From positions 1 to 64,000 of the forward strand of contig JASMHE010000012.1 of assembly GCA_030750865.1 (NCBI GenBank): a stretch of 64,000 bases of DNA, given 5' to 3'. This document shows positions 1 through 64,000 of this stretch, piece after piece (positions within the stretch are counted from its first letter, which is position 1; each line of letters begins with the position of its first letter). Origin of the DNA: Alphaproteobacteria bacterium (lineage in GTDB: Bacteria > Pseudomonadota > Alphaproteobacteria > Micavibrionales > Micavibrionaceae). Under the pieces are notes generated by a model that was not told where the DNA came from, did no database searches, and saw nothing but the letters and a program-made list of their open reading frames with translations. A program made the translations under genes and the position numbers.

Positions 1-118
1 TTGCTTGGTAAGTTCATTGGGCTGTACTAAATAGGGTGAATTATACATTGCGGGTCGCACCTTGCGGTTGCACCGTGTGGTCTATGGTCTAAGGAACCTG
101 ATATATAAGGGAAATTAG

Positions 119-170
119 AAATAATGGTAGCGGGAGAGGGACTTGAACCCCCGACACAAGGATTATGATT
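119..170. repeat. attL: 52-bp copy of tRNA-Met 3' half
   Basis: Identical over 52 bases to 11304-11355. It contains the CCA end, T arm and part of the anticodon arm of a tRNA-Met in minus orientation, then diverges at 171, so it is a partial copy and not a functional tRNA. The identity ends inside the anticodon loop region, typical of the crossover site of tRNA-targeting tyrosine integrases. Confidence 0.92.
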
Positions 171-439
171 TGGCCCAAGGCTCGTCAGAAGCTGTTTGAC
201 TGTGTTTGATCTTGGCGTGTCTAACGCATGGTGAGTAATGCTCCGAGGTTATTAGCCTGTAATAACGCATCTTAACCTCTTCATATCAATTAACCGCCAC
301 TTTTACCCGAGGTTGTACCCCTAAAGTATGTTTCTATAAACACAATGGTAATTATTTATTTCAGCCAGTGTGTTGTAGTTTATTTGTTATATAAAAGCAG
401 GTAATGTGTTGGCTTGAATAAATTATGGAGGTTTCTATT
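171..439. other. Element left-end non-coding region with TACCC(C) pair
   Basis: No convincing gene. It holds two TACCC(C) blocks in the same orientation at 304-308 and 316-321, about one helical turn apart. They mirror a TACCCC pair near attR (11224-11240) and may be integrase arm-type sites. The stretch 375-400 is AT-rich with a TATAAA-like block that could serve as promoter for the small gene that follows. Confidence 0.4.
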
Positions 440-691
440 GTGATAAGAGTTAATAATTTAGATGATGCAAGGAAGTATCTTGATGAGTGGAGAAATAATA
501 TCAATGAATTTATTTTTCAACAAAACGCTGATCAGTCTATCGAGAATTATCCTGATATTGTTCAAGCTTTTAATGCAATGGAGAAAGCTTGGCTTGATTG
601 TTTTAAAGATCCATCGAATATCAATAAGATAACCAATAGAGATGAAGCTATTGTTGCATTAGGTGAAATTTTAAAAACCAATATTTTGTGA
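440..691 (+). CDS. Small unknown protein upstream of Septu-like pair
   Basis: Not recognised. An in-frame ATG exists at 425, but GGAGG at 427-431 is spaced 8 bases before the GTG at 440, so GTG 440 is the better start (83 residues). The product is acidic and looks mainly helical (MIRVNNLDDARKYLDEW at its start), with no signal peptide, membrane segment or catalytic motif visible. It lies 84 bp upstream of the ATPase gene on the same strand, so it may be co-transcribed and be an accessory or regulator of the defence pair; this is inference from position only. Confidence 0.55.
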   Translation: MIRVNNLDDARKYLDEWRNNINEFIFQQNADQSIENYPDIVQAFNAMEKAWLDCFKDPSNINKITNRDEAIVALGEILKTNIL

Positions 692-775
692 TCGTACCGT
701 TTTGTGATTATTAAGAGTATCAATGGAATTATGGTGTAGAGTCTAGATTAATCAAAAGTTAGAAAAGGGTTTGGT

Positions 776-2368
776 GTGCTCAACGGATTTACATTTAAAG
801 TTTTGTCAGCATTGGAAAGCTATAATTATAAGGATGCTAAGAATGAAGCTCATTTGATTATTGACGGTTGGGATGACTGGTTTGAATATTCTACATTGTT
901 CATATTAAAAGTTTTTGATGCCAATGGAGAGAAGCATTCAATCGGACCAGTAAAGATTGCTGAATTTGGAATTAAAAAAGGTGATTATTACAAAGCATCA
1001 GACTCTTTGCCTCGTGAGTTTTCAACGCTTCCTTATAAGTTTTTCTCTCTTGGTCAAGATGATAGTTATTTTGAATCTCTGAATGATTTGGGCGATAATT
1101 ATCGAGATCACATTTTTGCATGTTTACACGAAATATCAGTGGACGATGACCTTTATGCCCGAGCAATAGAGGAACCAGTTACTAAAGTGTCATTATTAAG
1201 AAGTGTATCGGTACTGAATGTTAAGGACCAGTATCAAAGACTAGCCTCTGGTGGGGCTCGGCTGACTGAGTATGACTTCTCGTATAGAATGCCAAGATTC
1301 CGAGGAAGCGAATTGGAAAGCCCTACGTTAACATTCAGTGTAAGACCTAACTCTTCTCCGCCTACCAATATGCATGTCGTTATAGGAAGAAACGGTGTTG
1401 GTAAAACAAATCTTTTAAGAAGTATGATTAGATCATTGTTAGACAAGCCATCTGCTCAGAATGGAATGTTTTTTGATGAATATGACATGGCTGTTCAACC
1501 AACAGAGATTTTTTCTAATTTGGTGTCAGTGACATTTAGTGCATTTGATCCTTTTGAGAATATTCGCGAGACTAAAGATACAACCAAGAGAATTAAATAC
1601 TCGTATATTGGTCTTCAGAGACCTCAAACTAATGACGGTAAACAACAGCTTCCGAAAAGTAGAGAGATGTTGGCAAATGAGTTTGTTAAAAGCGCTCAGT
1701 TCTGTATCAGTAGCGGTAGAAAAGCTCGGTGGGCTGATGCGGTTTCTTTCTTGGAGTATGATCAGCTTATAGCAGATTCTGGTATTAAAGATGAGGTTTG
1801 TGGTTTCCCTCTTGCTGAACAAGAGCAAGAAGATTGGGTGAAACGAGTGCGAAAGATATTTGGAAAATTCTCTTCTGGACATGCCATTGTGTTGCTCACA
1901 ATTACAAAATTAGTAGAAACGGTTGATGAAAAAACATTAGTGCTCATGGATGAGCCAGAAGCGTATCTACATCCGCCTTTGCAGTCTGCGTTTATACGCT
2001 CTATTTCTAATTTGTTAGTGCATAGGAACGGAGTTGGTATTCTGGCGACTCACTCGCCTGTTATCCTTCAAGAAGTTCCTAGTTCTTGTGTTTGGAAAAC
2101 ACATAGATTTGGGCAGGTTATTAAAGCGGATAAACCTCAAATAAAAACTTTTGGCGAAAGTGTGGGCGTGTTGACGAGTGAAGTTTTTGGTTTGGAGTTA
2201 ACGCATACGGGGTTTCATAAGATGATTGCCGAAGTTGTTGAGCAGGGGTTGACGTTTGAGCAAATTGTAGAAAATTTTGAAGGACAAATGGGTAAAGAGG
2301 CGCAGGCTATTAGCCTTGCTTTAACGGCTACTAGGGATGTGGGGGAGGATAGCTTTGAAGAAAATTGA
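776..2368 (+). CDS. AAA/ABC-type ATPase, PtuA-like (Septu-like defence)
   Basis: A 530-residue ATPase of the overcoming-lysogeny/RecF-like class. The P-loop GRNGVGKT lies near residue 203, Walker B LVLMDEPEAYLHP near 390, and the switch histidine ATHSPVI near 425. The first ~195 residues form a separate N-terminal region without a motif I recognise, so the ATPase is placed later in the chain than in a minimal PtuA. GTG 776 follows AAAAGGG with suitable spacing. It overlaps the next gene, an HNH nuclease, the two-gene arrangement known for Septu (PtuA ATPase and PtuB nuclease) and for some retron effectors; no reverse transcriptase is present here. By analogy the ATPase would form the scaffold that controls the nuclease during phage infection. 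The ATPase call is firm; the Septu name rests on architecture. Confidence 0.8.
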   Translation: MLNGFTFKVLSALESYNYKDAKNEAHLIIDGWDDWFEYSTLFILKVFDANGEKHSIGPVKIAEFGIKKGDYYKASDSLPREFSTLPYKFFSLGQDDSYFESLNDLGDNYRDHIFACLHEISVDDDLYARAIEEPVTKVSLLRSVSVLNVKDQYQRLASGGARLTEYDFSYRMPRFRGSELESPTLTFSVRPNSSPPTNMHVVIGRNGVGKTNLLRSMIRSLLDKPSAQNGMFFDEYDMAVQPTEIFSNLVSVTFSAFDPFENIRETKDTTKRIKYSYIGLQRPQTNDGKQQLPKSREMLANEFVKSAQFCISSGRKARWADAVSFLEYDQLIADSGIKDEVCGFPLAEQEQEDWVKRVRKIFGKFSSGHAIVLLTITKLVETVDEKTLVLMDEPEAYLHPPLQSAFIRSISNLLVHRNGVGILATHSPVILQEVPSSCVWKTHRFGQVIKADKPQIKTFGESVGVLTSEVFGLELTHTGFHKMIAEVVEQGLTFEQIVENFEGQMGKEAQAISLALTATRDVGEDSFEEN

Positions 2369-3185
2369 CGTAGCTAATATTAATTATGATGATTTGTTCG
2401 AGGCTTGTGTGACTAGCATGCAGCAGCCTAGACAGGCGTACCTACGAGCAGCTAAGCCCCAATTAGATTTGAATAACAATCAATATGAAACACATGCAGG
2501 ATTAGGAAGCCTTTATCAAGTCTCACAGCATACAGATATTACGAGTGACGTTGGCAAAGATGATATGGTCTATCTTTATGATGGGAAATTGTTAGATAAG
2601 GGTAGAGACTATTATAATCTTTTACTTGGTGCAGCTCCTTACGATACATGTCCTTTCTGTTCCCAGAGAAAAGTGAAATCATTAGATCATTATTTGCCCA
2701 AGACCTTGTATCCTAGTTTTTCTATTACCCCTCTGAATCTTATACCATGCTGTTCTGACTGTAATAAGGATAAAGGGACAAAAGACGCTAATACTGCTAG
2801 TGAACAGTTTCTTCACCCTTATTTTGATGATTTGAACGGGTTGATTTGGTTAAAGGCTGAATTGACACAGCGAATTCCAATTTCTTTTGTTTTCAGTGTA
2901 GTTGATATATCGTCTTTAGATTCAATTCTATATAATCGAATTTTACATCAGTTTGAGGTGTTAAATCTTGGTGCTTTATATGCCTCTCATGCCGCAGAAG
3001 AGTTTGAGAACATCAGAAGGATGCTTGTAAAGCTTCAATCTTGTCCTGATGATGGGGCGCTGGCTAAATATCTTCAGATGCAGTTAGATACTTATAAAAG
3101 TACTGATTTGAATTCTTGGGCTACAGCTATGTATGAAGCTCTCTTGAATTCGGAGTGGTTTCTTGAAATGGATTTAGACTACTGA
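2355..3185 (+). CDS. HNH endonuclease, PtuB-like (Septu-like defence)
   Basis: A zinc-finger HNH nuclease of about 276 residues. Cysteine pairs CPFC and CSDC flank LDHYLPK (the DH of the HNH site) and PLNLIPC, then CNKDKG, the usual order for this fold. An ATG at 2337 is in frame, but GGGGGAGG at 2341-2348 sits 6 bases before TTG 2355 (product begins MKKIDVANIN), so TTG is the likely start; the gene overlaps the ATPase by 14 bases, implying translational coupling. In Septu the partner nuclease cleaves nucleic acid when released or activated by the ATPase complex. The domain assignment is strong, the system name is inferred from the pair. Confidence 0.82.
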   Translation: MKKIDVANINYDDLFEACVTSMQQPRQAYLRAAKPQLDLNNNQYETHAGLGSLYQVSQHTDITSDVGKDDMVYLYDGKLLDKGRDYYNLLLGAAPYDTCPFCSQRKVKSLDHYLPKTLYPSFSITPLNLIPCCSDCNKDKGTKDANTASEQFLHPYFDDLNGLIWLKAELTQRIPISFVFSVVDISSLDSILYNRILHQFEVLNLGALYASHAAEEFENIRRMLVKLQSCPDDGALAKYLQMQLDTYKSTDLNSWATAMYEALLNSEWFLEMDLDY

Positions 3186-3338
3186 TAAGCCAAGTCATTT
3201 ATAAGAGTTTATCACAATGTTGTTTATGTTCTTTTGCGATGCAAGCTTTGTCTTTTAGTTAAAACCTTTTCAAACGCAACAGTTTGCGCTCGATAAACGA
3301 TATTGAGGAAATATCCGCACTTATCTTATTTTGCTTGC

Positions 3339-4508
3339 ATGGCAATGCAAAAACTTACAGCGAAATTTATAGAGAACATTCAATCGAATGGAAAACGGCA
3401 AGAGTTTTGCGACCCTTATTTGAAAGGGTTTGGACTTCGTGTCAGTAAAATGAACACAAAAACATTTTTCGTTCGTGTTCGTTATCGTGGCAAAACACAA
3501 AGACACACAATTGGTACTTACCCTTCATATTCTCTTTCTGAAGCTAGAGAGAAAGCGGCTGAGGTTATAGAACAAGCAGAAAAAGGAACGCTCCATAGTG
3601 TAGATGTTCAGAAGCTTACCATTAAAGAAGCATATGAACGTTTTATTGAGCTTTATGCCAAGGTTTATAATAAAGATTGGGCGATGTCAGATTCGCGTTT
3701 GAAGAAGTTCATGGCAGAATATGGTGGTATGGATTTAGCTGATCTTCACCGTAGAGATATTATTGCATTTTTAGATAAATTGGTGGCAGCTGGCACACCA
3801 ACTCAAGCTAATCGTGCACGTGCTGCATTAAGTAGGTTTCTAAATTGGTGTGTTGAGCGCACCTATATTGAGCACAGTCCTTGTCAAGGTGTTCCTAAAC
3901 CTGCAAAAGAGAAGCCAAGAGATCGTGTTTTAACGGATGATGAGATTTTGAAGGTGTTCAATATATCCGATGAGTTCTCCTATCCATTTGGTCCATTGTT
4001 TAAAGTTTTGATGCTAACAGCACAAAGGCGAGGAGAGGTATCAGGTATGCGATGGAGTGAATTGGATTTGCCTAATAAAACTTGGTCTCTTCCAAAAGAA
4101 CGTGCGAAGAATGGAAAAGCTCATATTGTTCCACTGTCTCCTTATGTCGTGGAAATTCTTGAGAGCTTACCACGATTTTTGTATTCTGATTTTGTCTTTA
4201 CAACGACTGGGGAAACACCTGTATCTGGACATGGTAAATATAAATACCGTCTTGATGAAGCTCTTGGTGTGAGTGATTGGGTTTTTCATGATTTTAGACG
4301 CACAGCAGCCTCTGGAATGGCACGCCTTGAAATACCACCATATGTTGTTGAAAAGGTACTTAATCATGTTTCTAGAACATTTTCAGGGGTACATGCTATA
4401 TATAACCGATATGGATATGATCGTGAGAAACGAGAAGCTCTGAATAAATGGGCTGAGTATGTGATTGGATTAGACGATGGAAATAAGCGACAAAGTATTC
4501 AAGGGTAA
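3339..4508 (+). CDS. int: P4-type tyrosine integrase (DUF4102 arm-binding domain)
   Basis: Site-specific recombinase that would integrate and excise the element at tRNA-Met. The N-terminus MQKLTAKFIEN, GFGLRV and YRGKTQRHTIGTYP form the DUF4102 arm-type DNA-binding domain; a core-binding domain covers roughly residues 85-180; the catalytic domain shows QRRGEV (first arginine), HDFRRTA (H-x-x-R) and the nucleophile region AIYNRYGY near the C-terminus. The frame is open from TTG 3303, but family members begin just before the LTA motif, so ATG 3339 (or 3345) is preferred; neither has a good ribosome binding site. Length (about 389) is normal. It lies 3.1 kb from attL. Confidence 0.93.
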   Translation: MAMQKLTAKFIENIQSNGKRQEFCDPYLKGFGLRVSKMNTKTFFVRVRYRGKTQRHTIGTYPSYSLSEAREKAAEVIEQAEKGTLHSVDVQKLTIKEAYERFIELYAKVYNKDWAMSDSRLKKFMAEYGGMDLADLHRRDIIAFLDKLVAAGTPTQANRARAALSRFLNWCVERTYIEHSPCQGVPKPAKEKPRDRVLTDDEILKVFNISDEFSYPFGPLFKVLMLTAQRRGEVSGMRWSELDLPNKTWSLPKERAKNGKAHIVPLSPYVVEILESLPRFLYSDFVFTTTGETPVSGHGKYKYRLDEALGVSDWVFHDFRRTAASGMARLEIPPYVVEKVLNHVSRTFSGVHAIYNRYGYDREKREALNKWAEYVIGLDDGNKRQSIQG

Positions 4509-4515
4509 AAATCTT

Positions 4516-5121
4516 ATGAAGCCTGAAGATGTTTTTAACCTCTTGGGGGCAGAAATCTATGCAGGAGAATGGTCAGAGTGGCCTTTGAAAGTATTAGCCA
4601 CACGCAAAAACTCTTTCAAGCTGTCAGGTAAAGAATATCGTTGGAATAAGTATATGGCTGATCAAGTTTTTAAAAAGCTTGGTCAGTTTCTACAGGAAGA
4701 CAATGTTACAATATGTGTGCCTTCGAAGTCATTTGATGAAGATTCTTGCGCTGTTGTTGATGAAGAATGGAAACATCCGCATTTCCGAATATCGAGAGAT
4801 TTCTTTTTGATTGAGCAAGAAATAGATCCTAAATATGGGAGTATAGATTTAAGCAGAAGGTATTTTCGGATAGAAATGCCAAAAGATGAGAACCCAATGT
4901 CATTTAAAAAGGCAGGGGTAAAGCCTAAGCATGACAAAGAACATATGCGGTCTATTTTTTTAGAGGTTTCTGAGACAATAGAAGGGAAGATAACGCATGA
5001 AAATTATGCGTATCATCTTACAAAATTTTTAGGTAGAGCAGATACGCCTAAAAGTAGCTGGGTTGGTGAGCATTTATCTGAAGAAATAAAGGAAGAGAAT
5101 ATCAAGCGTGGTCACGCTTAG
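4516..5121 (+). CDS. Hypothetical protein between integrase and alpA
   Basis: About 201 residues, not recognised. An upstream in-frame ATG at 4477 would overlap the integrase by 32 bases; ATG 4516 has AAGGG at 4501-4505 and starts MKPEDVFNLLG, so I prefer it. The protein is rich in charged and aromatic residues, without signal peptide, membrane helix or catalytic motif I can name. Codon bias and AT content match the rest of the element. It follows the integrase by 7 bases, so it is probably in the same transcript. Confidence 0.65.
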   Translation: MKPEDVFNLLGAEIYAGEWSEWPLKVLATRKNSFKLSGKEYRWNKYMADQVFKKLGQFLQEDNVTICVPSKSFDEDSCAVVDEEWKHPHFRISRDFFLIEQEIDPKYGSIDLSRRYFRIEMPKDENPMSFKKAGVKPKHDKEHMRSIFLEVSETIEGKITHENYAYHLTKFLGRADTPKSSWVGEHLSEEIKEENIKRGHA

Positions 5122-5126
5122 GCGGC

Positions 5127-5146
5127 AACCGCTAATATTAGCGGTT
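5127..5146. promoter_or_regulatory. Perfect 20-bp palindrome before alpA
   Basis: Two 10-base arms (AACCGCTAAT and its exact complement) meet with no spacer. It starts 5 bases after the stop of the preceding gene and lies about 75 bases before the AlpA-like gene. No T-run follows directly, so an operator for a dimeric regulator is at least as likely as a terminator. Confidence 0.5.
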
Positions 5147-5221
5147 AGGTTATTTCACATACCTCGAAAAAAATATGATTAATAAATAGCTCCTTTCATT
5201 TCAAACAAAAAGGAGTAAAAA

Positions 5222-5434
5222 ATGAATGGTAATCAAAGAACCTTGCTCACTCGAAGCGATTTAGCGGAAATGGGCATCTCATATTCAAATTCACATCTTC
5301 TAAAATTGGAAAAAGACGAGTTATTCCCTAAGCGGATATATCTTAGTGCCCAAAAAGTATGTTGGGATTTAACAGAGGTGAATGATTGGCTTGGGACACA
5401 GCGTGCAAGACGTGGAGGTGTTCATCATGGCTAA
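5222..5434 (+). CDS. AlpA-like HTH regulator
   Basis: A 70-residue MerR/AlpA-type helix-turn-helix protein: LLTRSDLAEMGISYSNSHLLKLEKDELFPKR, split here as helix-turn-helix plus wing, followed by WDLTEVNDWL, the usual C-terminal helix. A strong AAAGGAG precedes the ATG. In P4-like satellites and integrative elements AlpA proteins activate integrase/excisionase expression or act as excisionase. It sits between the integrase block and the replication genes, with the palindrome at 5127-5146 upstream as a possible binding site. Its end overlaps the start of the primase by 8 bases. Confidence 0.8.
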   Translation: MNGNQRTLLTRSDLAEMGISYSNSHLLKLEKDELFPKRIYLSAQKVCWDLTEVNDWLGTQRARRGGVHHG

Positions 5435-5939
5435 TAACTTCAAACTTACAGATAACATGTTGTCACGGAGAGTACGTAAGGCTGCCTTAGCATACGCAAG
5501 GGCAGGTGTTCCTGTGTTTCCAGTTTTTGGTATTGAAGATGGTAAATGTCTGTGTGGTAAAAAGAACTGCGAACATGAAGGGAAACACCCTGTTGTGAAA
5601 GGTGGCTTTAAAGAAGCAACAATTGACTCTGACCAGATTAAGCAATGGTGGGAAGAATATCCAAAATCAAACATTGGAAGCCCTCTAGTCGAAGGATTAT
5701 TTGCCTTAGACTTTGATGGAAAGAAAGGTAAGAAAGCTTTTGAAGATTTAGGGTTGGAAGAATTTGAAACTCTTCGAGCGACAACAGGTAAGGGGTTTCA
5801 TCTTTATGTTCATGCGGAATTAAAGGCGAAGAATGATGCTATGTCTGGTTTGGACATTCGAGGTGGTGGAGAAGGTGGTTATATCATCCTTCCGCCAAGT
5901 CGGCACGTGTCTGGTAAACGCTATCAATGGGAGGTTTGA
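5427..5939 (+). CDS. Primase-polymerase N-terminal domain protein (Prim-Pol)
   Basis: A 170-residue single-domain protein of the bifunctional DNA primase/polymerase family. Visible hallmarks are AYARAGVPVFPVFG, KHPVVKGGFKEAT, the acidic metal motif ALDFDGKKG, and GKGFHLYVHA with IRGGGEGGYIILPPS. GGAGG lies before ATG 5427; an upstream in-frame start at 5382 lies deep inside alpA and is unlikely. The protein ends right after the Prim-Pol domain; the primase C-terminal part and ATPase are encoded by the next gene, starting 2 bases after this stop. Together they probably prime and unwind element DNA, as pri-rep of satellites does. A small Cys pair (CLCGKKNCEH) near residue 34 may bind zinc, as in relatives. 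Confidence 0.88.
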   Translation: MANNFKLTDNMLSRRVRKAALAYARAGVPVFPVFGIEDGKCLCGKKNCEHEGKHPVVKGGFKEATIDSDQIKQWWEEYPKSNIGSPLVEGLFALDFDGKKGKKAFEDLGLEEFETLRATTGKGFHLYVHAELKAKNDAMSGLDIRGGGEGGYIILPPSRHVSGKRYQWEV

Positions 5940-5941
5940 TT

Positions 5942-7195
5942 ATGAAGTATGCAAAGAAACTACCTGATGAAATTGTTCAAAAGCTGTCGTCAAAAAAGAA
6001 AGTGAGTGCCGAGCTCCCAGACAAGAAGGGGACGTTTGGCGAAGGAGAACGCAATGATGGTTTATTTAAGCTTACATGCTCTTTGAGACGGCAGAGTATG
6101 AATATGCCAGCGATAAGAAAAGTCGTTAGAAGGGTAAACAAAACACTCTGTAGACCACCTTTGTCAGAAAAAGAACTTGCGGACGTGTTTAAGAGTAGCA
6201 TGCGTTACGATAAAGACGCTTCGGCTGAATTTATCTGTATGTCAGAAATCAAGAGTCAGAAAGTTGAATGGTTCTGGTATCCGTACATGCCTAGCGGTTG
6301 TATAGTCTTTCTTGATGGGCATCCAGGACGTGGTAAATCATATTTTACAATGTGGCTTGCGGCTTTATGTTCAAATGGTGGCACGTTGCCATTCAGCAAT
6401 GAGAAGATATCGAAGCGACGTGTGTTGATTTTGAATGCAGAAGATGATCCTGAACGAACAATGCGTCCCAGATTGGAGAAGGCGGGAGCTGATTTGTCCG
6501 CGGGTAATATTCATTTTCAGGGAGAGTTTAAGCCTCTTTCTGAAGAAGGGATACAGATACTTGAAGCCAAGATAATCAGTTTTAAACCAAGTCTTATCAT
6601 TATTGATCCATTGCTCACCTACATGAGTAGTGATGTGGATGCACATCGATTTGATCAAGTCACTAAATTCCTGACATATATTGATCAACTAGCGCGTGCG
6701 CATAATGTGTGCGTAATTGGTATTCGCCATATGACGAAGTCTGGCGGGGAGCATGCAATCAATAAAGGCATAGGCTCAATCGGTTTTGCTGCTCGTGCTC
6801 GATCTGTGTTGCATATAGGGGCGTCTCGTGATGATCCTGATGTAAAAGGTTTCGCGCATGTAAAGAGTAATTGGTCAGAAACTGGCGATACACTCTTGTA
6901 CAAACTTGAAGGGGGCTCTAAGACGGATTGGCCGAAGTTAGAGTGGGTTGAGGTTGCTGATTACTCTGCGGATTCCCTTGACCCTATTCAATCAGTCGGC
7001 AGGCCAAAGGCGCAAGCCGATTTATCCGATATCTTAATTAAGATACTTGGTGTGGGTACTAAGGGTATCAAAGACATTATGAGTGATTTGGATGTTCGTG
7101 GTGTGACTGTGAGTAAAAGCGTTGTCAATCGTGAGTTGAGGCTTATCGCTGATTGCGAGGGAAAAGGTCCAAAGGCGAGATGGCGTTTAAGATAA
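5942..7195 (+). CDS. RecA-fold ATPase/helicase with PriCT-like N-terminus
   Basis: A 417-residue RepA/AAA_25-type ATPase. Residues about 20-85 resemble a primase C-terminal helical domain (LFKLTCSLRRQSMN, LSEKELADVFKSS). The ATPase has Walker A DGHPGRGKSYF, ILNAEDDPERTMRPRL, Walker B LIIIDPLLTYM and VIGIRHMTKSGG, typical of hexameric RepA-like helicases. The C-terminal ~70 residues look like a winged helix. GGGAGG precedes ATG 5942; the in-frame ATG at 5927 overlaps the primase and lacks a site. It is coupled to the Prim-Pol gene and is likely the replication helicase or loader of the element. Confidence 0.85.
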   Translation: MKYAKKLPDEIVQKLSSKKKVSAELPDKKGTFGEGERNDGLFKLTCSLRRQSMNMPAIRKVVRRVNKTLCRPPLSEKELADVFKSSMRYDKDASAEFICMSEIKSQKVEWFWYPYMPSGCIVFLDGHPGRGKSYFTMWLAALCSNGGTLPFSNEKISKRRVLILNAEDDPERTMRPRLEKAGADLSAGNIHFQGEFKPLSEEGIQILEAKIISFKPSLIIIDPLLTYMSSDVDAHRFDQVTKFLTYIDQLARAHNVCVIGIRHMTKSGGEHAINKGIGSIGFAARARSVLHIGASRDDPDVKGFAHVKSNWSETGDTLLYKLEGGSKTDWPKLEWVEVADYSADSLDPIQSVGRPKAQADLSDILIKILGVGTKGIKDIMSDLDVRGVTVSKSVVNRELRLIADCEGKGPKARWRLR

Positions 7196-7202
7196 ATGAA
7201 GT

Positions 7203-7252
7203 AGTCGTGTCAAAATTATTCGCGCATAATAATGACACGACTCTTTCTTATT
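7203..7252 (+). terminator. Rho-independent terminator after helicase gene
   Basis: The arm AGTCGTGTCA (7203-7212) plus TTATT pairs with AATAATGACACGACT (7228-7242), with a small bulge and a 7-base loop, followed by CTTTCTTATT. It ends the alpA-primase-helicase transcript, 8 bases after the helicase stop. Confidence 0.75.
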
Positions 7253-7460
7253 ACTTCGCGGTTTTTAATATGTTCATTGCCTCGTCCAGTGCTTTCGATC
7301 CTTTTGACCAAATCCATGCTGTTCTCGGTTTGTGATGTTTGGTTAGGTTCGGATTCTTCTTTTCATCCTTTGCGGCTTCACGCAGTAACATACGCGACAG
7401 ACGCGGACAGAGTTTGTGCTCTTTGCAGATTTCTTTCAGTGTAATTGTTTGAGTAGTCAT
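7251..7460 (-). CDS. Small conserved-looking element protein
   Basis: A 69-residue basic protein convergent with the helicase gene. The frame is open from 7508, but AAGGAGAT lies directly upstream of ATG 7460 (product MTTQTITLKEICKEHKL...), which decides the start. The pattern LKEICKEHKLCPRLSRMLLR looks like a helix-turn-helix, followed by AWIWSKGSKALDEA. I recall proteins of this type from small mobile elements, without an assigned role; a DNA-binding or copy-control role is inference. Its 5' side opens onto a long non-coding region. Confidence 0.7.
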   Translation of the reverse strand: MTTQTITLKEICKEHKLCPRLSRMLLREAAKDEKKNPNLTKHHKPRTAWIWSKGSKALDEAMNILKTAK

Positions 7461-8146
7461 ATTGATCTCCTTCTTTTGTTTCAAACATGAAGACCATAAG
7501 ACAGTCATCGCAATATCTCAGCGAAAACTCGCAATAGGGCTCTTAGACCGACACACTGATAAATGATCATTTTTTAATAGGTTTTCACCGCTTGCTTGGA
7601 TTCGGGTTTGGTAAGTGATGATTGCTAACGGGTATCATACGGGAAATTGTTGCTCTTATTTTTCCGAATGAAGATACACCTATGAAAACTTAAGCATAGA
7701 GTGAGATGCATTCTTATTCAGAAAGTGACCTATGGGAAACATGCTCTACAAAAAGCCATTAAACGGCCATTATTAAATGGCGTAGGCGGCTGAGAGAATT
7801 ATTCTGGTGTATTGTGGTGTAATTGTATTTCTAGGCACGTGTACGGTCATTTCTGGCGAATATATGCAACTAATATCAGCTTTGAGAGCGTAGCCCCTTC
7901 CATTCTTCTCCAAATCAAACTATCCTGACATTGAAGTTGTTACGCAGCAACTTTGGGGCTTTACAACCTCGACAATAGTGGTTTTTGCATCAACCAAAAA
8001 AAGATGCGTCCTTGACCTATGGTCGGGAAGCTTGTGCTATACAACAGGCTTCACGGCTAAAATCACAAGGATCGTCTATTGTCGATTTGTAAACTTCCCG
8101 ACTGCCAGTCAAGTTATCCGCGGGGGCGCACCGCAGGGAGTTTGCC
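7461..8146. other. Non-coding region of the element with several hairpins
   Basis: No supported reading frame in about 690 bases. Visible structure: GCCATT-loop-AATGGC at 7766-7781 with another GCCATT at 7755; an arm pair AAGTTGTT/AGCAACTT around 7935-7955; and a multi-branched fold at 8022-8102 described separately. The region lies between the 5' end of the small minus-strand gene and the GIY-YIG gene, so it must hold the promoter of the former. An origin of replication is possible, because the primase and helicase lie next to it, but I see no clear iteron array. Confidence 0.45.
8022..8102 (+). ncRNA. Candidate structured leader RNA upstream of GIY-YIG gene
   Basis: GTCGGGAAG (8022-8030) is exactly complementary to CTTCCCGAC (8094-8102), extendable by one G-U pair. 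CTTGTG (8031-8036) pairs with CACAAG (8065-8070), directly stacked on the first stem, and ATCG/CGAT forms a third short stem inside. Such nested, coaxial pairing is more than a simple hairpin. The fold ends 45 bases before the GIY-YIG coding frame. Function unknown; a cis-regulatory leader or small RNA is inference. Confidence 0.4.
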
Positions 8147-8575
8147 ATTAAAATACCAGATATTCAATTTTCAGATTGGTACGCATGGGATGATGTAAAA
8201 AGCATTCCGCATGGAGATAAAACGGGTCTGTATATCATTGCTCGTTTTGATAAGAAGCCAGAGGGTATCGCAGATCATGAAGCCAGAGAAATTCTTTACG
8301 TCGGTGTGACGACTGGAAAATCACAAAGCATTCATAAACGCTTGAATACGTTTTTTAAGGCTGCTCGCGTTGGTGAAGGAATTCATAAACACAGCGGTGG
8401 TAATCGCTTTAATCGAGAATTGGGCGATGATTTGACTAACATCTATGCGGCAGGCTTTGCGCCAGAACTGGAAGAAAAAAAGTTTTTAAACCCATACATC
8501 TTCTATGCAGAACGCAAGCTGATTTGGGATTATATCGTTTTGCATGGCACTATACCGCAATGTAATGGCTATTGA
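8147..8575 (+). CDS. GIY-YIG nuclease-like protein with apparent ATT start
   Basis: A frame of 142 codons reads GLYIIARFDKK, ILYVGVT and HKRLNTFF, then AERKLIWDYIVLHG and PQCN: the GIY, YIG, following Arg, Glu and Asn of the GIY-YIG fold in the right order. Translation from GTG 8306 (89 residues) would delete the GIY and YIG strands. The frame is open back to a TAA near 8089, and the only good ribosome binding site, AGGGAG at 8135-8140, stands 6 bases before ATT at 8147. Either ATT is used (rare, as in infC), another weak codon is used, or the start was lost and the gene is decaying. Domain call confident; expression uncertain. Confidence 0.65.
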   Translation: MKIPDIQFSDWYAWDDVKSIPHGDKTGLYIIARFDKKPEGIADHEAREILYVGVTTGKSQSIHKRLNTFFKAARVGEGIHKHSGGNRFNRELGDDLTNIYAAGFAPELEEKKFLNPYIFYAERKLIWDYIVLHGTIPQCNGY

Positions 8576-8586
8576 AGCAGCCCTGT

Positions 8587-11163
8587 TTACTTAGTAATAA
8601 GTGCATTGAATAAATCGCTGTCATGTGCAACATAGCGGTAATATTGGGGGGGGGTGAAACCCTCTAATAAAGTTTTGAGCTCTGGAAGAGTTATCTTTTT
8701 ACTTAAGCGCTGTGGGTTTTCAATATGGATAGCATAGGCTGTATCTGCTCCGTCATAATATTTGTCAAATTCTGATTTGCTTATACAGCACTTCTTTTGA
8801 TATTTTTTCCAGATTTCTTCTGGCGTGCCCTTCTCAACATTAGATACGTATACGGAAGCTTCAACCGCACTCGTAGGGCTGGTGGTATATATCCAAACAC
8901 GGATGCGATCTTTAGCAGGAAATGGCTTCTTCCTTAGTTCTATGGTCTTTTTACCATTTAGAATCTTTGTTACATAGTTTGGCTGTATAGATAAAAGAAC
9001 ATCTTTTGTAGCCTGTTCCATGCCTTCGTGGAGGATTGTAGATAATTGCTCGAAGGTTATTCTTTCAGGGCCAACTAGATTAGCTTTTGCGCAATTAAGC
9101 TCTTGTAAGCGTTTAATTGGAAGTGGGTTAGAGAAAACTTTGAAGTTATCGAATGTGATAACTTGCACGTTTCCGTTTCCATCGGCTTGCTTTCTAAGGA
9201 GATTCTTATCTAGTACTCCATGTTTGCGATATAGCTTTAGCGCGTTTTGTAACTGGACGATTTTAATGGATGTTATTCGGGCACAACCTATAACGCCTCG
9301 TCCTGAGCCAGATTCATAGAAGATTAACGGGCTGCCAACTGAAAACATTTTAGTGTTTTTGGGTTTCCTAAAATAAGCTTTTTCGGTTCTGAGTAGTGCT
9401 TGTTCTGATTGCGCAAAAGGGAGAAGATTTTCTGGGCGAGATAAAAGATTTTCAGAAAATGCAGGGGCAATCGGAAGGATGACGCCAGTTCTTTTGGGGA
9501 GCAGTAAAAGAGACGGGGAAAGTAATGTCTCTATTTGGAACAATTCTGCTTCATAGTCACGACCAGTTTTTGCAGCTTGAATAATCGGAGTTTTATAGCT
9601 GTTAAGGCGGATGTTGGGTATTTGTCGTGGTAGTTGTATGTCAGTATAATTTGCAAAGGTTTCTCTAAATTCTTCCCAGTTCGATTTCGTTACTAAAAGA
9701 GGGCACGGGATTTTAATTAATTTAATCATGCCTTTATATGATGATTTTGCGCGTTCAAATCCTCGTGAGAGGCAGATTTTTTCGAAGTCAAAATCTTCCG
9801 CACGTATGTGAAATGCCATGTTGGTTGCTTTTATGTTTTGTGCGTTGAGCATGAATAGCTCGAGCATATGTTGGAAGATAGTCTCACGACTTTTGAAGTG
9901 TACATCTGAAGCTATAAAGAAACCTTCTAGTGCATTGTGTTTAGTTCCTCTTGTTTGTGCTACATACACTGCACTCTCTTCTTCTCCGAGCATTACTAGT
10001 TTTCTGTTGCGCGTACCTCGTGTAGAATTTTTAAGAAGGGCTTTTGATACATCCGATAAATTTGTATCAAGTTTTTCTAAGAATGGACGTATTTTTGCCG
10101 AATTTGTAATGTCTGAGATATGGATATCATAACTCTCGTCAGAAATTGGAACGCTAATGGCTGCGAGATCTTTACCAGCGTATTCAACCTTAAAATCCTG
10201 CGGTGAAAGTATATTTAAACCATATTTGTCACGAAACATTTCTTTCGCTTTTAGCAGCGTAGTTTCTTCGGTAATAAAACCTGTTTTTGTGTTGTGAATA
10301 CAGTAGGCAAGGTGCTTTAAATCAGATTCATCGTTTTTAGCATTTTTACGAGTTCTGCTTCTATTTGGAAAAACTAAAGGTCGAAGTTCTTCTTTTAATA
10401 CGTCGAGTTCGTTATCGTCTATTTTTTCTAAAACGGGTAATGCTTTTTCGGCTAAGTCGAGCAGCGGATCTGTATTTTCTTGTTTGTTGCGCTTAAGTTC
10501 CTCTTGAAATTCGGGGGTTACAAACAGATTGAACTCGCCTCCCATAGATGCTTGCATTATTTCAGATACAAGTTTTTCATTGTCGCGTTTTTTTAATAAT
10601 GTAAGAAAAATATTTAAATCTAAGACATAGTCTTCCGTTTCATCCGTCATGGTTTCGGAGTTTATGCTTAGAGGCAGCGGTTCGTTTGGAAGTAAGCTGG
10701 GTGTTGATAATCTTTTGTGAAATATTAATACTTCTCGTCCAGTAGTATTTAACTTCTTCCTAGGTGCTAGTGCGCAAAATCCTTGAGACTGCCAGAATTG
10801 AACAGCATCTGTTAGGTCGTTTGCTACATCTGCGCGCAAATTGAGGCACGAGAGGCTTTCTCCATATTTTGTTACTTCTTCTATTAGTGATGTTGCAACA
10901 CCCAATCCACGTGTTTTGGGTTCAACATAAATCTGAAAAATGCGTATTTCTTGGGGCGGTTTTCCACCATGCATGATGTGCCCCAGATATTTATTGTTTA
11001 GGTCTGCCGCGATCCATAACTTTCCGTTATTGATAGCATCTTCATAGGCTCCTAAAGATAGGAAACCGAATGCATTTTTATTTTTGTCAGTTACTTCTTT
11101 TACTTTGTTTAAAAAGGGTAATAGCTTGGTGGGGTCTTTAACAATAGTGAAAGGACTGTTCAT
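8587..11163 (-). CDS. GNAT / PIN-like / GNAT-like / PUA-like / ASCH fusion protein
   Basis: An 858-residue multidomain protein. Residues 1-155: GNAT acetyltransferase with acetyl-CoA loop RGLGVATSL at 85-93. Residues 178-330: PIN-like nuclease pattern with D182 (VLDLN), E218 (TPEFQEEL), D278/D281 (NDESDLKHLA) and TGFITEETTLL where PIN proteins usually keep another acidic residue. Residues 345-487: second GNAT-like fold, ending CLSRGFERAKS. Residues ~600-690: PUA/EVE-like segment (SVGSPLIFYES, GVIGCARI). Residues 721-845: ASCH domain (LLSIQPNYVTKILNGKKTIELR split around 724-745, AYAIHIENP). PUA/ASCH folds bind modified or structured nucleic acid; PIN cleaves RNA; GNAT could modify tRNA or protein. 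A complete toxin or antiviral machine in one chain is inference. It fills the right end of the element, transcribed away from attR. Confidence 0.75.
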   Translation of the reverse strand: MNSPFTIVKDPTKLLPFLNKVKEVTDKNKNAFGFLSLGAYEDAINNGKLWIAADLNNKYLGHIMHGGKPPQEIRIFQIYVEPKTRGLGVATSLIEEVTKYGESLSCLNLRADVANDLTDAVQFWQSQGFCALAPRKKLNTTGREVLIFHKRLSTPSLLPNEPLPLSINSETMTDETEDYVLDLNIFLTLLKKRDNEKLVSEIMQASMGGEFNLFVTPEFQEELKRNKQENTDPLLDLAEKALPVLEKIDDNELDVLKEELRPLVFPNRSRTRKNAKNDESDLKHLAYCIHNTKTGFITEETTLLKAKEMFRDKYGLNILSPQDFKVEYAGKDLAAISVPISDESYDIHISDITNSAKIRPFLEKLDTNLSDVSKALLKNSTRGTRNRKLVMLGEEESAVYVAQTRGTKHNALEGFFIASDVHFKSRETIFQHMLELFMLNAQNIKATNMAFHIRAEDFDFEKICLSRGFERAKSSYKGMIKLIKIPCPLLVTKSNWEEFRETFANYTDIQLPRQIPNIRLNSYKTPIIQAAKTGRDYEAELFQIETLLSPSLLLLPKRTGVILPIAPAFSENLLSRPENLLPFAQSEQALLRTEKAYFRKPKNTKMFSVGSPLIFYESGSGRGVIGCARITSIKIVQLQNALKLYRKHGVLDKNLLRKQADGNGNVQVITFDNFKVFSNPLPIKRLQELNCAKANLVGPERITFEQLSTILHEGMEQATKDVLLSIQPNYVTKILNGKKTIELRKKPFPAKDRIRVWIYTTSPTSAVEASVYVSNVEKGTPEEIWKKYQKKCCISKSEFDKYYDGADTAYAIHIENPQRLSKKITLPELKTLLEGFTPPQYYRYVAHDSDLFNALITK

Positions 11164-11223
11164 ATTGCATACGCCTCTGTTTTTGATGTTTTTTGTTAAT
11201 TTTATCCATGAAAATGATTTTGT

Positions 11224-11240
11224 TACCCCATTGATACCCC
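11224..11240. promoter_or_regulatory. TACCCC direct repeat near attR (candidate integrase arm site)
   Basis: TACCCC at 11224-11229 and 11235-11240 repeat at an 11-base step, about 64 bases inside attR. A similar pair lies inside attL (304-321). Paired GGGTA-type repeats near the ends are familiar from elements with DUF4102 integrases, whose N-terminal domain binds arm sites. Confidence 0.45.
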
Positions 11241-11303
11241 GTGGTCTTGAAGGTGGTCAAGTGTATCAAGCTTGAAAGCTATAACTGTATGTAATGTTTG
11301 GGA

Positions 11304-11355
11304 AAATAATGGTAGCGGGAGAGGGACTTGAACCCCCGACACAAGGATTATGATT
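11304..11355. repeat. attR: 52-bp repeat within tRNA-Met
   Basis: Identical to 119-170. It reconstitutes the 3' half of the tRNA gene, so the host tRNA stays functional after integration. Confidence 0.92.
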
Positions 11356-11386
11356 CCTCTGCTCTAACCACCTGAGCTACCCCGCC
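11310..11386 (-). tRNA. tRNA-Met (CAU anticodon), elongator type
   Basis: A 77-base cloverleaf with encoded CCA. The acceptor is GGCGGGG pairing with TCCCGCT, D arm GCTC/GAGC, anticodon loop ATCATAA on an AGGA/TCCT stem, T loop TTCAAGT. Anticodon CAT means Met, or Ile if the C is lysidinylated; overall it resembles alphaproteobacterial elongator Met tRNA. The 3' half is supplied by the element's att copy. Confidence 0.93.
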
Positions 11387-11588
11387 ACAGATGAATTTCG
11401 GAAGTCGATATATGGCTTGTTTTGATAATGTTTGTCAAGTATTTCGTCGGATTTTTTTCATCTTTTCTTAAAGCTTTCTTGCTAGGTTTTAGACAGAATT
11501 CTGCCCGAAAAGTCAGGCGGTCACGCCGGACGCGAGAAGATGTCGCGATAACGCGATAAAATGTCGGGGGAATAAATGCGGGGGACAC

Positions 11589-12791
11589 ATGCCGGATACA
11601 TTACAAAATACCGATCAAGAGAATGAGATAGCCAAGCGGGTGCAGGAGGTTGCTGCTTCGGCAGGTGATCCGTCTGTGATCCAGACTGCGTTCAACGGTC
11701 AGGCAGGGTTGCAGGCCACATTGCAAGAAGCCGCGCGCGTGGATCGTGCGTTTCATTATCCGGTTTCTGGGCGTGACAGCACTGATGTGTTCCGGGCGGA
11801 TGATCCCGATATCATCGAGAAATATTCCAAGCTGTGTGTCGAGTATTGGTCGCTTGACCACCGGCCGAGCCTGCCCGCGATTGCGCAGGCAGAAATAAAC
11901 CGTATTCATGGCACGGCTGTGGACAGTGAGCAGGATGATCCGCACATGCAGGCCTTGCAAAACGCCACATATCTGATTGCGGCCCGTGGTGAAATGATTA
12001 AGGGGCAAGTGCCGGATGACGCGGTGAAAGCCCGTGACATGAATGCCTATCATAATGCGGTCCATACGGGGCATGTTGCCTTGATGGCCAATATTTTGTC
12101 CGAGAAGAATAATCTGATGGCCGCAGATGGTCAGGCCGCGTTTGCCTTGACGGACGAAGAGCGGGTGCTGGTTTTACTGGCCGCGTTTGCCCATGATATC
12201 GATCATGGCGGGGGCGGGAATCCGAAAGACGATATCTATCATTTCGAAGAACAGACATATAATGTGGTGCAGCCGCTTATGGCCGCATGCGGCGTCTCTG
12301 AAGCGCATCAGGAACAGATGCATATGATCTTGCGCACGACAAGCCCGCAAGGGCCACAGACATTTTTGAAACAGGCTGCGAAGATATATCAAAATGGTGA
12401 TACGCCGACAGCGGACGCTGTTGATCCGGACGGGAAATTCCCTGAATTGCACGCGATGCTGGATGATCCGCGTCTGGTGCAGATGTGTGCCATTATTTCA
12501 GATGCGGATTTATTTGCGTCTGCCGGTGCGGGTAAAGACGCAAATTACGTGCAGAGCATCAAGCTGTCGCGGGAAATGAAGGAAGCGGCCGGACAGGATA
12601 TTGATTTTACGACAGATCAAGCGTTCAAAGGGTTTGCCAATTTTGTGGTCGGTGATGGCTTTGCGTCTTATGCGGGGCAGGCACTGGGCAATGATCGCTT
12701 CTATGATTTGCTAACGCAGGCCGAGCGCAATATCGAGCGTGCGGCAGCACAAGATGCGGCGACGCCTTCATCGTCCCCGGCGCCGTCGTAA
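11589..12791 (+). CDS. HD-domain phosphodiesterase, class-I cyclic nucleotide PDE-like
   Basis: A 400-residue soluble protein. The metal-binding set is in the order of class I 3',5'-cyclic nucleotide phosphodiesterases: YHNAVHTGHV, then AFAHDIDHGGGGNP (compare HDxxHxGxxN of the eukaryotic-type signature), a middle helix with HMILRTT, and ISDADLFASAG for the last aspartate. These would coordinate two metals and hydrolyse cAMP or cGMP; the substrate cannot be read from sequence. The N-terminal 60 residues have no recognised domain and the tail is Ala/Pro/Ser-rich. GGGGGA lies shortly before the ATG. It stands alone beside the tRNA and is convergent with mnmA. Confidence 0.75.
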   Translation: MPDTLQNTDQENEIAKRVQEVAASAGDPSVIQTAFNGQAGLQATLQEAARVDRAFHYPVSGRDSTDVFRADDPDIIEKYSKLCVEYWSLDHRPSLPAIAQAEINRIHGTAVDSEQDDPHMQALQNATYLIAARGEMIKGQVPDDAVKARDMNAYHNAVHTGHVALMANILSEKNNLMAADGQAAFALTDEERVLVLLAAFAHDIDHGGGGNPKDDIYHFEEQTYNVVQPLMAACGVSEAHQEQMHMILRTTSPQGPQTFLKQAAKIYQNGDTPTADAVDPDGKFPELHAMLDDPRLVQMCAIISDADLFASAGAGKDANYVQSIKLSREMKEAAGQDIDFTTDQAFKGFANFVVGDGFASYAGQALGNDRFYDLLTQAERNIERAAAQDAATPSSSPAPS

Positions 12792-12833
12792 AAGCTCTGT
12801 TTGTGGGGTGGGTGTGTGCTTGTCTGGCTTGGT

Positions 12834-13985
12834 TTAGGCCGCCAGCGGCATAGCGGAATTATCTGTCTTTTCGATCCAGCCGCCACCGATAATCACATCA
12901 TCAACGTAACAGACGGCTGCCTGTCCCGGTGAAATGCCATATTGTCCTTTGGTCAATGTCAGTAAAGCCGATCCGTCATCATGTGTGCGCAATGTCGCAT
13001 GTACGGGCATCATCACAGAACGGAATTTCAACATAATATCAATATCTGTGCCGTGCTGCGCTTCATCAAGCAGCCAGTTGCATTCCCTGATGTAGATCAT
13101 ATCACGTGCCAGCGCTTCTTTTTCGCCGACGATGACCGCATTATTCGGCGCATCAATCCGTACAACATAGAGCGGTTCATTATTTTCGGTGACGCCGCCA
13201 CCAATGCCGAGCCCTTTGCGCTGGCCGATGGTATAATTCACGATGCCGTTATGTTCGCCGATTGTGCGCCCGTCCATATGTTTGATCGGGCCGGGTTTTT
13301 CCGCGTCTGGGCGGATTTTCTTGACGACGCTGGCGTAATTGCCGTTCGGAACAAAGCAGATATCCTGACTGTCCGGCTTATCCGCGGTCAGCAATTCAAG
13401 CCGTTCGGCATGTTGACGGGTGATGTCTTTTGTCCAGCCGCCCAGCGGAAAACGCAGGAAATCAAGCTGTTCCTGTGTGGTTGCGAACAGGAAATAGCTC
13501 TGGTCTTTTGTTTTATCAATCGCGCGGCATAGCTCGGCCTTGCCTGTTTGCGGGTTCGTGCGGCGCTGTATGTAATGCCCTGTGGCCATGCAGTCCGCAT
13601 CCAGATCCTTTGCCACGTCCAGCAGGTCGCGGAATTTGACGGTCTGGTTACATTTGACACACGGGATCGGAGTTTCGCCCTGAATATAGCTTTCGACAAA
13701 ATCATCAATGACGGATTCGCGGAAATTGCTTTCATAATCCAGGACATAATGTGGGAATCCGCACCGTTCGGCAACGCGGCGCGCATCGTAAATATCCTGT
13801 CCGGCACAGCATGCGCCTTTTTTGGCAAGGGCGGCGCCGTGATCGTATAATTGCAGCGTTACGCCGACAACATCATAGCCTTCTTCGTGCAGAAGAGCGG
13901 CCACGACGGAGCTATCGACACCGCCGGACATGGCAACGACGACACGTGTATCTTTTGGATCTTTGTCAAAACCTAACGAATTCAT
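12834..13985 (-). CDS. mnmA: tRNA-specific 2-thiouridylase MnmA
   Basis: Introduces the 2-thio group of wobble uridine-34 in tRNA-Glu, -Gln and -Lys, using ATP and persulfide sulfur. The 383-residue protein has the PP-loop [12 protein letters not shown], the first catalytic cysteine in PCVKCNQ (residue ~115), TGHYIQR, the second cysteine in QDICFVP, and [10 protein letters not shown]. The length is normal. It is the last gene of a minus-strand run with a ferredoxin, a cysteine desulfurase and an Rrf2 regulator; the desulfurase is its expected sulfur source. Confidence 0.95.
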
Positions 13986-14147
13986 GCGCTTTATATAGTG
14001 TATTCAGGGAAATTTATCAACATTTTTCATAATTTTGTGTGGCCAGCGGGGTGTGAAGGGAAGTGTGTGAGTGTGCCGGAAAGCCGGTATCATCTAATGG
14101 CTTTGACGTGCGCCGCTCCAAAAGTCCGTCAATGCACGGAAAAGGGG

Positions 14148-14489
14148 TTAATCCCAATCTGTTTCCGTACCGGGCAGGGCCACGACGAGACCATCAAGGT
14201 CATCGGTCAGTGTAATCTGGCATGACAGGCGTGATTCATCACGAATATCAAAGGCCAGATCGAGCATATCTTCTTCTTCTTCGCTGATATGGTCTTCGCC
14301 GGCCAGACATTTTTCTCTCCAGTCCGGATGCACGTAAAGGTGACATGTCGCGCAGGCAAGCGAGCCGCCGCACGCGCCTTCGATTTCTTCGATCTGGCTC
14401 ATCTGGGCAATTTCCATGACAGACAGGCCGGATGGCGCTTCGACTTCTTTTTTGTCTCCGCTTGGGAAAAGAAACGTTACTTGTGGCAT
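14148..14489 (-). CDS. fdx: [2Fe-2S] ferredoxin (ISC/adrenodoxin type)
   Basis: A 113-residue plant/adrenodoxin-fold ferredoxin with ligands in ACGGSLACATC (C-x5-C-x2-C) and a fourth cysteine in RLSCQIT. The frame extends upstream to 14615, but AGAGGAT before ATG 14489 (MPQVTFLFPS) fixes the start. Fdx of this kind donates electrons during cluster assembly. It begins 52 bases after the desulfurase stop on the same strand, so co-transcription is likely. Highly acidic, as expected. Confidence 0.92.
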   Translation of the reverse strand: MPQVTFLFPSGDKKEVEAPSGLSVMEIAQMSQIEEIEGACGGSLACATCHLYVHPDWREKCLAGEDHISEEEEDMLDLAFDIRDESRLSCQITLTDDLDGLVVALPGTETDWD

Positions 14490-14541
14490 GGGTTGGATCC
14501 TCTTTATCGCGATGTCTTTAATGGTATTTATTCTGTTTGTA

Positions 14542-15666
14542 TTATGCTGCCGCGATTTTGTTTTTGACACGTTGGTACATTTTTGTCCATGCGTCGATGA
14601 ATAAATCGGCATCATTTTCTGTGTTTTTCGGCCCGAGGGACACGCGTAGCGTGGCAGATGCGCAGTGGTCCGGTGCGCCCATTGCGCTTAAGACATGGCT
14701 TTTTTGCACTTTGCCGCTGGAACAGGCTGATCCGTTTGACACGGCGATTCCGGCCAAATCCATCGCCATCAATTGCGTTTCCGACCCGATCCCGGGCAAG
14801 CAAAGGCTTGTTGTATTGGCAACGCGGTTTGCGTCCTTGCCATAGATAATCAATTCCGGTGCGGTGTCGGCCAGTACCGTTTCGATTTTGTCGCGTATCG
14901 TTGCGATGGCGGCAAAACGGTCAAGATTTTGCGCGGCAAGTTCTGCGGCAAGTCCCATACCTGCAATACCCGCGATGTTTTCTGTGCCTGCGCGCTGGCG
15001 TTTTTCCTGTCCGCCGCCGAACAATAATTTGGCATCGCGCGCGCCCGGCGCTTTGATGAGGGCACCAACCCCTTGCGGCCCGCCGAACTTATGTGACGAT
15101 AGCGTCAAGTAGTCCACTTGCAGGTCGGCAAAATCGATTGGAATACGGCCGGCGGCTTGCGCGGCATCGGCATGGACATAGGCCTGCGGCTGCAGGCGAC
15201 GCACAAGCCGGACGATCTCTTTGACCGGTTGAATGACGCCGGTTTCATTATTGACCAGCATGACGGAGATCAGATCGGGAGCGTCGTCTTGCAGAATTTG
15301 TTCAAGTGCATCCATGCAAACGACGCCGTTTGCATCAACGGGGATCAATCCTTTTTCCGCGCGGCAGGCTTGTAAAACCGACGGGTGTTCGATGGATGAA
15401 ATACAGATTTTATCATCGCGGAATGCGTCCAGAACGGTATTATTGGCTTCGGTGGCTCCGGATGTGAATGTCACATAGTTCGGGTGCGTGCCGCATAAAT
15501 CGGCAATATGTTGCCGTGCTTTTTCCAGATGGAGCAAAGCGGCGCGACCGAAACTGTGGACCGAAGAGGCATTACCCGTTTCTTTCATGACATCTGTCAC
15601 AAAATCGATGACGGCATCTTCAAGCGGCGCCGTCGCGTTATAATCCATATAAATCGCCTTGCTCAT
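14542..15666 (-). CDS. Cysteine desulfurase (NifS/IscS class I)
   Basis: A PLP enzyme converting cysteine to alanine and enzyme-bound persulfide. The 374-residue protein shows FTSGATEANN, HADAAQAAG (PLP-contacting Asp/Gln), the PLP lysine in SSHKFGGPQG, and the persulfide cysteine in NGSACSSGK inside the longer mobile loop of class I. Downstream genes are a ferredoxin and MnmA, upstream is an Rrf2 regulator. No scaffold (IscU) or SufBCD gene is in the window, so the local partner is most visibly MnmA; supply to Fe-S assembly elsewhere remains possible. Confidence 0.93.
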   Translation of the reverse strand: MSKAIYMDYNATAPLEDAVIDFVTDVMKETGNASSVHSFGRAALLHLEKARQHIADLCGTHPNYVTFTSGATEANNTVLDAFRDDKICISSIEHPSVLQACRAEKGLIPVDANGVVCMDALEQILQDDAPDLISVMLVNNETGVIQPVKEIVRLVRRLQPQAYVHADAAQAAGRIPIDFADLQVDYLTLSSHKFGGPQGVGALIKAPGARDAKLLFGGGQEKRQRAGTENIAGIAGMGLAAELAAQNLDRFAAIATIRDKIETVLADTAPELIIYGKDANRVANTTSLCLPGIGSETQLMAMDLAGIAVSNGSACSSGKVQKSHVLSAMGAPDHCASATLRVSLGPKNTENDADLFIDAWTKMYQRVKNKIAAA

Positions 15667-15731
15667 GGCATCATTATATGGGCCATTTTTAAGATGACTT
15701 CAAGATATTTTGCGGGTGGAGCGGTGTAATC

Positions 15732-16190
15732 CTACTCGAGCGTTGCAAATACTTTGCTGATGGCCGGATGCGCCGAGAGATCATCTTTGACAACGTCATC
15801 AAGTGAAACCTGATTCATGCAGGCTTCGAGGATGTCACCGATTTGCGCCCAGAGCGCACTGGCTTGCGCGCTTTTCTGCTGGTTGTTGTTGGATGCTTTT
15901 TTCGCTGGCACGCTATCTTCCGCAGAGCGGAGAATCTCGGCGATTTTAATGTCGGCTGATTCTTTTGCAAGGATGTAGCCGCCACCGGGGCCGCGGTAAC
16001 TGCGGACAAGGCCGTTCTTACGCAAGCCCGCAAATAGCTGCTCCATGTAGGACAGTGAAATATTCCCGGATTCTGCGATATCACACAAAGGCACGGGGCG
16101 GTTATCGGCTTGCTTGGCAAGTTCGATCATCGCAATAACGGCATAGCGTCCTCTGGTGGTTACTTGTAAATGGCCTTTTTTCTTTCTCAT
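15732..16190 (-). CDS. Rrf2-family regulator, IscR-like but lacking cluster cysteines
   Basis: A 152-residue winged-helix regulator with the IscR N-terminus (VTTRGRYAVIAMIELA, LCDIAESGNISLSYMEQLF, VRSYRGPGGGYILA). In IscR three cysteines and a histidine in the following loop bind [2Fe-2S]; here that loop reads SVPAKKASNNNQQKSAQASALW with no cysteine (given as residues ~93-113). The only nearby cysteine, in LEACMNQ, is in the dimerisation helix. So it is probably a cluster-independent Rrf2 regulator of its own operon. AGGATA precedes the ATG. The gene is divergent from the hydrolase at 16542. Confidence 0.88.
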   Translation of the reverse strand: MRKKKGHLQVTTRGRYAVIAMIELAKQADNRPVPLCDIAESGNISLSYMEQLFAGLRKNGLVRSYRGPGGGYILAKESADIKIAEILRSAEDSVPAKKASNNNQQKSAQASALWAQIGDILEACMNQVSLDDVVKDDLSAHPAISKVFATLE

Positions 16191-16541
16191 ATTATCCTGC
16201 TAATCGTTCGTCTTACACTTAATAATCTTACTCGTTCACGTCTGTTGACATGTTTATTGATATGGCATGATAGTCGGGTGCGGATGTTCCGAATCCCGAG
16301 TATGAAGCCTCTTATATTAGGAAAATGTAATGTCTGTCAAATCTAGTTTTTCCATATTTGACGATTTCTGTGGAGTGATTGGTTTGAATCGCCCGATTCA
16401 GGCCATCGCAAGTGGGTGAAAAACAGGGCGTGTCCACAATGATATCAAAGTATTATGATAAATTAATAGACAAATCATGTTGTGGTTGCTATAAACCATC
16501 TGAACAGAACTATAAAAATGTATAGAACGCATGGGGTATAA
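16191..16541. promoter_or_regulatory. Divergent intergenic region with strong promoter and hairpin
   Basis: On the plus strand TTGACA (16245-16250) and TGATAG (16268-16273) are 17 bases apart, a near-consensus promoter. Right at the expected start of transcription is a hairpin: CGGG 16275-16278 with CCCG 16295-16298 and CGGA 16281-16284 with TCCG 16288-16291. The promoter is only 55 bases from the rrf2 start codon, so Rrf2 could bind here and control both directions. A 29-codon frame follows (next entry). Confidence 0.5.
16330..16419 (+). CDS. Possible 29-residue leader/small protein
   Basis: ATG 16330 has AGGA at 16319-16322 with 7-base spacing and starts about 50 bases after the predicted transcription start of the promoter at 16245-16273. 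The product begins MSVKSSFSIFDDFCGVIG. It could be a small protein, a leader peptide for the hydrolase mRNA, or chance. Nothing in it is recognised. Confidence 0.3.
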   Translation: MSVKSSFSIFDDFCGVIGLNRPIQAIASG

Positions 16542-17216
16542 ATGCCTGAAGTCATTATCAACGGTCCCGAGGGTCGTTTAGAAGGTCGTTATCATCATTC
16601 CAAGACACCAAATGCGCCACTGGCGATTGTTTTGCATCCGCACCCTGAACATGGCGGAACGATGAATAACAAAATTACCTATTACATGTTCCAAGCATTC
16701 AAGGATCGCGGTTTTTCCGTTCTGCGTTTTAATTTTCGCGGTGTTGGCAGCAGTCAGGGTTGCTTTGATAAAGGCGAAGGCGAATTGAGTGATGCGGCAG
16801 CAGCACTGGACTGGATGCAGGAAATTAACCAGAATGCCCCTTATACATGGGTTGCCGGTTTTTCATTCGGATCATGGATCGGCATGCAGCTTTTGATGCG
16901 CCGTCCTGAAATTCGCGGTTTCATTTCCGTTGCGCCACCGGCCAACATGTACGATTTTAGTTTCCTTGCACCATGCCCGACATCAGGCCTGATTATCCAC
17001 GGTACACAAGACGATGTTGTGCCACCATCATCAATCGATAGCATGATGGATAAATTGCAGGTTCAAAAAGGTATTCAGATTGATTGTCGTTTGATCGACG
17101 GTGCAAACCACTTCTTCAACGGTCAGGTTGAAACATTGGTGCGTCACATGCACGACCACATGAACAAATATGATGGTGGCCGTCAGGTGCCTGTCGGTTT
17201 GATCGAAGCAGCTTAA
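16542..17216 (+). CDS. Alpha/beta hydrolase (COG2945-like)
   Basis: A 224-residue cytosolic serine hydrolase. The oxyanion region is HPHPEHGGTM, the nucleophile elbow GFSFGSW (Ser near 109), the acid HGTQDDVVP and the histidine GANHFF, so the triad is complete. Family members are small carboxylesterase/acyl-hydrolase-like enzymes of unsettled substrate. A GGGGT element lies before the ATG. It is divergent from the Rrf2 regulator, an arrangement that hints at shared control, and ends at a strong terminator shared with bcp. Confidence 0.85.
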   Translation: MPEVIINGPEGRLEGRYHHSKTPNAPLAIVLHPHPEHGGTMNNKITYYMFQAFKDRGFSVLRFNFRGVGSSQGCFDKGEGELSDAAAALDWMQEINQNAPYTWVAGFSFGSWIGMQLLMRRPEIRGFISVAPPANMYDFSFLAPCPTSGLIIHGTQDDVVPPSSIDSMMDKLQVQKGIQIDCRLIDGANHFFNGQVETLVRHMHDHMNKYDGGRQVPVGLIEAA

Positions 17217-17271
17217 CTGGTGCGGCCTGATCAACGTTGAAAACGTTTTAAAGAGAAGAGCAACAAAGAAT

Positions 17272-17298
17272 AAAAGCGGCTGTCAGGCCGCTTTTTTC
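17272..17298 (+). terminator. Terminator overlapping the 3' end of bcp
   Basis: AGCGGC (17275-17280), loop TGTCAG, GCCGCT (17287-17292), then six Ts. It ends the hydrolase transcript. The same bases encode the last residues and stop codon of bcp on the other strand, so the hairpin is built into a coding end. Confidence 0.75.
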
Positions 17299-17762
17299 TT
17301 GTCTTCGAGGGCTGTTCTGACGGCATCAATGTGGCCATTTACCTTAACCTTACGCCAGATATCCTGAATGACCCCGTCGGGATCAATTAAAAAAGTCGTG
17401 CGTTCTATGCCCATATATTTACGGCCATACATGTTTTTCTCGACCCATACGCCGTACTCTTCGCAGACTGTCCCGTTTTCATCGGATAAAATCGGGAAGT
17501 TCAAATCGTGTTTGTCGGTGAAGTTGTGATGTTTTTTCAAACTGTCTTTTGAAATGCCGATGACCGTTGCGTCAAGTTTGTCGAATTGCGGCAGATCATC
17601 CCGAAAGCCGCAGGCCTGTTTTGTGCAGCCGGGGGTGTTGTCTTTCGGGTAAAAATACAGCACAATATAGCGGCCTTTGTAATCGGATAAAGACACGTCT
17701 TTATCTGCGGTTTGCGGCAGCGTGAATGAAGGTGCTTTGTCGCCGATTTCCAGTTTTGTCAT
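17283..17762 (-). CDS. bcp: Thiol peroxidase Bcp (peroxiredoxin Q)
   Basis: Reduces H2O2 and organic hydroperoxides with thioredoxin as donor. The 159-residue protein has DKAPSFTLP, YFYPKDNTPGCTKQACGFRDD split as peroxidatic Cys in PGCT and resolving Cys five residues later (QAC), the alpha2-type PrxQ arrangement, and FLIDPDG. It is a single gene, convergent with the hydrolase. Confidence 0.94.
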   Translation of the reverse strand: MTKLEIGDKAPSFTLPQTADKDVSLSDYKGRYIVLYFYPKDNTPGCTKQACGFRDDLPQFDKLDATVIGISKDSLKKHHNFTDKHDLNFPILSDENGTVCEEYGVWVEKNMYGRKYMGIERTTFLIDPDGVIQDIWRKVKVNGHIDAVRTALEDKKKAA

Positions 17763-17880
17763 CTAAATCCTCTTTTCTGTGATGTTTGCCACAATTTAGC
17801 CTCTATCATTATCTAGATTACCTTGCATTGCCGTCAATGATTTGTCACAAATTAAATCTCTTTAGAAATGGGATTAATCG

Positions 17881-20800
17881 ATGAACGTAAACAAAGTTAT
17901 GGTTTGTTGCCGCAAAGCCTCTGTTCTGCTGCTGGAGTTTTTTGCGGTTATATTGTTGCTGTGTATGATCGCAGCGGCGGCGTTCTCGTGGCGTTTATTG
18001 TCTGGGCCGCTGGATTTATCCTTTGCTGATGATGTGATCCGTCAGGCCATTGACGATAATATTGACGACTATGATTTATCCTATGAAAAAGCGTTGATGT
18101 ACTGGCCGTCCGTGGACCAACCTGTCCATATCAGTTTGCAGAATCTGGCCGTTGTGCAAGACGGTGTCAGCTTGTTGCAAATTCCTGAAATCTCGGCCGA
18201 TTTATCGTTCAAGCAAATTGCCAAAGCCGGCGTGCGACCTGTGCGTGTGCATATTACCAATCCGTCAGTCTTTGTCGTGCGTACCGAAGATAACGCACTG
18301 ACATTGGGTGTGTCGGCATTCGGCACGCAGACAGAAGGGGATGCTGATGCGGGAGAAATTGCGACGCCATCACCAGCGTCGCAGGTCGATTTATTTGCCG
18401 AACTGGATACGTTTTTAAAAGCACACGCCGCGCAAGACGGTCTGTTCAGCATGCTTGAAAGTTTCGAAATTTCAGCAGGTGAGATTTTCTTCCAGGACCG
18501 TCTGAAAAAACGCGAATGGTCTTTTTCGCCTGTCGATGTGACCGCCCTTGTGGTGGAAGATCATATCGAGGTGAACTTAACCCATTTTCTGGATCAGGAA
18601 GACCGGCGTGAAATGGGCGAGAAGGCGGATCGCCGGATTGAGTTCAACTGGCGTTATGCTTATGCCGCGGATGAAATGGAAGCTTCGCTTTTTATGCAGA
18701 ATTTTGATCCGGACCTGATTTTATCCAAATCGGATATGTATAAGGAATGGGGCGGGCAAATTGTGTCTGTCAGCGGGACGGTATCTGCGACGATTGATCG
18801 GGAGTTGATGTTGAAAGCGGCCGATCTTGATTTGTCCGCACCGGCCGGGGCTGTGCGCATTGATGAAATTTATGCCCAGCCGCTGGCCTTTGATAAAATT
18901 CAGGTGGTCGGTACGTATGATCATCAGGATAAAATCGCTGACATGGAGCAGGTTTTGCTGCGAACCCATAATACGGATATTATTTTATCGTCCCGCATTG
19001 ATATTGGTGACGATACGATTACCGCACCGATACATGTCAAAATTCCGCGTTTATCACAGGATGATATTCATGCGTTGTGGCCCGATATTGCGCGTGGTAC
19101 AGGGGCGGAAACATGGCTGACGCAGAAATTATCAGGCGGGTATTTTGAAAATGTGCAGTTTGATATGCAGTTACAAGCAGCGCAAAATGAGGACGGCGAA
19201 TGGGATATCGGCACAGATGATATGGTGGCCTCGTTCGATGTACATGATACACGTGTTGATTACCGCGCGCCGCTTGCGCCTGTGACCAATGCGGCCGGTT
19301 CCGGCCGTTTCGAAGGCGATAGCCTGAAGATCGACGTGAATGAGGGCAAGGTCTTTGATATGGCCGTCAGCAACGGGTCTGTTTTTCTTGACCGTGTGGT
19401 CGAAGATGGCGGCACGGTTGATATCAGTCTGGATTTATCCGGTGATTTCCAGCAGGTGTTGCAATATATCGCGGCAGAGCCGATTGCTGTGAATGAAGAC
19501 ACATTGGGGATGGACCCTGCCGATATTCAGGGGACATCGGATTTAAACATCCATGTTTCATTTCCGGCCACGCGGGAATTGCTTGCCGAACAGGTTAAAG
19601 TCGTTGTGGACGGCACGCTGGACGAGGCGCGCGTTGAAAATATCGTCAATGATATGGATTTAACAGGTGGGCCTTTTGCTTTGTCTGTCAAAGAAGGCGG
19701 CGTGAAGCTGAGCGGTGATGGCGCGCTGGACGGCCAGCCCTTGTCATTTTCATGGCATCAATATCTGGAGGCGGACGGCAATCCGTATTCAAGTCAGGTC
19801 AAGGCAACGATCGATGCGACATATGATGTCCGCCGGAAACTGGGTATCGGGCTTGAGGATTGGGTGACGGGCACTGTGCCGGTCGATCTGGTCTATACAA
19901 CGGACGGAACAGGAAAATCACGTGTGGATGTAACGGGGACGTTAAAAGGGGCAAGCGCACGTGTTGATATTATGGATTATGCCCAGCCTGTTGACGAAGA
20001 TGGCACGTTGCGGGCCGCGATTTTAATGAAAAACGGTATTATCCGCGAAGTCACCGACTTGTATGTGCAGACCGCACAGCTGCACCTTGAAAATGGCCGT
20101 TTTGCCTTTGCCGCTCGCGATGGTGAGTCCGTTTTAAAGCAAGGCAAGATTGAACGGGCACGTCTGCAGGAAACCGATCTTGCAATCGAGTTCGAGATTT
20201 TGCGCGATGAATCCGGTGATACGTTACGCCTTGCGGCGAACGGCCCGTTTTTGGATGCGCGGCCGTTTTTGTCAGACAAGAAGGGTGATGGCGCGACTGA
20301 TACAGTGCATGATGCGGCGCTTGATGCCGAGAAAACGCTGGTGGCCGAAGCACAAGAAGAGATGGCCGGGGACGACGCGCCGATGCGCGTAATTGCCTCT
20401 GTCAGTGCAGAGCGGATGCGCACCGCTGCCGCGCGCATGGTTGAATCGGCCCGCATTTATATGGATATGGGCGCCGATGATGACATCAAACAGTTCGAAA
20501 TGGATGCTGTGGCCGGAACTGGTGATATTTATCTACGGCTGAAACCGAATGAGAACGGGATCATGACGTTACGTCTGGAAGCAGATGATGCGGGGGAAAC
20601 ATTACAGGCTTTTGATATTTATAATAATATGCGCGGCGGAAAACTGGTTGTGTATGGGGAAGCAAAAAGTGTCGATACGCCCCGTCTAATCAAGGGTGAT
20701 CTGGCTCTGTCGGATTTCAACGTTGTCGAAGCGCCGATTTTGGCCCGCATTGTGAATGCGATCAATCCGGTTGGAATTCAGGAACTTCTGGGCGGTGGCG

Positions 20801-21168
20801 GTCTTGTTTTTGATAAGCTGGCGGCGGAATTTGAATGGTCGCGTGAGCGTGATGGCGATATTTACCGCGTGTCAGACGGCAAGACAAAAGGGCCGTCGAT
20901 TGGCCTGACCTTTGACGGGAGCGTCAATAAAGTGACCAATAAAATGGATATCGCCGGAACGATCGTGCCGATCTCGGCCTTGAACAGCTTTATCGGTAAA
21001 ATTCCGCTGGTTGGTGATATTCTGGCAGGAGGGAAAAACGGCGCGATTTTGGCTGCAACGTACAAGCTGAAAGGACCTGCGGATGAACCGGAAGTCAGTG
21101 TGAACCCGCTTGCTGCGCTGGCGCCGGGGATATTGCGCAAAATCCTGTTCGAAGAAAAGCCGGATTAA
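17881..21168 (+). CDS. AsmA/YhdP-like envelope protein (DUF3971)
   Basis: A 1095-residue protein with one N-terminal membrane helix (residues ~12-38, LLLEFFAVILLLCMIAAAAF) and a long periplasmic body rich in beta strands. The middle part matches DUF3971 (for example EDWVTGTVPVDLVY) and the end has the AsmA-C-like pattern LALSDFNVVEAPILARIVN, GLTFDGSVNK, GTIVPISALN, IPLVGDILAGG and ATYKLKGPADEP. Such proteins are thought to form hydrophobic grooves that move phospholipid between inner and outer membranes. It is a single gene between bcp and tyrS; the start follows a long leader without other candidates. Confidence 0.88.
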   Translation: MNVNKVMVCCRKASVLLLEFFAVILLLCMIAAAAFSWRLLSGPLDLSFADDVIRQAIDDNIDDYDLSYEKALMYWPSVDQPVHISLQNLAVVQDGVSLLQIPEISADLSFKQIAKAGVRPVRVHITNPSVFVVRTEDNALTLGVSAFGTQTEGDADAGEIATPSPASQVDLFAELDTFLKAHAAQDGLFSMLESFEISAGEIFFQDRLKKREWSFSPVDVTALVVEDHIEVNLTHFLDQEDRREMGEKADRRIEFNWRYAYAADEMEASLFMQNFDPDLILSKSDMYKEWGGQIVSVSGTVSATIDRELMLKAADLDLSAPAGAVRIDEIYAQPLAFDKIQVVGTYDHQDKIADMEQVLLRTHNTDIILSSRIDIGDDTITAPIHVKIPRLSQDDIHALWPDIARGTGAETWLTQKLSGGYFENVQFDMQLQAAQNEDGEWDIGTDDMVASFDVHDTRVDYRAPLAPVTNAAGSGRFEGDSLKIDVNEGKVFDMAVSNGSVFLDRVVEDGGTVDISLDLSGDFQQVLQYIAAEPIAVNEDTLGMDPADIQGTSDLNIHVSFPATRELLAEQVKVVVDGTLDEARVENIVNDMDLTGGPFALSVKEGGVKLSGDGALDGQPLSFSWHQYLEADGNPYSSQVKATIDATYDVRRKLGIGLEDWVTGTVPVDLVYTTDGTGKSRVDVTGTLKGASARVDIMDYAQPVDEDGTLRAAILMKNGIIREVTDLYVQTAQLHLENGRFAFAARDGESVLKQGKIERARLQETDLAIEFEILRDESGDTLRLAANGPFLDARPFLSDKKGDGATDTVHDAALDAEKTLVAEAQEEMAGDDAPMRVIASVSAERMRTAAARMVESARIYMDMGADDDIKQFEMDAVAGTGDIYLRLKPNENGIMTLRLEADDAGETLQAFDIYNNMRGGKLVVYGEAKSVDTPRLIKGDLALSDFNVVEAPILARIVNAINPVGIQELLGGGGLVFDKLAAEFEWSRERDGDIYRVSDGKTKGPSIGLTFDGSVNKVTNKMDIAGTIVPISALNSFIGKIPLVGDILAGGKNGAILAATYKLKGPADEPEVSVNPLAALAPGILRKILFEEKPD

Positions 21169-21226
21169 AGCCGCGCATCGTCTGATATGTAGCGCTCATC
21201 TTACGTCATCTGTAACAGACGTTGCG

Positions 21227-22498
21227 TTATGCCACTTTAATCAGGGCGTGCTTTTTCTTGCTGGTTGAAATCTTGATATGCCCGTCATTTGTCAACAAGT
21301 CATAGGTGATCGCAAAAGCCTGATCCAAAATGGCATTGTCATTGACCTTTGCGCCCCCTTGTTTCACGATCCGGCGGGCTTCGCCTTTGGATGCTGTCAG
21401 TCCGGCTTCGCAGACGGCATCAAGATACGGCACGCCTTTTTCCAGATCATCCTTGCTGTAGGTAATGGTCGGCAGATCGCCACCCGCACCGCCTTGCACA
21501 AAGACCTTTTGTGCGGTCTCGGCTGCGGTTTTTGCAGCGTCTTCACCGCGGCACATTTTTGTGGCTTCGTCGGCCAGTATCTTCTTGGCGTCGTTGATTT
21601 CCTGTCCTTCGAGTGTTTCCAGACGTTCGATTTCATCAATCGGCAATGTTGTAAAGCGGCGCAGAAGCGTACCCACCATTGCGTCATCCACATTGCGCCA
21701 ATATTGCCAGTAATCGTAATGGGACAGCATGTCGGGGTTCAGCCATACTGCGCCGTTCTCCGTTTTGCCCATTTTCTTGCCGTCCGGTGTTGTCAAAAGC
21801 GGCGCCGTGTAAGCGAATAGATTATATTGATGCGCTTTGCGGCCCAGTTCGACACCATTGATGATGTTGCCCCACTGATCCGATCCGCCCATCTGCAGAA
21901 TGGTGCCATAGCGTTTGTGCAGTTCGACAAAATCGTAGCCCTGCATGACCATATAGTTAAATTCCAGCAGGCTGAGCGGGCTTTCCCGCTCAAGACGTGT
22001 TTTGACGGAGTCAAAATTAATCATGCGGTTGATGGTGAAATGCGCGCCGTATTCACGCAGGAATGACAGGTAGCTCAGCCCGTCGAGCCAGTCATTATTA
22101 TTGACCATCAGCGCATCATTTTCGCCATCGCCATAGTGCAGGAATTGCGTAAAGCATGTCCGGCGGATATTGTCCATATTGTCTTCGATTTGATCGTCGG
22201 TCATCAGCTTGCGCTGTTCGTCTTTGAAAGACGGGTCGCCGATTTTTGATGTGCCGCCGCCCATCAGGGTAATCGGCTTATGGCCTGTTTGCTGGAACCA
22301 ATATAGCATCATGATTCCGGTCAGGTTTCCGATATGCAGGCTTTTTGCCGTCGCATCAAATCCGATATAAGCTGATTGCGGACCTTCACACAGTTTTTGA
22401 TCCAGAGCTTCAAGATCGCTGCATTGGTAAAAGAAGCCGCGTTCTTGCATGATTTTCAAGAATTCAGATTTTAACGCTGTCATTTTCGGGTCCGTCAA
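21227..22498 (-). CDS. tyrS: Tyrosyl-tRNA synthetase
   Basis: Class I aminoacyl-tRNA synthetase charging tRNA-Tyr. The 423-residue protein has SLHIGNLTG (HIGH), [11 protein letters not shown], the KMSKS variant KKMGKTENG and a C-terminal S4 RNA-binding domain ([13 protein letters not shown]). Length and domain order are standard for the bacterial TyrRS type. Convergent with the AsmA-like gene. Confidence 0.96.
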
Positions 22499-22572
22499 TG
22501 TTATTATGATATATGTTCTGTGTTATGTGATAGCACAGTGATTGTAGCGATGGAAACAGATTATAACAGTTG

Positions 22573-23730
22573 ATGATGACAGTTCAAAAAATTGACCGCA
22601 CTTATTTGGCAATCGGCATGATGTCGGGCACGTCTGTGGACGGAATTGATGTCGCATTGATTGAAACAAATGGCCGTGATCATGTGAAGCCGCTGTCATC
22701 GGCGTTTTATGCATATCAAGAAGATGAGCAAGCCTCTATCCGGTCCTGTTTTGGGTTAGAATGTGATGAAGATGGCCGCGTTGCAGCAGCAAGCCAGTTG
22801 GTGACGACGCGCCATATTGCCGCCGTGCAGGATTTTCTGGTTTCGCACGGTTTGACAGCAGACGCGATTGATGTGATCGGCTTTCATGGCCAAACGGTTT
22901 TTCATGCCCCTGATCGCGGTTTTACATGGCAAATCGGCGACGGGCAGTCCGTGGCTGATGCAACAGCGATTCATGTTGTCTGTAATATGCGTGCAGCCGA
23001 TGTAAAGGCCGGCGGGCAGGGCGCGCCGCTTGTACCGCTTTATCATCGGGCGCTGGCATCTGCGCTGGAAAAACCGGTCGCTATTTTGAATTTGGGCGGT
23101 GTCGGCAATGTGACCTATATCGGCCCGCAAGACGATGATTTGCTTGCCTTTGATACCGGACCGGGGAATGCGCTGATTGACCGCTGGGTTCGGCAAGAAG
23201 CGGGACTGCCATATGATGGTGGCGGGAAGCTGGCATCGGAAGGACATGTCGATCAAGCGAGCATTGACCGCTGGCTGAAACACCCTTATTTCGCTGTAAA
23301 ACCGCCGAAATCAATGGATGTGCTTGATTTATGGCAAGATGAATTGCAGGCCATCCAGGACAAAAAATGGAATATTGCGGACGGCGCGGCCACGCTGGCG
23401 GCTTATACGGTGCAGACAGCGGCGCTTGCGGCGCGTTATTTCCCGCAGGCACCGGATTGCTGGTATGTGTGTGGTGGCGGTCGCCATAATCAGGCCATTA
23501 TGCAGGGGCTGTCCGCGCAGTTGTCGTGTCCGGTGCAGACGGTCGAAGATTTTGATCTTTGCGGTGATTCAATTGAAGCTGAAGCTTTTGCTTATCTGGC
23601 TGTTCGTTCCCGTTTGCAGTTGCCGCTGACAATGCCGGGGACAACAGGTGTTGATGCGCCGTTGACCGGTGGTGATTTTTGCCTTGCGAATAACAGGGCG
23701 GGTAAGATACAAACATCAGCAGTATCTTAG
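22573..23730 (+). CDS. anmK: Anhydro-N-acetylmuramic acid kinase
   Basis: Phosphorylates and opens 1,6-anhydro-MurNAc released during cell-wall turnover, giving MurNAc-6-phosphate. About 385 residues with GMMSGTSVDGIDVAL, FHGQTVFHAP, LNLGGVGNVTY, FDTGPGNALID and CGGGRHNQAI, all family hallmarks. Three start codons (TTG 22570, ATG 22573, ATG 22576) are in a row; the ribosome site is weak. Followed after 18 bases by the Sua5-like gene on the same strand. Confidence 0.95.
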   Translation: MMTVQKIDRTYLAIGMMSGTSVDGIDVALIETNGRDHVKPLSSAFYAYQEDEQASIRSCFGLECDEDGRVAAASQLVTTRHIAAVQDFLVSHGLTADAIDVIGFHGQTVFHAPDRGFTWQIGDGQSVADATAIHVVCNMRAADVKAGGQGAPLVPLYHRALASALEKPVAILNLGGVGNVTYIGPQDDDLLAFDTGPGNALIDRWVRQEAGLPYDGGGKLASEGHVDQASIDRWLKHPYFAVKPPKSMDVLDLWQDELQAIQDKKWNIADGAATLAAYTVQTAALAARYFPQAPDCWYVCGGGRHNQAIMQGLSAQLSCPVQTVEDFDLCGDSIEAEAFAYLAVRSRLQLPLTMPGTTGVDAPLTGGDFCLANNRAGKIQTSAVS

Positions 23731-23748
23731 GATAACAACAGTAAAAAC

Positions 23749-24747
23749 ATGCCGAAAATTCTTTCTTATAATGACCAATCTGTCACCGAGGCTGCGACGA
23801 TCATCAGTCGTGGCGGTATTTTGGCGTTCCCGACCGAAACGGTTTACGGTCTGGGGGCAAATGCGCTGGACGGGCAGGCGGTTGCAAAGATTTTCGAGGC
23901 GAAAGAGCGCCCGAACTTTAACCCGCTTATCGTCCATTTTTCGGATCGTTCGATTGTCGAACATTATGTCGAGATGAATGAAACCGCACGGCAGTTAGCA
24001 TCGCATTTCTGGCCGGGGGCGCTGACGCTTGTTTTGCCGCTGAAGCCGGATACGGGTATTTCCGATCTCTGCACGGCGGGTCTGAAAACGCTGGCGGTGC
24101 GTGTGCCTGCACACCGTACGGCACAAGCGTTGCTGAAGGCGGCGGCCGTGCCCATTGCCGCGCCAAGTGCCAATTTATCGGGCACGATCAGCCCGACGAG
24201 CCCGCTGCATGTGATCAAAAGTCTGGGGGATCGCGTGTCTCATATTCTGGCAGATGGGTTTGCGGATGTTGGTCTGGAATCGACAATTCTGGATGTGACC
24301 GGCAAGACGCCTGTTTTATTGCGTCCGGGCAGTATTACGATAGAACAGATCGAAACCGATCTGGGTATTCAAATCCGGAAAACGCCGGATGATGCGATAA
24401 AAAATGATGAAACGCCATCGGCGCCGGGACAGCTTTCAAAACATTATGCCCCGTCTATTCCCGTGCGGATGAATGCGGTGGATGTTGAAGAGGGCGAAGC
24501 TTTGCTGGCCTTTGGATCAACGCGGTTTATGTCGCTGCGTGGCGGCGGACATGTCAGTCTGTTGTCGCAAGATGCGGCTCGCAATCTGAGCGAAGAAGGC
24601 GATCTATACGAAGCGGCGTCAAATCTGTTCAAAATGCTGCATGATCTGGATCAGGATAAATTCAAGGCCATTGCCGTGATGCCGATACCGCAAAATGGTG
24701 TGGGACATGCCATTAATGACCGTCTGCGCCGTGCGGCCAAAAAATAA
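23749..24747 (+). CDS. tsaC: Threonylcarbamoyl-AMP synthase (Sua5 type)
   Basis: Makes L-threonylcarbamoyl-AMP from Thr, bicarbonate and ATP for the t6A37 modification of tRNAs decoding ANN codons. The YrdC domain (residues ~10-205) shows GGILAFPTETVYGLG, KERPNFNPL and PSANLSGTISPTS; the C-terminal Sua5 domain follows after the PGQLSKHYAP linker, so this is the long 332-residue Sua5 form. Likely co-transcribed with anmK. Confidence 0.94.
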   Translation: MPKILSYNDQSVTEAATIISRGGILAFPTETVYGLGANALDGQAVAKIFEAKERPNFNPLIVHFSDRSIVEHYVEMNETARQLASHFWPGALTLVLPLKPDTGISDLCTAGLKTLAVRVPAHRTAQALLKAAAVPIAAPSANLSGTISPTSPLHVIKSLGDRVSHILADGFADVGLESTILDVTGKTPVLLRPGSITIEQIETDLGIQIRKTPDDAIKNDETPSAPGQLSKHYAPSIPVRMNAVDVEEGEALLAFGSTRFMSLRGGGHVSLLSQDAARNLSEEGDLYEAASNLFKMLHDLDQDKFKAIAVMPIPQNGVGHAINDRLRRAAKK

Positions 24748-24782
24748 GCCGCCCGAGGATGAAGGGACGGCTTATTCTGCTT
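24743..24782 (+). terminator. Stem-loop at the end of tsaC
   Basis: AATAAGCCG (24743-24751) pairs exactly with CGGCTTATT (24768-24776) and includes the stop codon. Only CTGCTTTGCT follows, so the T-run is weak; termination is likely but not certain. Confidence 0.5.
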
Positions 24783-24882
24783 TGCTCAACTTAACGTCTT
24801 AACTTGGTTTTATCATAACAATAAAAATGTATTTTGCGCAATATAAATATTCTTTTTACACAAAAATAATGTGAATTATTGT

Positions 24883-25851
24883 TTATGATGAAGGACGATC
24901 CTCTTCGGTTATGCTGTGGGGGCTGTCTAATTGCGCCATCAGCATCAGTTCAATCGGGTTTTTCAGGTAACTGCCTGCGCCGAGAATGCGGGACAAGGAG
25001 TTTGTCATGTGCGCGGATGACTGAGCGTGCGTTGCATAGGCGGCGCTGTCACGGTTTCCACCGTTAAGTCCGGCCATTTCCATTTGCATATCATACATGG
25101 CCATTTGTGCATCATAGGCAGAGGGTGCGGAGGCGGTCGTTTCATGTGCGGCTGCGAATACCGGTGAATCAGGCCGGGCATCCGGCGCAGAGTCAGGTGC
25201 TGTATTGAATTTTTTATCAAAGAACTCATAGACTTCGGCCAGAGAGCGTGCCTTACCTGTCTTCATGTCATAGAAGACGTTTTTATTGGCGTTTGCGGCC
25301 TTTGGAAACAGGTCCGCTGCGCGCTGTAATGGATTGTCTTTATGGGCATCAAGGAAGTTTGATGCACCGTTTGCCCCCAGAAAATGGGCGAAATAAAGCT
25401 CTGTCGAGCCGATTTCATTCTCGGTGAGTGTGCTGTTCTTCAGTAGAAATGATTTATTGCCAGCGGCGAATTCTGCGGCCATAAGCGCGGCTGTTTTCGG
25501 GTCTTTACGCAGATTCATGATGTCGTTCTTGGCGGCGGCATCGGTGATGTTGCCGTTCGCGTCGATCTTATCGGCCAAGCGGCCCAGCCCGTATTTATGG
25601 CCATGCTGTTTGATCATGTTGGTCCAGGTGCTCTCGATAAATTGATACAGCCCTGTTGCACTGCTGGTTGCGGCCTTGATATCGGTTTTGAAGCTGCTTT
25701 CGGCGGCAGCTTGTTCCATCATATAGGAAAAATCGACCCCTGTGCGTTCACTTGCGGCATGAATTGCATTGGATACAGCCGGACCTGCCCGTTTTATTAA
25801 ATCGGATAAGTCGTTGTTCTGTAATGTATTTTGTACCGTTTCAAATGACAT
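24883..25851 (-). CDS. Lytic transglycosylase (SLT domain)
   Basis: A 322-residue protein whose residues ~30-200 carry the goose-lysozyme-like SLT fold: MMEQAAAESSFKTDIKAATSS with the catalytic Glu in AESSF, SATGLYQFIESTW, and YFAHFLGANGA. No signal peptide is visible, so export must be by another route, or it is part of an envelope machine. The C-terminal third is low-complexity (Ala/Pro/Asp/Ser) without a domain. It cleaves peptidoglycan to anhydro-muropeptides, which fits loosely with anmK nearby. Single gene. Confidence 0.85.
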   Translation of the reverse strand: MSFETVQNTLQNNDLSDLIKRAGPAVSNAIHAASERTGVDFSYMMEQAAAESSFKTDIKAATSSATGLYQFIESTWTNMIKQHGHKYGLGRLADKIDANGNITDAAAKNDIMNLRKDPKTAALMAAEFAAGNKSFLLKNSTLTENEIGSTELYFAHFLGANGASNFLDAHKDNPLQRAADLFPKAANANKNVFYDMKTGKARSLAEVYEFFDKKFNTAPDSAPDARPDSPVFAAAHETTASAPSAYDAQMAMYDMQMEMAGLNGGNRDSAAYATHAQSSAHMTNSLSRILGAGSYLKNPIELMLMAQLDSPHSITEEDRPSS

Positions 25852-26042
25852 TGTGTTTATAAAACCGTGTGAATCGTTATTGTTCCCGTTTTATCTTTGC
25901 AAAGGGCGTGCCAACAGGAATATGCCGTAAATCGGCATGGCCAGTGCCTTAAAAAAATAATAAACTATTCGTGCTAGGATCAATGCTGGAACGTCATACA
26001 CAACCAGAATGATACAACCAGAACAAAGACAGGATATTGCCG

Positions 26043-27782
26043 ATGACCGCTTCGTCTTCTTATACATCCCCGCTCAATACCATGACTGCGTTGTTAAAAG
26101 ACGTGATCGGCGTTACGGACTTGCCGCATTTTAAAGGCGGCGATCTTGATGCGGATATGATTGATGTGATTTTGCAAGAGGCAGGTCGGCTAGCCGCAGA
26201 AGAGCTTGCCCCACTCAATCATACAGGTGACGGGCAGGGCACTGTGCTGCGTGACGGAAATGTGACAACGGCGGACGGGTTTAAGGCGTTTTATGATACA
26301 TATCGTGAAAATGGCTGGAATGCGGTGCCGTTCACGCCGGAATATGGCGGGCAAGGCCTGCCGTGGTCACTGGCTTTTGCCGTGCAGGAAATGTGGCAGG
26401 CCGCCAATATGTCGTTCGGCCTATGCCCGATGTTAAATCAGGGCGCTGTTGATGCGCTGGAGGCGCACGGCACAGAAGATCAAAAAGCGGTGTATCTGGA
26501 AAAGATGATCAGCGGTGAATGGACCGGTACAATGAATTTAACGGAGCCACAGGCAGGGTCCGATCTGGCCCAAATTAAAACCAAAGCCGAAAAACAGGCG
26601 GACGGATCTTATAAAATTACAGGCCAGAAAATCTATATCACCTATGGTGAACACGACTTTACCGACAATATTATCCATTTTGTGCTGGCACGCACGCCGG
26701 ATGCGCCTGCGGGTGTGAAGGGCATATCGTTATTTCTGGTGCCGAAATTCATACCGGATGAAAACGGCAAGCCGGGACTGCGTAATGATCTGGTCTGTAC
26801 GGGGATTGAACATAAGCTCGGCATTCATGCCTCACCAACCTGTACGATGCAATTCGGCGATCAGGGCGGCGCGACAGGCTGGTTGATCGGGCAGGAAAAT
26901 GACGGGCTGAAATGCATGTTTACGATGATGAATAACGCGCGCCTTTCCGTCGGGCTGCAGGGCGTGGCGCTTGCTGATCGTGCGTATCAACATGCGCTGG
27001 CCTATGCGCAGGACCGCAAACAGGGCACAGCCATTGATGACAAAGATGGCGCGCGTATTTCGATTAGCGGCCATCAGGACGTGAAACGGATGTTACTGAC
27101 CATGAAGGCGTTGACAGAGGCAGGGCGCGCAATGGCATACCATGCGGCCTATTATGTGGATTGTGTTGCGTCCGGCAATAATGATGGGGATGATAAGGCG
27201 CGTTCCTATGTTGATTTACTGACACCGATTGTGAAGTCATGGTGCACGGATCGTGCGGTTGATGTGGCGTCGCTGGGTGTGCAGGTGCATGGTGGTATGG
27301 GCTTTATCGAAGAAACGGGCGCGGCGCAATATTACCGTGATGCGCGTATTTTACCGATTTATGAAGGGACGAACGGCATACAGGCATTGGATTTACACGG
27401 GCGCAAAGTTCTGCGTGACAAGGGTGCGGTCGCTTTTACCTATATCGAAGATATGAGAGCATTGGCAGAAACATTGCAGCAGGATGATGATTTGGAGGCT
27501 GCGGCGGTGCTGTTTGCAAATGCGGTGGCCGCAACCGATAATGCAACGCGGCATCTTCTGACCCTTGATATGAAAGCGGGCAGTGCCGTAAACAAAGCCT
27601 ATCTGGAGTTATTCGGTTATGTGGTCGGCGCGCAGATGTTGTTGAAAACGGCACAGAAAACAGGTGATACGGATGCGCGAAAAGTTGCGCTGTTCTATGT
27701 CACCAATATATTGCCGGTTGCGCATAGCTTGGCTGCGATCGTTGAAAACGGGGCAGATTCAATTCTTGATTATACGTTTTAA
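26043..27782 (+). CDS. Acyl-CoA dehydrogenase with extended C-terminus
   Basis: FAD enzyme oxidising acyl-CoA at C2-C3. A frame of about 579 residues with MNLTEPQAGSDLAQI, KIYITYGEHDFT, GLQGVALADRAYQHAL, GVQVHGGMGFIEE and ARILPIYEGTNGIQALDL, where the Glu of YEGTNG is the usual catalytic base. The last ~120 residues form the extra domain of the long (FadE-like, about 590) bacterial subgroup. AGGAT precedes ATG 26043; a TTG two codons upstream is less likely. Electron transfer partners are not in the window. Single gene. Confidence 0.93.
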   Translation: MTASSSYTSPLNTMTALLKDVIGVTDLPHFKGGDLDADMIDVILQEAGRLAAEELAPLNHTGDGQGTVLRDGNVTTADGFKAFYDTYRENGWNAVPFTPEYGGQGLPWSLAFAVQEMWQAANMSFGLCPMLNQGAVDALEAHGTEDQKAVYLEKMISGEWTGTMNLTEPQAGSDLAQIKTKAEKQADGSYKITGQKIYITYGEHDFTDNIIHFVLARTPDAPAGVKGISLFLVPKFIPDENGKPGLRNDLVCTGIEHKLGIHASPTCTMQFGDQGGATGWLIGQENDGLKCMFTMMNNARLSVGLQGVALADRAYQHALAYAQDRKQGTAIDDKDGARISISGHQDVKRMLLTMKALTEAGRAMAYHAAYYVDCVASGNNDGDDKARSYVDLLTPIVKSWCTDRAVDVASLGVQVHGGMGFIEETGAAQYYRDARILPIYEGTNGIQALDLHGRKVLRDKGAVAFTYIEDMRALAETLQQDDDLEAAAVLFANAVAATDNATRHLLTLDMKAGSAVNKAYLELFGYVVGAQMLLKTAQKTGDTDARKVALFYVTNILPVAHSLAAIVENGADSILDYTF

Positions 27783-27796
27783 GGTAAGCGCGTGAT

Positions 27797-28342
27797 TTAA
27801 CCGCATTCGCCAAAGGCGCGGTTGTTATAGATTTGATAAATCTCGATCCGGGCAACGGGGTTGTTTTCATACTGGCGCGCAACACTGTTGGCAACACAAT
27901 CGCAGAACCCTTCGGGTTTATCTTTCGAGATGGAAATATTCTTGCAGCCATTATATGCCATGCCCGCGATACCGGCGGTGTTGGGGCATTTTTTACTGAT
28001 ACGGCTCATTAACAACGGTTGCGGTGTTTCCGGATCAGCCAGACGGGCCTCGATAAAGTGCGGCGCCATACATTTGCAATCATGATATGTGGCGTAACTT
28101 TTCTTGTTTATACAGCGCTGGTAAACCTCGTCACCTTCATCAATGACTTCCTGTTGCAATTCGGGTGTCAAAGCTAGAAAGACTGGATTTTCCAGGATAC
28201 GGGCATAGACCTCGGCGGGGGTGGCTGTGTCTTTTTGTTTTCCTGTCGGAATTTCCTGTGCACCGGCACTTGTTGCCATTGTCAGACAGAGCAACATTGT
28301 GCACAAAGCGTATAAATAGCGTGTTGTTTTTGAAAAAGACAT
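27797..28342 (-). CDS. Secreted cysteine-containing protein of unknown function
   Basis: About 181 residues from ATG 28342 (MSFSKTTRYLYALCTM...); an in-frame ATG at 28366 would add eight residues before the signal. A signal peptide with cleavage after TSAGA is clear. The mature protein is helical with several cysteines (QRCINKKSYATYHDCKCMAP in part, KKCPNTAG, GFCDCVAN), likely disulfides or metal ligands in the periplasm. No family recognised. Convergent with the acyl-CoA dehydrogenase. Confidence 0.75.
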   Translation of the reverse strand: MSFSKTTRYLYALCTMLLCLTMATSAGAQEIPTGKQKDTATPAEVYARILENPVFLALTPELQQEVIDEGDEVYQRCINKKSYATYHDCKCMAPHFIEARLADPETPQPLLMSRISKKCPNTAGIAGMAYNGCKNISISKDKPEGFCDCVANSVARQYENNPVARIEIYQIYNNRAFGECG

Positions 28343-28400
28343 GTCCGTACTCTTTATTAATTCCATATGCGCATCATACCATAAAAAATCATAAAAAGAG

Positions 28401-28434
28401 TTAAAAACGCCCCTTTTCCAGAGAAAAGAGGCGT
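28401..28434 (-). terminator. Terminator of the HTH/coiled-coil gene
   Basis: ACGCCCCTTTT (28407-28417) and AAAAGAGGCGT (28424-28434) pair with one mismatch around a 6-base loop; on the minus strand the stem is followed by five Ts. It lies 29 bases past the stop of the gene at 28463. Confidence 0.7.
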
Positions 28435-28462
28435 GTTTGTAAAACCGGAGTAAAATGTAAAA

Positions 28463-29065
28463 TCAGGCTGTTTTCTTCGTGTCGTCCTGACCGCGAATTT
28501 TCTGCCAAAGTCCTTGAAAATCAAGGCTCATCGCAGAATCTTTCTTCTGTTCGCCGATCGGTCCGCCTTTGCCTGTTTTGTTCTGGTTATGCGCGTTCAT
28601 GCGTTGCATGCGGCGCTGCATTTCCTGTTGGCGGCGGGTACGGGCGCGTTCTGCGCGCTCTTTCAATTCGGCTTTCAGCTCTTCGGCCTGTTTTTGGCTG
28701 TACTGGCTTGTGATCAGTGTTTGCTGTGCCTGTTTTTGCCATGATCCGCGCTGTTCTTTCAAATCTTCGATTTGTTCTTTTGCGTCATCCAGCTGGTCTT
28801 CCAGCATCTTGATGCGCATTTTAAGGCGTTCCATCTCAATCATTTGCGAGGCTTTTTCAAGCTCTGCTTCAACAGCTTTTTGTTCGTTCTGTTCGCTTTC
28901 TTGCGGTTTCAAGCCAAAGGCACGTTCCAGTTCGGCCACATCAATCACGCGACGGTTATTTCCATCGAGTTCGAAAGAGACCTTGCCGCTTTTCATCGCG
29001 CGCTGGATGGTTGATTTTGACTTCCCTGTCAGTTCTGCCGCTCTTTGTGCGCCAACTTTTGCCAT
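28463..29065 (-). CDS. HTH protein with long coiled coil
   Basis: A 200-residue protein. Residues 1-55 are a helix-turn-helix (QRAAELTGKSKSTIQRAMKSG, RRVIDVAELERAFG); residues ~60-150 are a heptad-rich coiled coil (KRLKM-like, LEDQLDDAKEQIEDLKEQ); the end is basic. Start set by AAGGAGTG upstream of the ATG. Similar HTH plus coiled-coil proteins occur on plasmids and phages as replication or partition regulators, and some are chromosomal; which applies here is unknown. Confidence 0.7.
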   Translation of the reverse strand: MAKVGAQRAAELTGKSKSTIQRAMKSGKVSFELDGNNRRVIDVAELERAFGLKPQESEQNEQKAVEAELEKASQMIEMERLKMRIKMLEDQLDDAKEQIEDLKEQRGSWQKQAQQTLITSQYSQKQAEELKAELKERAERARTRRQQEMQRRMQRMNAHNQNKTGKGGPIGEQKKDSAMSLDFQGLWQKIRGQDDTKKTA

Positions 29066-29232
29066 TGTTTCACTCCTTGCAAAAAGCGTTCGATCGAAAA
29101 CGAACCTCTTTTAGTTGCTATAATCATTAAATTAGAGTTCATACTATAAACATTATTTTACAAAAAAAGCAAAAAAATGTTTCACTTATTTTGTGTATAA
29201 ATGTCGTATCGGTTACACCGTGCGGTGTTTCC

Positions 29233-30012
29233 TTATTTTTTCTCGCGCGCTTGCAGGCGTTTGACCAGATTTTGCCACTGTGCGCCAGAGAAAAGATGCG
29301 CATATAAAAATGGCAGCCAGCCTTTTTCGCGCCATGACAAGAAATCTTTGTCATCCAGTTGTGCAAGCTTTGATTCGTCCAGAATGCGGAAGCCCGAGAA
29401 ACTGATTTTGCGGCCGCCGCCAATCTCGATATCGGCCTGACGGTCAATGAGCAGGCCGCTCTCTGCAAGTGCTTTGCTGAATTCAAACGTTTGCTGGGCT
29501 GCGGCATGATATGATTTGCAGAATTCCAGTGCGTTCTTTGCCAGCTCTGTGGCGTCGGATTCATCCGTAAAGAAGCGCTTTTTCGTTTTCTCTGTGATGA
29601 TGTCATCATTCATATCGACGCATAATGTCAGTTGATCGCTGTCCGGCATTTCGGAAAAGATAAACGGATAACGGCGAATGTAAGACGGAATGTAAACACC
29701 ATCGGCCCATTTGCCGCCGTCTTCAACGAACAGATTTTCATTGTCGCGCAACCCCAAAATGGCCACAGGTGTTGCGTTACCATCGGGGCTGAATGCAATC
29801 GGAAACGCGTGGCAAACTTGCGGCATTTCAATCAGGTTCACAGGCACGGCGTTGACGTGTTTTGCAAAGCTTAATGTAAAATCTTCATCCAGACCGAGTT
29901 TGACGTGTTTTTCTTTGTCCAGTGGCTGCGGGTTGGAATAAAAGAGGGGCATATTCTGATCTTGTACTGCTTTTTCGTCTGCCTTTGTCTCTTCGCTTGT
30001 CGTCTGTGCCAT
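29233..30012 (-). CDS. SapC family protein
   Basis: A 259-residue protein of the SapC family, named for a Campylobacter S-layer-region gene; molecular role unknown. Visible features: MPLFYSNPQPLDKEKHV, VPVNLIEMPQVCHAFPIAFS, ILGLRDNENLFV and YIPSYIRRYPFIFSE, the conserved core. No signal peptide. AAGGAACG precedes the ATG. Single gene. Confidence 0.85.
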   Translation of the reverse strand: MAQTTSEETKADEKAVQDQNMPLFYSNPQPLDKEKHVKLGLDEDFTLSFAKHVNAVPVNLIEMPQVCHAFPIAFSPDGNATPVAILGLRDNENLFVEDGGKWADGVYIPSYIRRYPFIFSEMPDSDQLTLCVDMNDDIITEKTKKRFFTDESDATELAKNALEFCKSYHAAAQQTFEFSKALAESGLLIDRQADIEIGGGRKISFSGFRILDESKLAQLDDKDFLSWREKGWLPFLYAHLFSGAQWQNLVKRLQAREKK

Positions 30013-30179
30013 AATTGATCTCGTTCCTTGTTCGTTCAGATATATTGAATTCAGATGTCAGAATAACGCTAATCGTGCTGCATTCATAGCATGTCTTGTC
30101 CGCGAAGTCAGCACGAATTCGTTAGAAAGGCCCGTTTTTATGTGGTGGCCGTTTATGTTTGTTGTGATGTGTTTCGTTT

Positions 30180-31031
30180 TTACACGGGCTTGAGGGCTTG
30201 CTTGCAGCTATAGCCGATCATCGCATTCATGTTGTCATCCGGTGGTAAGAAACAAGGCGCTTCACCGGACAGGATTTGTTCGGCATGGCCGCCCGCACAT
30301 TCCAGAATAATAAGGTCTGCGGCGTAATCCCAGCTCATGCCGTTGCCACCGGTGAGCGATTCTGCGTGACCGCAATTGATATAAATATCGGCGATGCCTT
30401 CGGCGACATACATATAATCAAGACAGCCGCCCGGTTTTTCCGAATTTACGATATCCAGTGCGATACCGCGTGCGGACAAGGCATTGACGGCAGCTTGAAA
30501 GGCTGGACGCAGGCTATAGCGGTCATGATTTAATATGATGGCTTTATCACCGGGCTGTAATTGCCGCGTTTGCAATACTTCAAGTGGCGCATCCTTTTCC
30601 TGTTTGAATGCAGGACCGCCGCGCCATGCGAAATATGTTGTGTCCAGCATCGGGGCATTAATGACACCCAGAATAGGTTTTCCGTTTTCAATCAGGGCTG
30701 CTTTAACAAAGAAATCCTGTTTCCCTTCGACAAAGTTCTTCGTGGAATCAAGCGGATCGAACGTCCAGAAAACAGGCGCGTTGCTGATATCGGGCTGTGT
30801 TTCATTTTCTTCTGAGATAATCGGGATATCAGGGGTAAGGCGCGCCAGTTTTTTGCGCATGAAATGGTGGGCTTCATAATCCGATGTTGTAACGGGAGAG
30901 TCATCTTCTTTATATTCGACATCAAATGATTTTTCTTCGAAATTTTTGCGGTGGATCTGCCCTGCCTGTTCAGCGATCACGCATAAATCTGCCGTTAAGT
31001 CCTGTAGCTCCTCAGACGTAAACGTCGTCAT
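30180..31031 (-). CDS. Inositol-monophosphatase family phosphatase, CysQ-like (copy 1)
   Basis: About 283 residues. Metal-binding motifs: EENETQP, WTFDPLDSTKNF (a variant of DPLDGT) and GMSWDYAADLIILECAGG. CysQ hydrolyses 3'-phosphoadenosine 5'-phosphate, the by-product of PAPS use. GGGAG before ATG 31031 (MTTFTSEEL) fixes the start over 31052. It is divergent from the UDP-glucose dehydrogenase of the sulfate-activation group, and a second, more canonical paralogue ends that group at 35805-36635. Confidence 0.85.
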   Translation of the reverse strand: MTTFTSEELQDLTADLCVIAEQAGQIHRKNFEEKSFDVEYKEDDSPVTTSDYEAHHFMRKKLARLTPDIPIISEENETQPDISNAPVFWTFDPLDSTKNFVEGKQDFFVKAALIENGKPILGVINAPMLDTTYFAWRGGPAFKQEKDAPLEVLQTRQLQPGDKAIILNHDRYSLRPAFQAAVNALSARGIALDIVNSEKPGGCLDYMYVAEGIADIYINCGHAESLTGGNGMSWDYAADLIILECAGGHAEQILSGEAPCFLPPDDNMNAMIGYSCKQALKPV

Positions 31032-31263
31032 AAATATACTCCCGAATGTCAATTATGCTTGTTAATGTAGCAGACTCCCGGATTTTTGCAAATTTTTCTA
31101 CGTTACAAGTCGGTACGGAGGCGATATTATTTTCCGTAGAGGAAGACATATTAAAGGCTTTTTTTATTGTCTGAATTCGGTTAATGTCGCCACACGATAT
31201 CGCACGCAACATGTTGGATTTGCCGTGTTGCAGGGCTGATACACAGAAAAAGGAATTGGAAAT

Positions 31264-32622
31264 ATGCGTATAGGAATGATCGGGACAGGATATGTCGGTC
31301 TTGTATCGGGGACATGTTTTGCCGAATTCGGTTTTCATGTGACCTGTGTTGATAATAATGCAGAGAAAATAACAGGGCTGAATAACGGCAAGGTTCCGAT
31401 TTACGAACCCGGTCTGGAAAGCCTGATTGAAAAACAGGTACGGGAAAACCGCATTGCCTTTACGACGGACCTTGAAGCGACCGTGAAACAGTCCGATGTG
31501 ATCTTTATTGCCGTCGGCACGCCGCCACGGGAAAGTGACGGGCATGCTGATCTAACCTTTGTTTATGATGTGGCGCGTGCGGTGGCACGTTGTCTGGACG
31601 GGTATAAGGTGATTGTCACGAAATCGACTGTGCCGGTTGGAACGGCCTGCGAGGTGGAGCGTATTATCCGTGAAGAAAATCCGGATGCTGATTTTGACGT
31701 TGTGTCGAACCCAGAATTTTTGCGCGAAGGGGCGGCAATCGGCGATTTTATGCGCCCTGATCGTGTGGTCGTCGGCACACAATCTGCCCGTGCACAGCAA
31801 GTGCTGGAGAAAGTCTATCGTCCGCTTTATCTGAATGAAACACCGATTGTATTTACCAGCCGTGAAACGGCCGAGATCACCAAATATGCGGCCAATGCGT
31901 TTTTAGCGACAAAGATTACATTCATGAACGAAATTGCGGATTTGTGCGAAGCCGCAGGCGGCAATGTACAGGAAGTTGCACGTGCGCTGGGGCTTGATGG
32001 CCGGATCAGTGGGAAATTCCTGCATGCCGGTCCGGGTTTTGGCGGGTCATGTTTCCCGAAAGATACGTTGGCATTGGCACAAACCGGACAGAAACTCGGG
32101 ACACCGCAGAAAATTGTTGAATCGGTTGTCTCTGTAAACGAAGACCGCAAAATCCGTATGGCCGAAAAAGTCATTAAGGCGTGCGGCGGGTCGGTTGAGG
32201 GCAAGAAGATCGGCGTTCTTGGCGTGGCGTTCAAGCCAAAGACAGACGATGTGCGCGATGCGCCGTCGCTTAAAATTATCCCGCATTTACAGCAGGCAGG
32301 TGGCCGTATCGCGGCCTATGATCCCGAAGCGATGGACGAAGCCGCCAAGCATCTCTCAGATGTTGACTGGCAGGATAATGCCTATGCCGTGGCTGATGAC
32401 GCGGATGTGCTGGTTATCATTACGGAATGGAACGCGTTCCGCGCGCTCGATCTGTCTGTCCTGAAAGAGTGTATGGCTACGCCGCTGATCGTTGATCTGC
32501 GCAATATCTATGGCTTGTCTGAAATGGAACAGGCCGGTTTCCGGTATATTTCCGTCGGGCGGAATGAAATTATCCCGCACGACACGGCGACGATAAGGCT
32601 CGCCTCCAACAACGATGCGTAA
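31264..32622 (+). CDS. ugd: UDP-glucose 6-dehydrogenase
   Basis: Oxidises UDP-glucose to UDP-glucuronate with two NAD+. The 452-residue protein has the Rossmann motif IGTGYVGLVSG, IFIAVGTPP, KSTVPVGT, NPEFLREG, KYAANAFLATKI and the catalytic cysteine in GFGGSCFPKD, then VAFKPKTDDVRDAPS. It is the first gene of a plus-strand run with cysD, a GNAT, cysNC and cysQ (gap of 17 bases to cysD), which ties a uronic-acid precursor to PAPS synthesis. Confidence 0.95.
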   Translation: MRIGMIGTGYVGLVSGTCFAEFGFHVTCVDNNAEKITGLNNGKVPIYEPGLESLIEKQVRENRIAFTTDLEATVKQSDVIFIAVGTPPRESDGHADLTFVYDVARAVARCLDGYKVIVTKSTVPVGTACEVERIIREENPDADFDVVSNPEFLREGAAIGDFMRPDRVVVGTQSARAQQVLEKVYRPLYLNETPIVFTSRETAEITKYAANAFLATKITFMNEIADLCEAAGGNVQEVARALGLDGRISGKFLHAGPGFGGSCFPKDTLALAQTGQKLGTPQKIVESVVSVNEDRKIRMAEKVIKACGGSVEGKKIGVLGVAFKPKTDDVRDAPSLKIIPHLQQAGGRIAAYDPEAMDEAAKHLSDVDWQDNAYAVADDADVLVIITEWNAFRALDLSVLKECMATPLIVDLRNIYGLSEMEQAGFRYISVGRNEIIPHDTATIRLASNNDA

Positions 32623-32639
32623 CGGAGAAAGCAAGAACA

Positions 32640-33437
32640 GTGTATCATTACCTTGACGAACTTGAAGCCCAGTCGATTTACATCATTCGCGAAGCGTATA
32701 ACCGGATTGATCCGCTTGGTATGCTTTGGTCGATCGGCAAAGACTCCACCGCGATGTTGTGGCTGGTGAAAAAAGCATTTTACGGCCGCGTGCCGTTTCC
32801 GTTGATCCATTTGGATACAGAGATGGAACTGCCGGAAGTTTACGCATTTCGTGACTGGATCAAAGAAGAGTGGGATTTGCCGTTGGAGCTGGAGTTCTGC
32901 CCGCCGGAAGATGAAATGGACCCGACCTTGCCACCGGCATCACGGGCGGCTGCCAGAAAAACCGAAGGGCTGCGGAACTTGCTGAAAGACCGCCAGTTCC
33001 GCGGCGTGTTCGCCGGTATCCGCCGTGACGAACAAGCGATGCGTGCAAAAGAGCGCGTTTTCTCGCCACGGTCACTGGACGGGGAATGGAATTTCAAAGA
33101 CCAACCGCCGGAATTCTGGGATCAATATAAAACCGATTTCCCCGAAGGATGCCATGTGCGTATCCATCCCATTTTGCATTGGACGGAACTGGATATATGG
33201 CGTTACACCAAGCGCGAGAATATTCCGATGGTGCCGCTTTATTTGTCGAAAAACGGCAAGCGGTACAGATCGCTCGGCGAGAAAAATATTACATTCCCGG
33301 TTGATAGTGATGCCGCGACCATTGATGACATTATTCATGAATTGGAAACGACAAAAACATCGGAACGTTCGGGCCGTGCGATGGATAATGAAACCGAGGA
33401 CAGTTTCGAAAATCTTCGCGCAAAAGGATATATGTAA
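32640..33437 (+). CDS. cysD: Sulfate adenylyltransferase subunit 2 (CysD)
   Basis: Catalytic subunit that makes adenosine 5'-phosphosulfate from sulfate and ATP, working with the CysN GTPase. The 265-residue protein shows WSIGKDSTAMLWLVKKA (PP-loop), GIRRDEQAMRAKER and LHWTELDIW. GTG 32640 is the only good start, with GGAGA upstream. Slightly shorter than the usual ~300 residues at the N-terminus. Followed by a GNAT gene rather than directly by cysN. Confidence 0.94.
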   Translation: MYHYLDELEAQSIYIIREAYNRIDPLGMLWSIGKDSTAMLWLVKKAFYGRVPFPLIHLDTEMELPEVYAFRDWIKEEWDLPLELEFCPPEDEMDPTLPPASRAAARKTEGLRNLLKDRQFRGVFAGIRRDEQAMRAKERVFSPRSLDGEWNFKDQPPEFWDQYKTDFPEGCHVRIHPILHWTELDIWRYTKRENIPMVPLYLSKNGKRYRSLGEKNITFPVDSDAATIDDIIHELETTKTSERSGRAMDNETEDSFENLRAKGYM

Positions 33438-33442
33438 GACCA

Positions 33443-33868
33443 ATGACCGAGAGTATCTCTGTTCAATATGCATCGCGGGTGTCTGATGATCTGGAAGCGT
33501 TCTTCGCTGATGGTTTTCGTACGGATTCCGTGCAAAAGAGCGGCGCTGCGCGTGAGGCTTATGTTTTCTTTCATCAAGGTGATGATGGCCGTTTTGCCGC
33601 CGCTGTTGACGGTTATGTACTGGGGCGGGATGCCTATATCAAACGTCTTATGGTGGCCGAGACATATCGCGGGCAGGGGCTTGGCAAAGCTTTGCTGGAT
33701 CGCGTGGAATCGTTTTCGGCTGAAAAAGATTGCCGCGCCGTGTGGGTTGATACATTGACGTATCAGGCACCGGACTTTTATACACAAAACGGCTTTCGCG
33801 AGGCCGGACGGATTACGGAATATTGCGGCCCGCACGACCGGGTCTTTTACAACAAGGAAATCCATTAG
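33443..33868 (+). CDS. GNAT acetyltransferase between cysD and cysN
   Basis: A 141-residue single-domain acetyltransferase: IKRLMVAETYRGQGLGKALLD with the acetyl-CoA loop RGQGLG, then YTQNGFREAGR. Substrate unknown. It starts 5 bases after cysD and ends 27 bases before cysNC, so it is within the sulfate-activation operon, where its presence is unusual. Confidence 0.85.
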   Translation: MTESISVQYASRVSDDLEAFFADGFRTDSVQKSGAAREAYVFFHQGDDGRFAAAVDGYVLGRDAYIKRLMVAETYRGQGLGKALLDRVESFSAEKDCRAVWVDTLTYQAPDFYTQNGFREAGRITEYCGPHDRVFYNKEIH

Positions 33869-33895
33869 GATGGACGCGTGGGAAGGAGCGCTTGG

Positions 33896-35815
33896 ATGGT
33901 AACAAATCGACTGGCAAATCAACAATTAAAGGTGGTGATCGTGGGGCATGTGGACCACGGGAAATCAACCCTGATTGGCCGTTTGTTATATGATACGGAT
34001 AGTTTGCCGGATGGCAAAGCCGAAGAGATAAAGCGCGTGTCTGAAAAACGCGGTACGGATGCCGTCGAATGGTCTTTTGTACTGGATGCATTTCAGGCAG
34101 AGCGCGATCAGGCCGTGACCATTGATACGACGCAAATATGGTTTTCAACGCAAAAGCGTGACTACGTCATCATTGATGCGCCGGGGCATCGTGAATTCCT
34201 GAAAAATATGGTATCTGGTGCGGCTTCTGCCGATGCGGCTATTCTGGTTGTCGATGCCGATGAGGGCATTCAGGAGCAAACCCGACGCCATGCCTATTTG
34301 CTGAGCTTGCTGGGGCTGAAGCAGGTGACGGTTGTGTTGAATAAAATGGACCTGATAAAATACGATCAGGATCGTTTCGATAGTGTGGCGAAGGATATCA
34401 AGGATTATCTGAAATCCATTCACCTGCAAGCGGGGCAGATCATTCCGATTTCCGCACGGCAGGGTGACATGATTGCTTCACGCGGGGAGCATATGGCGTG
34501 GTATCAGGGGCATTCTTTGTTGGAAGCATTAGACATGTTTGACAACAAAACAGCGCCTGATAGTTTGCCGTTACGTTTTCCGGTGCAGGATGTGTACCGG
34601 CAGGATAGTAAGCGTATTCTGGTCGGCCGTGTTGAAACCGGCACGGTGAAGCAAGGGGATAAAATTTTATTTTCGCCGACAAATGAAACCGCCATCGTCA
34701 AATCGGTTGAAGTCTGGCCGCATGATGCGGAGAAAACCGAAGCGTCAGCGGGTGAGTCGATCGGTATTACGCTGGATCAGAAAATCTTTGTCGAACGCGG
34801 ACATGTCGGCAGTCATGATGTTGATTTGCCGCTGTTGTCGAATATCTTTCAGGCGAATATTTTCTGGCTGTCTCATAAGCCGCTAAAAGTCGGGGATAGC
34901 CTGACGGTGCATTACGGCACGAGTGAAGCTAATGTCACAGTGCAGTCTATTGATCGCGTGGTGGATACGCAAGATTTGGAACAGACGGCACAAGCCGCTG
35001 CGGTGGAACGTAACGCGGTGGCCGAGGTAACATTGCGTGCACGCGATTTGGTGCCGCTTGACTCATATGCAAAGAACCCGCATACGGGGCGTTTGGTGTT
35101 GTATGATGGTTATGACATTGTCGGGGGCGGCAATATCAATATGGACCGTTATCCCGATCAACGGATTAATGCGCCAAAGGCCAAGAATATTTACGAAGTG
35201 GATTCTCTGACAGGGTATAATGAACGCGTGATGCGTAATGGACATCATGGCGGCATTTTCTGGTTTACAGGATTGTCGGGGGCAGGGAAATCAACCCTTG
35301 CGATGCGTGTCGAGCGCGAATTGTTCCATCGCGGTTATAATACCTATGTGCTGGATGGTGATAATGTGCGTCATGGTTTGTGTAAGGATCTGGGTTTTTC
35401 ACCGAAAGATCGTGCGGAAAATATCCGCCGTATCGGCCACGTTGCCGCGTTGCAATCCGATGCCGGTCTTGTGACGATCACGGCGTTTATTTCGCCGTAT
35501 CAGGTTGACCGTGACCGCGCCCGTGAAGCCGCGCCGCAACATTTTCATGAAATTTATGTGAAGGCCGATCTTGAAACATGCGAAAGCCGCGATCCGAAGG
35601 GGCTGTATAAAAAGGCGCGGGATGGTGAAATTAAAGATTTCACAGGTATCGGGTCGCCGTATGAGCCGCCGGAAAACCCTGAATTGATTGTCGATACGCA
35701 GCATAATGATGTTGATGATTGCGTTGCACAGATTGTGTCTTATATCGAAAAAACGATCAAAGTCGATATCGCAAAAGAAAGCAAAAAACAGGATAAGGCT
35801 CTGCATGTCTCATAA
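33896..35815 (+). CDS. cysNC: Bifunctional CysN GTPase / CysC adenylylsulfate kinase
   Basis: About 639 residues. The N-terminal ~430 are the EF-Tu-like CysN ([33 protein letters not shown]), which drives APS synthesis by CysD; residues from ~450 are APS kinase ([46 protein letters not shown]), making PAPS. The fusion is as in NodQ and many alphaproteobacteria. AAGGAG with 7-base spacing supports ATG 33896 over GTG 33878. It overlaps cysQ downstream by 11 bases. Confidence 0.95.
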
Positions 35816-36635
35816 GTTACTGGAAAACCCCGAAGCACTTTGCAATATCGTGCGGCGTCTTGCTGTGAAGGCCGGTGATGTGACGCTGTCCTATTTCGAT
35901 ATGTGCGGTTATGAAGGGGCTGACCAGAAAGATGACGGCTCACCGGTAACGGCTGCGGATCAGGCGGCCGAGAAAGTGATCTTGGACGGTCTGAAAGAAA
36001 TCTTGCCGGATATTCCCGTGATCGCAGAAGAATCTGTCGCGGCCGGACATGTGCCGGATATCGGGGATGCGCCGTTTTTCTGGTTGGTCGATCCGCTGGA
36101 CGGGACAAAGGAATTTATCAGCGGCAGTGGTGATTACACAGTCAATATTGCCCTGATCCATCACGGCGAACCTGTGCTGGGTGTTGTCTATGCCCCTGTG
36201 AATGACGAATTATATGCCGGTTTCGGTGCGGGAACGGCACTGCGCTGGTCCGAAGAAAGCGGGCAGGATAAACCGATCGCTGTGCGGTCATGGCCGGCGG
36301 CAGGGGTAACGGTTGTCGCGTCACGTTCGCATGGCTCACAGGATGATCTGGATAATTTTCTGGCGGATTATAAAGTGCGCAAAATTCTGAAGCGGGGTAG
36401 TAGTCTGAAGATTTGTGCCGTGGCCGCAGGAAAGGCGGACTTGTATCCGCGGTTCGGACCGACATGCGAATGGGACACCGCGGCCGGTGATGCCGTGTTA
36501 CGCAGTGCAGGCGGTATGATGAGCGATTTTGACGGCAAACCGCTTTTGTACGGTAAAGCCGATAAGGATTTTTATAACCCTTATTTCGTCGCGCATGCGG
36601 AAGATATTTTCGATATGGATGAAGAAAACGCCTGA
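35805..36635 (+). CDS. cysQ: 3'(2'),5'-bisphosphate nucleotidase CysQ (copy 2)
   Basis: Removes PAP, the product of PAPS-dependent reactions. About 276 residues with [47 protein letters not shown] split as the canonical DPLDGTKEF metal motif, and [20 protein letters not shown] 35805 lies inside the end of cysNC, implying coupling. More typical in motif than the copy at 30180-31031. Confidence 0.93.
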
Positions 36636-36638
36636 TCT

Positions 36639-38072
36639 TTATTCGAACTTGGTGTTGCGGATATCCTGCTGGGCGTATTTGGCGGGATCAAGCTTGCCGA
36701 TTTTTTCAAAAACCGTACAGTTTCTGCCGGTTTCTTTGGCCTCATACAGACATTTATCGGCGCGTCCGAGGACTTCCTGCACGGAATATTTTCCCGGTTC
36801 GACGATTGTACCGCCGATGGATGTCGTGATGTTGATATAACCTTCCGGCGTACTGCATTTAATCGGTTTTTCCTCGATTGAGCGGCGCAGGCGTTCTGCA
36901 ATGAACAGGGCCATGTCTTCTTTTGTTTCCGGCAAAATGACGGTGAACTCTTCCCCGCCGAGGCGAGAGACAAGATCAAAGCTTCGTAAATTGTCGTTCA
37001 GTCTGTGCGAGAATGTGCGCAACACTTCATCACCGACAAGGTGGCCGTGCGTATCGTTGACCTGTTTGAAATGGTCGATATCCAGCACCAGAACACAGAG
37101 TTTTTTGTTCATGTCCTGATTTTTATTCAATAGCTTCTGGAGGTGCACTTCCAGATAGCGGCGGTTATAAAGACCGGTCAGACTGTCGATCAACGCCATC
37201 GATATGCTGACTTCGTATGAATCTTTCAGGCGTTCCTGAAAACGTTTACGGCGAATTTGTGTGCGGGCGCGGGCCAGAAGCTCGTTCCGGTCAATCGGGC
37301 GGACGATATAATCATGCGCGCCGATTTCAAGGCCGTGGGCGATTTTGTCCATGTCGTTCTCGGTGGACAGCATCAAAATAGGAATGCCGCGTGTTTTTTC
37401 ATTCGATTTCAAGTGGGAACAGAGACGCAGCCCGTCTTCGTGGCGCAGGTTTAAACTGATAACCAGTAAGTCAAAATCATGCTGGGATGAATATTCAATG
37501 GCACTCATGCCGGATTCAACCGGAATGACGATATCGTCATCCACGTGGAGTGTTTCTGCAATTTTCTCGGCTTCGAAATTCTGATCTTCGACGACAAGAA
37601 CGCGGGCATTATCGACCGGTTCGTCCATCAATGACCCTTTTTCTTCCAGCACGCCGAGTTGCGAGGCTGTATTTTCACGCATGCGCCATTCATCAACCGT
37701 CATTTTAAGGCGCACAAGCGAACGCACCCGTGCCATCAGGGCGGTGTCGTTCACCGGTTTGCTCAGGAAATCATCTGCCCCGGCTTGCAAGCCGCGTACG
37801 CGGTCGGCCGTGTCTGTCAGTGCGGTGACCATCACGACGGGAATATGGGCGGAGACAGGATCATCTTTGATACGCTTGCACACTTCGAATCCGTCCATGC
37901 CCGGCATCATTACATCCAGAAGCACCAGATCGGGGCTGTCCTGTTTGACACGTTTTAACGCATCTTCGCCATTGGTGGCTGTCAGAACATCATAATATTC
38001 GCTGCTAAGTTTTGCCTCGAGTAGCTTCACATTCGGCAAAATATCATCGACAACAAGCACGCGTGCAGACAT
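36639..38072 (-). CDS. pleD: PleD-type response regulator / diguanylate cyclase
   Basis: REC-REC-GGDEF protein of 477 residues that makes cyclic di-GMP when phosphorylated. The first receiver has DLVLLDVMMPGMDGFEV (phospho-Asp ~53); the second receiver (~155-270) reads DLLVISLN at that place, so the aspartate is missing, as in adaptor receivers of PleD. The cyclase has SRLGGEEF with the inhibitory RxxD (RSFD) five residues before. It is downstream of divK on the same strand with a 38-base gap, as in Caulobacter. Confidence 0.95.
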   Translation of the reverse strand: MSARVLVVDDILPNVKLLEAKLSSEYYDVLTATNGEDALKRVKQDSPDLVLLDVMMPGMDGFEVCKRIKDDPVSAHIPVVMVTALTDTADRVRGLQAGADDFLSKPVNDTALMARVRSLVRLKMTVDEWRMRENTASQLGVLEEKGSLMDEPVDNARVLVVEDQNFEAEKIAETLHVDDDIVIPVESGMSAIEYSSQHDFDLLVISLNLRHEDGLRLCSHLKSNEKTRGIPILMLSTENDMDKIAHGLEIGAHDYIVRPIDRNELLARARTQIRRKRFQERLKDSYEVSISMALIDSLTGLYNRRYLEVHLQKLLNKNQDMNKKLCVLVLDIDHFKQVNDTHGHLVGDEVLRTFSHRLNDNLRSFDLVSRLGGEEFTVILPETKEDMALFIAERLRRSIEEKPIKCSTPEGYINITTSIGGTIVEPGKYSVQEVLGRADKCLYEAKETGRNCTVFEKIGKLDPAKYAQQDIRNTKFE

Positions 38073-38110
38073 TTTCTTACAAACTCTTTCTTAAAAAACT
38101 TCTTTAATCA

Positions 38111-38479
38111 TTACGACAAGTATTTATTGACGGTGTCCATGAAGGTCGTCACGGAGATCGGCTTCGAGATGTAATCCTCGCATCCGCCATCGCGGATTTT
38201 TTGCTCATCGCCTTTCATCGCAAATGCGGTGACGGCAATGACGGGGATGGCCGCAAGCTCTTCGTCGTTTTTCAGCCAGCGTGTTACATCAAGGCCGGAC
38301 ACTTCGGGTAACTGGATATCCATCAGGATGAGGTCCGGCTTATGTTCTTTGGCGAGATCAAGAACGGTGTTCCCGTCACTTGTGCCAACAGTCTCGATTC
38401 CATGTGCCTCCAGAAGGTCATGGAATAATTTCATATTCAGCTCGTTATCTTCAACGATAAGCACTTTTTTATCTGTCAT
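38111..38479 (-). CDS. divK: Single-domain response regulator DivK
   Basis: A 122-residue receiver controlling polarity and cell cycle (with DivJ/PleC/DivL in Caulobacter). [27 protein letters not shown] (phospho-Asp ~53), [10 protein letters not shown] and DYISKPI are present. Its synteny with pleD supports the DivK name over a generic CheY-like one. Confidence 0.94.
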
Positions 38480-38592
38480 GTGACTGGTTCTAACTCTTAA
38501 TCTACCTTAAAAACGTTACATTAACATACTTGCTAAAAGATTAAAATTATACAGAAATCTTTGCGCGGCGGCATGGTTTTTTTGTCTTCATT

Positions 38593-39528
38593 CTAATCGC
38601 ATTTCAATTCGTCTATCTCTTCCAGTGCCAACAGCTTTTGTGACACGGAGAATTCGGGATAGTCCACGTCCATGTGACTTATGATTCCGTTCTCGTGGAA
38701 AATCATATCAATCTCGTAATCCGGCTCGTTGCTATTTTCATCTGCGGGAAAAAAGGCAAGGCGCATATGATATGCATCCGTATTAATTAATGTGGTGTCG
38801 ATATTTTCATTGACGGGGATTGAAGCCATCGGATTTGCCTTTTCACCGATAAAGCTGTTGACCTGGATCGGGCCTTCTTCATCACCGCCATCAAACAGAT
38901 AGGCATTGAAGAAACGATCGCCTGCGCGGGCGCGCTGAATTAATTCAATGGTATGGGATACAGGGAAATAGGTATTATCGTTGAGATCATAGCGCAAATC
39001 TTCGGGTCTTGTGTAAAGCGCTTCTGCGATTCTTTCATCCTGTGTTTCCAGCATGCGTGCTTGCCCGCGTACTTCTTTATAGGTTTGACCATTGCGTTTA
39101 CGGACAGAGTTGAAATCAAAACTTGTGCCGTCAAATGTTTCATAGGCGGAAAAGTCACTGACAACATGAATGCGCGGGCTGTCTGTATAATCATAATAAA
39201 GGCTGAAACGGTGGTCTGTTAACCACGCATCACAGGCCGGACGCCATTCAAAGAACATTTCGCCCTCGACATTCAGAACCTGACTGCCAGACCGGTTTGA
39301 GGTCATGTTGATTTCGTAAAGCGCTTTATGCGGAACCAGCCCGTCTCTGATCTGTGTGCGGACGGTGGCATCGTGCGCCGTGATTTGGTCATCATCGGTT
39401 GCTCTTGTCTCTGTAATGGCATCCAGCGTCGTTTTTTCGGTGTTTTGTGGCCATAAGGCAGCCCCGCCGAGTAGCACCAGAAGAGCCACGCACAGAACAA
39501 GATATTTCTTTTCAAGATTCCCTAGCAT
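38593..39528 (-). CDS. eipB: EipB/DUF1849 periplasmic envelope protein
   Basis: A 311-residue exported protein with an N-terminal hydrophobic segment (YLVLCVALLVLLGGAALW). It has the DUF1849 pattern LVPHKALYEINM, FFEWRPACDAW, FDGTSFDFN, FPVSHTIELI, FNAYLFDGGDE and a final ELKCD. The two cysteines (PACDAW and C-terminal) match the disulfide of Brucella EipB, a spiral beta protein needed for envelope integrity. Upstream of divK on the same strand, 113 bases apart. Confidence 0.88.
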   Translation of the reverse strand: MLGNLEKKYLVLCVALLVLLGGAALWPQNTEKTTLDAITETRATDDDQITAHDATVRTQIRDGLVPHKALYEINMTSNRSGSQVLNVEGEMFFEWRPACDAWLTDHRFSLYYDYTDSPRIHVVSDFSAYETFDGTSFDFNSVRKRNGQTYKEVRGQARMLETQDERIAEALYTRPEDLRYDLNDNTYFPVSHTIELIQRARAGDRFFNAYLFDGGDEEGPIQVNSFIGEKANPMASIPVNENIDTTLINTDAYHMRLAFFPADENSNEPDYEIDMIFHENGIISHMDVDYPEFSVSQKLLALEEIDELKCD

Positions 39529-39838
39529 GTCGCTGATTTTATAGTGTCAGCGCTGAACCGCAAGAGCTAATTACAAATAAAAATTGCGCGGCATTACGGT
39601 TTGGTTTGGCCCATACGGCAAAAATTACCGTCTTTTGGGGACGTTTGTCAGAAAAAAATGCCTGTATGGTCAAATCTACCCTTTGTTTTTATGTTCAAAA
39701 ATGAACTTAACTATTTGATTTATAACGATTATATATGTTGGCATGATCTTCGCATCTCTAAGGGGCAGGAAGGGACGATCATAAAAACAAAAAGATCGAC
39801 GGTACATAAGGGTAAAGAAGGATTCACGGGACACGGTT
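39529..39838. other. Intergenic region between eipB and the cyclase
   Basis: About 310 bases without a supported gene. The stretch 39710-39740 is AT-rich (TTGATTTATAACGATTATAT-like) and could hold the promoter of the diguanylate cyclase. AGGGGCAGGAAGGG at 39760-39776 is purine-rich but too far from the next start to be its ribosome site. Nothing else seen. Confidence 0.35.
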
Positions 39839-40645
39839 ATGACAGATACAATTATCAATTCAATCGAAGAAACACTCGCAGCAGCGACTCCGGTTATGGT
39901 GTCATCAGGCGTGGGCAGTACATTTGGGCAAAATGACAATGTCGCACATGAACAAACCATCGAAAAACTGGCCGCGTTGTTTGACGAATATAAAGCCGAT
40001 CAGGACGGTGTAAAACAGTATATCGCATTGACGGCACAGCTTTTACAAAAAGCGCAGCACATTCTGGATGATGCGGATCAAACCATTCAGAAACAGCAAC
40101 GCCGCATCCGCAGATTAGAAGAATTGTCAACGACGGACGAATTGACAAATCTGCGTAACAGACGCGGCTTGTATAATGATTTTCGGTCTGAAATGGATCG
40201 CTGTGAACGCGGTATCAGCGAAGGTGGCCTGTTATTGATGATCGATCTGGATAATTTTAAGCCGATTAACGATACATTCGGGCATTCCGCAGGCGACGCG
40301 TGTCTGAGACTGGTCGGACGTTTTTTGCAGGATGCTGTGCGTCCGATGGATGTGGTCTCGCGTCTGGGTGGTGATGAGTTTGCGATCCTGATGTGTAACA
40401 CAACAAAGAACAAGGTTTTAAAGCGGGCGCAGGACTTAATTGCGCAGATCAATAAATTGTCATTGGCATGGGATGGCCACGAAATTCCGGTGCGCGCGTC
40501 AATCGGCATGGCAGAGTACCATTCCGGTGAGGCAGTGGAAGCTGTCTTCGACAGAGCCGATCTTGATATGTATGCCGATAAGGAAAACAAGAATACACGG
40601 TCCGGGGCGACAAAGCCTCAGGAAAGGGAGTGCGTATCCGCATAA
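39839..40645 (+). CDS. Diguanylate cyclase (GGDEF)
   Basis: A 268-residue soluble protein making cyclic di-GMP. Residues ~85-100 form a short coiled coil (QKQQRRIRRLEELST) leading to the GGDEF domain: TDELTNLRNRRGLY, LMIDLDNFKPINDTFGH, SRLGGDEFAIL, with the inhibitory site RPMD just before. Active site and feedback site are intact. The first 80 residues are a helical sensory or dimerisation part without known domain. Ends at a strong terminator. Confidence 0.92.
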   Translation: MTDTIINSIEETLAAATPVMVSSGVGSTFGQNDNVAHEQTIEKLAALFDEYKADQDGVKQYIALTAQLLQKAQHILDDADQTIQKQQRRIRRLEELSTTDELTNLRNRRGLYNDFRSEMDRCERGISEGGLLLMIDLDNFKPINDTFGHSAGDACLRLVGRFLQDAVRPMDVVSRLGGDEFAILMCNTTKNKVLKRAQDLIAQINKLSLAWDGHEIPVRASIGMAEYHSGEAVEAVFDRADLDMYADKENKNTRSGATKPQERECVSA

Positions 40646-40724
40646 GTTGAACAAAAGATTAGGTTATTCGTCTGCCGCCCCTCCCTAACCGTGAACCCAA
40701 ACCCAGGCAGACGATTCCCCCCGG

Positions 40725-40764
40725 CCCGATTCGTTTCCCCAAGACGAATCGGGTCTTTCTTTTG
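40725..40764 (+). terminator. Strong terminator after diguanylate cyclase
   Basis: CCCGATTCGT (40725-40734) and ACGAATCGGG (40744-40753) pair perfectly over 10 bases around a 9-base loop, followed by TCTTTCTTTT. Confidence 0.85.
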
Positions 40765-40841
40765 TCTTGTCTTGGTTCGGTTGGATTTGATCAGATTTGG
40801 TCTGGTTTTACGGTGCGATATGGTGTGTGTGGGCGATTTTA

Positions 40842-41759
40842 TCAGGCGGTCGCAAGGGCCAGATAAAACGAACCCGATATAATAACGGCCAAGCCGATCA
40901 TTTTAACCAGCAGATCTGTGCCGCGCGGCAGGTGGCTGAACATCGTCGGTAGAAAACTGGCGAGTACGGCACTCATCGCAAAGCCGTAAACGGGCTGTAG
41001 GCTGCTGATGACACCCGCGGATATGGCCAGTTTTGGTGCGGAGGCGAATGAAATGAAGGTCACCGCCACGGCCAGCATATAAATCGCTTCTTGTGAGAAT
41101 GAAAAATACAGAACTTTGCCGCGACTTTCTTTCAGAACTTCTTTGATCTTGCGTTGGGATTTCCGGTGTGTCAGCAAGATTGTGAAGCCGAGAATAAAAT
41201 GTCCCAGATAGGAATAAACCGAAATGGCTTCCCAGCTATGTTTTAATAAAAGGGCGCGTTCCACCAGTACCGTGATTGCCAGCAGAATGCAGCAGATAGC
41301 CATATTCAGTAAAACATGCCAGTCAAATTTTTTGTCGTCAGCATTATAGGTCATGAAGGCGGACGCACATGTTATGGCGATGATCACCAGAATATTTTGG
41401 GCCGACAGTGGTTCATCCAGAAATATCCAGGCCAGAATCAAGACCATGATCGGGATGATTTGGAACAAGGAAACAACGATACTGCTGTCACTGCGTTCAA
41501 TCGCCCGTATATAAGGGAAGAATGAAATCAGGCTGATCACGCCGGTCATGACAGCCAGCATAATATCGCGCGGCGGCAGGTCCAGGTGACCGGCGGCGAT
41601 GTAGGCATAGATACAAAGCGGGATCGGATAAAAAACAGACCCAAGCACCAGCACAGCCGTGCTGTGATCGTGAAAATAACGGCGTGAGAGATACTGGTCT
41701 GTCAGGACGGTGATATTATAGAGAAAAGGGGCAATACAAGCGAGTATGAACCATTCCAT
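40842..41759 (-). CDS. EamA/DMT-family transporter
   Basis: A 305-residue inner-membrane protein with about ten hydrophobic helices in two repeats (for example VMTGVISLISFFPYI, IPIMVLILAWIFLDEPL with the typical EPL after helix 4, and AGVISSLQPVYGFAMSAVLA). DMT transporters export metabolites or amino acids; substrate unknown. Single gene. Confidence 0.88.
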   Translation of the reverse strand: MEWFILACIAPFLYNITVLTDQYLSRRYFHDHSTAVLVLGSVFYPIPLCIYAYIAAGHLDLPPRDIMLAVMTGVISLISFFPYIRAIERSDSSIVVSLFQIIPIMVLILAWIFLDEPLSAQNILVIIAITCASAFMTYNADDKKFDWHVLLNMAICCILLAITVLVERALLLKHSWEAISVYSYLGHFILGFTILLTHRKSQRKIKEVLKESRGKVLYFSFSQEAIYMLAVAVTFISFASAPKLAISAGVISSLQPVYGFAMSAVLASFLPTMFSHLPRGTDLLVKMIGLAVIISGSFYLALATA

Positions 41760-41818
41760 TGACTATCCTCGCTTATATCGCATGTATCTTACTCTGTACG
41801 CTGATCGTTTATGTGTGA

Positions 41819-43660
41819 TCAGGCTCTTTTCTTTTCTGCGTCGTCTTTGATTGCCGGTTTTGGCATGTTCAGTTTCAGATGCAGTTCTTTTAACTGCTCA
41901 AGGCCGACCTCGGATGGCGCTTGCATCATCTGGTCTTCGTATTGGCCGTTCATGACAAAGGCATAAACCTCGCGCAGGTTCGGCTCGTCGGCCAGCAACA
42001 TCACGATGCGGTCCACACCGAAAGCAAGGCCGCCGTGTGGCGGGGCGCCATAGCGCATCGCGTTCAGCATGCCGCCAAATTCAGCTTCCAGAACGTCTTT
42101 GCCATAGCCGGCAATGCCGAATGCCTTTTCCATGATTTCCGGTTTGTGGTTCCGGATCGCGCCTGAGGCAAGTTCGAAACCGTTACAAACACAGTCATAT
42201 TGGAATGCAAAGATATCCAGCGGGTCTTTGTTGTCCAGATCATCCATACCACCTTGCGGCATAGAGAACGGGTTGTGAGAGAAATCGATCTTTTGTTGTG
42301 TTTCATCAAATTCATACATCGGGAAATCAACAATCCAGCAGAACTTGTAAACGTCTTTTTCGCGGGCAAACGGATGGCCGCCTTCGATCGCGCTGATAGA
42401 ATCGCAAATCGCATCACGGGCAAGACCGGCAAATTTCGCTGCCGGACTTTCCTGATTACAGACGAAGAAGATTGCATCGCCGTCTTCAAGACCTGCTGTT
42501 TCGCGCAGGGCTTGCTGGGCGGCATCGGGAATGAATTTGGCGATCGGACCTTTGCCTTCGCCGCTATCAAACAACACATAGCCGAGTCCCGGTGCGCCTT
42601 GTCCTTGTGCCCAGCTATTCAGCTTGTCAAAGAAGCTGCGCGGCTGGTCTGAAACTTGCGGTGCGCGGATTGCGCGGACAACGCCGCCTTTTGCAATCAC
42701 GCCTTTGAACGCTTTGAATTCAACATCATCGCGGGCGAACACATCTGTTACATCAACAATTTCCAGCGGATTACGCAAATCCGGTTTATCAGAACCGTAT
42801 TTCAGCATCGCCTCCTTGTATGGCAATGATGGCAACCATTCGACTTTGCGCTTGGTACCGGTGAAGTCAGAGAATTTTTCGAAGATATTTTCAATGACAG
42901 GCTGGATGGCGGCGAATACTTCGTCTTGTGTGACAAAGCTCATCTCGACATCAAGCTGATAAAATTCAGCCAGACGGTCAGCACGCCCGTCTTCGTCACG
43001 GAAGCAGGGGGCAATCTGGAAATATTTATCAAAGCCGGACATCATCAACAGCTGTTTGAATTGCTGCGGCGCTTGCGGCAACGCATAAAATTTGCCCGGG
43101 TGCAGGCGTGAAGGCACCAGATAATCGCGCGCCCCTTCGGGGGAGCTGGCTGTCAGGATCGGTGTCTGGAATTCTTGGAAATCCTTATCATACATATTTT
43201 CACGCATTGCGCGGATTACGTCGTTCCGCAGACGGATCTTACGCTGCATATTCTGGCGGCGCAGATCAAGATAGCGGTAACGCAGGCGGATATCTTCGCC
43301 CGTGCCGTCATCTTCGGCAACCTGAAACGGAATAACATCGGCTGCGGATTGCATTTCTGCCGTGTCGATATACACCTCGATATCACCGGTGCCTAGCTTA
43401 TCGTTTTGTGTGCCTTCGGCACGGTTGCGGACTTTACCTGTCAGGGTAATCACAGACTCGTTGCGCCAGCGGTCAATTTCGTTGATCAGCGGGCTGTCTT
43501 CGTCAACAACGCATTGTGTCATACCGAATGTATCACGCAGGTCGATAAACAAAACGCCGCCATGATCGCGGACGCGGTGAATCCAGCCCGACAAGCGGAC
43601 GGTTTCGTCAACATGGCTTTTGTTCAATTCGCCGCATGTATGTGTACGATAAGGATGCAT
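41819..43660 (-). CDS. aspS: Aspartyl-tRNA synthetase
   Basis: Class II synthetase, about 613 residues, with the N-terminal OB anticodon-binding fold ([18 protein letters not shown]), motif 2 [18 protein letters not shown], the bacterial insertion (GAD) domain and motif 3 [20 protein letters not shown] upstream of ATG 43660 ([10 protein letters not shown]) decides the start. Whether it also charges tRNA-Asn cannot be told from this sequence alone. Divergent from rnd. Confidence 0.96.
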
Positions 43661-43776
43661 ATTTTTAATTCCTTTGTTACTTTGCACTTATTCTGGTGCT
43701 TACAAGACATTTTTTTGGGGCATTCGTCAAGAATCTCTTGGCATAAACGTCATAAAAGCGTAATAAAAGCCTCACG

Positions 43777-44946
43777 ATGACAAAAAACATGACAATTATT
43801 ACGGATACTCACGCGCTGACGGCGCTTTGTGATACACTTTCAAAAGAAGCCTATATCACGGTTGATACGGAATTCTTGCGGGACCGGACCTATTATCCCA
43901 AATTATGCCTGATTCAGGTTGCGCCGCCGCATGGCTCGCCTGCCGCGATTGATCCGCTGGCAAAGGGGATTGATCTGTCGGCCTTCTGGGCGTTGATGGC
44001 CAATGAAGATGTGCTGAAAATATTCCATGCCGCACGGCAGGATATGGAGATTTTCTATTATGAGATGAAAAGTCTGCCACGCCCGATTTTTGATACGCAA
44101 GTGGCGGCAATGGTTTGCGGGTACGGCGAGCAAATCGGTTATCACAATCTGGTGTCCGATATTTGCAATACGGTGCTTGATAAGGGGCCGCAATTTACGG
44201 ATTGGTCGCGCCGCCCGTTATCGGATAAACAGCTGCGTTATGCGCTGGATGATGTGACATATTTGCGGGATGCTTATCTGTATCTGAATGAGACGCTCGA
44301 AAAAACAGGACGTACAGATTGGGTCAAACAGGAAATGGATGTGCTGACCAGCCCCGAGACATATCAGAATAATCCGGCAGACTCATGGGAGCGTATCAAG
44401 GTGCGTTCACAAAAGCCCCGCGTTTATTGTGTGTTGCAAGCGGTTGCCGCATGGCGGGAAACCGAGGCGCAGCGCCGGAACGTGCCGCGCAATCGTGTGA
44501 TCCGTGATGATGCGCTGGCCGATATGGCGATCCATCCGCCATCCAGTGTTGCTGATCTGAAAAAAGTACGGAACATGCCGCCGGATATTAGCCAGAGTGC
44601 GCAGGGCGAAGCGCTGCTAAAAGCAATTGCAGAGGCAAATGAGAGTCCAAAATCGCAGTGTCCTGTTCCCCAGAAGAAGGAAAAAATGCCGCAGGAATTA
44701 AAACCGGTTCTGGAGATGTTGAAGATGCTGTTGCGGATCAAATCGGCCGAAAGCGATGTTGCGGCAAAGCTGATTGCGTCCTCATCTGATCTGCAGGAAC
44801 TGGCCATGCGTGATGATGCCGATATTGCGGCGCTGAAAGGCTGGCGTTATGAGGTGTTCGGCAAAGATGCGCTTGATCTGAAGCATGGCCGCATTGCCCT
44901 CGGCCTTGATAATGGGCATATTCAGGCCAGCCGCCTTGATGATTGA
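43777..44946 (+). CDS. rnd: Ribonuclease D
   Basis: 3'-5' exoribonuclease that trims tRNA and small RNA precursors. The 389-residue protein has DEDD-family motifs VDTEFLRDRTYYP, AARQDMEIF, DTQVAAMVCGYG and YALDDVTYLRDAY, then an HRDC domain (AAWRETEAQRRNVPRNRVIRDDAL in part). Both ATG 43777 and ATG 43789 are possible. A second HRDC-like helical part ends the protein. Confidence 0.93.
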   Translation: MTKNMTIITDTHALTALCDTLSKEAYITVDTEFLRDRTYYPKLCLIQVAPPHGSPAAIDPLAKGIDLSAFWALMANEDVLKIFHAARQDMEIFYYEMKSLPRPIFDTQVAAMVCGYGEQIGYHNLVSDICNTVLDKGPQFTDWSRRPLSDKQLRYALDDVTYLRDAYLYLNETLEKTGRTDWVKQEMDVLTSPETYQNNPADSWERIKVRSQKPRVYCVLQAVAAWRETEAQRRNVPRNRVIRDDALADMAIHPPSSVADLKKVRNMPPDISQSAQGEALLKAIAEANESPKSQCPVPQKKEKMPQELKPVLEMLKMLLRIKSAESDVAAKLIASSSDLQELAMRDDADIAALKGWRYEVFGKDALDLKHGRIALGLDNGHIQASRLDD

Positions 44947-44962
44947 TTGTCACACGGCTCTC

Positions 44963-44990
44963 GCGCACGTTTTTGAGCGTGCGTGTCTTT
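44963..44990 (+). terminator. Probable terminator after rnd
   Basis: CGCACG (44964-44969) and CGTGCG (44978-44983) form a stem with an 8-base loop, followed by TGTCTTT. A short, moderate hairpin. Confidence 0.5.
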
Positions 44991-44992
44991 AG

Positions 44993-46627
44993 TTAGGCGG
45001 CTTTTTTCAAAAATGCATAACCATATGGCTGGAACGAGATGATCTCGCCATCTTTTTCCGTGCCATAGCTGATCGGGTCGAGCGCCGTGAATGATGAGAG
45101 TTCATTTTCCAGCACGAAGCTTTGTGCAAACATATCCGTGTTCATCAGGCACAGAATTTCATCATCACCATGCTTGCGGGTATAGGCCAGGATATCATTG
45201 TCGGTGTCGATCAATGTGAAATCACCATACATCACCGCAGGATTATCTTTACGCCATTTCAAAAACGCTCTGTAGAAATTCAGGACGGAGTCTTCATCTT
45301 CGTTCTGTGTGTCCACGGCCAGACGCAAATGCGGATCACAAATGGGCAGCCATGTTTTTTCAAGCGTGGTTGAAAAACCGGCATGCGGCGCGTTCTGCAT
45401 CCACGGAATAGGGGTGCGGCAGCCGTCACGGCCGACATGTTCGGGATAGAGCATAATATCATACGGATCGACCAGATCCTGAAAAGCGATCTCGCCTTGT
45501 ACCAGACCGAGTTCTTCACCTTGATAAATACAAAAAGAACCGCGCAATGTCAGGCCAAGTGCCATGATGTAGCGGGCAATGTCATCTGTATCGTGATAAT
45601 GCGGATTGACGCGACTGATGGAGCGTTTGAAATCGTGGTTGCTGGTGGACCAGCAAATCCAGCCATCTTCCAGCACATCTTCGATTGTGCGGATGGCCTG
45701 CGTGGTGTCGTCTTTGGTCATTTCCGATCCAACAAGACCGAATGAATAAGCCAGATGGAAGCGCTTTCCGGTCTGGACATAGCTGGCGGCCACTTTTTCC
45801 GAATGATCTCCGCCGGCTTCGGCCAGCAAGCATCGCTCAGGCCACTGATTGACGTGGGCGCGCAATTCTTCGATCCACTCCAGATTGTCATCAATGCCCA
45901 TACTGTATTTACGGCGCTGATAAGACATCGGGTTTGATGCGGGGATATCCGATGCTGGCGGATCGCCTTCTTTGCGGGCGGGATTATCGCGCAGCTGCGG
46001 ATCGGATAAATAGGCATGGGCGACATCAAGACGGAATCCGTCCACGCCCAGATCAAGCCAGAACGCGGCAACCTGTTTGACGGCTTCGCGGACCTCGGGG
46101 TTCCAGAGGTTCAGCGTTGGCTGTTCTTTCAGGAAGTGGTGCAGGTAATATTGTTCACGGCGCGAGTCCCATGACCATGCCGGACCGCCGAAATAAGACA
46201 GCCAGTTATTCGGGGCAGAGCCGTCTTCTTTGGGATCGGCCCAGACATACCAGTCTGCCTTTTGGTTTGTTTTATTGATACGGCTTTCCAAAAACCATTG
46301 ATGTTGGTCGGATGTGTGTGACCAGACCTGATCAATCAGAACTTTGATGCCATGATTATGGGCATAGGTCAGTAATTCTTGAAAATCTTCCAATGACCCG
46401 AACAGCGGATCGACCTGACAATAATCCGATACGTCATAGCCGAAATCTTTCATGGGGGATTTGAAGAACGGGGATATCCAGATGGCATCAACACCAAGCG
46501 ATGCAATATGATCAAGGCGCGAGATGATACCGCGTAAATCACCGATACCGTCTGCGTTCGCGTCGCAGAAGCTGCGTGGATAAATTTGATATATGACGCA
46601 GCCACGCCACCATTCGCATTCTGTCAT
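44993..46627 (-). CDS. GH13 alpha-glucosidase
   Basis: Hydrolyses terminal alpha-glucosidic bonds (maltose, isomaltose or sucrose-type substrates) and is likely cytosolic since no signal peptide is seen. About 544 residues with WWRGCVIYQIYPRSF, GVDGFRLDVAHAY (nucleophile Asp), LLAEAGGDHS (acid/base Glu) and STSNHDFKRS (third Asp), as in the GH13_23-type enzymes. AAGGG precedes ATG 46627; an upstream in-frame ATG at 46660 lacks a site. It is followed upstream by the hexitol module on the same strand. Confidence 0.92.
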   Translation of the reverse strand: MTECEWWRGCVIYQIYPRSFCDANADGIGDLRGIISRLDHIASLGVDAIWISPFFKSPMKDFGYDVSDYCQVDPLFGSLEDFQELLTYAHNHGIKVLIDQVWSHTSDQHQWFLESRINKTNQKADWYVWADPKEDGSAPNNWLSYFGGPAWSWDSRREQYYLHHFLKEQPTLNLWNPEVREAVKQVAAFWLDLGVDGFRLDVAHAYLSDPQLRDNPARKEGDPPASDIPASNPMSYQRRKYSMGIDDNLEWIEELRAHVNQWPERCLLAEAGGDHSEKVAASYVQTGKRFHLAYSFGLVGSEMTKDDTTQAIRTIEDVLEDGWICWSTSNHDFKRSISRVNPHYHDTDDIARYIMALGLTLRGSFCIYQGEELGLVQGEIAFQDLVDPYDIMLYPEHVGRDGCRTPIPWMQNAPHAGFSTTLEKTWLPICDPHLRLAVDTQNEDEDSVLNFYRAFLKWRKDNPAVMYGDFTLIDTDNDILAYTRKHGDDEILCLMNTDMFAQSFVLENELSSFTALDPISYGTEKDGEIISFQPYGYAFLKKAA

Positions 46628-46713
46628 GAGTAATACCCTTCCGTTAGAATCTTTTATCAAAGCGAAATTGATAATTCAAGATGCTAACGCAGGCTTATTG
46701 CGAATGGTTCGTT

Positions 46714-48210
46714 TTATTTTAAGGTGCGCTGCAATGTAACCTTAACGCCATCTTCGTTAATGTCATTCAGCGCGCTTTGAACGGCGTTGATGAAGGTGGC
46801 ATCGTGCGATAATTTGCCGAATATTCTTTCGATCTGCAAAAAGCGCGCGGGATCGTTCGGGGTTGATTTTGCAATGGCGCAAATTTCATCGGCCATCGGG
46901 TCTTTGATTTCAATTGGCTGCAATTCTTCGTCAACGCCGGTCAGATATTTGTACCAACATGCGATGGCAAGGGCGATATGTTTGATGGAACCGCCCTGTT
47001 CGATTTGATGAATTGCGCACGGCACAATGGCGTTCGGAATTTTCTGTGATCCGTCTTCGGCCAGACGTTGAATCTGGTCACGCACGGCCTTGTTTGAAAA
47101 ACGTTCGATGAGAATATCTTTGTAGGATTCCAGATCAATGCCCGGCACGTCCGGTACGGAATCCGTAATGTCTTCGTCCATATATTTTTTGACGAATTCA
47201 CGGATCAGCGGATCAGCCATTGCAAGGTCAACATCACGATACCCCATCAGGTAAGATAAATAGGAAAGCGCGGAGTGCGATCCGTTCAGCAAACGGACTT
47301 TCATTTTTTCATACGGTTCGACATCGTCAACCATTTGAACGCCGACATCTTCGAATGCGGGACGTCCGTTGACGAATTTATCTTCCAGCACCCATTGAAT
47401 ATAATCTTCACAAATCACGGGCCATTTATCATCAACGCCGTAATTTTCAGCAATCGTGGAAATGATTTTATCTGTTGTCACGGGGGTGATGCGGTCAACC
47501 ATTGCGTTGGGAAAGCTGACATTGTCCTCGACCCAGCGGCAAAGATCGGCGTCACATTCCGCGATGAAGCTGAGCAGAATTTTCTTGGTCAGGTCACCAT
47601 TGCCGGGCAGGTTATCACACGACATGATGGTAAAGGCAGGCGTTCCGTTGTCGCGGCGCGTTTTTAAAGCCAGTGTCAGGTAGCCGAGCGCGGATTGCGG
47701 TGTCTGCGGATTGGCAATATCGTGCTGCACGATCGGGTGGCTCAGGTCCAGTTCGCTTTTCTCATTATACATGTATCCTTTTTCCGTGATGGTCAGTGAT
47801 ACGATGCGAATATCGGGGCTGCATAGTTTTTCGATGCATGCGGCCTGTTCGGTCGGTGCGTGAATAACGGTTTTGATGGAACCGATGATGCGGGCGGCAT
47901 CTTCGGTGTTGCTACGTTGCAGGACGGTGTACAGGCTGTCCTGTTCTTTTAAATTGTTACAGTTTGTTTCGTCTTGCGGCAATAAACCAACGCCTGTGAT
48001 CATCCAGTTGTCGGGTTGCAATGACAGCAGTTCATCAAGATAAAAAGCCTGATGGGCGCGGTGGAAACCGCCGATGCTCATATGCAGGATACCGGAGCCG
48101 AGGGCGCTGCGATCATATGTCGGTGTCTGCATTCTGGTGGAAAGGGCATCCAGATTATTCTCGTTAACAGAAAGTGATGACGAGGTGTCTTTCATTTGAG
48201 TCAATGTCAT
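46714..48210 (-). CDS. Mannitol dehydrogenase family oxidoreductase (copy A)
   Basis: A 498-residue NAD(P)-dependent polyol dehydrogenase (mannitol 2-dehydrogenase, fructuronate reductase or related). The N-terminal Rossmann part has LHMSIGGFHRAHQAFY; VDRITPVTT and the catalytic KVRLLNGSHS (Lys/Asn/His) are present. A start at the ATG of 48195 is also possible. It begins 7 bases after the paralogous gene upstream, so the two are one transcript. Identity between copies is only moderate, so they may differ in substrate. Confidence 0.88.
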   Translation of the reverse strand: MTLTQMKDTSSSLSVNENNLDALSTRMQTPTYDRSALGSGILHMSIGGFHRAHQAFYLDELLSLQPDNWMITGVGLLPQDETNCNNLKEQDSLYTVLQRSNTEDAARIIGSIKTVIHAPTEQAACIEKLCSPDIRIVSLTITEKGYMYNEKSELDLSHPIVQHDIANPQTPQSALGYLTLALKTRRDNGTPAFTIMSCDNLPGNGDLTKKILLSFIAECDADLCRWVEDNVSFPNAMVDRITPVTTDKIISTIAENYGVDDKWPVICEDYIQWVLEDKFVNGRPAFEDVGVQMVDDVEPYEKMKVRLLNGSHSALSYLSYLMGYRDVDLAMADPLIREFVKKYMDEDITDSVPDVPGIDLESYKDILIERFSNKAVRDQIQRLAEDGSQKIPNAIVPCAIHQIEQGGSIKHIALAIACWYKYLTGVDEELQPIEIKDPMADEICAIAKSTPNDPARFLQIERIFGKLSHDATFINAVQSALNDINEDGVKVTLQRTLK

Positions 48211-48217
48211 AGCGAAA

Positions 48218-49765
48218 TCACGTGGGGCTAAAGGTTTGCTTCAAGTCTATGCCGGACGATATCTCGTTTTCGGTCGAAGGGTCAAGCTGTTCTTCATTGA
48301 AATGTGACAAGGCTGTTGTCATGCCGTTATCAACGATGTCACGCAAATATTGTTCGACTTTATTCGTGAATCCTTTGTGGCTGGAAAGCTCGTGGCCGAA
48401 TATTTTGCGAAGCGCGAAAAGCGGTCTCGGGTTTGCGCCTGACTGTCTGGCCAGTTCCTGCAAGCCCATATTGATGCCTTCAACATCATTAATATCGAAT
48501 TCGGCGCCTTTGCTGTCATATCCTTTGGCGTATTCGATCCATGCGGCCACGGCAAAGGCCAGATAATCGGCGTTTCCATCCACGGCGACAGCTTCACGGG
48601 CCGGTTGCATCAGACGGGAAGGCACTTTTTGTGATCCGTTTCGGGCAAGGCGCGTTAATTCGTCTTTCATATACGGGTTGACCAAGCGGTCAATAATAGA
48701 TGATTTGTAATCATCAAAATCAATGCCGGCGTCTTTGGGTAATGTTGTGATGACCGTATCGATAAAGCCGTTGATAAAAGTGTTGATTTCCGGCTGGTTC
48801 ATGGCCTGATGGGCGTAATCATGGCCGCTGAGATGTCCGATCGGGCCAAGTGCCATGTGCGATCCGTTCAGGATACGGATTTTTGTTAGCTCATACGGTG
48901 CAACATTCTCGGTCAACTCCGCCCCGACAGATTCGAGATCGGGTTTTTCATTACAAAATGTATCTTCAATCACCCATTGTGCAAATGTTTCGGTGAAAAC
49001 CGGCCATGCATCGTCAATGCCGTGTTGCTGTGACAATGTATCAATATGTTCTGCCGTGGTGCGCGGTGTAATCCGGTCAACCATTGTGACAGGGAATTCG
49101 ACATTGTCCGAGATCCACTCGTAAAGCTCTTGTGAAACGCTCATGGCATAGGCCTCGACGACCTGACGCAACACATTGCCGTTCCCCGGAATATTATCGC
49201 ATGACATGACGGTGAATGGCGGCATGCCCGCATCCATTCTTTCTTTCAGGGCTGTGACAATAAAACCGACCGCGGAAACAGGGTCTGATTCTTCTTCCAT
49301 ACAGCTGACGATGTCGGGATGGTCGAAATCAAGCGTCTTTGTTTGATTGTTATAATAGTAACCGTTTTGCGTCACGCAGAGCGTGACAAGCTTTGTGTCC
49401 GGATTGCGCAGACGGTTCAGGACCAGATCCGGACCTTCATGGGCAACCAGAACTTCTTTGATTGATCCGACGACACGGACATTTTCACCTTCTTTTGCGC
49501 GCTCGACCAGCGTGTAATAATTATCCTGTTCTGCCAGCGCGTCGCGCAGGTTTTTTGACCGCAGGCTTACCGCTGAAATGCCCCAGCGTAAATCGCCCTG
49601 ATTTAACAAATTGTCGAAGTAAACGGCTTGGTGCGCGCGGAAAAAGTTTCCCGGCCCGAAATGGACAACACCTGTTTTGACGTCATCTCTGTTATAAGAT
49701 GGAGTGGAATAATGATCCGGCAAGGCATCAAGTGCCTTCTGAGAAAGGTTCACTGTCGGTTGCAT
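48218..49765 (-). CDS. Mannitol dehydrogenase family oxidoreductase (copy B)
   Basis: A 515-residue paralogue of the gene that follows. Motifs VHFGPGNFFRAHQAVYF, VDRITPRTT and KIRILNGSHMAL give cofactor and catalytic residues. By motif it is closer to classic mannitol 2-dehydrogenase (fructose to/from mannitol) than copy A, but the call of direction and substrate is inference. Neighbours (ROK fructokinase, HAD phosphatase, alpha-glucosidase) support a fructose/mannitol pathway. Confidence 0.88.
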   Translation of the reverse strand: MQPTVNLSQKALDALPDHYSTPSYNRDDVKTGVVHFGPGNFFRAHQAVYFDNLLNQGDLRWGISAVSLRSKNLRDALAEQDNYYTLVERAKEGENVRVVGSIKEVLVAHEGPDLVLNRLRNPDTKLVTLCVTQNGYYYNNQTKTLDFDHPDIVSCMEEESDPVSAVGFIVTALKERMDAGMPPFTVMSCDNIPGNGNVLRQVVEAYAMSVSQELYEWISDNVEFPVTMVDRITPRTTAEHIDTLSQQHGIDDAWPVFTETFAQWVIEDTFCNEKPDLESVGAELTENVAPYELTKIRILNGSHMALGPIGHLSGHDYAHQAMNQPEINTFINGFIDTVITTLPKDAGIDFDDYKSSIIDRLVNPYMKDELTRLARNGSQKVPSRLMQPAREAVAVDGNADYLAFAVAAWIEYAKGYDSKGAEFDINDVEGINMGLQELARQSGANPRPLFALRKIFGHELSSHKGFTNKVEQYLRDIVDNGMTTALSHFNEEQLDPSTENEISSGIDLKQTFSPT

Positions 49766-49897
49766 CGGTTTTTTGCCTCCAGCCGCGCGCGTTATTTCTG
49801 CAGTTATCGGGGATCATTATCCGATAGAAATCGTTTAAATTTCAATAAGATTCTATGTTGCAGCGCGAAATCCTATGTAAAATAATGGGATAACTGA

Positions 49898-50914
49898 CTA
49901 CCACAGCCATGCGGCGCCGCGCACACCGGACGAATCGCCGTGTCTGGGTGGTGCGATTTTTGTTTCGATCGTATCGGAAAACACATATTTGTCCCATACG
50001 GCAGGCACACCGCTATAGAGTTGATCGACGTTGCTCATGCCGCCGCCCAGTACGATAATGTCGGGGTCCAGCACGTTGACGATAGACGCCAGACCGCGCG
50101 CAAGACGGTCAATATAGCGATCGAGCGCGGCTGAGGCACGTTCTTCGCCTTTGTTAGCGGCTGCGATAATATCATGTGTTGATAGCTCTTCGCCGGTTAC
50201 CCGTTCGTAATCGGCCTTGAAGCCCGGACCGGAAATCCATTTTTCAAGACAACCGCGTTTGCCGCAATAGCATTGCGGTCCCGGATATTCGGCTTGTGCC
50301 ACATCTTCGCTGAAGAATGTCGGAACGCCGTTTTTGCCGTAAATCGGGTGAATGACGGATTGCGGGTCAACATCACCGTCAAAAAATTTCAGGATGTCTT
50401 CTTCGTCCGTGTTTGTAATTTTGGGCAATGGCAACGGGTTGTGCCCCCATTCACCGGCAATGCCGTTCAAGCCTGATACCGGTTTGCCGTTAATGGCAAT
50501 TCCTGCACCGCAGCCTGTGCCGATAATTACGCCGAAGACAATTTCATGTCCTTTGCCGGCGCCGTCATTGGCTTCGGATACAGCAAAGCAGTTGGCGTCA
50601 TTTTGCACGCGGACAGGTGTTTTGATTAATTGCTCAAGGTCTTTATCAAGTGCATTCCCGTTCAGCCATGTGGAATTTGCATTTTTGACAAGGCCGGTTG
50701 TTTTGGAAACTGTGCCGGGAATACCGATGCCGACCGTTGCGTTCTGGCCGACAGTATCACGGGCCATATCGACCAGTTTCGCGATATTTTTGACAGTGGC
50801 TTTGTAGTCGCCTTTCGGTGTGGGAACACGTTGTCTGTAAAGTTCTTTGCCGTTATCCTGATGCAGGGCAATGATTTCGGTTTTGGTTCCACCCAGATCA
50901 ATTCCTATGCGCAC
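49898..50914 (-). CDS. ROK-family sugar kinase, fructokinase-like
   Basis: A 338-residue ROK kinase: GIDLGGTKTEIIAL (ATP), VGIGIPGTVS, VQNDANCFA, GTGCGAGIAI, the sugar-binding/zinc region EWGHNPLP and CYCGKRGCLE. This long form with CxCGxxGCxE resembles Mak/fructokinases that phosphorylate fructose to fructose-6-phosphate. It would draw off fructose made by the mannitol dehydrogenase. Same strand as the HAD gene upstream (24-base gap). Confidence 0.88.
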   Translation of the reverse strand: MRIGIDLGGTKTEIIALHQDNGKELYRQRVPTPKGDYKATVKNIAKLVDMARDTVGQNATVGIGIPGTVSKTTGLVKNANSTWLNGNALDKDLEQLIKTPVRVQNDANCFAVSEANDGAGKGHEIVFGVIIGTGCGAGIAINGKPVSGLNGIAGEWGHNPLPLPKITNTDEEDILKFFDGDVDPQSVIHPIYGKNGVPTFFSEDVAQAEYPGPQCYCGKRGCLEKWISGPGFKADYERVTGEELSTHDIIAAANKGEERASAALDRYIDRLARGLASIVNVLDPDIIVLGGGMSNVDQLYSGVPAVWDKYVFSDTIETKIAPPRHGDSSGVRGAAWLW

Positions 50915-50938
50915 GTTACAATCCTTTTGTTATACCCC

Positions 50939-51754
50939 TTAATTCGGTTGCATTTGCGGCACATGGATCGGTTCAGGATTGTTCTTCCTGTAGTTGAACC
51001 CATGCAGCAAACTCAGACAGACTAGGGGAAGTGTATTCAGATCGCAACTGTAATATTGGCCATCATGGGCCTTTTCCAAACGTTCTTGCTCGGCTTCGGG
51101 AAGCGGGCCGCTATCATCACGAATATGGATCACGCGCATGCCGGCTTTTAATGCGGCGCGCACACCCGTCAGGCTGTCTTCGAGAATAAGACATTCACTG
51201 ACCGCAACGGTATCAAGGCCGCGCTCTTGTCTTTGTTCATTCAGAATTTTTAAACCGTGCAGATATGGATCGGGCGCGGGTTTTGTTTGCAGGCCAAGAT
51301 CCCGTATTTCTGTTTTGGTTAAAATAAAGTCCAGTAAATCCGTGTCATATCCGGTTATCTCCAGATTGTCTTTGACGACATCACTCAGGGAATTTGAAAT
51401 GGCGGCAACGCTGACATTATTACCAATGAAATGTTGTACAATGTCACGGACGGCCTCGTTGACCTTCAGTTCTGCTTTGCGGGCGGTGTAGGCTGCGACA
51501 CAGGCTTGTTCGAAATCATCTGCAGTCGGATAGCTGAGGATGAAGTCCGGATTCTTCTGACATATTTTTTCCCAGATGACTTCATCACCGGCACCGGCCA
51601 GATAATCCCAGTCTTCGGGGCGAATGGTGTGTCCGCCTTGTTCCGCGACATGCTCAATGGCTTCTCTGTTTCGTTCTTCGCTGAGAACAGCGGTTCCGTC
51701 AACATCCATAAACAGGGCTTTGATGTTGAACATCGTCGATAAAGTCTGGCTCAT
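50939..51754 (-). CDS. HAD-family sugar-phosphate phosphatase-like protein
   Basis: A 271-residue HAD hydrolase of the beta-phosphoglucomutase-like subfamily: FMDVDGTAV (nucleophile Asp), AISNSLSD (Thr/Ser motif), LILEDSLTGVRAALKAGM (acidic motif). Substrate unknown; hexitol-phosphate or hexose-phosphate is suggested by the neighbouring kinase and dehydrogenases. First gene of the minus-strand hexitol run. ATG 51754 and ATG 51733 are both possible. Confidence 0.85.
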   Translation of the reverse strand: MSQTLSTMFNIKALFMDVDGTAVLSEERNREAIEHVAEQGGHTIRPEDWDYLAGAGDEVIWEKICQKNPDFILSYPTADDFEQACVAAYTARKAELKVNEAVRDIVQHFIGNNVSVAAISNSLSDVVKDNLEITGYDTDLLDFILTKTEIRDLGLQTKPAPDPYLHGLKILNEQRQERGLDTVAVSECLILEDSLTGVRAALKAGMRVIHIRDDSGPLPEAEQERLEKAHDGQYYSCDLNTLPLVCLSLLHGFNYRKNNPEPIHVPQMQPN

Positions 51755-51871
51755 ATCTCTGGCTCACGTTATTATCATTTACAGTGTGGATGGCGGCATT
51801 CTGGCATTTTGTAAAATCGCAGCGCAACAAAATTATGTAATGCGTCGCAATAAAAAAGGTAACGCATTGAT

Positions 51872-52375
51872 ATGAAAAATAAATTTTTATATATCTTAAG
51901 GCACGCAGAAACAGAATCCGGCCTGAACAAGCAGGATAAAGACCGTGTTTTGACGGAAAGCGGACAAAAACGGGCGCGGGACCTTGTTTCGGTCGTCGGG
52001 AATGACGAACACGTGCCGGATATGGTGCTGTGTTCGACGGCGATGCGAACCCGTCAAACGGCAGAGCCGCTGATCACGGACCGGAATTGCCCTGTGCGTT
52101 ATATGGATGACATATATATGGCATCGGCGGGGCAGTTATATCATATTGTGCGGTCTATAGATGATGATCAACTGAGTCATGTTTTATTGGTGGCGCATAA
52201 TCCGGGCATCCATCAATTGGCAAACTTTCTGGCGCGGCCTGCGGATGTCGATCTTCATGACGGTTTGCGTTACGCGTATCCGGCAGGAACGTTAACGATC
52301 TTGCAAACGGATGAAAGCAACTGGAATGACATACAGCCGGGATCAATGACCGTGCGGGATGTTTTGTATCCGTGA
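51872..52375 (+). CDS. Phosphohistidine phosphatase SixA-like
   Basis: A 167-residue histidine-phosphatase-fold protein: YILRHAETES (catalytic RHG-type His), VLTESGQKRARDL, STAMRTRQTAEPL and VAHNPGIHQLA. SixA removes phosphate from His residues of HPt domains, and a large hybrid kinase with an HPt domain is 5 kb away; any link is inference. Single gene. Confidence 0.88.
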   Translation: MKNKFLYILRHAETESGLNKQDKDRVLTESGQKRARDLVSVVGNDEHVPDMVLCSTAMRTRQTAEPLITDRNCPVRYMDDIYMASAGQLYHIVRSIDDDQLSHVLLVAHNPGIHQLANFLARPADVDLHDGLRYAYPAGTLTILQTDESNWNDIQPGSMTVRDVLYP

Positions 52376-52420
52376 TGCCATCATGTCCGCCGCGTCTGTT
52401 TGCTGATGTCGGAGCTGTTT

Positions 52421-53098
52421 TTAAAGTAGCTTTCTTACAAGCGGAATTGTAATGGCGCGTTTTTCCGCAAGGGCTAGCTTGTCCGCATCGCGGACAAGGT
52501 TGCACGCCGCATCGAACGAGCGGTCCATACGGGGTAAGATATAAGTCAGCACATCATGCCCGATTTGAATTTGCCGATCATTGAACAGCTTAATCAGGAC
52601 CGCGGCCAGCAGGCTGTCATCCGGCGGTGATATCGCGGCCAGGGGGGCCGCCCGCAAGCGGGAAGCCAGATCGGCAATTACGAAATCAGCTGTTTTCGGT
52701 GTCATGCGCATCGTCAATAACATTGACCGGCTTTCCGCTTTTAAAATGTTATAAAGGTGAAACAAGGTTGTTTCGCTTTGCCTGTCACCGATCCACGGGT
52801 CAAGATGATCGATAATCAAGTGTTGTCCGCGTGCGGCAATATCGTCGGCTTCATATTGGCCGAGGTCTTCCGGCGCGACAAAAGTGGCGCGGCTTTTTTC
52901 TTTCCAAACGGCGGCGAGATGAGATTTTCCGCTGGCGGCGGGGCCTTGTATAATCAGCGCAGGGGCAGGCCATTTCGGCCACATGTCAATCCAGGCCACG
53001 GCATCCTGATTGGCGGGTGATACAAGGAAATCTTCCTTGCCCATTGCAACGCGATGGCCGAGGTCGAGCGTCATCTGTGTACTTTGCGAAGCAGGCAT
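52421..53098 (-). CDS. hdaA: DnaA-homologue HdaA (regulatory inactivation of DnaA)
   Basis: A 225-residue AAA+ protein related to DnaA domains II-III but without the DNA-binding domain. It has LVSPANQDAVAWI, Walker A IQGPAASGKSHLA, LIIDHLDPW for Walker B and DLASRLRAAP for the arginine-finger region. With the beta clamp it stimulates DnaA-ATP hydrolysis. Starts 15 bases after the AI-2E permease gene, and this order next to purM is common in alphaproteobacteria. Confidence 0.92.
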   Translation of the reverse strand: MPASQSTQMTLDLGHRVAMGKEDFLVSPANQDAVAWIDMWPKWPAPALIIQGPAASGKSHLAAVWKEKSRATFVAPEDLGQYEADDIAARGQHLIIDHLDPWIGDRQSETTLFHLYNILKAESRSMLLTMRMTPKTADFVIADLASRLRAAPLAAISPPDDSLLAAVLIKLFNDRQIQIGHDVLTYILPRMDRSFDAACNLVRDADKLALAEKRAITIPLVRKLL

Positions 53099-53113
53099 AA
53101 AATGTTCTCTGGC

Positions 53114-54340
53114 TTATTTCTTTGTCTTGGTGGTTGATTTCTTCGTAGTCGATTTTGACGCGGCTTTCTTGGTCGCTGTCTTTTTGTTTGCGGCCTTTTT
53201 GCGCGTCGTCTTGCCCGCTGTCTTCTTGGCTGTTTTTGAACCCGCTGTTTCCGGTGACGCGTTTTGTTTGAAAAACGCACTTTTCTGATATTCGGACAGG
53301 GCAAAGTTAATCAGGATCGCAGCCGATGCGGCAATCGGCACAGCGATTAACATGCCCAGAATGCCGTATAATTGCGCGCCGGCCATGATTGAAAATAAAA
53401 TCCAGAGCGGGTGCATCCCGACATTTTTGCCCAAGAATTTTGGCGTCAGAATATTCCCTTCGACGAATTGGCCAACCAGAAAGATCGCCGCAATGACGGC
53501 CATATAGATAAGGTCACCTGATTGGAACCAGGCAACGGCGACGCTGATAATCAGTCCTGTGATAGACCCCAGCAATGGTATGATAGACAGCAGACCGGCC
53601 ACAAACCCGATCAGGATGCCGTAATTCAATCCCGCAATCAGGAGGGCAAAGGCATAAATCAGACCGAGCGTAAATGCGATCAGGATTTGGCCGCGCACAA
53701 AGCCGGATATTTTAGTGTTGATGTCTGATTGAAGCTGTTTGACGGTCTTGTAATAAGAGCGCGGAATAAGACGGTCGATCCAGTCAACCATGTTGTCCCA
53801 GTCTTTCATCATAAAGAAAGAGATGATCGGTGCGAGGACGAAAAGGGAGGCCAGATTTATAATGGCTGATCCGCCGTTAATCACATGTGTGAAAAGATTG
53901 CTGCCGACCTTCAGAATCTGTGCGCTGTTTTTCTCGGCGGCTTGTTTCAACTGCGCGATGGCGTCTTCGTCAATGAAAGACAGATAGGTATTTTGCTTGT
54001 CTTTGATATAACCCCAGACATGGTCGAGATAGTTCGGTATGTTTTGTGCCAGTGCTTTTGCTTCGGTGGCGATGTGTGGTAAGGCCAGCAGTAACGCGAC
54101 GGTGAAGCTCACGTAAAAGACCAGCAGAATAAGCGCGGACGCCGCCCATCGCGGCAAATATTTGCAGGTGATTTTTTCGACCACCGGATCAAGCAGATAG
54201 GCAACGGCAATCCCCAACACGAACGGCAACAAAACGGCCTTGAAAATGCCGATAAACACCATGATTGCCGCAAGGAATACGCACCAGAACAAAAGGTGCG
54301 GATTGAATTTATTTTGTTGTGCTGTGACTGCGTTACTCAT
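53114..54340 (-). CDS. AI-2E/PerM family permease with lysine-rich tail
   Basis: A 408-residue membrane protein with about eight helices in the family pattern (LPFVLGIAVAYLLDPVVE, GFVAGLLSIIPLLGSITGLII in part, VEGNILTPKFLGKNVGMHPLWIL). Members include autoinducer-2 exporter TqsA, but most have unknown substrates. The last ~45 residues are a Lys/Thr/Ala repeat (KKTAGKTTRKK, KKTATKKAASK) like histone H1 tails, uncommon for this family. Between hdaA and the DUF2066 gene on the same strand. Confidence 0.9.
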   Translation of the reverse strand: MSNAVTAQQNKFNPHLLFWCVFLAAIMVFIGIFKAVLLPFVLGIAVAYLLDPVVEKITCKYLPRWAASALILLVFYVSFTVALLLALPHIATEAKALAQNIPNYLDHVWGYIKDKQNTYLSFIDEDAIAQLKQAAEKNSAQILKVGSNLFTHVINGGSAIINLASLFVLAPIISFFMMKDWDNMVDWIDRLIPRSYYKTVKQLQSDINTKISGFVRGQILIAFTLGLIYAFALLIAGLNYGILIGFVAGLLSIIPLLGSITGLIISVAVAWFQSGDLIYMAVIAAIFLVGQFVEGNILTPKFLGKNVGMHPLWILFSIMAGAQLYGILGMLIAVPIAASAAILINFALSEYQKSAFFKQNASPETAGSKTAKKTAGKTTRKKAANKKTATKKAASKSTTKKSTTKTKK

Positions 54341-54403
54341 TCTACAATACTCTTTATGATCGCGTTATTGATGCTTGATTTATGCCTGATTGATGTTGGC
54401 CTT

Positions 54404-55696
54404 TTAATAGGTCGGAACAACATGTCCGCCTGTGTTTTGTGCCGGCGGTTGTTGCGCGGGACGGTTGCTTGACGGCTGACGGGATGATTGGTTTTGCGGA
54501 CGGTATTTATTGAGATAAAGATCGTAAACCAGCGGTGATCCTTGCTGTTGATTGCCGTACACATTATTAAAATCAAGGCGTGGCTGTGACAGAATAATAT
54601 CGGCTTGTGCCAGTGCCAGACGCAGACGGCGTTCTGTGCCGCTGAAGATAATATTGATGTTGGCTGCACCGGATGAAAGCGAGACGACATTCAGTTCTTC
54701 GATTCCCTGCACGCTGCGCAAGGTGCGCTGGGTTTCAATCCATTCGCCCATCGAGTTAAACCTGACGCGGACATTCAGATTGTTGTTGGCTTGTGCGTTA
54801 ATTGATGTTTGCTTTTTCCAGTTATCCTGCAAGGCTTGGCGTGTTTTACGGACCGCACTGTCGAACAATGTTTCATTGCTGCGGATATCATCATTGGTGA
54901 CGACAAGGCGGTTAATCAGCTGTGGGTTCGTGTTGTTATAACTGTACAGCATAATTGTCAGGGTCGAAATATTATCCGGTGTTGTGCCGAGTGCCGGATT
55001 GTTTTTATTGATCAGGGCCAGTGCCATGACGGCATCGCCGGCATTGTAGCGGGACAGCATGTTTTCCAGTGCGTCCGGCGCGATGTCAAAACCGTTTGCA
55101 TAGCCGATATCGCTGATATCCTGCAGGTCGCCGATGGGCGATACGGTCGGTACAAGGGCATTGTGGCCGGATGATTTATTCCATGCCTGCAACCAAAGGT
55201 TTGCATCCCCCCACAGAACGGTATCTGTTCCCGTTTGCAGATAGGGCAAAACCAGTATCGCTTTGCTGCCGACATCGGTATAGGACATGTTATAGCTGTC
55301 CAGATAATCGCTGACGGCTTCTTTTTTGAAGCGGAACGTATAGGTGCCGATATAGCGCACGCTGGACACACGTTCGCGGGTAATCTCGAAATCATTGACA
55401 AAGCTTGCAACCATCTCGTCTTCGGGTATTGGCATTTGCGATTTTTCATCGGCCGTCAGAATGCGGTCGATTAACCGTTCAAATGCGATACGCTGGGCCT
55501 TTTGAAAAGCCTGATCGCGGGCTTGACTGGCGCTGGAGGCGCGCACGTCAACTTCAATGTCTTTGACGGTGAAGATGTTATCTTTGTTCAGTGACGATGC
55601 CGAGGTTGTCGCGATCTGCATCATCGACACGGCCAGCATAATCATGGTAAAAAAAGCCGTGCGGCGACAAAAAAGAATGGTAAAGTGTTCGCGCAT
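54404..55696 (-). CDS. DUF2066 exported protein
   Basis: About 430 residues starting MREHFTILFCRR; an N-terminal hydrophobic segment (AFFTMIMLAVSMMQIATTS) exports it. Conserved DUF2066 parts: FTVKDIEVDVRASSASQARDQA, AQRIAFERLIDRIL and, after it, VLPYLQTGTDTVLW. Function unknown; the position between hdaA-perM and purM is conserved in alphaproteobacteria. The C-terminus is Gln/Pro/Ser-rich. The frame runs further upstream to 55774, but it would then overlap the purM promoter. Confidence 0.85.
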   Translation of the reverse strand: MREHFTILFCRRTAFFTMIMLAVSMMQIATTSASSLNKDNIFTVKDIEVDVRASSASQARDQAFQKAQRIAFERLIDRILTADEKSQMPIPEDEMVASFVNDFEITRERVSSVRYIGTYTFRFKKEAVSDYLDSYNMSYTDVGSKAILVLPYLQTGTDTVLWGDANLWLQAWNKSSGHNALVPTVSPIGDLQDISDIGYANGFDIAPDALENMLSRYNAGDAVMALALINKNNPALGTTPDNISTLTIMLYSYNNTNPQLINRLVVTNDDIRSNETLFDSAVRKTRQALQDNWKKQTSINAQANNNLNVRVRFNSMGEWIETQRTLRSVQGIEELNVVSLSSGAANINIIFSGTERRLRLALAQADIILSQPRLDFNNVYGNQQQGSPLVYDLYLNKYRPQNQSSRQPSSNRPAQQPPAQNTGGHVVPTY

Positions 55697-55806
55697 TTTA
55701 TAAAACATCTTCCAGTGTTGCTTTGTCTGTTGAAATATCACCGTATAATGGCAGATTGAAACGACCAAGAGCAAGCTCCAATTTAGAACTTATATCAGGA
55801 TTTAAT

Positions 55807-56886
55807 ATGAAAGATAGTGCGTATAAAAAATCAGGTGTTGATACGGAAGCCGGTATAGAGGTTGTCGATCGTATTAAAACCCATGTCAAAAAGACTGTGC
55901 GTCCGGGGGTGATGCAAGGTCTTGGTGGTTTTGGCGCGCTGTTTGATATGAAAGAAACGGGGTATGATGACCCTGTGCTGGTGTCGGCAACGGACGGGGT
56001 TGGCACAAAATTACGTCTGGCGATTGATACGGGTATTCATGATTATGTCGGTATTGATCTGGTCGCGATGTGTGTCAATGATCTGGTGGTGCAAGGGGCA
56101 GAGCCGTTCTTCTTTCTTGATTATTTTGCAACAGGGCAGCTTGATCCGGCGCATGCCGAAACGGTTATTGCCGGTATTGCCAAAGGATGCGAAATGGCAG
56201 GGTGCGCGTTGATCGGCGGCGAAACGGCAGAAATGCCGGGCATGTACGGCGATGGTGATTATGATCTGGCCGGTTTTTCGGTGGGCGCTGTCGAACGTAA
56301 CGGGATTGTAAACGGTCAAAGTGATATTCGCGATGGAGACGTTTTAATCGGTCTTGCCTCAAGCGGTATTCATTCCAACGGATTTAGCTTGGTCCGTTAC
56401 ATTTTGAAGCAGAATAATATTACGGACTTGCATGAAAAAACGCCGTTTGATCCGTCACTTTCCTTTGCGCAAGCTTTGCTGACACCGACTCGTATCTATG
56501 TGAAGCCGCTGTTGCAGGCGCTTGCGATCAAGGATGAAGACGGCCGTGCGGCCATTCACGGCATGTCGCATATTACCGGCGGCGGGTATCCTGAAAATAT
56601 GCCGCGTATGTTGGGTGATGGATTATGCGCCGAGATTGATGTGTCGCAATGGAATTTACCACCTGTGTTTGCGTGGTTGCGCGATGCTGGTGATTTGTCT
56701 TTTGATGATTTAACGGCCACATTTAATTGCGGCATCGGCATGGTTCTGGCGGTGGATGGGCAATCTGCGCCGCAGATTGTATCCGCTTTGCAGGATGCCG
56801 GTGAAGATGTTTATACAATCGGCCGCGTGACCAAAGCCGATGACGGGGCGTCTGTCAGATTGAAAAACGCGGATGCATGGGATTGA
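55807..56886 (+). CDS. purM: Phosphoribosylformylglycinamidine cyclo-ligase
   Basis: Closes the imidazole ring of AIR in purine synthesis. About 359 residues with GGFGALFDMK, VSATDGVGTKLRLA, GIDLVAMCVNDLVVQGAEPFFFLDY split by its first half, IGGETAEMPGMY and GLASSGIHSNGFSLVR. CAGGA before ATG 55807 fixes the start. Divergent from the DUF2066 gene; purN follows on the same strand. Confidence 0.96.
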   Translation: MKDSAYKKSGVDTEAGIEVVDRIKTHVKKTVRPGVMQGLGGFGALFDMKETGYDDPVLVSATDGVGTKLRLAIDTGIHDYVGIDLVAMCVNDLVVQGAEPFFFLDYFATGQLDPAHAETVIAGIAKGCEMAGCALIGGETAEMPGMYGDGDYDLAGFSVGAVERNGIVNGQSDIRDGDVLIGLASSGIHSNGFSLVRYILKQNNITDLHEKTPFDPSLSFAQALLTPTRIYVKPLLQALAIKDEDGRAAIHGMSHITGGGYPENMPRMLGDGLCAEIDVSQWNLPPVFAWLRDAGDLSFDDLTATFNCGIGMVLAVDGQSAPQIVSALQDAGEDVYTIGRVTKADDGASVRLKNADAWD

Positions 56887-56941
56887 TGGGGCTGCGGCCG
56901 TCGTTTGGCATGTACGTAGATAGCGTGCCGGAAATGGGAAT

Positions 56942-57520
56942 ATGATGAAAAAACTGAAATTAGCCGTTTTTATATCAGGGCGCGGCAGCAATATGCGCTC
57001 CATCGTGCAGGCCTGTGCCGAGGCGGATTTTCCGGCCGAGGTTTCTGTGGTCGTGTCAAATAATCCGGATGCGGCAGGGCTCGATTTTGCAAAAGAAAAC
57101 GGTCTGGCGTGTGTGGTCGTCGATCATAAATCATTTCACGGCAAGGCCGCGTTCGAAAACGCGATATATGATGCGTTACAGGATTATGATATTGACCTGA
57201 TCTGTCTTGCCGGTTTCATGCGTATTCTGAGCGCTGATTTTATTGCGCGCTGGCCGGCGAACAGCATCATCAATATTCATCCGTCTTTGTTGCCGGATTA
57301 TAAAGGGCTTGATACCCATCAGCGCGCGATTGATGATGGACGCGATCAGGGCGGGTGTTCGGTGCATTATGTAACGCCGGAAGTCGATGGCGGCGATGTG
57401 ATTTTACAGCGCGTGGTGCCGATCCTGCCGGATGATGATGCGGACAGCCTTGCGGAGCGGGTGCTGCCCGAAGAACATATTGCTTATCCAGAAGCCATTA
57501 GGTTAATCGCAGCTTCTTGA
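56942..57520 (+). CDS. purN: Phosphoribosylglycinamide formyltransferase
   Basis: Transfers formyl from 10-formyl-THF to GAR. The 192-residue protein has VFISGRGSNMRSIV, LICLAGFMRILS, NIHPSLLPDYKGLDTHQRA (catalytic Asn and His in NIHPSLLP) and GCSVHYVTPEVDGG. It is in the purMN order typical of bacteria, 55 bases after purM. Confidence 0.95.
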   Translation: MMKKLKLAVFISGRGSNMRSIVQACAEADFPAEVSVVVSNNPDAAGLDFAKENGLACVVVDHKSFHGKAAFENAIYDALQDYDIDLICLAGFMRILSADFIARWPANSIINIHPSLLPDYKGLDTHQRAIDDGRDQGGCSVHYVTPEVDGGDVILQRVVPILPDDDADSLAERVLPEEHIAYPEAIRLIAAS

Positions 57521-57549
57521 TAATTAAGGCTTTTAAGGCATTATTCTGT

Positions 57550-57579
57550 GGTATATTATACAGAAATTAATAATATACC
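57550..57579. repeat. AT-rich perfect inverted repeat after purN
   Basis: GGTATATTAT (57550-57559) and ATAATATACC (57570-57579) pair exactly around a 10-base loop. No T-run follows, so it may be a weak terminator of purMN or a regulatory site for the small oxidase gene 37 bases downstream. Confidence 0.5.
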
Positions 57580-57615
57580 TTCATTATTATACAATTACAG
57601 TTACGAGGTACGAAG

Positions 57616-57756
57616 ATGGCTGGTCAGAAAGCAAAAGTTACAAAGGCGGAAATCTCAGATGCACAGGAAACGTGGTCTAATTTCACGGTCCTGATGAAAT
57701 GGAGTCTTATTTCGACCATTGCCGTTCTCGTGTTATTGGCAATTCTTTTTCTATAA
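57616..57756 (+). CDS. aa3-type cytochrome c oxidase subunit IV-like small protein
   Basis: A 46-residue protein with one transmembrane helix. It starts MAGQKAKVTKAEISDAQETW, followed by SNFTVLMKWS and a hydrophobic stretch ISTIAVLVLLAILFL. This is the pattern (T-W-x2-F-x3-x-W) of the bacterial aa3 oxidase subunit IV found in Paracoccus and other alphaproteobacteria. GAGG lies 7 bases before the ATG. The main oxidase subunits are not in the window, so it is encoded apart from them, as is common. Its stop is 9 bases before the histidine kinase start. Confidence 0.75.
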   Translation: MAGQKAKVTKAEISDAQETWSNFTVLMKWSLISTIAVLVLLAILFL

Positions 57757-57765
57757 GTTCACCGA

Positions 57766-60700
57766 ATGATTTTAAGCAATGCGGCGAAGACATCTTTAGC
57801 AACTTTGCTGTTTATTATATGTTTGTTTGTGATACACCCTGCACCGGCTTTGGCGCAGGGCTCTGTTCTCCAGACCCTGCATATGCAGGACAGCAACCTT
57901 GTTTATCCGCTGGTGCCGCATACCTATGTGATTAAAGACTGGCAGAACAAACACACCTTCCGGTCTGTCGTGGATGAGCTGAGCGTTAATAATTACAATT
58001 ATGAACAGGGTTCAAAGACGCTGTCGATCGCCGGTGACGGCATTGCCTATTGGTATGTCTTTCCGGTAAAGAACTATTCCGATAATGATTTATGGCTCTT
58101 TTCTTTGGGGGAAGCGTTTTCCGAGCGGATGGGTTTTCTTCACCAAGCCAAGATCATCGTCTTATCGAACAATATGTACCGTTATAATAATGTCAGCGCG
58201 CTGGCGTATTCGATGTCGATGATGACCGATATCGGTAATGAGCCTGTGCCGATCCAGATCCGCAAAGGGGAAGAGCGGCGCATTGTTCTTTACATTGAAT
58301 CGCATCAGGCGGTGCCGTTCCGTTTTGCGCCGTCGATCCAGTCGTTCGAATATTATAATGACAAGAACATTATTTCTTTTGATCTGAAAATCATATTGTA
58401 CACGCTGTTGTTCTTAAGCGCGGGGTTTTCGCTCGGCATTTTTATCTTGCGGCGTTCTTACACAGCGATTGCTGTGTTCTGCTATGCGGTTTTGAACAGT
58501 TTCTTCCTGGCATTGATGGATTATATCGTTGTCGCATCGGCAGAAGTTTATGCCAATGTTCCGGCCGTTATTATGTGTTTTGTGGCATTGCTCGGGTTGC
58601 TCATGACCACAGGGCTTTATGAAAGTATCCGGCGCTTGCGCGGCTATAAGGCTGTGTTAAGTGCGCTGGTACTCCTCACGATAATGTCGTTGCTGGTCGT
58701 GATCACATCGCCGGCCAGTGGTGTCTTTTTCTTGTTGTGCGGTTATTTCTTGCCGCTTTGCATGATGCTGGCCATGACATTGATGGCCATGTTCTGGACG
58801 CATGATGATTTGATTGGCAGTACCGCTTATGCGGTGACGTGGCTGTTGGTCCTGTTCGGGTTTATTTCCAGTTATCTGAGTACGTTGGGGACGTTGCCGC
58901 CTTATCCGATTTTGACGCAGGCTTACTGGCTTTTAAGTGCGGCTCAGGTTTGTACGGTTTTATATTTGTTGATCCGCAAAGACATCGTATTGCGGCGTTT
59001 GCAAACCGTGCAAATTGCAAACCGCGAACATGAGTTAAAGCGTCTGGTGCATCGGTATAAAAATAAAGACGGTAACGAAGCGCAGGCATTGCGTGAACAG
59101 ATCGAAGATGAGCGCCAGAAGATGGAAGATCTGAAGCAGCAGGAAAAAATCCGTGCCGATGAGATGCAAGAAGCCATTGACGAAGCAGACCGTGCCAACA
59201 GTGCGAAGTCGGCATTCCTTGCTATCGTGAGCCATGAAATCAGAACACCGATGACAGGTATCATGGGTATGGTGCGATTGTTGCTGGATTCCAAATTGAC
59301 AAAAGAACAGCATGATTACGCCCAGACGATCAAAGATTCCAGTGATGCGATGTTGGCGCTTTTGAATGATATTCTTGATTTCGAGAAAATTGAAAGCGGC
59401 CGTCTTGATCTTGATTATATTGATTTCGATTTGCACCGTCTGGCCAACGGGGTGACGACATTAATGTCAGGTCATGCCGAGAGTAAGAATGTCAGCCTGA
59501 GCTTGTCGATCGCCAAAGATGTGCCGCAATTTATTATCGGTGATCCCGTGCGTCTGCGGCAGATTTTGCTGAACCTTGTCGGCAATGCCATCAAATTTAC
59601 CGATGATGGTGATGTGACGGTCACAATTGCAAAAGACCCGTTGAAACGGGCTTCGAATCCGGAAGCGCATTTCATCAGTTTCATGATCGAAGATTCCGGC
59701 ATCGGCATTTCAAAAGAAGCGCAGGATAAATTATTCAGTCCGTTTGTGCAGGCGAACCGCGGGATTACGCGCCAATATGGCGGCTCAGGCCTCGGGCTTG
59801 TGATTTGTAAGCTCTTGATCGAAGCAATGGGCAGTGAAATCGGTGTCGATAGTACAGAAGGGCATGGCAGTAAGTTCTTCTTTACGCTGAATGTGAAAGA
59901 GGGACGCTCGGAACAAACATCAACCGGCCTGTTTGATGAAGAGGATAAAGCACTGACACCTCCATCTGAGAAGGGCGATGAAGACGGAGATAGTGACAGC
60001 GCGCAACAAGATGCGGGCGCGTCCAAAAACAAACAGGGGGTGCAGGACTTGTCATCCAAAGACCCTGATGAGCTGAACCTGATGATTGTCGAAGATAACC
60101 AGATCAACCAAAAGCTTTTCAAAGAGCTGGTGAGTCGTCTTGGGTATGATCCTGATCAGGCGATGTCTGGTGAAGAAGCGCTGGAGAAGCTGGAAGAGAA
60201 GAAATACGATATTATCCTGATGGATATTGAAATGCCCGGTATGGGCGGTGTCAAGGCCACGCGCATGATCCGTAATTTGCCGGATACAGATAAAGCGTCT
60301 GTGCCGATTATTGCGCTGACAGCCAATGTTGATCAAAAGGATATTGATTCCTATTATGCGGCCAACATGAACGAAGCGCTGCAAAAGCCGCTTGACCCGT
60401 TCCGTTTGAAGAAGGTGATTGCAAAAATTGTTGAAGGTGACCTGAGTGTGCCTGTTGAGCTTGGCGGCCCGATTGATGTTGAAGAAGATCAGGCGGATGA
60501 CAAGAATAATGAAGACGATAAGAGCGGTGATGGTAGGGATGAAAATCAAACAGGTGGCGATGCTGCAGGTGGTGGCGCAGGGATGTCAAAAACGACCTCA
60601 ACATCGACTCCAGCATCACCCCACACATCAATCTCGACGTCTTCTGCCCCTGCGTCTGCGGAAAATTCACAGCAAACATCAACGCCGCCAAACACCGGCG

Positions 60701-61308
60701 GAGTACAGCGTGAAGAGCAAAAGCCATACGTTCCTGTGCCACCCCAAGAGGCAGGCGCGCAGGAGCCTTATGTGCCTGTGCCGCCGCAAGATGCACCGCC
60801 GCAGGAGACATCACAACCCCGTCCGCAATCTTCACCGGCTGCGTCGTCACAAATCGCGGATGACAGTAAGATGGGCGGCGCAATGAATGATATGGTGGTT
60901 AAGCAATCCGCTTCCGGTGCGGAAGAGAATGCTGCAGACACAGAAGAACAAGATGTTAAAACATTGAATGTTGCGGTTCTGAAAGATTTGAAAAGCAATA
61001 TCCCGTTGAGTGATCTGGAAGAATTGATTGAAAGCGTTTTCACGCAAACGCAGGATTCGCTCGCGCAGGCAGAAAAGCATTTGCAGGCCGGTAATATGGA
61101 GGATTTCCGTAGCCGCTTGCATGAACTGCGCGGCATGGCCGGGAATTTCGGTATGAATGCGATACAGTCTTATACCAAAGATATTGAAAACGCGTTGAAG
61201 GGTGACGGCGATCCGAAAGACTATCCGGCGATGGTCGATAAAATCAAATCCGTCATTGATGAAACAAAAGCGGCCATAGAAAAATGGCTGCAAGATGAAA
61301 CATCCTGA
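57766..61308 (+). CDS. 7TM-DISM hybrid histidine kinase with REC and HPt domains
   Basis: An 1180-residue sensor. Order: signal peptide (1-31, ending PAPALAQG); periplasmic 7TMR-DISM extracellular domain (~45-190); seven membrane helices (~205-410); coiled coil (~415-480); HisKA with FLAIVSHEIRTPMTG (His490); HATPase with NLVGNAIKFTDDG and GGSGLGLVICKLL; receiver with LMIVEDNQINQKL and LMDIEMPGMGG (Asp820), CheY-like Lys in ALQKPLDP; a Ser/Pro/Gln-rich linker (~900-1060) with a repeated PYVPVPPQ unit; HPt with RLHELRGMAGNFG (His1119). A full His-Asp-His relay whose final target is not encoded nearby. DISM sensors often bind carbohydrate or wall fragments. Confidence 0.92.
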   Translation: MILSNAAKTSLATLLFIICLFVIHPAPALAQGSVLQTLHMQDSNLVYPLVPHTYVIKDWQNKHTFRSVVDELSVNNYNYEQGSKTLSIAGDGIAYWYVFPVKNYSDNDLWLFSLGEAFSERMGFLHQAKIIVLSNNMYRYNNVSALAYSMSMMTDIGNEPVPIQIRKGEERRIVLYIESHQAVPFRFAPSIQSFEYYNDKNIISFDLKIILYTLLFLSAGFSLGIFILRRSYTAIAVFCYAVLNSFFLALMDYIVVASAEVYANVPAVIMCFVALLGLLMTTGLYESIRRLRGYKAVLSALVLLTIMSLLVVITSPASGVFFLLCGYFLPLCMMLAMTLMAMFWTHDDLIGSTAYAVTWLLVLFGFISSYLSTLGTLPPYPILTQAYWLLSAAQVCTVLYLLIRKDIVLRRLQTVQIANREHELKRLVHRYKNKDGNEAQALREQIEDERQKMEDLKQQEKIRADEMQEAIDEADRANSAKSAFLAIVSHEIRTPMTGIMGMVRLLLDSKLTKEQHDYAQTIKDSSDAMLALLNDILDFEKIESGRLDLDYIDFDLHRLANGVTTLMSGHAESKNVSLSLSIAKDVPQFIIGDPVRLRQILLNLVGNAIKFTDDGDVTVTIAKDPLKRASNPEAHFISFMIEDSGIGISKEAQDKLFSPFVQANRGITRQYGGSGLGLVICKLLIEAMGSEIGVDSTEGHGSKFFFTLNVKEGRSEQTSTGLFDEEDKALTPPSEKGDEDGDSDSAQQDAGASKNKQGVQDLSSKDPDELNLMIVEDNQINQKLFKELVSRLGYDPDQAMSGEEALEKLEEKKYDIILMDIEMPGMGGVKATRMIRNLPDTDKASVPIIALTANVDQKDIDSYYAANMNEALQKPLDPFRLKKVIAKIVEGDLSVPVELGGPIDVEEDQADDKNNEDDKSGDGRDENQTGGDAAGGGAGMSKTTSTSTPASPHTSISTSSAPASAENSQQTSTPPNTGGVQREEQKPYVPVPPQEAGAQEPYVPVPPQDAPPQETSQPRPQSSPAASSQIADDSKMGGAMNDMVVKQSASGAEENAADTEEQDVKTLNVAVLKDLKSNIPLSDLEELIESVFTQTQDSLAQAEKHLQAGNMEDFRSRLHELRGMAGNFGMNAIQSYTKDIENALKGDGDPKDYPAMVDKIKSVIDETKAAIEKWLQDETS

Positions 61309-61375
61309 CAGCCATTTTTGAATGCGTAGTACAGCGCGTGTATATGCGATATAACGCCGCGTTGTCGTTTTTCGC

Positions 61376-61798
61376 TTATTCTGTGATTTCAATCCCGCTA
61401 AAGAAGAAGGCTGTTTCAATCGCAGCATTTTCCGCACTGTCTGATCCGTGAACGGAGTTTGCGCCAATGCTTTCTGCGAATTCGGCACGGATCGTGCCTT
61501 CGGCTGCGTCTGCCGGGTTTGTTGCGCCCATGACTTCGCGGTATTTTGCAACAGCGTCGTCTGCTTCCAGAATTTGAACGACAACCGGACCTGAAATCAT
61601 GAATTCAACCAACTCACCAAAGAACGGGCGTTCTTTGTGTACGTCGTAGAATTTCTGTGCTTGTTCTTCTGTCAGTTGCAGTCTTTTCTGTGCAACAATG
61701 CGCAGACCTGCATCTTCGATTTTTTGGTTGATCGCACCTGTCAGGTTACGCTTTGTTGCGTCAGGCTTGATAATTGATAATGTTCTCTCCAGTGCCAT
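61376..61798 (-). CDS. ndk: Nucleoside diphosphate kinase
   Basis: Balances NTP pools by transferring gamma-phosphate through an active-site histidine. The 140-residue protein shows [13 protein letters not shown], the catalytic histidine in [12 protein letters not shown] and FFSGIEI. Normal length. Convergent with the histidine kinase. Confidence 0.96.
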
Positions 61799-61890
61799 TC
61801 GATACTCCGTTATGTCATCGGTTAATATTTGTGGGCGTTATAAAGTGTTTAACGTCGGAGTGCAACAGCAAAATCACATTCCCGCAATCA

Positions 61891-64000
61891 TTATGCGCCC
61901 AGCTTTTTTTCGATCGCGGAAACAGCATCATTGGCCGCATCGGCATTCGGGCCACCGGCTTGTGCCATATCGGGGCGTCCGCCGCCGCCTGACCCGCCAA
62001 GCGCTTCCGATCCTGTGCGGACCAGATCAACAGCATTGATTTGTGCTGTCAGATCATCGGTGACTGCAACAACGATAGAGGCTTTGCCGTCATTTGTCGC
62101 AATCAGCGTAATTACGCCGGACCCGATTTGTGCCTTCAGGTCGTCTGCCATTGGTTTTAAGTCTTTGGCCGGTACGTTTTCCAGAACGCGCGCTGCAAAT
62201 TTAAGGCCGTTGATCTCCTTGACGTCATTGCCTGACGACGCGCCGCCTGTTGCCAGTTTTTTGCGCAGGTCTGAAATTTCCGCTTCCATTTTCTTGCGTT
62301 CACTGACCAGTGACTCAATCCGGTTTTTCAGATCGCCTTTGCTTGTTTTTAGCGTATCGGCAATGTCGCCAAGCAAACGGTCCTGATCTTCGTAATAGGT
62401 GATCGCATTTTGTCCTGTGATGGCTTCGACGCGGCGTACACCGGATGATACGGCGCTTTCCGCAACGATGTGGAATAAGCCGATATCGCCCGTGCGGTCC
62501 ACGTGCGTACCGCCGCACAGCTCGACGGAAAATGCTTTGTTGCCGTCATGTGTGCCCATTGATACAACGCGGACTTCATCGTCATATTTTTCACCGAACA
62601 AGGCCATTGCGCCTGTTTCCATTGCGTCATCAATGGCCATGATATTTGTTGAAACCGCGGTGTTTGCACGAATTTCGTTGTTCACGATGGTTTCGATTTT
62701 CTGCATTTCCTCGGCCGTGATGGCGTGCGGGTGCGAAATATCAAAACGTGTGCGGCGGTCATCTTGCAAAGAGCCTTTCTGTGCCACATGATCGCCCAGC
62801 ACATCCTGTAATGCTTTGTGCAGCAAATGTGTGGCCGAATGGTTTGCGCAGATCGCACTGCGGCGGTTTTCATCAACGTTCAGTTTGACGGTATCACCCG
62901 TTGCAACATGGCCTGTTTCAATGGTTGCTTTATGCGCCCACAGTTTCCCGAGTGGCTTTTTCGTGTCGGTAATAACGGCTTTGCATCCATCTTCTGTCGT
63001 CAGAACACCGCTGTCACCGACTTGTCCGCCGGATTCGGCGTAAAAGGGTGTCTGGTTTGTCAGGATTGTGACGTCATCACCATCTTTGGCTTTATCGACA
63101 CATTGTCCGTCTTTGATGATGCTGACAATCTGCGCTTCGGCTTCGGTTGCGCCATAGCCGAGAAATTCCGTCGGTCCGTTCTGGTCAAGAATATCGAACC
63201 AGACCTTTTCCGTTGCCGCTTCACCGGAGCCTGACCAGTTCTTGCGCGCTTCGGCGCGCTGTTTTTCCATCGCGGTTTCAAAGCCTTCCAGATCGACATC
63301 AATGCTTTGTGCGCGCAATGCATCTTGTGTCAGATCAATCGGGAAACCATATGTATCGTAAAGTTTGAAAGCGACATCGCCTGACAGAGCCTGCCCGGAT
63401 GACAGTTTATCTGTTTCTTCGGCAAGCAGTTTCAGGCCGCGATCAAGTGTTTTCTTAAAGCGTGTTTCTTCGGTTTTCAGTGTTTCCGTGATCAGCTTGT
63501 CCGCACGGCGGAGCTCCGGATATGCTTCGCTCATCAAACCGGACAGGGTCGGCAGCAATTTATACATCATCGGGTCTTGCGCGCCCAGCAGATGTGCGTG
63601 GCGCATGCCGCGACGCATGATACGGCGCAGGACATAACCGCGCCCTTCGTTTGACGGCATGACGCCATCGGCAATCAAAAAGGCACTGGCACGCAAATGG
63701 TCTGCAATCACGCGGTGCGATGCAGCTTGCGATCCGTCAGGGCTTACGCCGGTCAGGTCGGCACTGTGCTCGATAATTTTTCTCAGCAGATCAATATCAT
63801 AATTGTCATGCTTGCCCTGCAGAATAGCGGACACACGTTCCAGCCCCATACCCGTATCGATGGACGGTTTCGGCAGGTTTGTCCGGCTGCCGTCTTCATG
63901 TTGTTCATATTGCATGAAAACAAGATTCCAGATTTCGATGAAGCGATCTCCGTCTTCGTCGGGGCTGCCGGGCGGGCCGCCGGGAATATCTTCGCCGTGG
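61891..64000 (-). CDS. alaS: Alanyl-tRNA synthetase (partial; start lies beyond window)
   Basis: The C-terminal ~700 residues of AlaRS. The frame stays open through base 64000, so the N-terminal part (class II motifs 1 and 2) is outside. Seen here: STGMGLERV-type sequence written as IDTGMGLERVSAILQ, the editing domain HSATHLLHKALQ and CGGTHVDRTGDIG (zinc/editing site), and the C-Ala domain with the Gly-rich GSGGGGRPDMAQAGG. Ends with KKLGA. Upstream of ndk on the same strand. Confidence 0.96.
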   Translation of the reverse strand, partial: HGEDIPGGPPGSPDEDGDRFIEIWNLVFMQYEQHEDGSRTNLPKPSIDTGMGLERVSAILQGKHDNYDIDLLRKIIEHSADLTGVSPDGSQAASHRVIADHLRASAFLIADGVMPSNEGRGYVLRRIMRRGMRHAHLLGAQDPMMYKLLPTLSGLMSEAYPELRRADKLITETLKTEETRFKKTLDRGLKLLAEETDKLSSGQALSGDVAFKLYDTYGFPIDLTQDALRAQSIDVDLEGFETAMEKQRAEARKNWSGSGEAATEKVWFDILDQNGPTEFLGYGATEAEAQIVSIIKDGQCVDKAKDGDDVTILTNQTPFYAESGGQVGDSGVLTTEDGCKAVITDTKKPLGKLWAHKATIETGHVATGDTVKLNVDENRRSAICANHSATHLLHKALQDVLGDHVAQKGSLQDDRRTRFDISHPHAITAEEMQKIETIVNNEIRANTAVSTNIMAIDDAMETGAMALFGEKYDDEVRVVSMGTHDGNKAFSVELCGGTHVDRTGDIGLFHIVAESAVSSGVRRVEAITGQNAITYYEDQDRLLGDIADTLKTSKGDLKNRIESLVSERKKMEAEISDLRKKLATGGASSGNDVKEINGLKFAARVLENVPAKDLKPMADDLKAQIGSGVITLIATNDGKASIVVAVTDDLTAQINAVDLVRTGSEALGGSGGGGRPDMAQAGGPNADAANDAVSAIEKKLGA

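Follow-up and report, generated by a model that had tools for sequence, protein, structure and literature searches.

C4 is an RNA of about 77 nt that is cut by RNase P at its P1 stem and binds its target through the a' and b' loops (PMC5320573), and full repression of ant in phage P1 needs it (PMC8198154). The c4 and c4-a1b1 motifs appear in Weinberg 2010 (PMC2864571). Another RNA, sRNA-Xcc1, was mapped by RACE as a species of about 88 nt (PMC2996969) and lies upstream of symE in Xanthomonas integrons (PMC12444791). One table in PMC12189769 names both sRNA-Xcc1 and C4 and draws no link between them, and in the CC literature searched we found no link of sRNA-Xcc1 to antirepressors. Noncanonical start codons, such as ATT of infC and GTC of sigR, are repressed by IF3 (PMC5472188), and an AUU start has been reported for Borrelia PncA (PMC13398362).

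Here, we describe a locus within 64,000 nt of contig JASMHE010000012.1 from an alphaproteobacterium of the Micavibrionaceae (the window), at which a GIY-YIG-like ORF with a putative ATT start codon directly follows a C4-like RNA. The RNA ahead of the ORF is a larger finding than the start codon.

A Conserved Reading Frame with a Putative AUU Start

The ORF and its ribosome site are as follows.

8135-8140, plus strand: Shine-Dalgarno (SD) sequence AGGGAG; GGGAGTTTGC at 8136-8145 can pair with 8089-8098
8147-8575, plus strand: ORF of the divergent GIY-YIG protein (142 aa), with ATT as start codon

The frame is open from 8093, immediately after an in-frame TAA (8090-8092), to the stop codon at 8573-8575. 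As the initial annotation had pointed out, six bases separate AGGGAG from the ATT (8147-8149), and the intact frame beginning there carries the complete motif set, G27-L-Y29, Y51-V-G53, R65, E122 and N140 when counted from ATT. It had also rightly placed the first ordinary start (ATG, GTG or TTG) of the frame at GTG 8306, from which the product would have 89 aa and lose both the GLY and YVG motifs. Two readings had been offered, rare non-AUG initiation or a gene silenced by a single base change, and an alignment of homologues had been proposed; neither the structured RNA nor the element had been noted.

Matches to the protein occurred in 5 of 58 relatives (own genome counted; G024 partial only), in 8 of 104 genomes of the family by profile search at E<=0.001, in 9 of 142 genomes order-wide, which added the distant relatives L017 and L018, and in 5 of 385 genomes class-wide (own genome counted). 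The genome collection lists one carrier as Micavibrio sp. UBA6929 and two as unplaced Alphaproteobacteria; the viral, phage and plasmid collections searched yielded no protein relatives. Full-length copies numbered five, from five genera (window, G002, G032, G003 and G076). G024 and G091 retained only 3' remnants, and the match in G118 was weak and fell within an unrelated-looking 825-aa frame.

The alignment showed ATT as start codon in the window, G002, G032 and G076, TTG in G003 and ATG in none of the five, with an SD-to-start spacing of 6-7 bases throughout. Over the 10 pairs among these copies, pN was 0.17-0.23 versus a pS of 0.67-0.85, and dN/dS was 0.07-0.13 in the 3 pairs where it was computable; amino acids are kept and synonymous sites are near saturation. 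Judged by these measures, the coding frame of the five copies is under purifying selection. Furthermore, L080, a distant relative without the upstream RNA, reads ATG AAA ATA CCG where the window reads ATT AAA ATA CCA, and therefore the window's ATT stands at a start position. The initial annotation had allowed for homologues that extend well upstream of 8147. In L080 a stop codon stands immediately before the ATG and leaves no room for such an extension, and in L017 the first ATG of the frame comes two residues later than the window's ATT. The DNA just 5' of ATT is conserved among the copies, yet it contains frame-breaking indels, which make a start 5' of the ATT unlikely.

If an ATG-to-ATT mutation had silenced the gene and left a decaying relic, the ATG of L080 at this codon and the decayed 3' remnants in G024 and G091 would fit, but four genomes of different genera share the identical ATT, the frame is under purifying selection, and the SD spacing is retained in all five copies; we regard silencing as very improbable. 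A base-calling error for ATG is likewise unlikely because the ATT recurs in four genomes. Since the copies keep the frame with ATT or TTG, and since L080 ATG-AAA-ATA matches ATT-AAA-ATA of the window, the locus most likely has a conserved non-AUG start rather than a silenced gene. Initiation would then take place at the AUU itself, and such a weak start might limit the expression of a toxic nuclease.

Probable Assignment of the Protein to GIY-YIG

We aligned ten sequences, the window protein and nine relatives, of which L018 was cut short. F8, W11, G27, Y29, Y51, G53, R65, L66, F69, H82 and G84 were invariant, and E122 was conserved at 90% or more; the N motif was present in the five close copies and in L080, L081 and L083, and was not aligned in L017. 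The GIY, YIG, R, E and N motif set is conserved as a whole. The window protein itself matched nothing in Pfam, GIY-YIG included (E up to 10), NCBIfam (E up to 1), PHROGs (E up to 0.1) or PADLOC (E up to 0.01), and a four-sequence profile matched no PDB sequence (E up to 10). Two relatives found by profile, L082 and L083, matched Pfam GIY-YIG weakly and below the cut-off (E 0.013 and 0.023). Because the window protein lacks a database match, the GIY-YIG label derives from the motif set and these two relatives. An AlphaFold model from four sequences was poor (pLDDT 47.8), and Foldseek returned nothing at E<=0.001 with a model too poor to inform. DNA cutting by this protein is probable, and is put no higher because the family match is absent and the model poor.

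A Structured RNA Directly Precedes the ORF

The upstream region contains the following elements.

7898-7926, plus strand: possible leader promoter, TTCCAT at 7898-7903 and TATCCT at 7921-7926, recognized by eye from alignments
7930-8146, plus strand: structured leader RNA, C4-like, from covariation on alignment A7 and swap tests; 5' end putative
7960-7978, plus strand: helix strands a1 (TTTACAA, 7960-7966) and b1 (TCGACAATAG, 7969-7978), upstream complements of a' and b'
7980-8007, plus strand: H-type pseudoknot, GGTT/AACC (by eye) with GCATC/GATGC (tested)
8022-8110, plus strand: sRNA-Xcc1-like core; P1 stem 8022-8030 with 8094-8102; GCCA at 8104-8107
8076-8098, plus strand: b' (8076-8085), a' (8087-8093) and anti-SD stretch GTAAACTTCC (8089-8098)

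About 220 nt directly upstream of the ORF constitute a structured RNA with pseudoknots, in which the names a1 and b1 are ours by presumed analogy with C4. A sigma-70 consensus scan gave no plus-strand site within 7500-8700. A covariance model, R1, was built from five upstream regions, that of the window among them; it matched 7883-8152 of the window, one of its own source sequences, with 259.5 bits, and 63 of the 142 genomes of the order at E<=0.01, with no match in L080-L083, L017 or L018. The sixth strong R1 match, L024, has lost most of the 5' strand of P1. Its RNA ends in GGGAG TTTGC ATG, with the same SD, and leads into a different GIY-YIG-like ORF, the ATG of which marks the same start position.

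Thirty RNAs were then aligned (A7), 24 of them from loci L025-L049 with L044 excluded. This alignment supports hairpins H1 and H2, a kissing helix from the H2 loop, a long-range helix H3, the second pseudoknot helix H5, and P1. Paired cells amounted to 90.1%, and both sides had changed in 25 of 34 pairs. None of 500 shuffles scored as high on any of five measures, sliding the alignment by 1-3 columns lowered pairing to at most 47%, and when strands were swapped between loci the real pairing was better for each of the five helices tested. By helix tests and covariation, a' and b' are complementary to the upstream a1 and b1, as in C4. RCCA follows P1 in 30 of 30 sequences, and a 5' domain of about 90 nt, absent from the Rfam model, covaries with the core.

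Two further pairings were considered. An upstream CTTCC pairing with the SD was dropped because the CTTCC falls inside the conserved promoter-like region. RNAalifold proposed a b' hairpin, against which stands the long-range helix that covaries over the 30 sequences; both may form, at different times.

Copies of the RNA Elsewhere in the Order

Loci L024-L049 comprise 26 copies. The scan covered 25 of their downstream ORFs, 24 from the order plus that of L049, and excluded L028, whose frame is broken. None contained an antirepressor domain. Nuclease-like matches comprised HNH (L033), GIY-YIG (L040), PDDEXK_5 (L045) and NERD (L046), all below curated cut-offs except HNH in L033; further GIY-YIG-like ORFs were L032, at E 0.037 only, and L024, by motif alone. 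The others included some zinc ribbons, a few further weak matches and many unmatched lipoprotein-like or membrane ORFs. Starts at the 24 standard-type loci (L025-L048, as picked) were 19 ATG, 4 GTG and 1 TTG, and thus ATT is peculiar to the GIY-YIG type among these loci. Among viral contigs, the motif of the RNA core matched exactly once, in L049; the motif of the 3' part matched nowhere. L049 is an IMG/VR contig on which the RNA precedes a lipoprotein-like gene, with a serine recombinase and a patatin-like ORF alongside (names by eye).

The 24 standard loci carry a hairpin, ACCAGA/TCTGGT, between RNA and ORF, the columns of which pair in 71%-100% of sequences; in about 20 of the 24 loci a run of at least four T comes after it (by eye). 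Alternative helices are possible among the hairpin, the SD and the 3' strand of the RNA. Duplexes with the own partner surpassed swapped ones, which did as well in 4 of 5000 permutations (n=24); this advantage is due in part to the cis hairpin.

With a structured RNA immediately ahead of a nuclease-like ORF, the locus has an IscB-like layout. The GIY-YIG protein might, on this view, use the RNA as guide or cofactor, and several copies in the order do precede nuclease-like ORFs. However, the majority of the scanned copies stand ahead of genes that match no nuclease, and the protein families are unrelated. The variable strands, moreover, find their partners within the leader itself and, across the wider family, at the ribosome site. 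Copies in the single-contig genome G076 are scattered and lie ahead of unrelated genes, and on this evidence we rejected both RNA-guided cleavage, which seems hardly credible, and integron-like arrays.

A Proposed Resemblance of the sRNA-Xcc1 Family to C4

The 3' part of the window RNA matched Rfam RF02221 (sRNA-Xcc1) with 42.2 bits (E 5.7e-6), below the gathering threshold of 53. Five standard loci scanned permissively scored 28.7-44.2 bits, none of them reaching gathering; four had E<=0.0014 and L027 had E 0.19. At the gathering threshold 0 of 20 loci matched. RF01695 (C4) was listed in none of six Rfam scans, which included window 7850-8620 and the five standard loci (permissive), and of which one omitted two overlapping same-clan matches with names not given. 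In Rfam, RF02221 has no clan, and c4-2 belongs to CL00128.

Across Pseudomonadota, RF02221 matched 57 of 398 genomes, 39 of them over the cut-off, and 0 of 14 controls. Among 30 loci, 8 were incomplete and excluded (L052, L060, L061, L069, L071, L073, L075 and L078). ORF starts for the duplex test were picked by script, some being doubtful (L062, L064 and L072), and were otherwise set by hand at the short ORF before the Bro-N ORF (L054, L063 and L065) or by eye (L028 and L041). In the 22 complete loci, the RNA 3' strand was computed to pair with the ribosome site of its own downstream ORF with a mean of -26.3 kcal/mol versus -19.5 kcal/mol for those of others, and 0 of 5000 permutations were as good (n=22). 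Pfam scanning of 21 downstream ORFs (L064 excluded) assigned 10 to antirepressor or phage-regulator families, namely 5 Bro-N (one below cut-off), 1 KilA-N, 1 P22_AR_N and 3 Rha, alongside 2 SymE, 1 Rap1a and 8 unmatched; Bro-N was the second ORF after a short one in L054, L063 and L065. Similarly, an RF02221 match of 86.1 bits ends 38 bases before ant in Haemophilus phage Aaphi23, and one of 79.7 bits ends 36 bases before the KilA-N gene in Acinetobacter phage 4316. The wider family shows a three-copy layout, a1/b1, a'/b' and a2/b2, ahead of antirepressors. RCC directly follows P1 in about half of the 22 loci by eye (the automatic count was 0, with P1 over-extended by one pair).

From these data we argue that the sRNA-Xcc1 family is C4-like, resembling the antisense RNA of P1 and P7, which would connect an sRNA family discussed in print with regard to virulence to phage-type antisense immunity through a pairing model that is simple and testable.

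At L072 (1473-1475, minus strand), the Rha antirepressor behind an sRNA-Xcc1 RNA reads ACG, where the homologue L077 has ATG after a similar SD; this is possibly another noncanonical start within a C4-like module.

Predicted Pairing of the RNA with the Ribosome Site in the Window

Folding from the b' region onwards paired GTAAACTTCC (8089-8098) with GGGAGTTTGC (8136-8145). In the processed form, from P1 onwards, the SD was covered in all five ATT/TTG-type loci (mean P(unpaired) 0.00-0.14). In the full leader it was partly open in four loci (0.22-0.45) and at 0.00 in G003, with folds that ignore pseudoknots. Partner swapping among the five gave 1046 of 5000 permutations as good, a sample (n=5) that cannot discriminate. 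A two-part a2/b2 target was not seen in these five loci, where pairing consists of an 8-10 bp SD match. By analogy with C4, the RNA may exert C4-like control over the window's nuclease gene.

The same observations bear on a leader that acts only in cis, as an attenuator of riboswitch type by which the ribosome site of the nuclease (or, in the relatives, a terminator) is opened or closed, and never in trans. Such a leader would account for the ACCAGA/TCTGGT hairpin and T run of the standard loci, for the alternative helices with the RNA 3' strand and SD, for an own-partner advantage that partly reflects the cis hairpin, and for visible complementarity in ATT loci that lies in the SD just downstream. 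Nevertheless, it is at odds with the three-copy layout before antirepressors elsewhere in the family, with the invariant RCCA after P1 in A7, and with the RNA of about 88 nt mapped for sRNA-Xcc1 (PMC2996969). We consider exclusive cis action rather unlikely.

The Locus Lies in an Element at tRNA-Met

The neighborhood of the RNA and ORF contains the following features.

119-170: attL, 52-bp exact repeat of the tRNA-Met 3' part, direct repeat with 11304-11355
3303-4508, plus strand: tyrosine integrase (Pfam Phage_integrase, E 2.4e-19)
5222-5434, 5382-5939 and 5927-7195, plus strand: AlpA, Prim-Pol and AAA_25/PriCT_1 genes (Pfam)
11304-11355: attR, in the 3' part of tRNA-Met (11310-11386, minus strand)

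The 52-bp tRNA-Met repeats bound an 11.2-kb element with the RNA and nuclease ORF inside. In G076, G003 and G002 the copies also adjoin tRNA-Met, each with an integrase-like ORF (by eye), which suggests that RNA and nuclease are part of the element core. G002 has a repeat of 35 bp, 11.2 kb apart; the G076 and G003 stretches showed no repeat of 25 bp or more. In L005 (1300-1650), the G024 GIY-YIG 3' remnant lies about 150 bp from a tRNA-Met 3' repeat (by eye) and is apparently a decayed element at the same site.

Other genes of the window were also noted. An AAA ATPase and HNH pair at 776-3185, matching PADLOC PDC-M01A/PtuA and PDC-M01B, lies inside the same element and is a candidate anti-phage system. 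An 858-aa protein (8587-11163, minus strand) has GNAT, PIN-like and ASCH domains, and its C-terminal parts match PADLOC PDC-M11A/B. A small ORF (7251-7508, minus strand) is divergent from the RNA, with similar ORFs in L002 and L004 (by eye).

Discussion

We assign a probability of about 0.6 to the window holding a functional divergent GIY-YIG nuclease gene with an AUU start that is regulated by a C4-like module. Comparison between genomes supports the conserved frame, AUU or UUG at the start position, the RNA structure and the element's place at tRNA-Met. Nuclease production is probably held down in two ways, by the AUU start and by the C4-like RNA.

From here we infer a scheme of RNase P cleavage, antisense action on the window's gene, nuclease activity and a biological role. 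Structured leader and nuclease ORF would be parts of a single transcript. While the leader is nascent, a1/b1 would pair with a'/b' and leave the ribosome site relatively open. An enzyme, probably RNase P, would then cut at the tRNA-like P1 stem and set free an antisense RNA; a 5' end made at P1 is consistent with RCCA in 30 of 30 sequences and with the 88-nt sRNA-Xcc1 RNA. The a' strand and P1 3' strand of the released RNA could then cover the SD, in cis or in trans, and AUU would be a second, IF3-sensitive brake. A resident cell would thus make little nuclease, with a burst upon entry of the element into a naive cell or upon loss of the RNA.

More tentatively, and perhaps going too far, sRNA-Xcc1 RNAs could be a broad, unrecognized family of C4-like immunity RNAs of mobile elements, recruited in this order to silence nucleases and small envelope proteins and elsewhere SymE-type toxins; in one element module, the combination of such an RNA with the AUU start would yield a doubly braked nuclease that fires on naive-cell entry or element loss. 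If so, this nuclease would be an addiction or exclusion device. Beyond infC, the ORF is also a conserved candidate for initiation at AUU; gene finders that accept only ATG, GTG and TTG overlook such starts.

Like C4 of P1 and P7 (c4-icd-ant, immI), the window RNA would share one transcription unit with its target ORF and has upstream antisense complements, a tRNA-like stem and predicted ribosome-site pairing. The presumed target, however, is a GIY-YIG ORF with an AUU start, the predicted pairing occurs in one short block, and the Rfam scans listed no C4 match. With sRNA-Xcc1 ahead of symE in Xanthomonas integron cassettes it shares the RNA core upstream of a toxin-like gene, whereas its score falls under gathering and it adds the covarying 5' domain of about 90 nt. 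Its start resembles those of infC (AUU) and sigR (GUC), both under IF3 control, in that a noncanonical codon would serve as a brake; the window gene, however, is a predicted nuclease of a mobile element and neither a translation nor a stress gene, and an IF3 brake is proposed here by analogy with those two.
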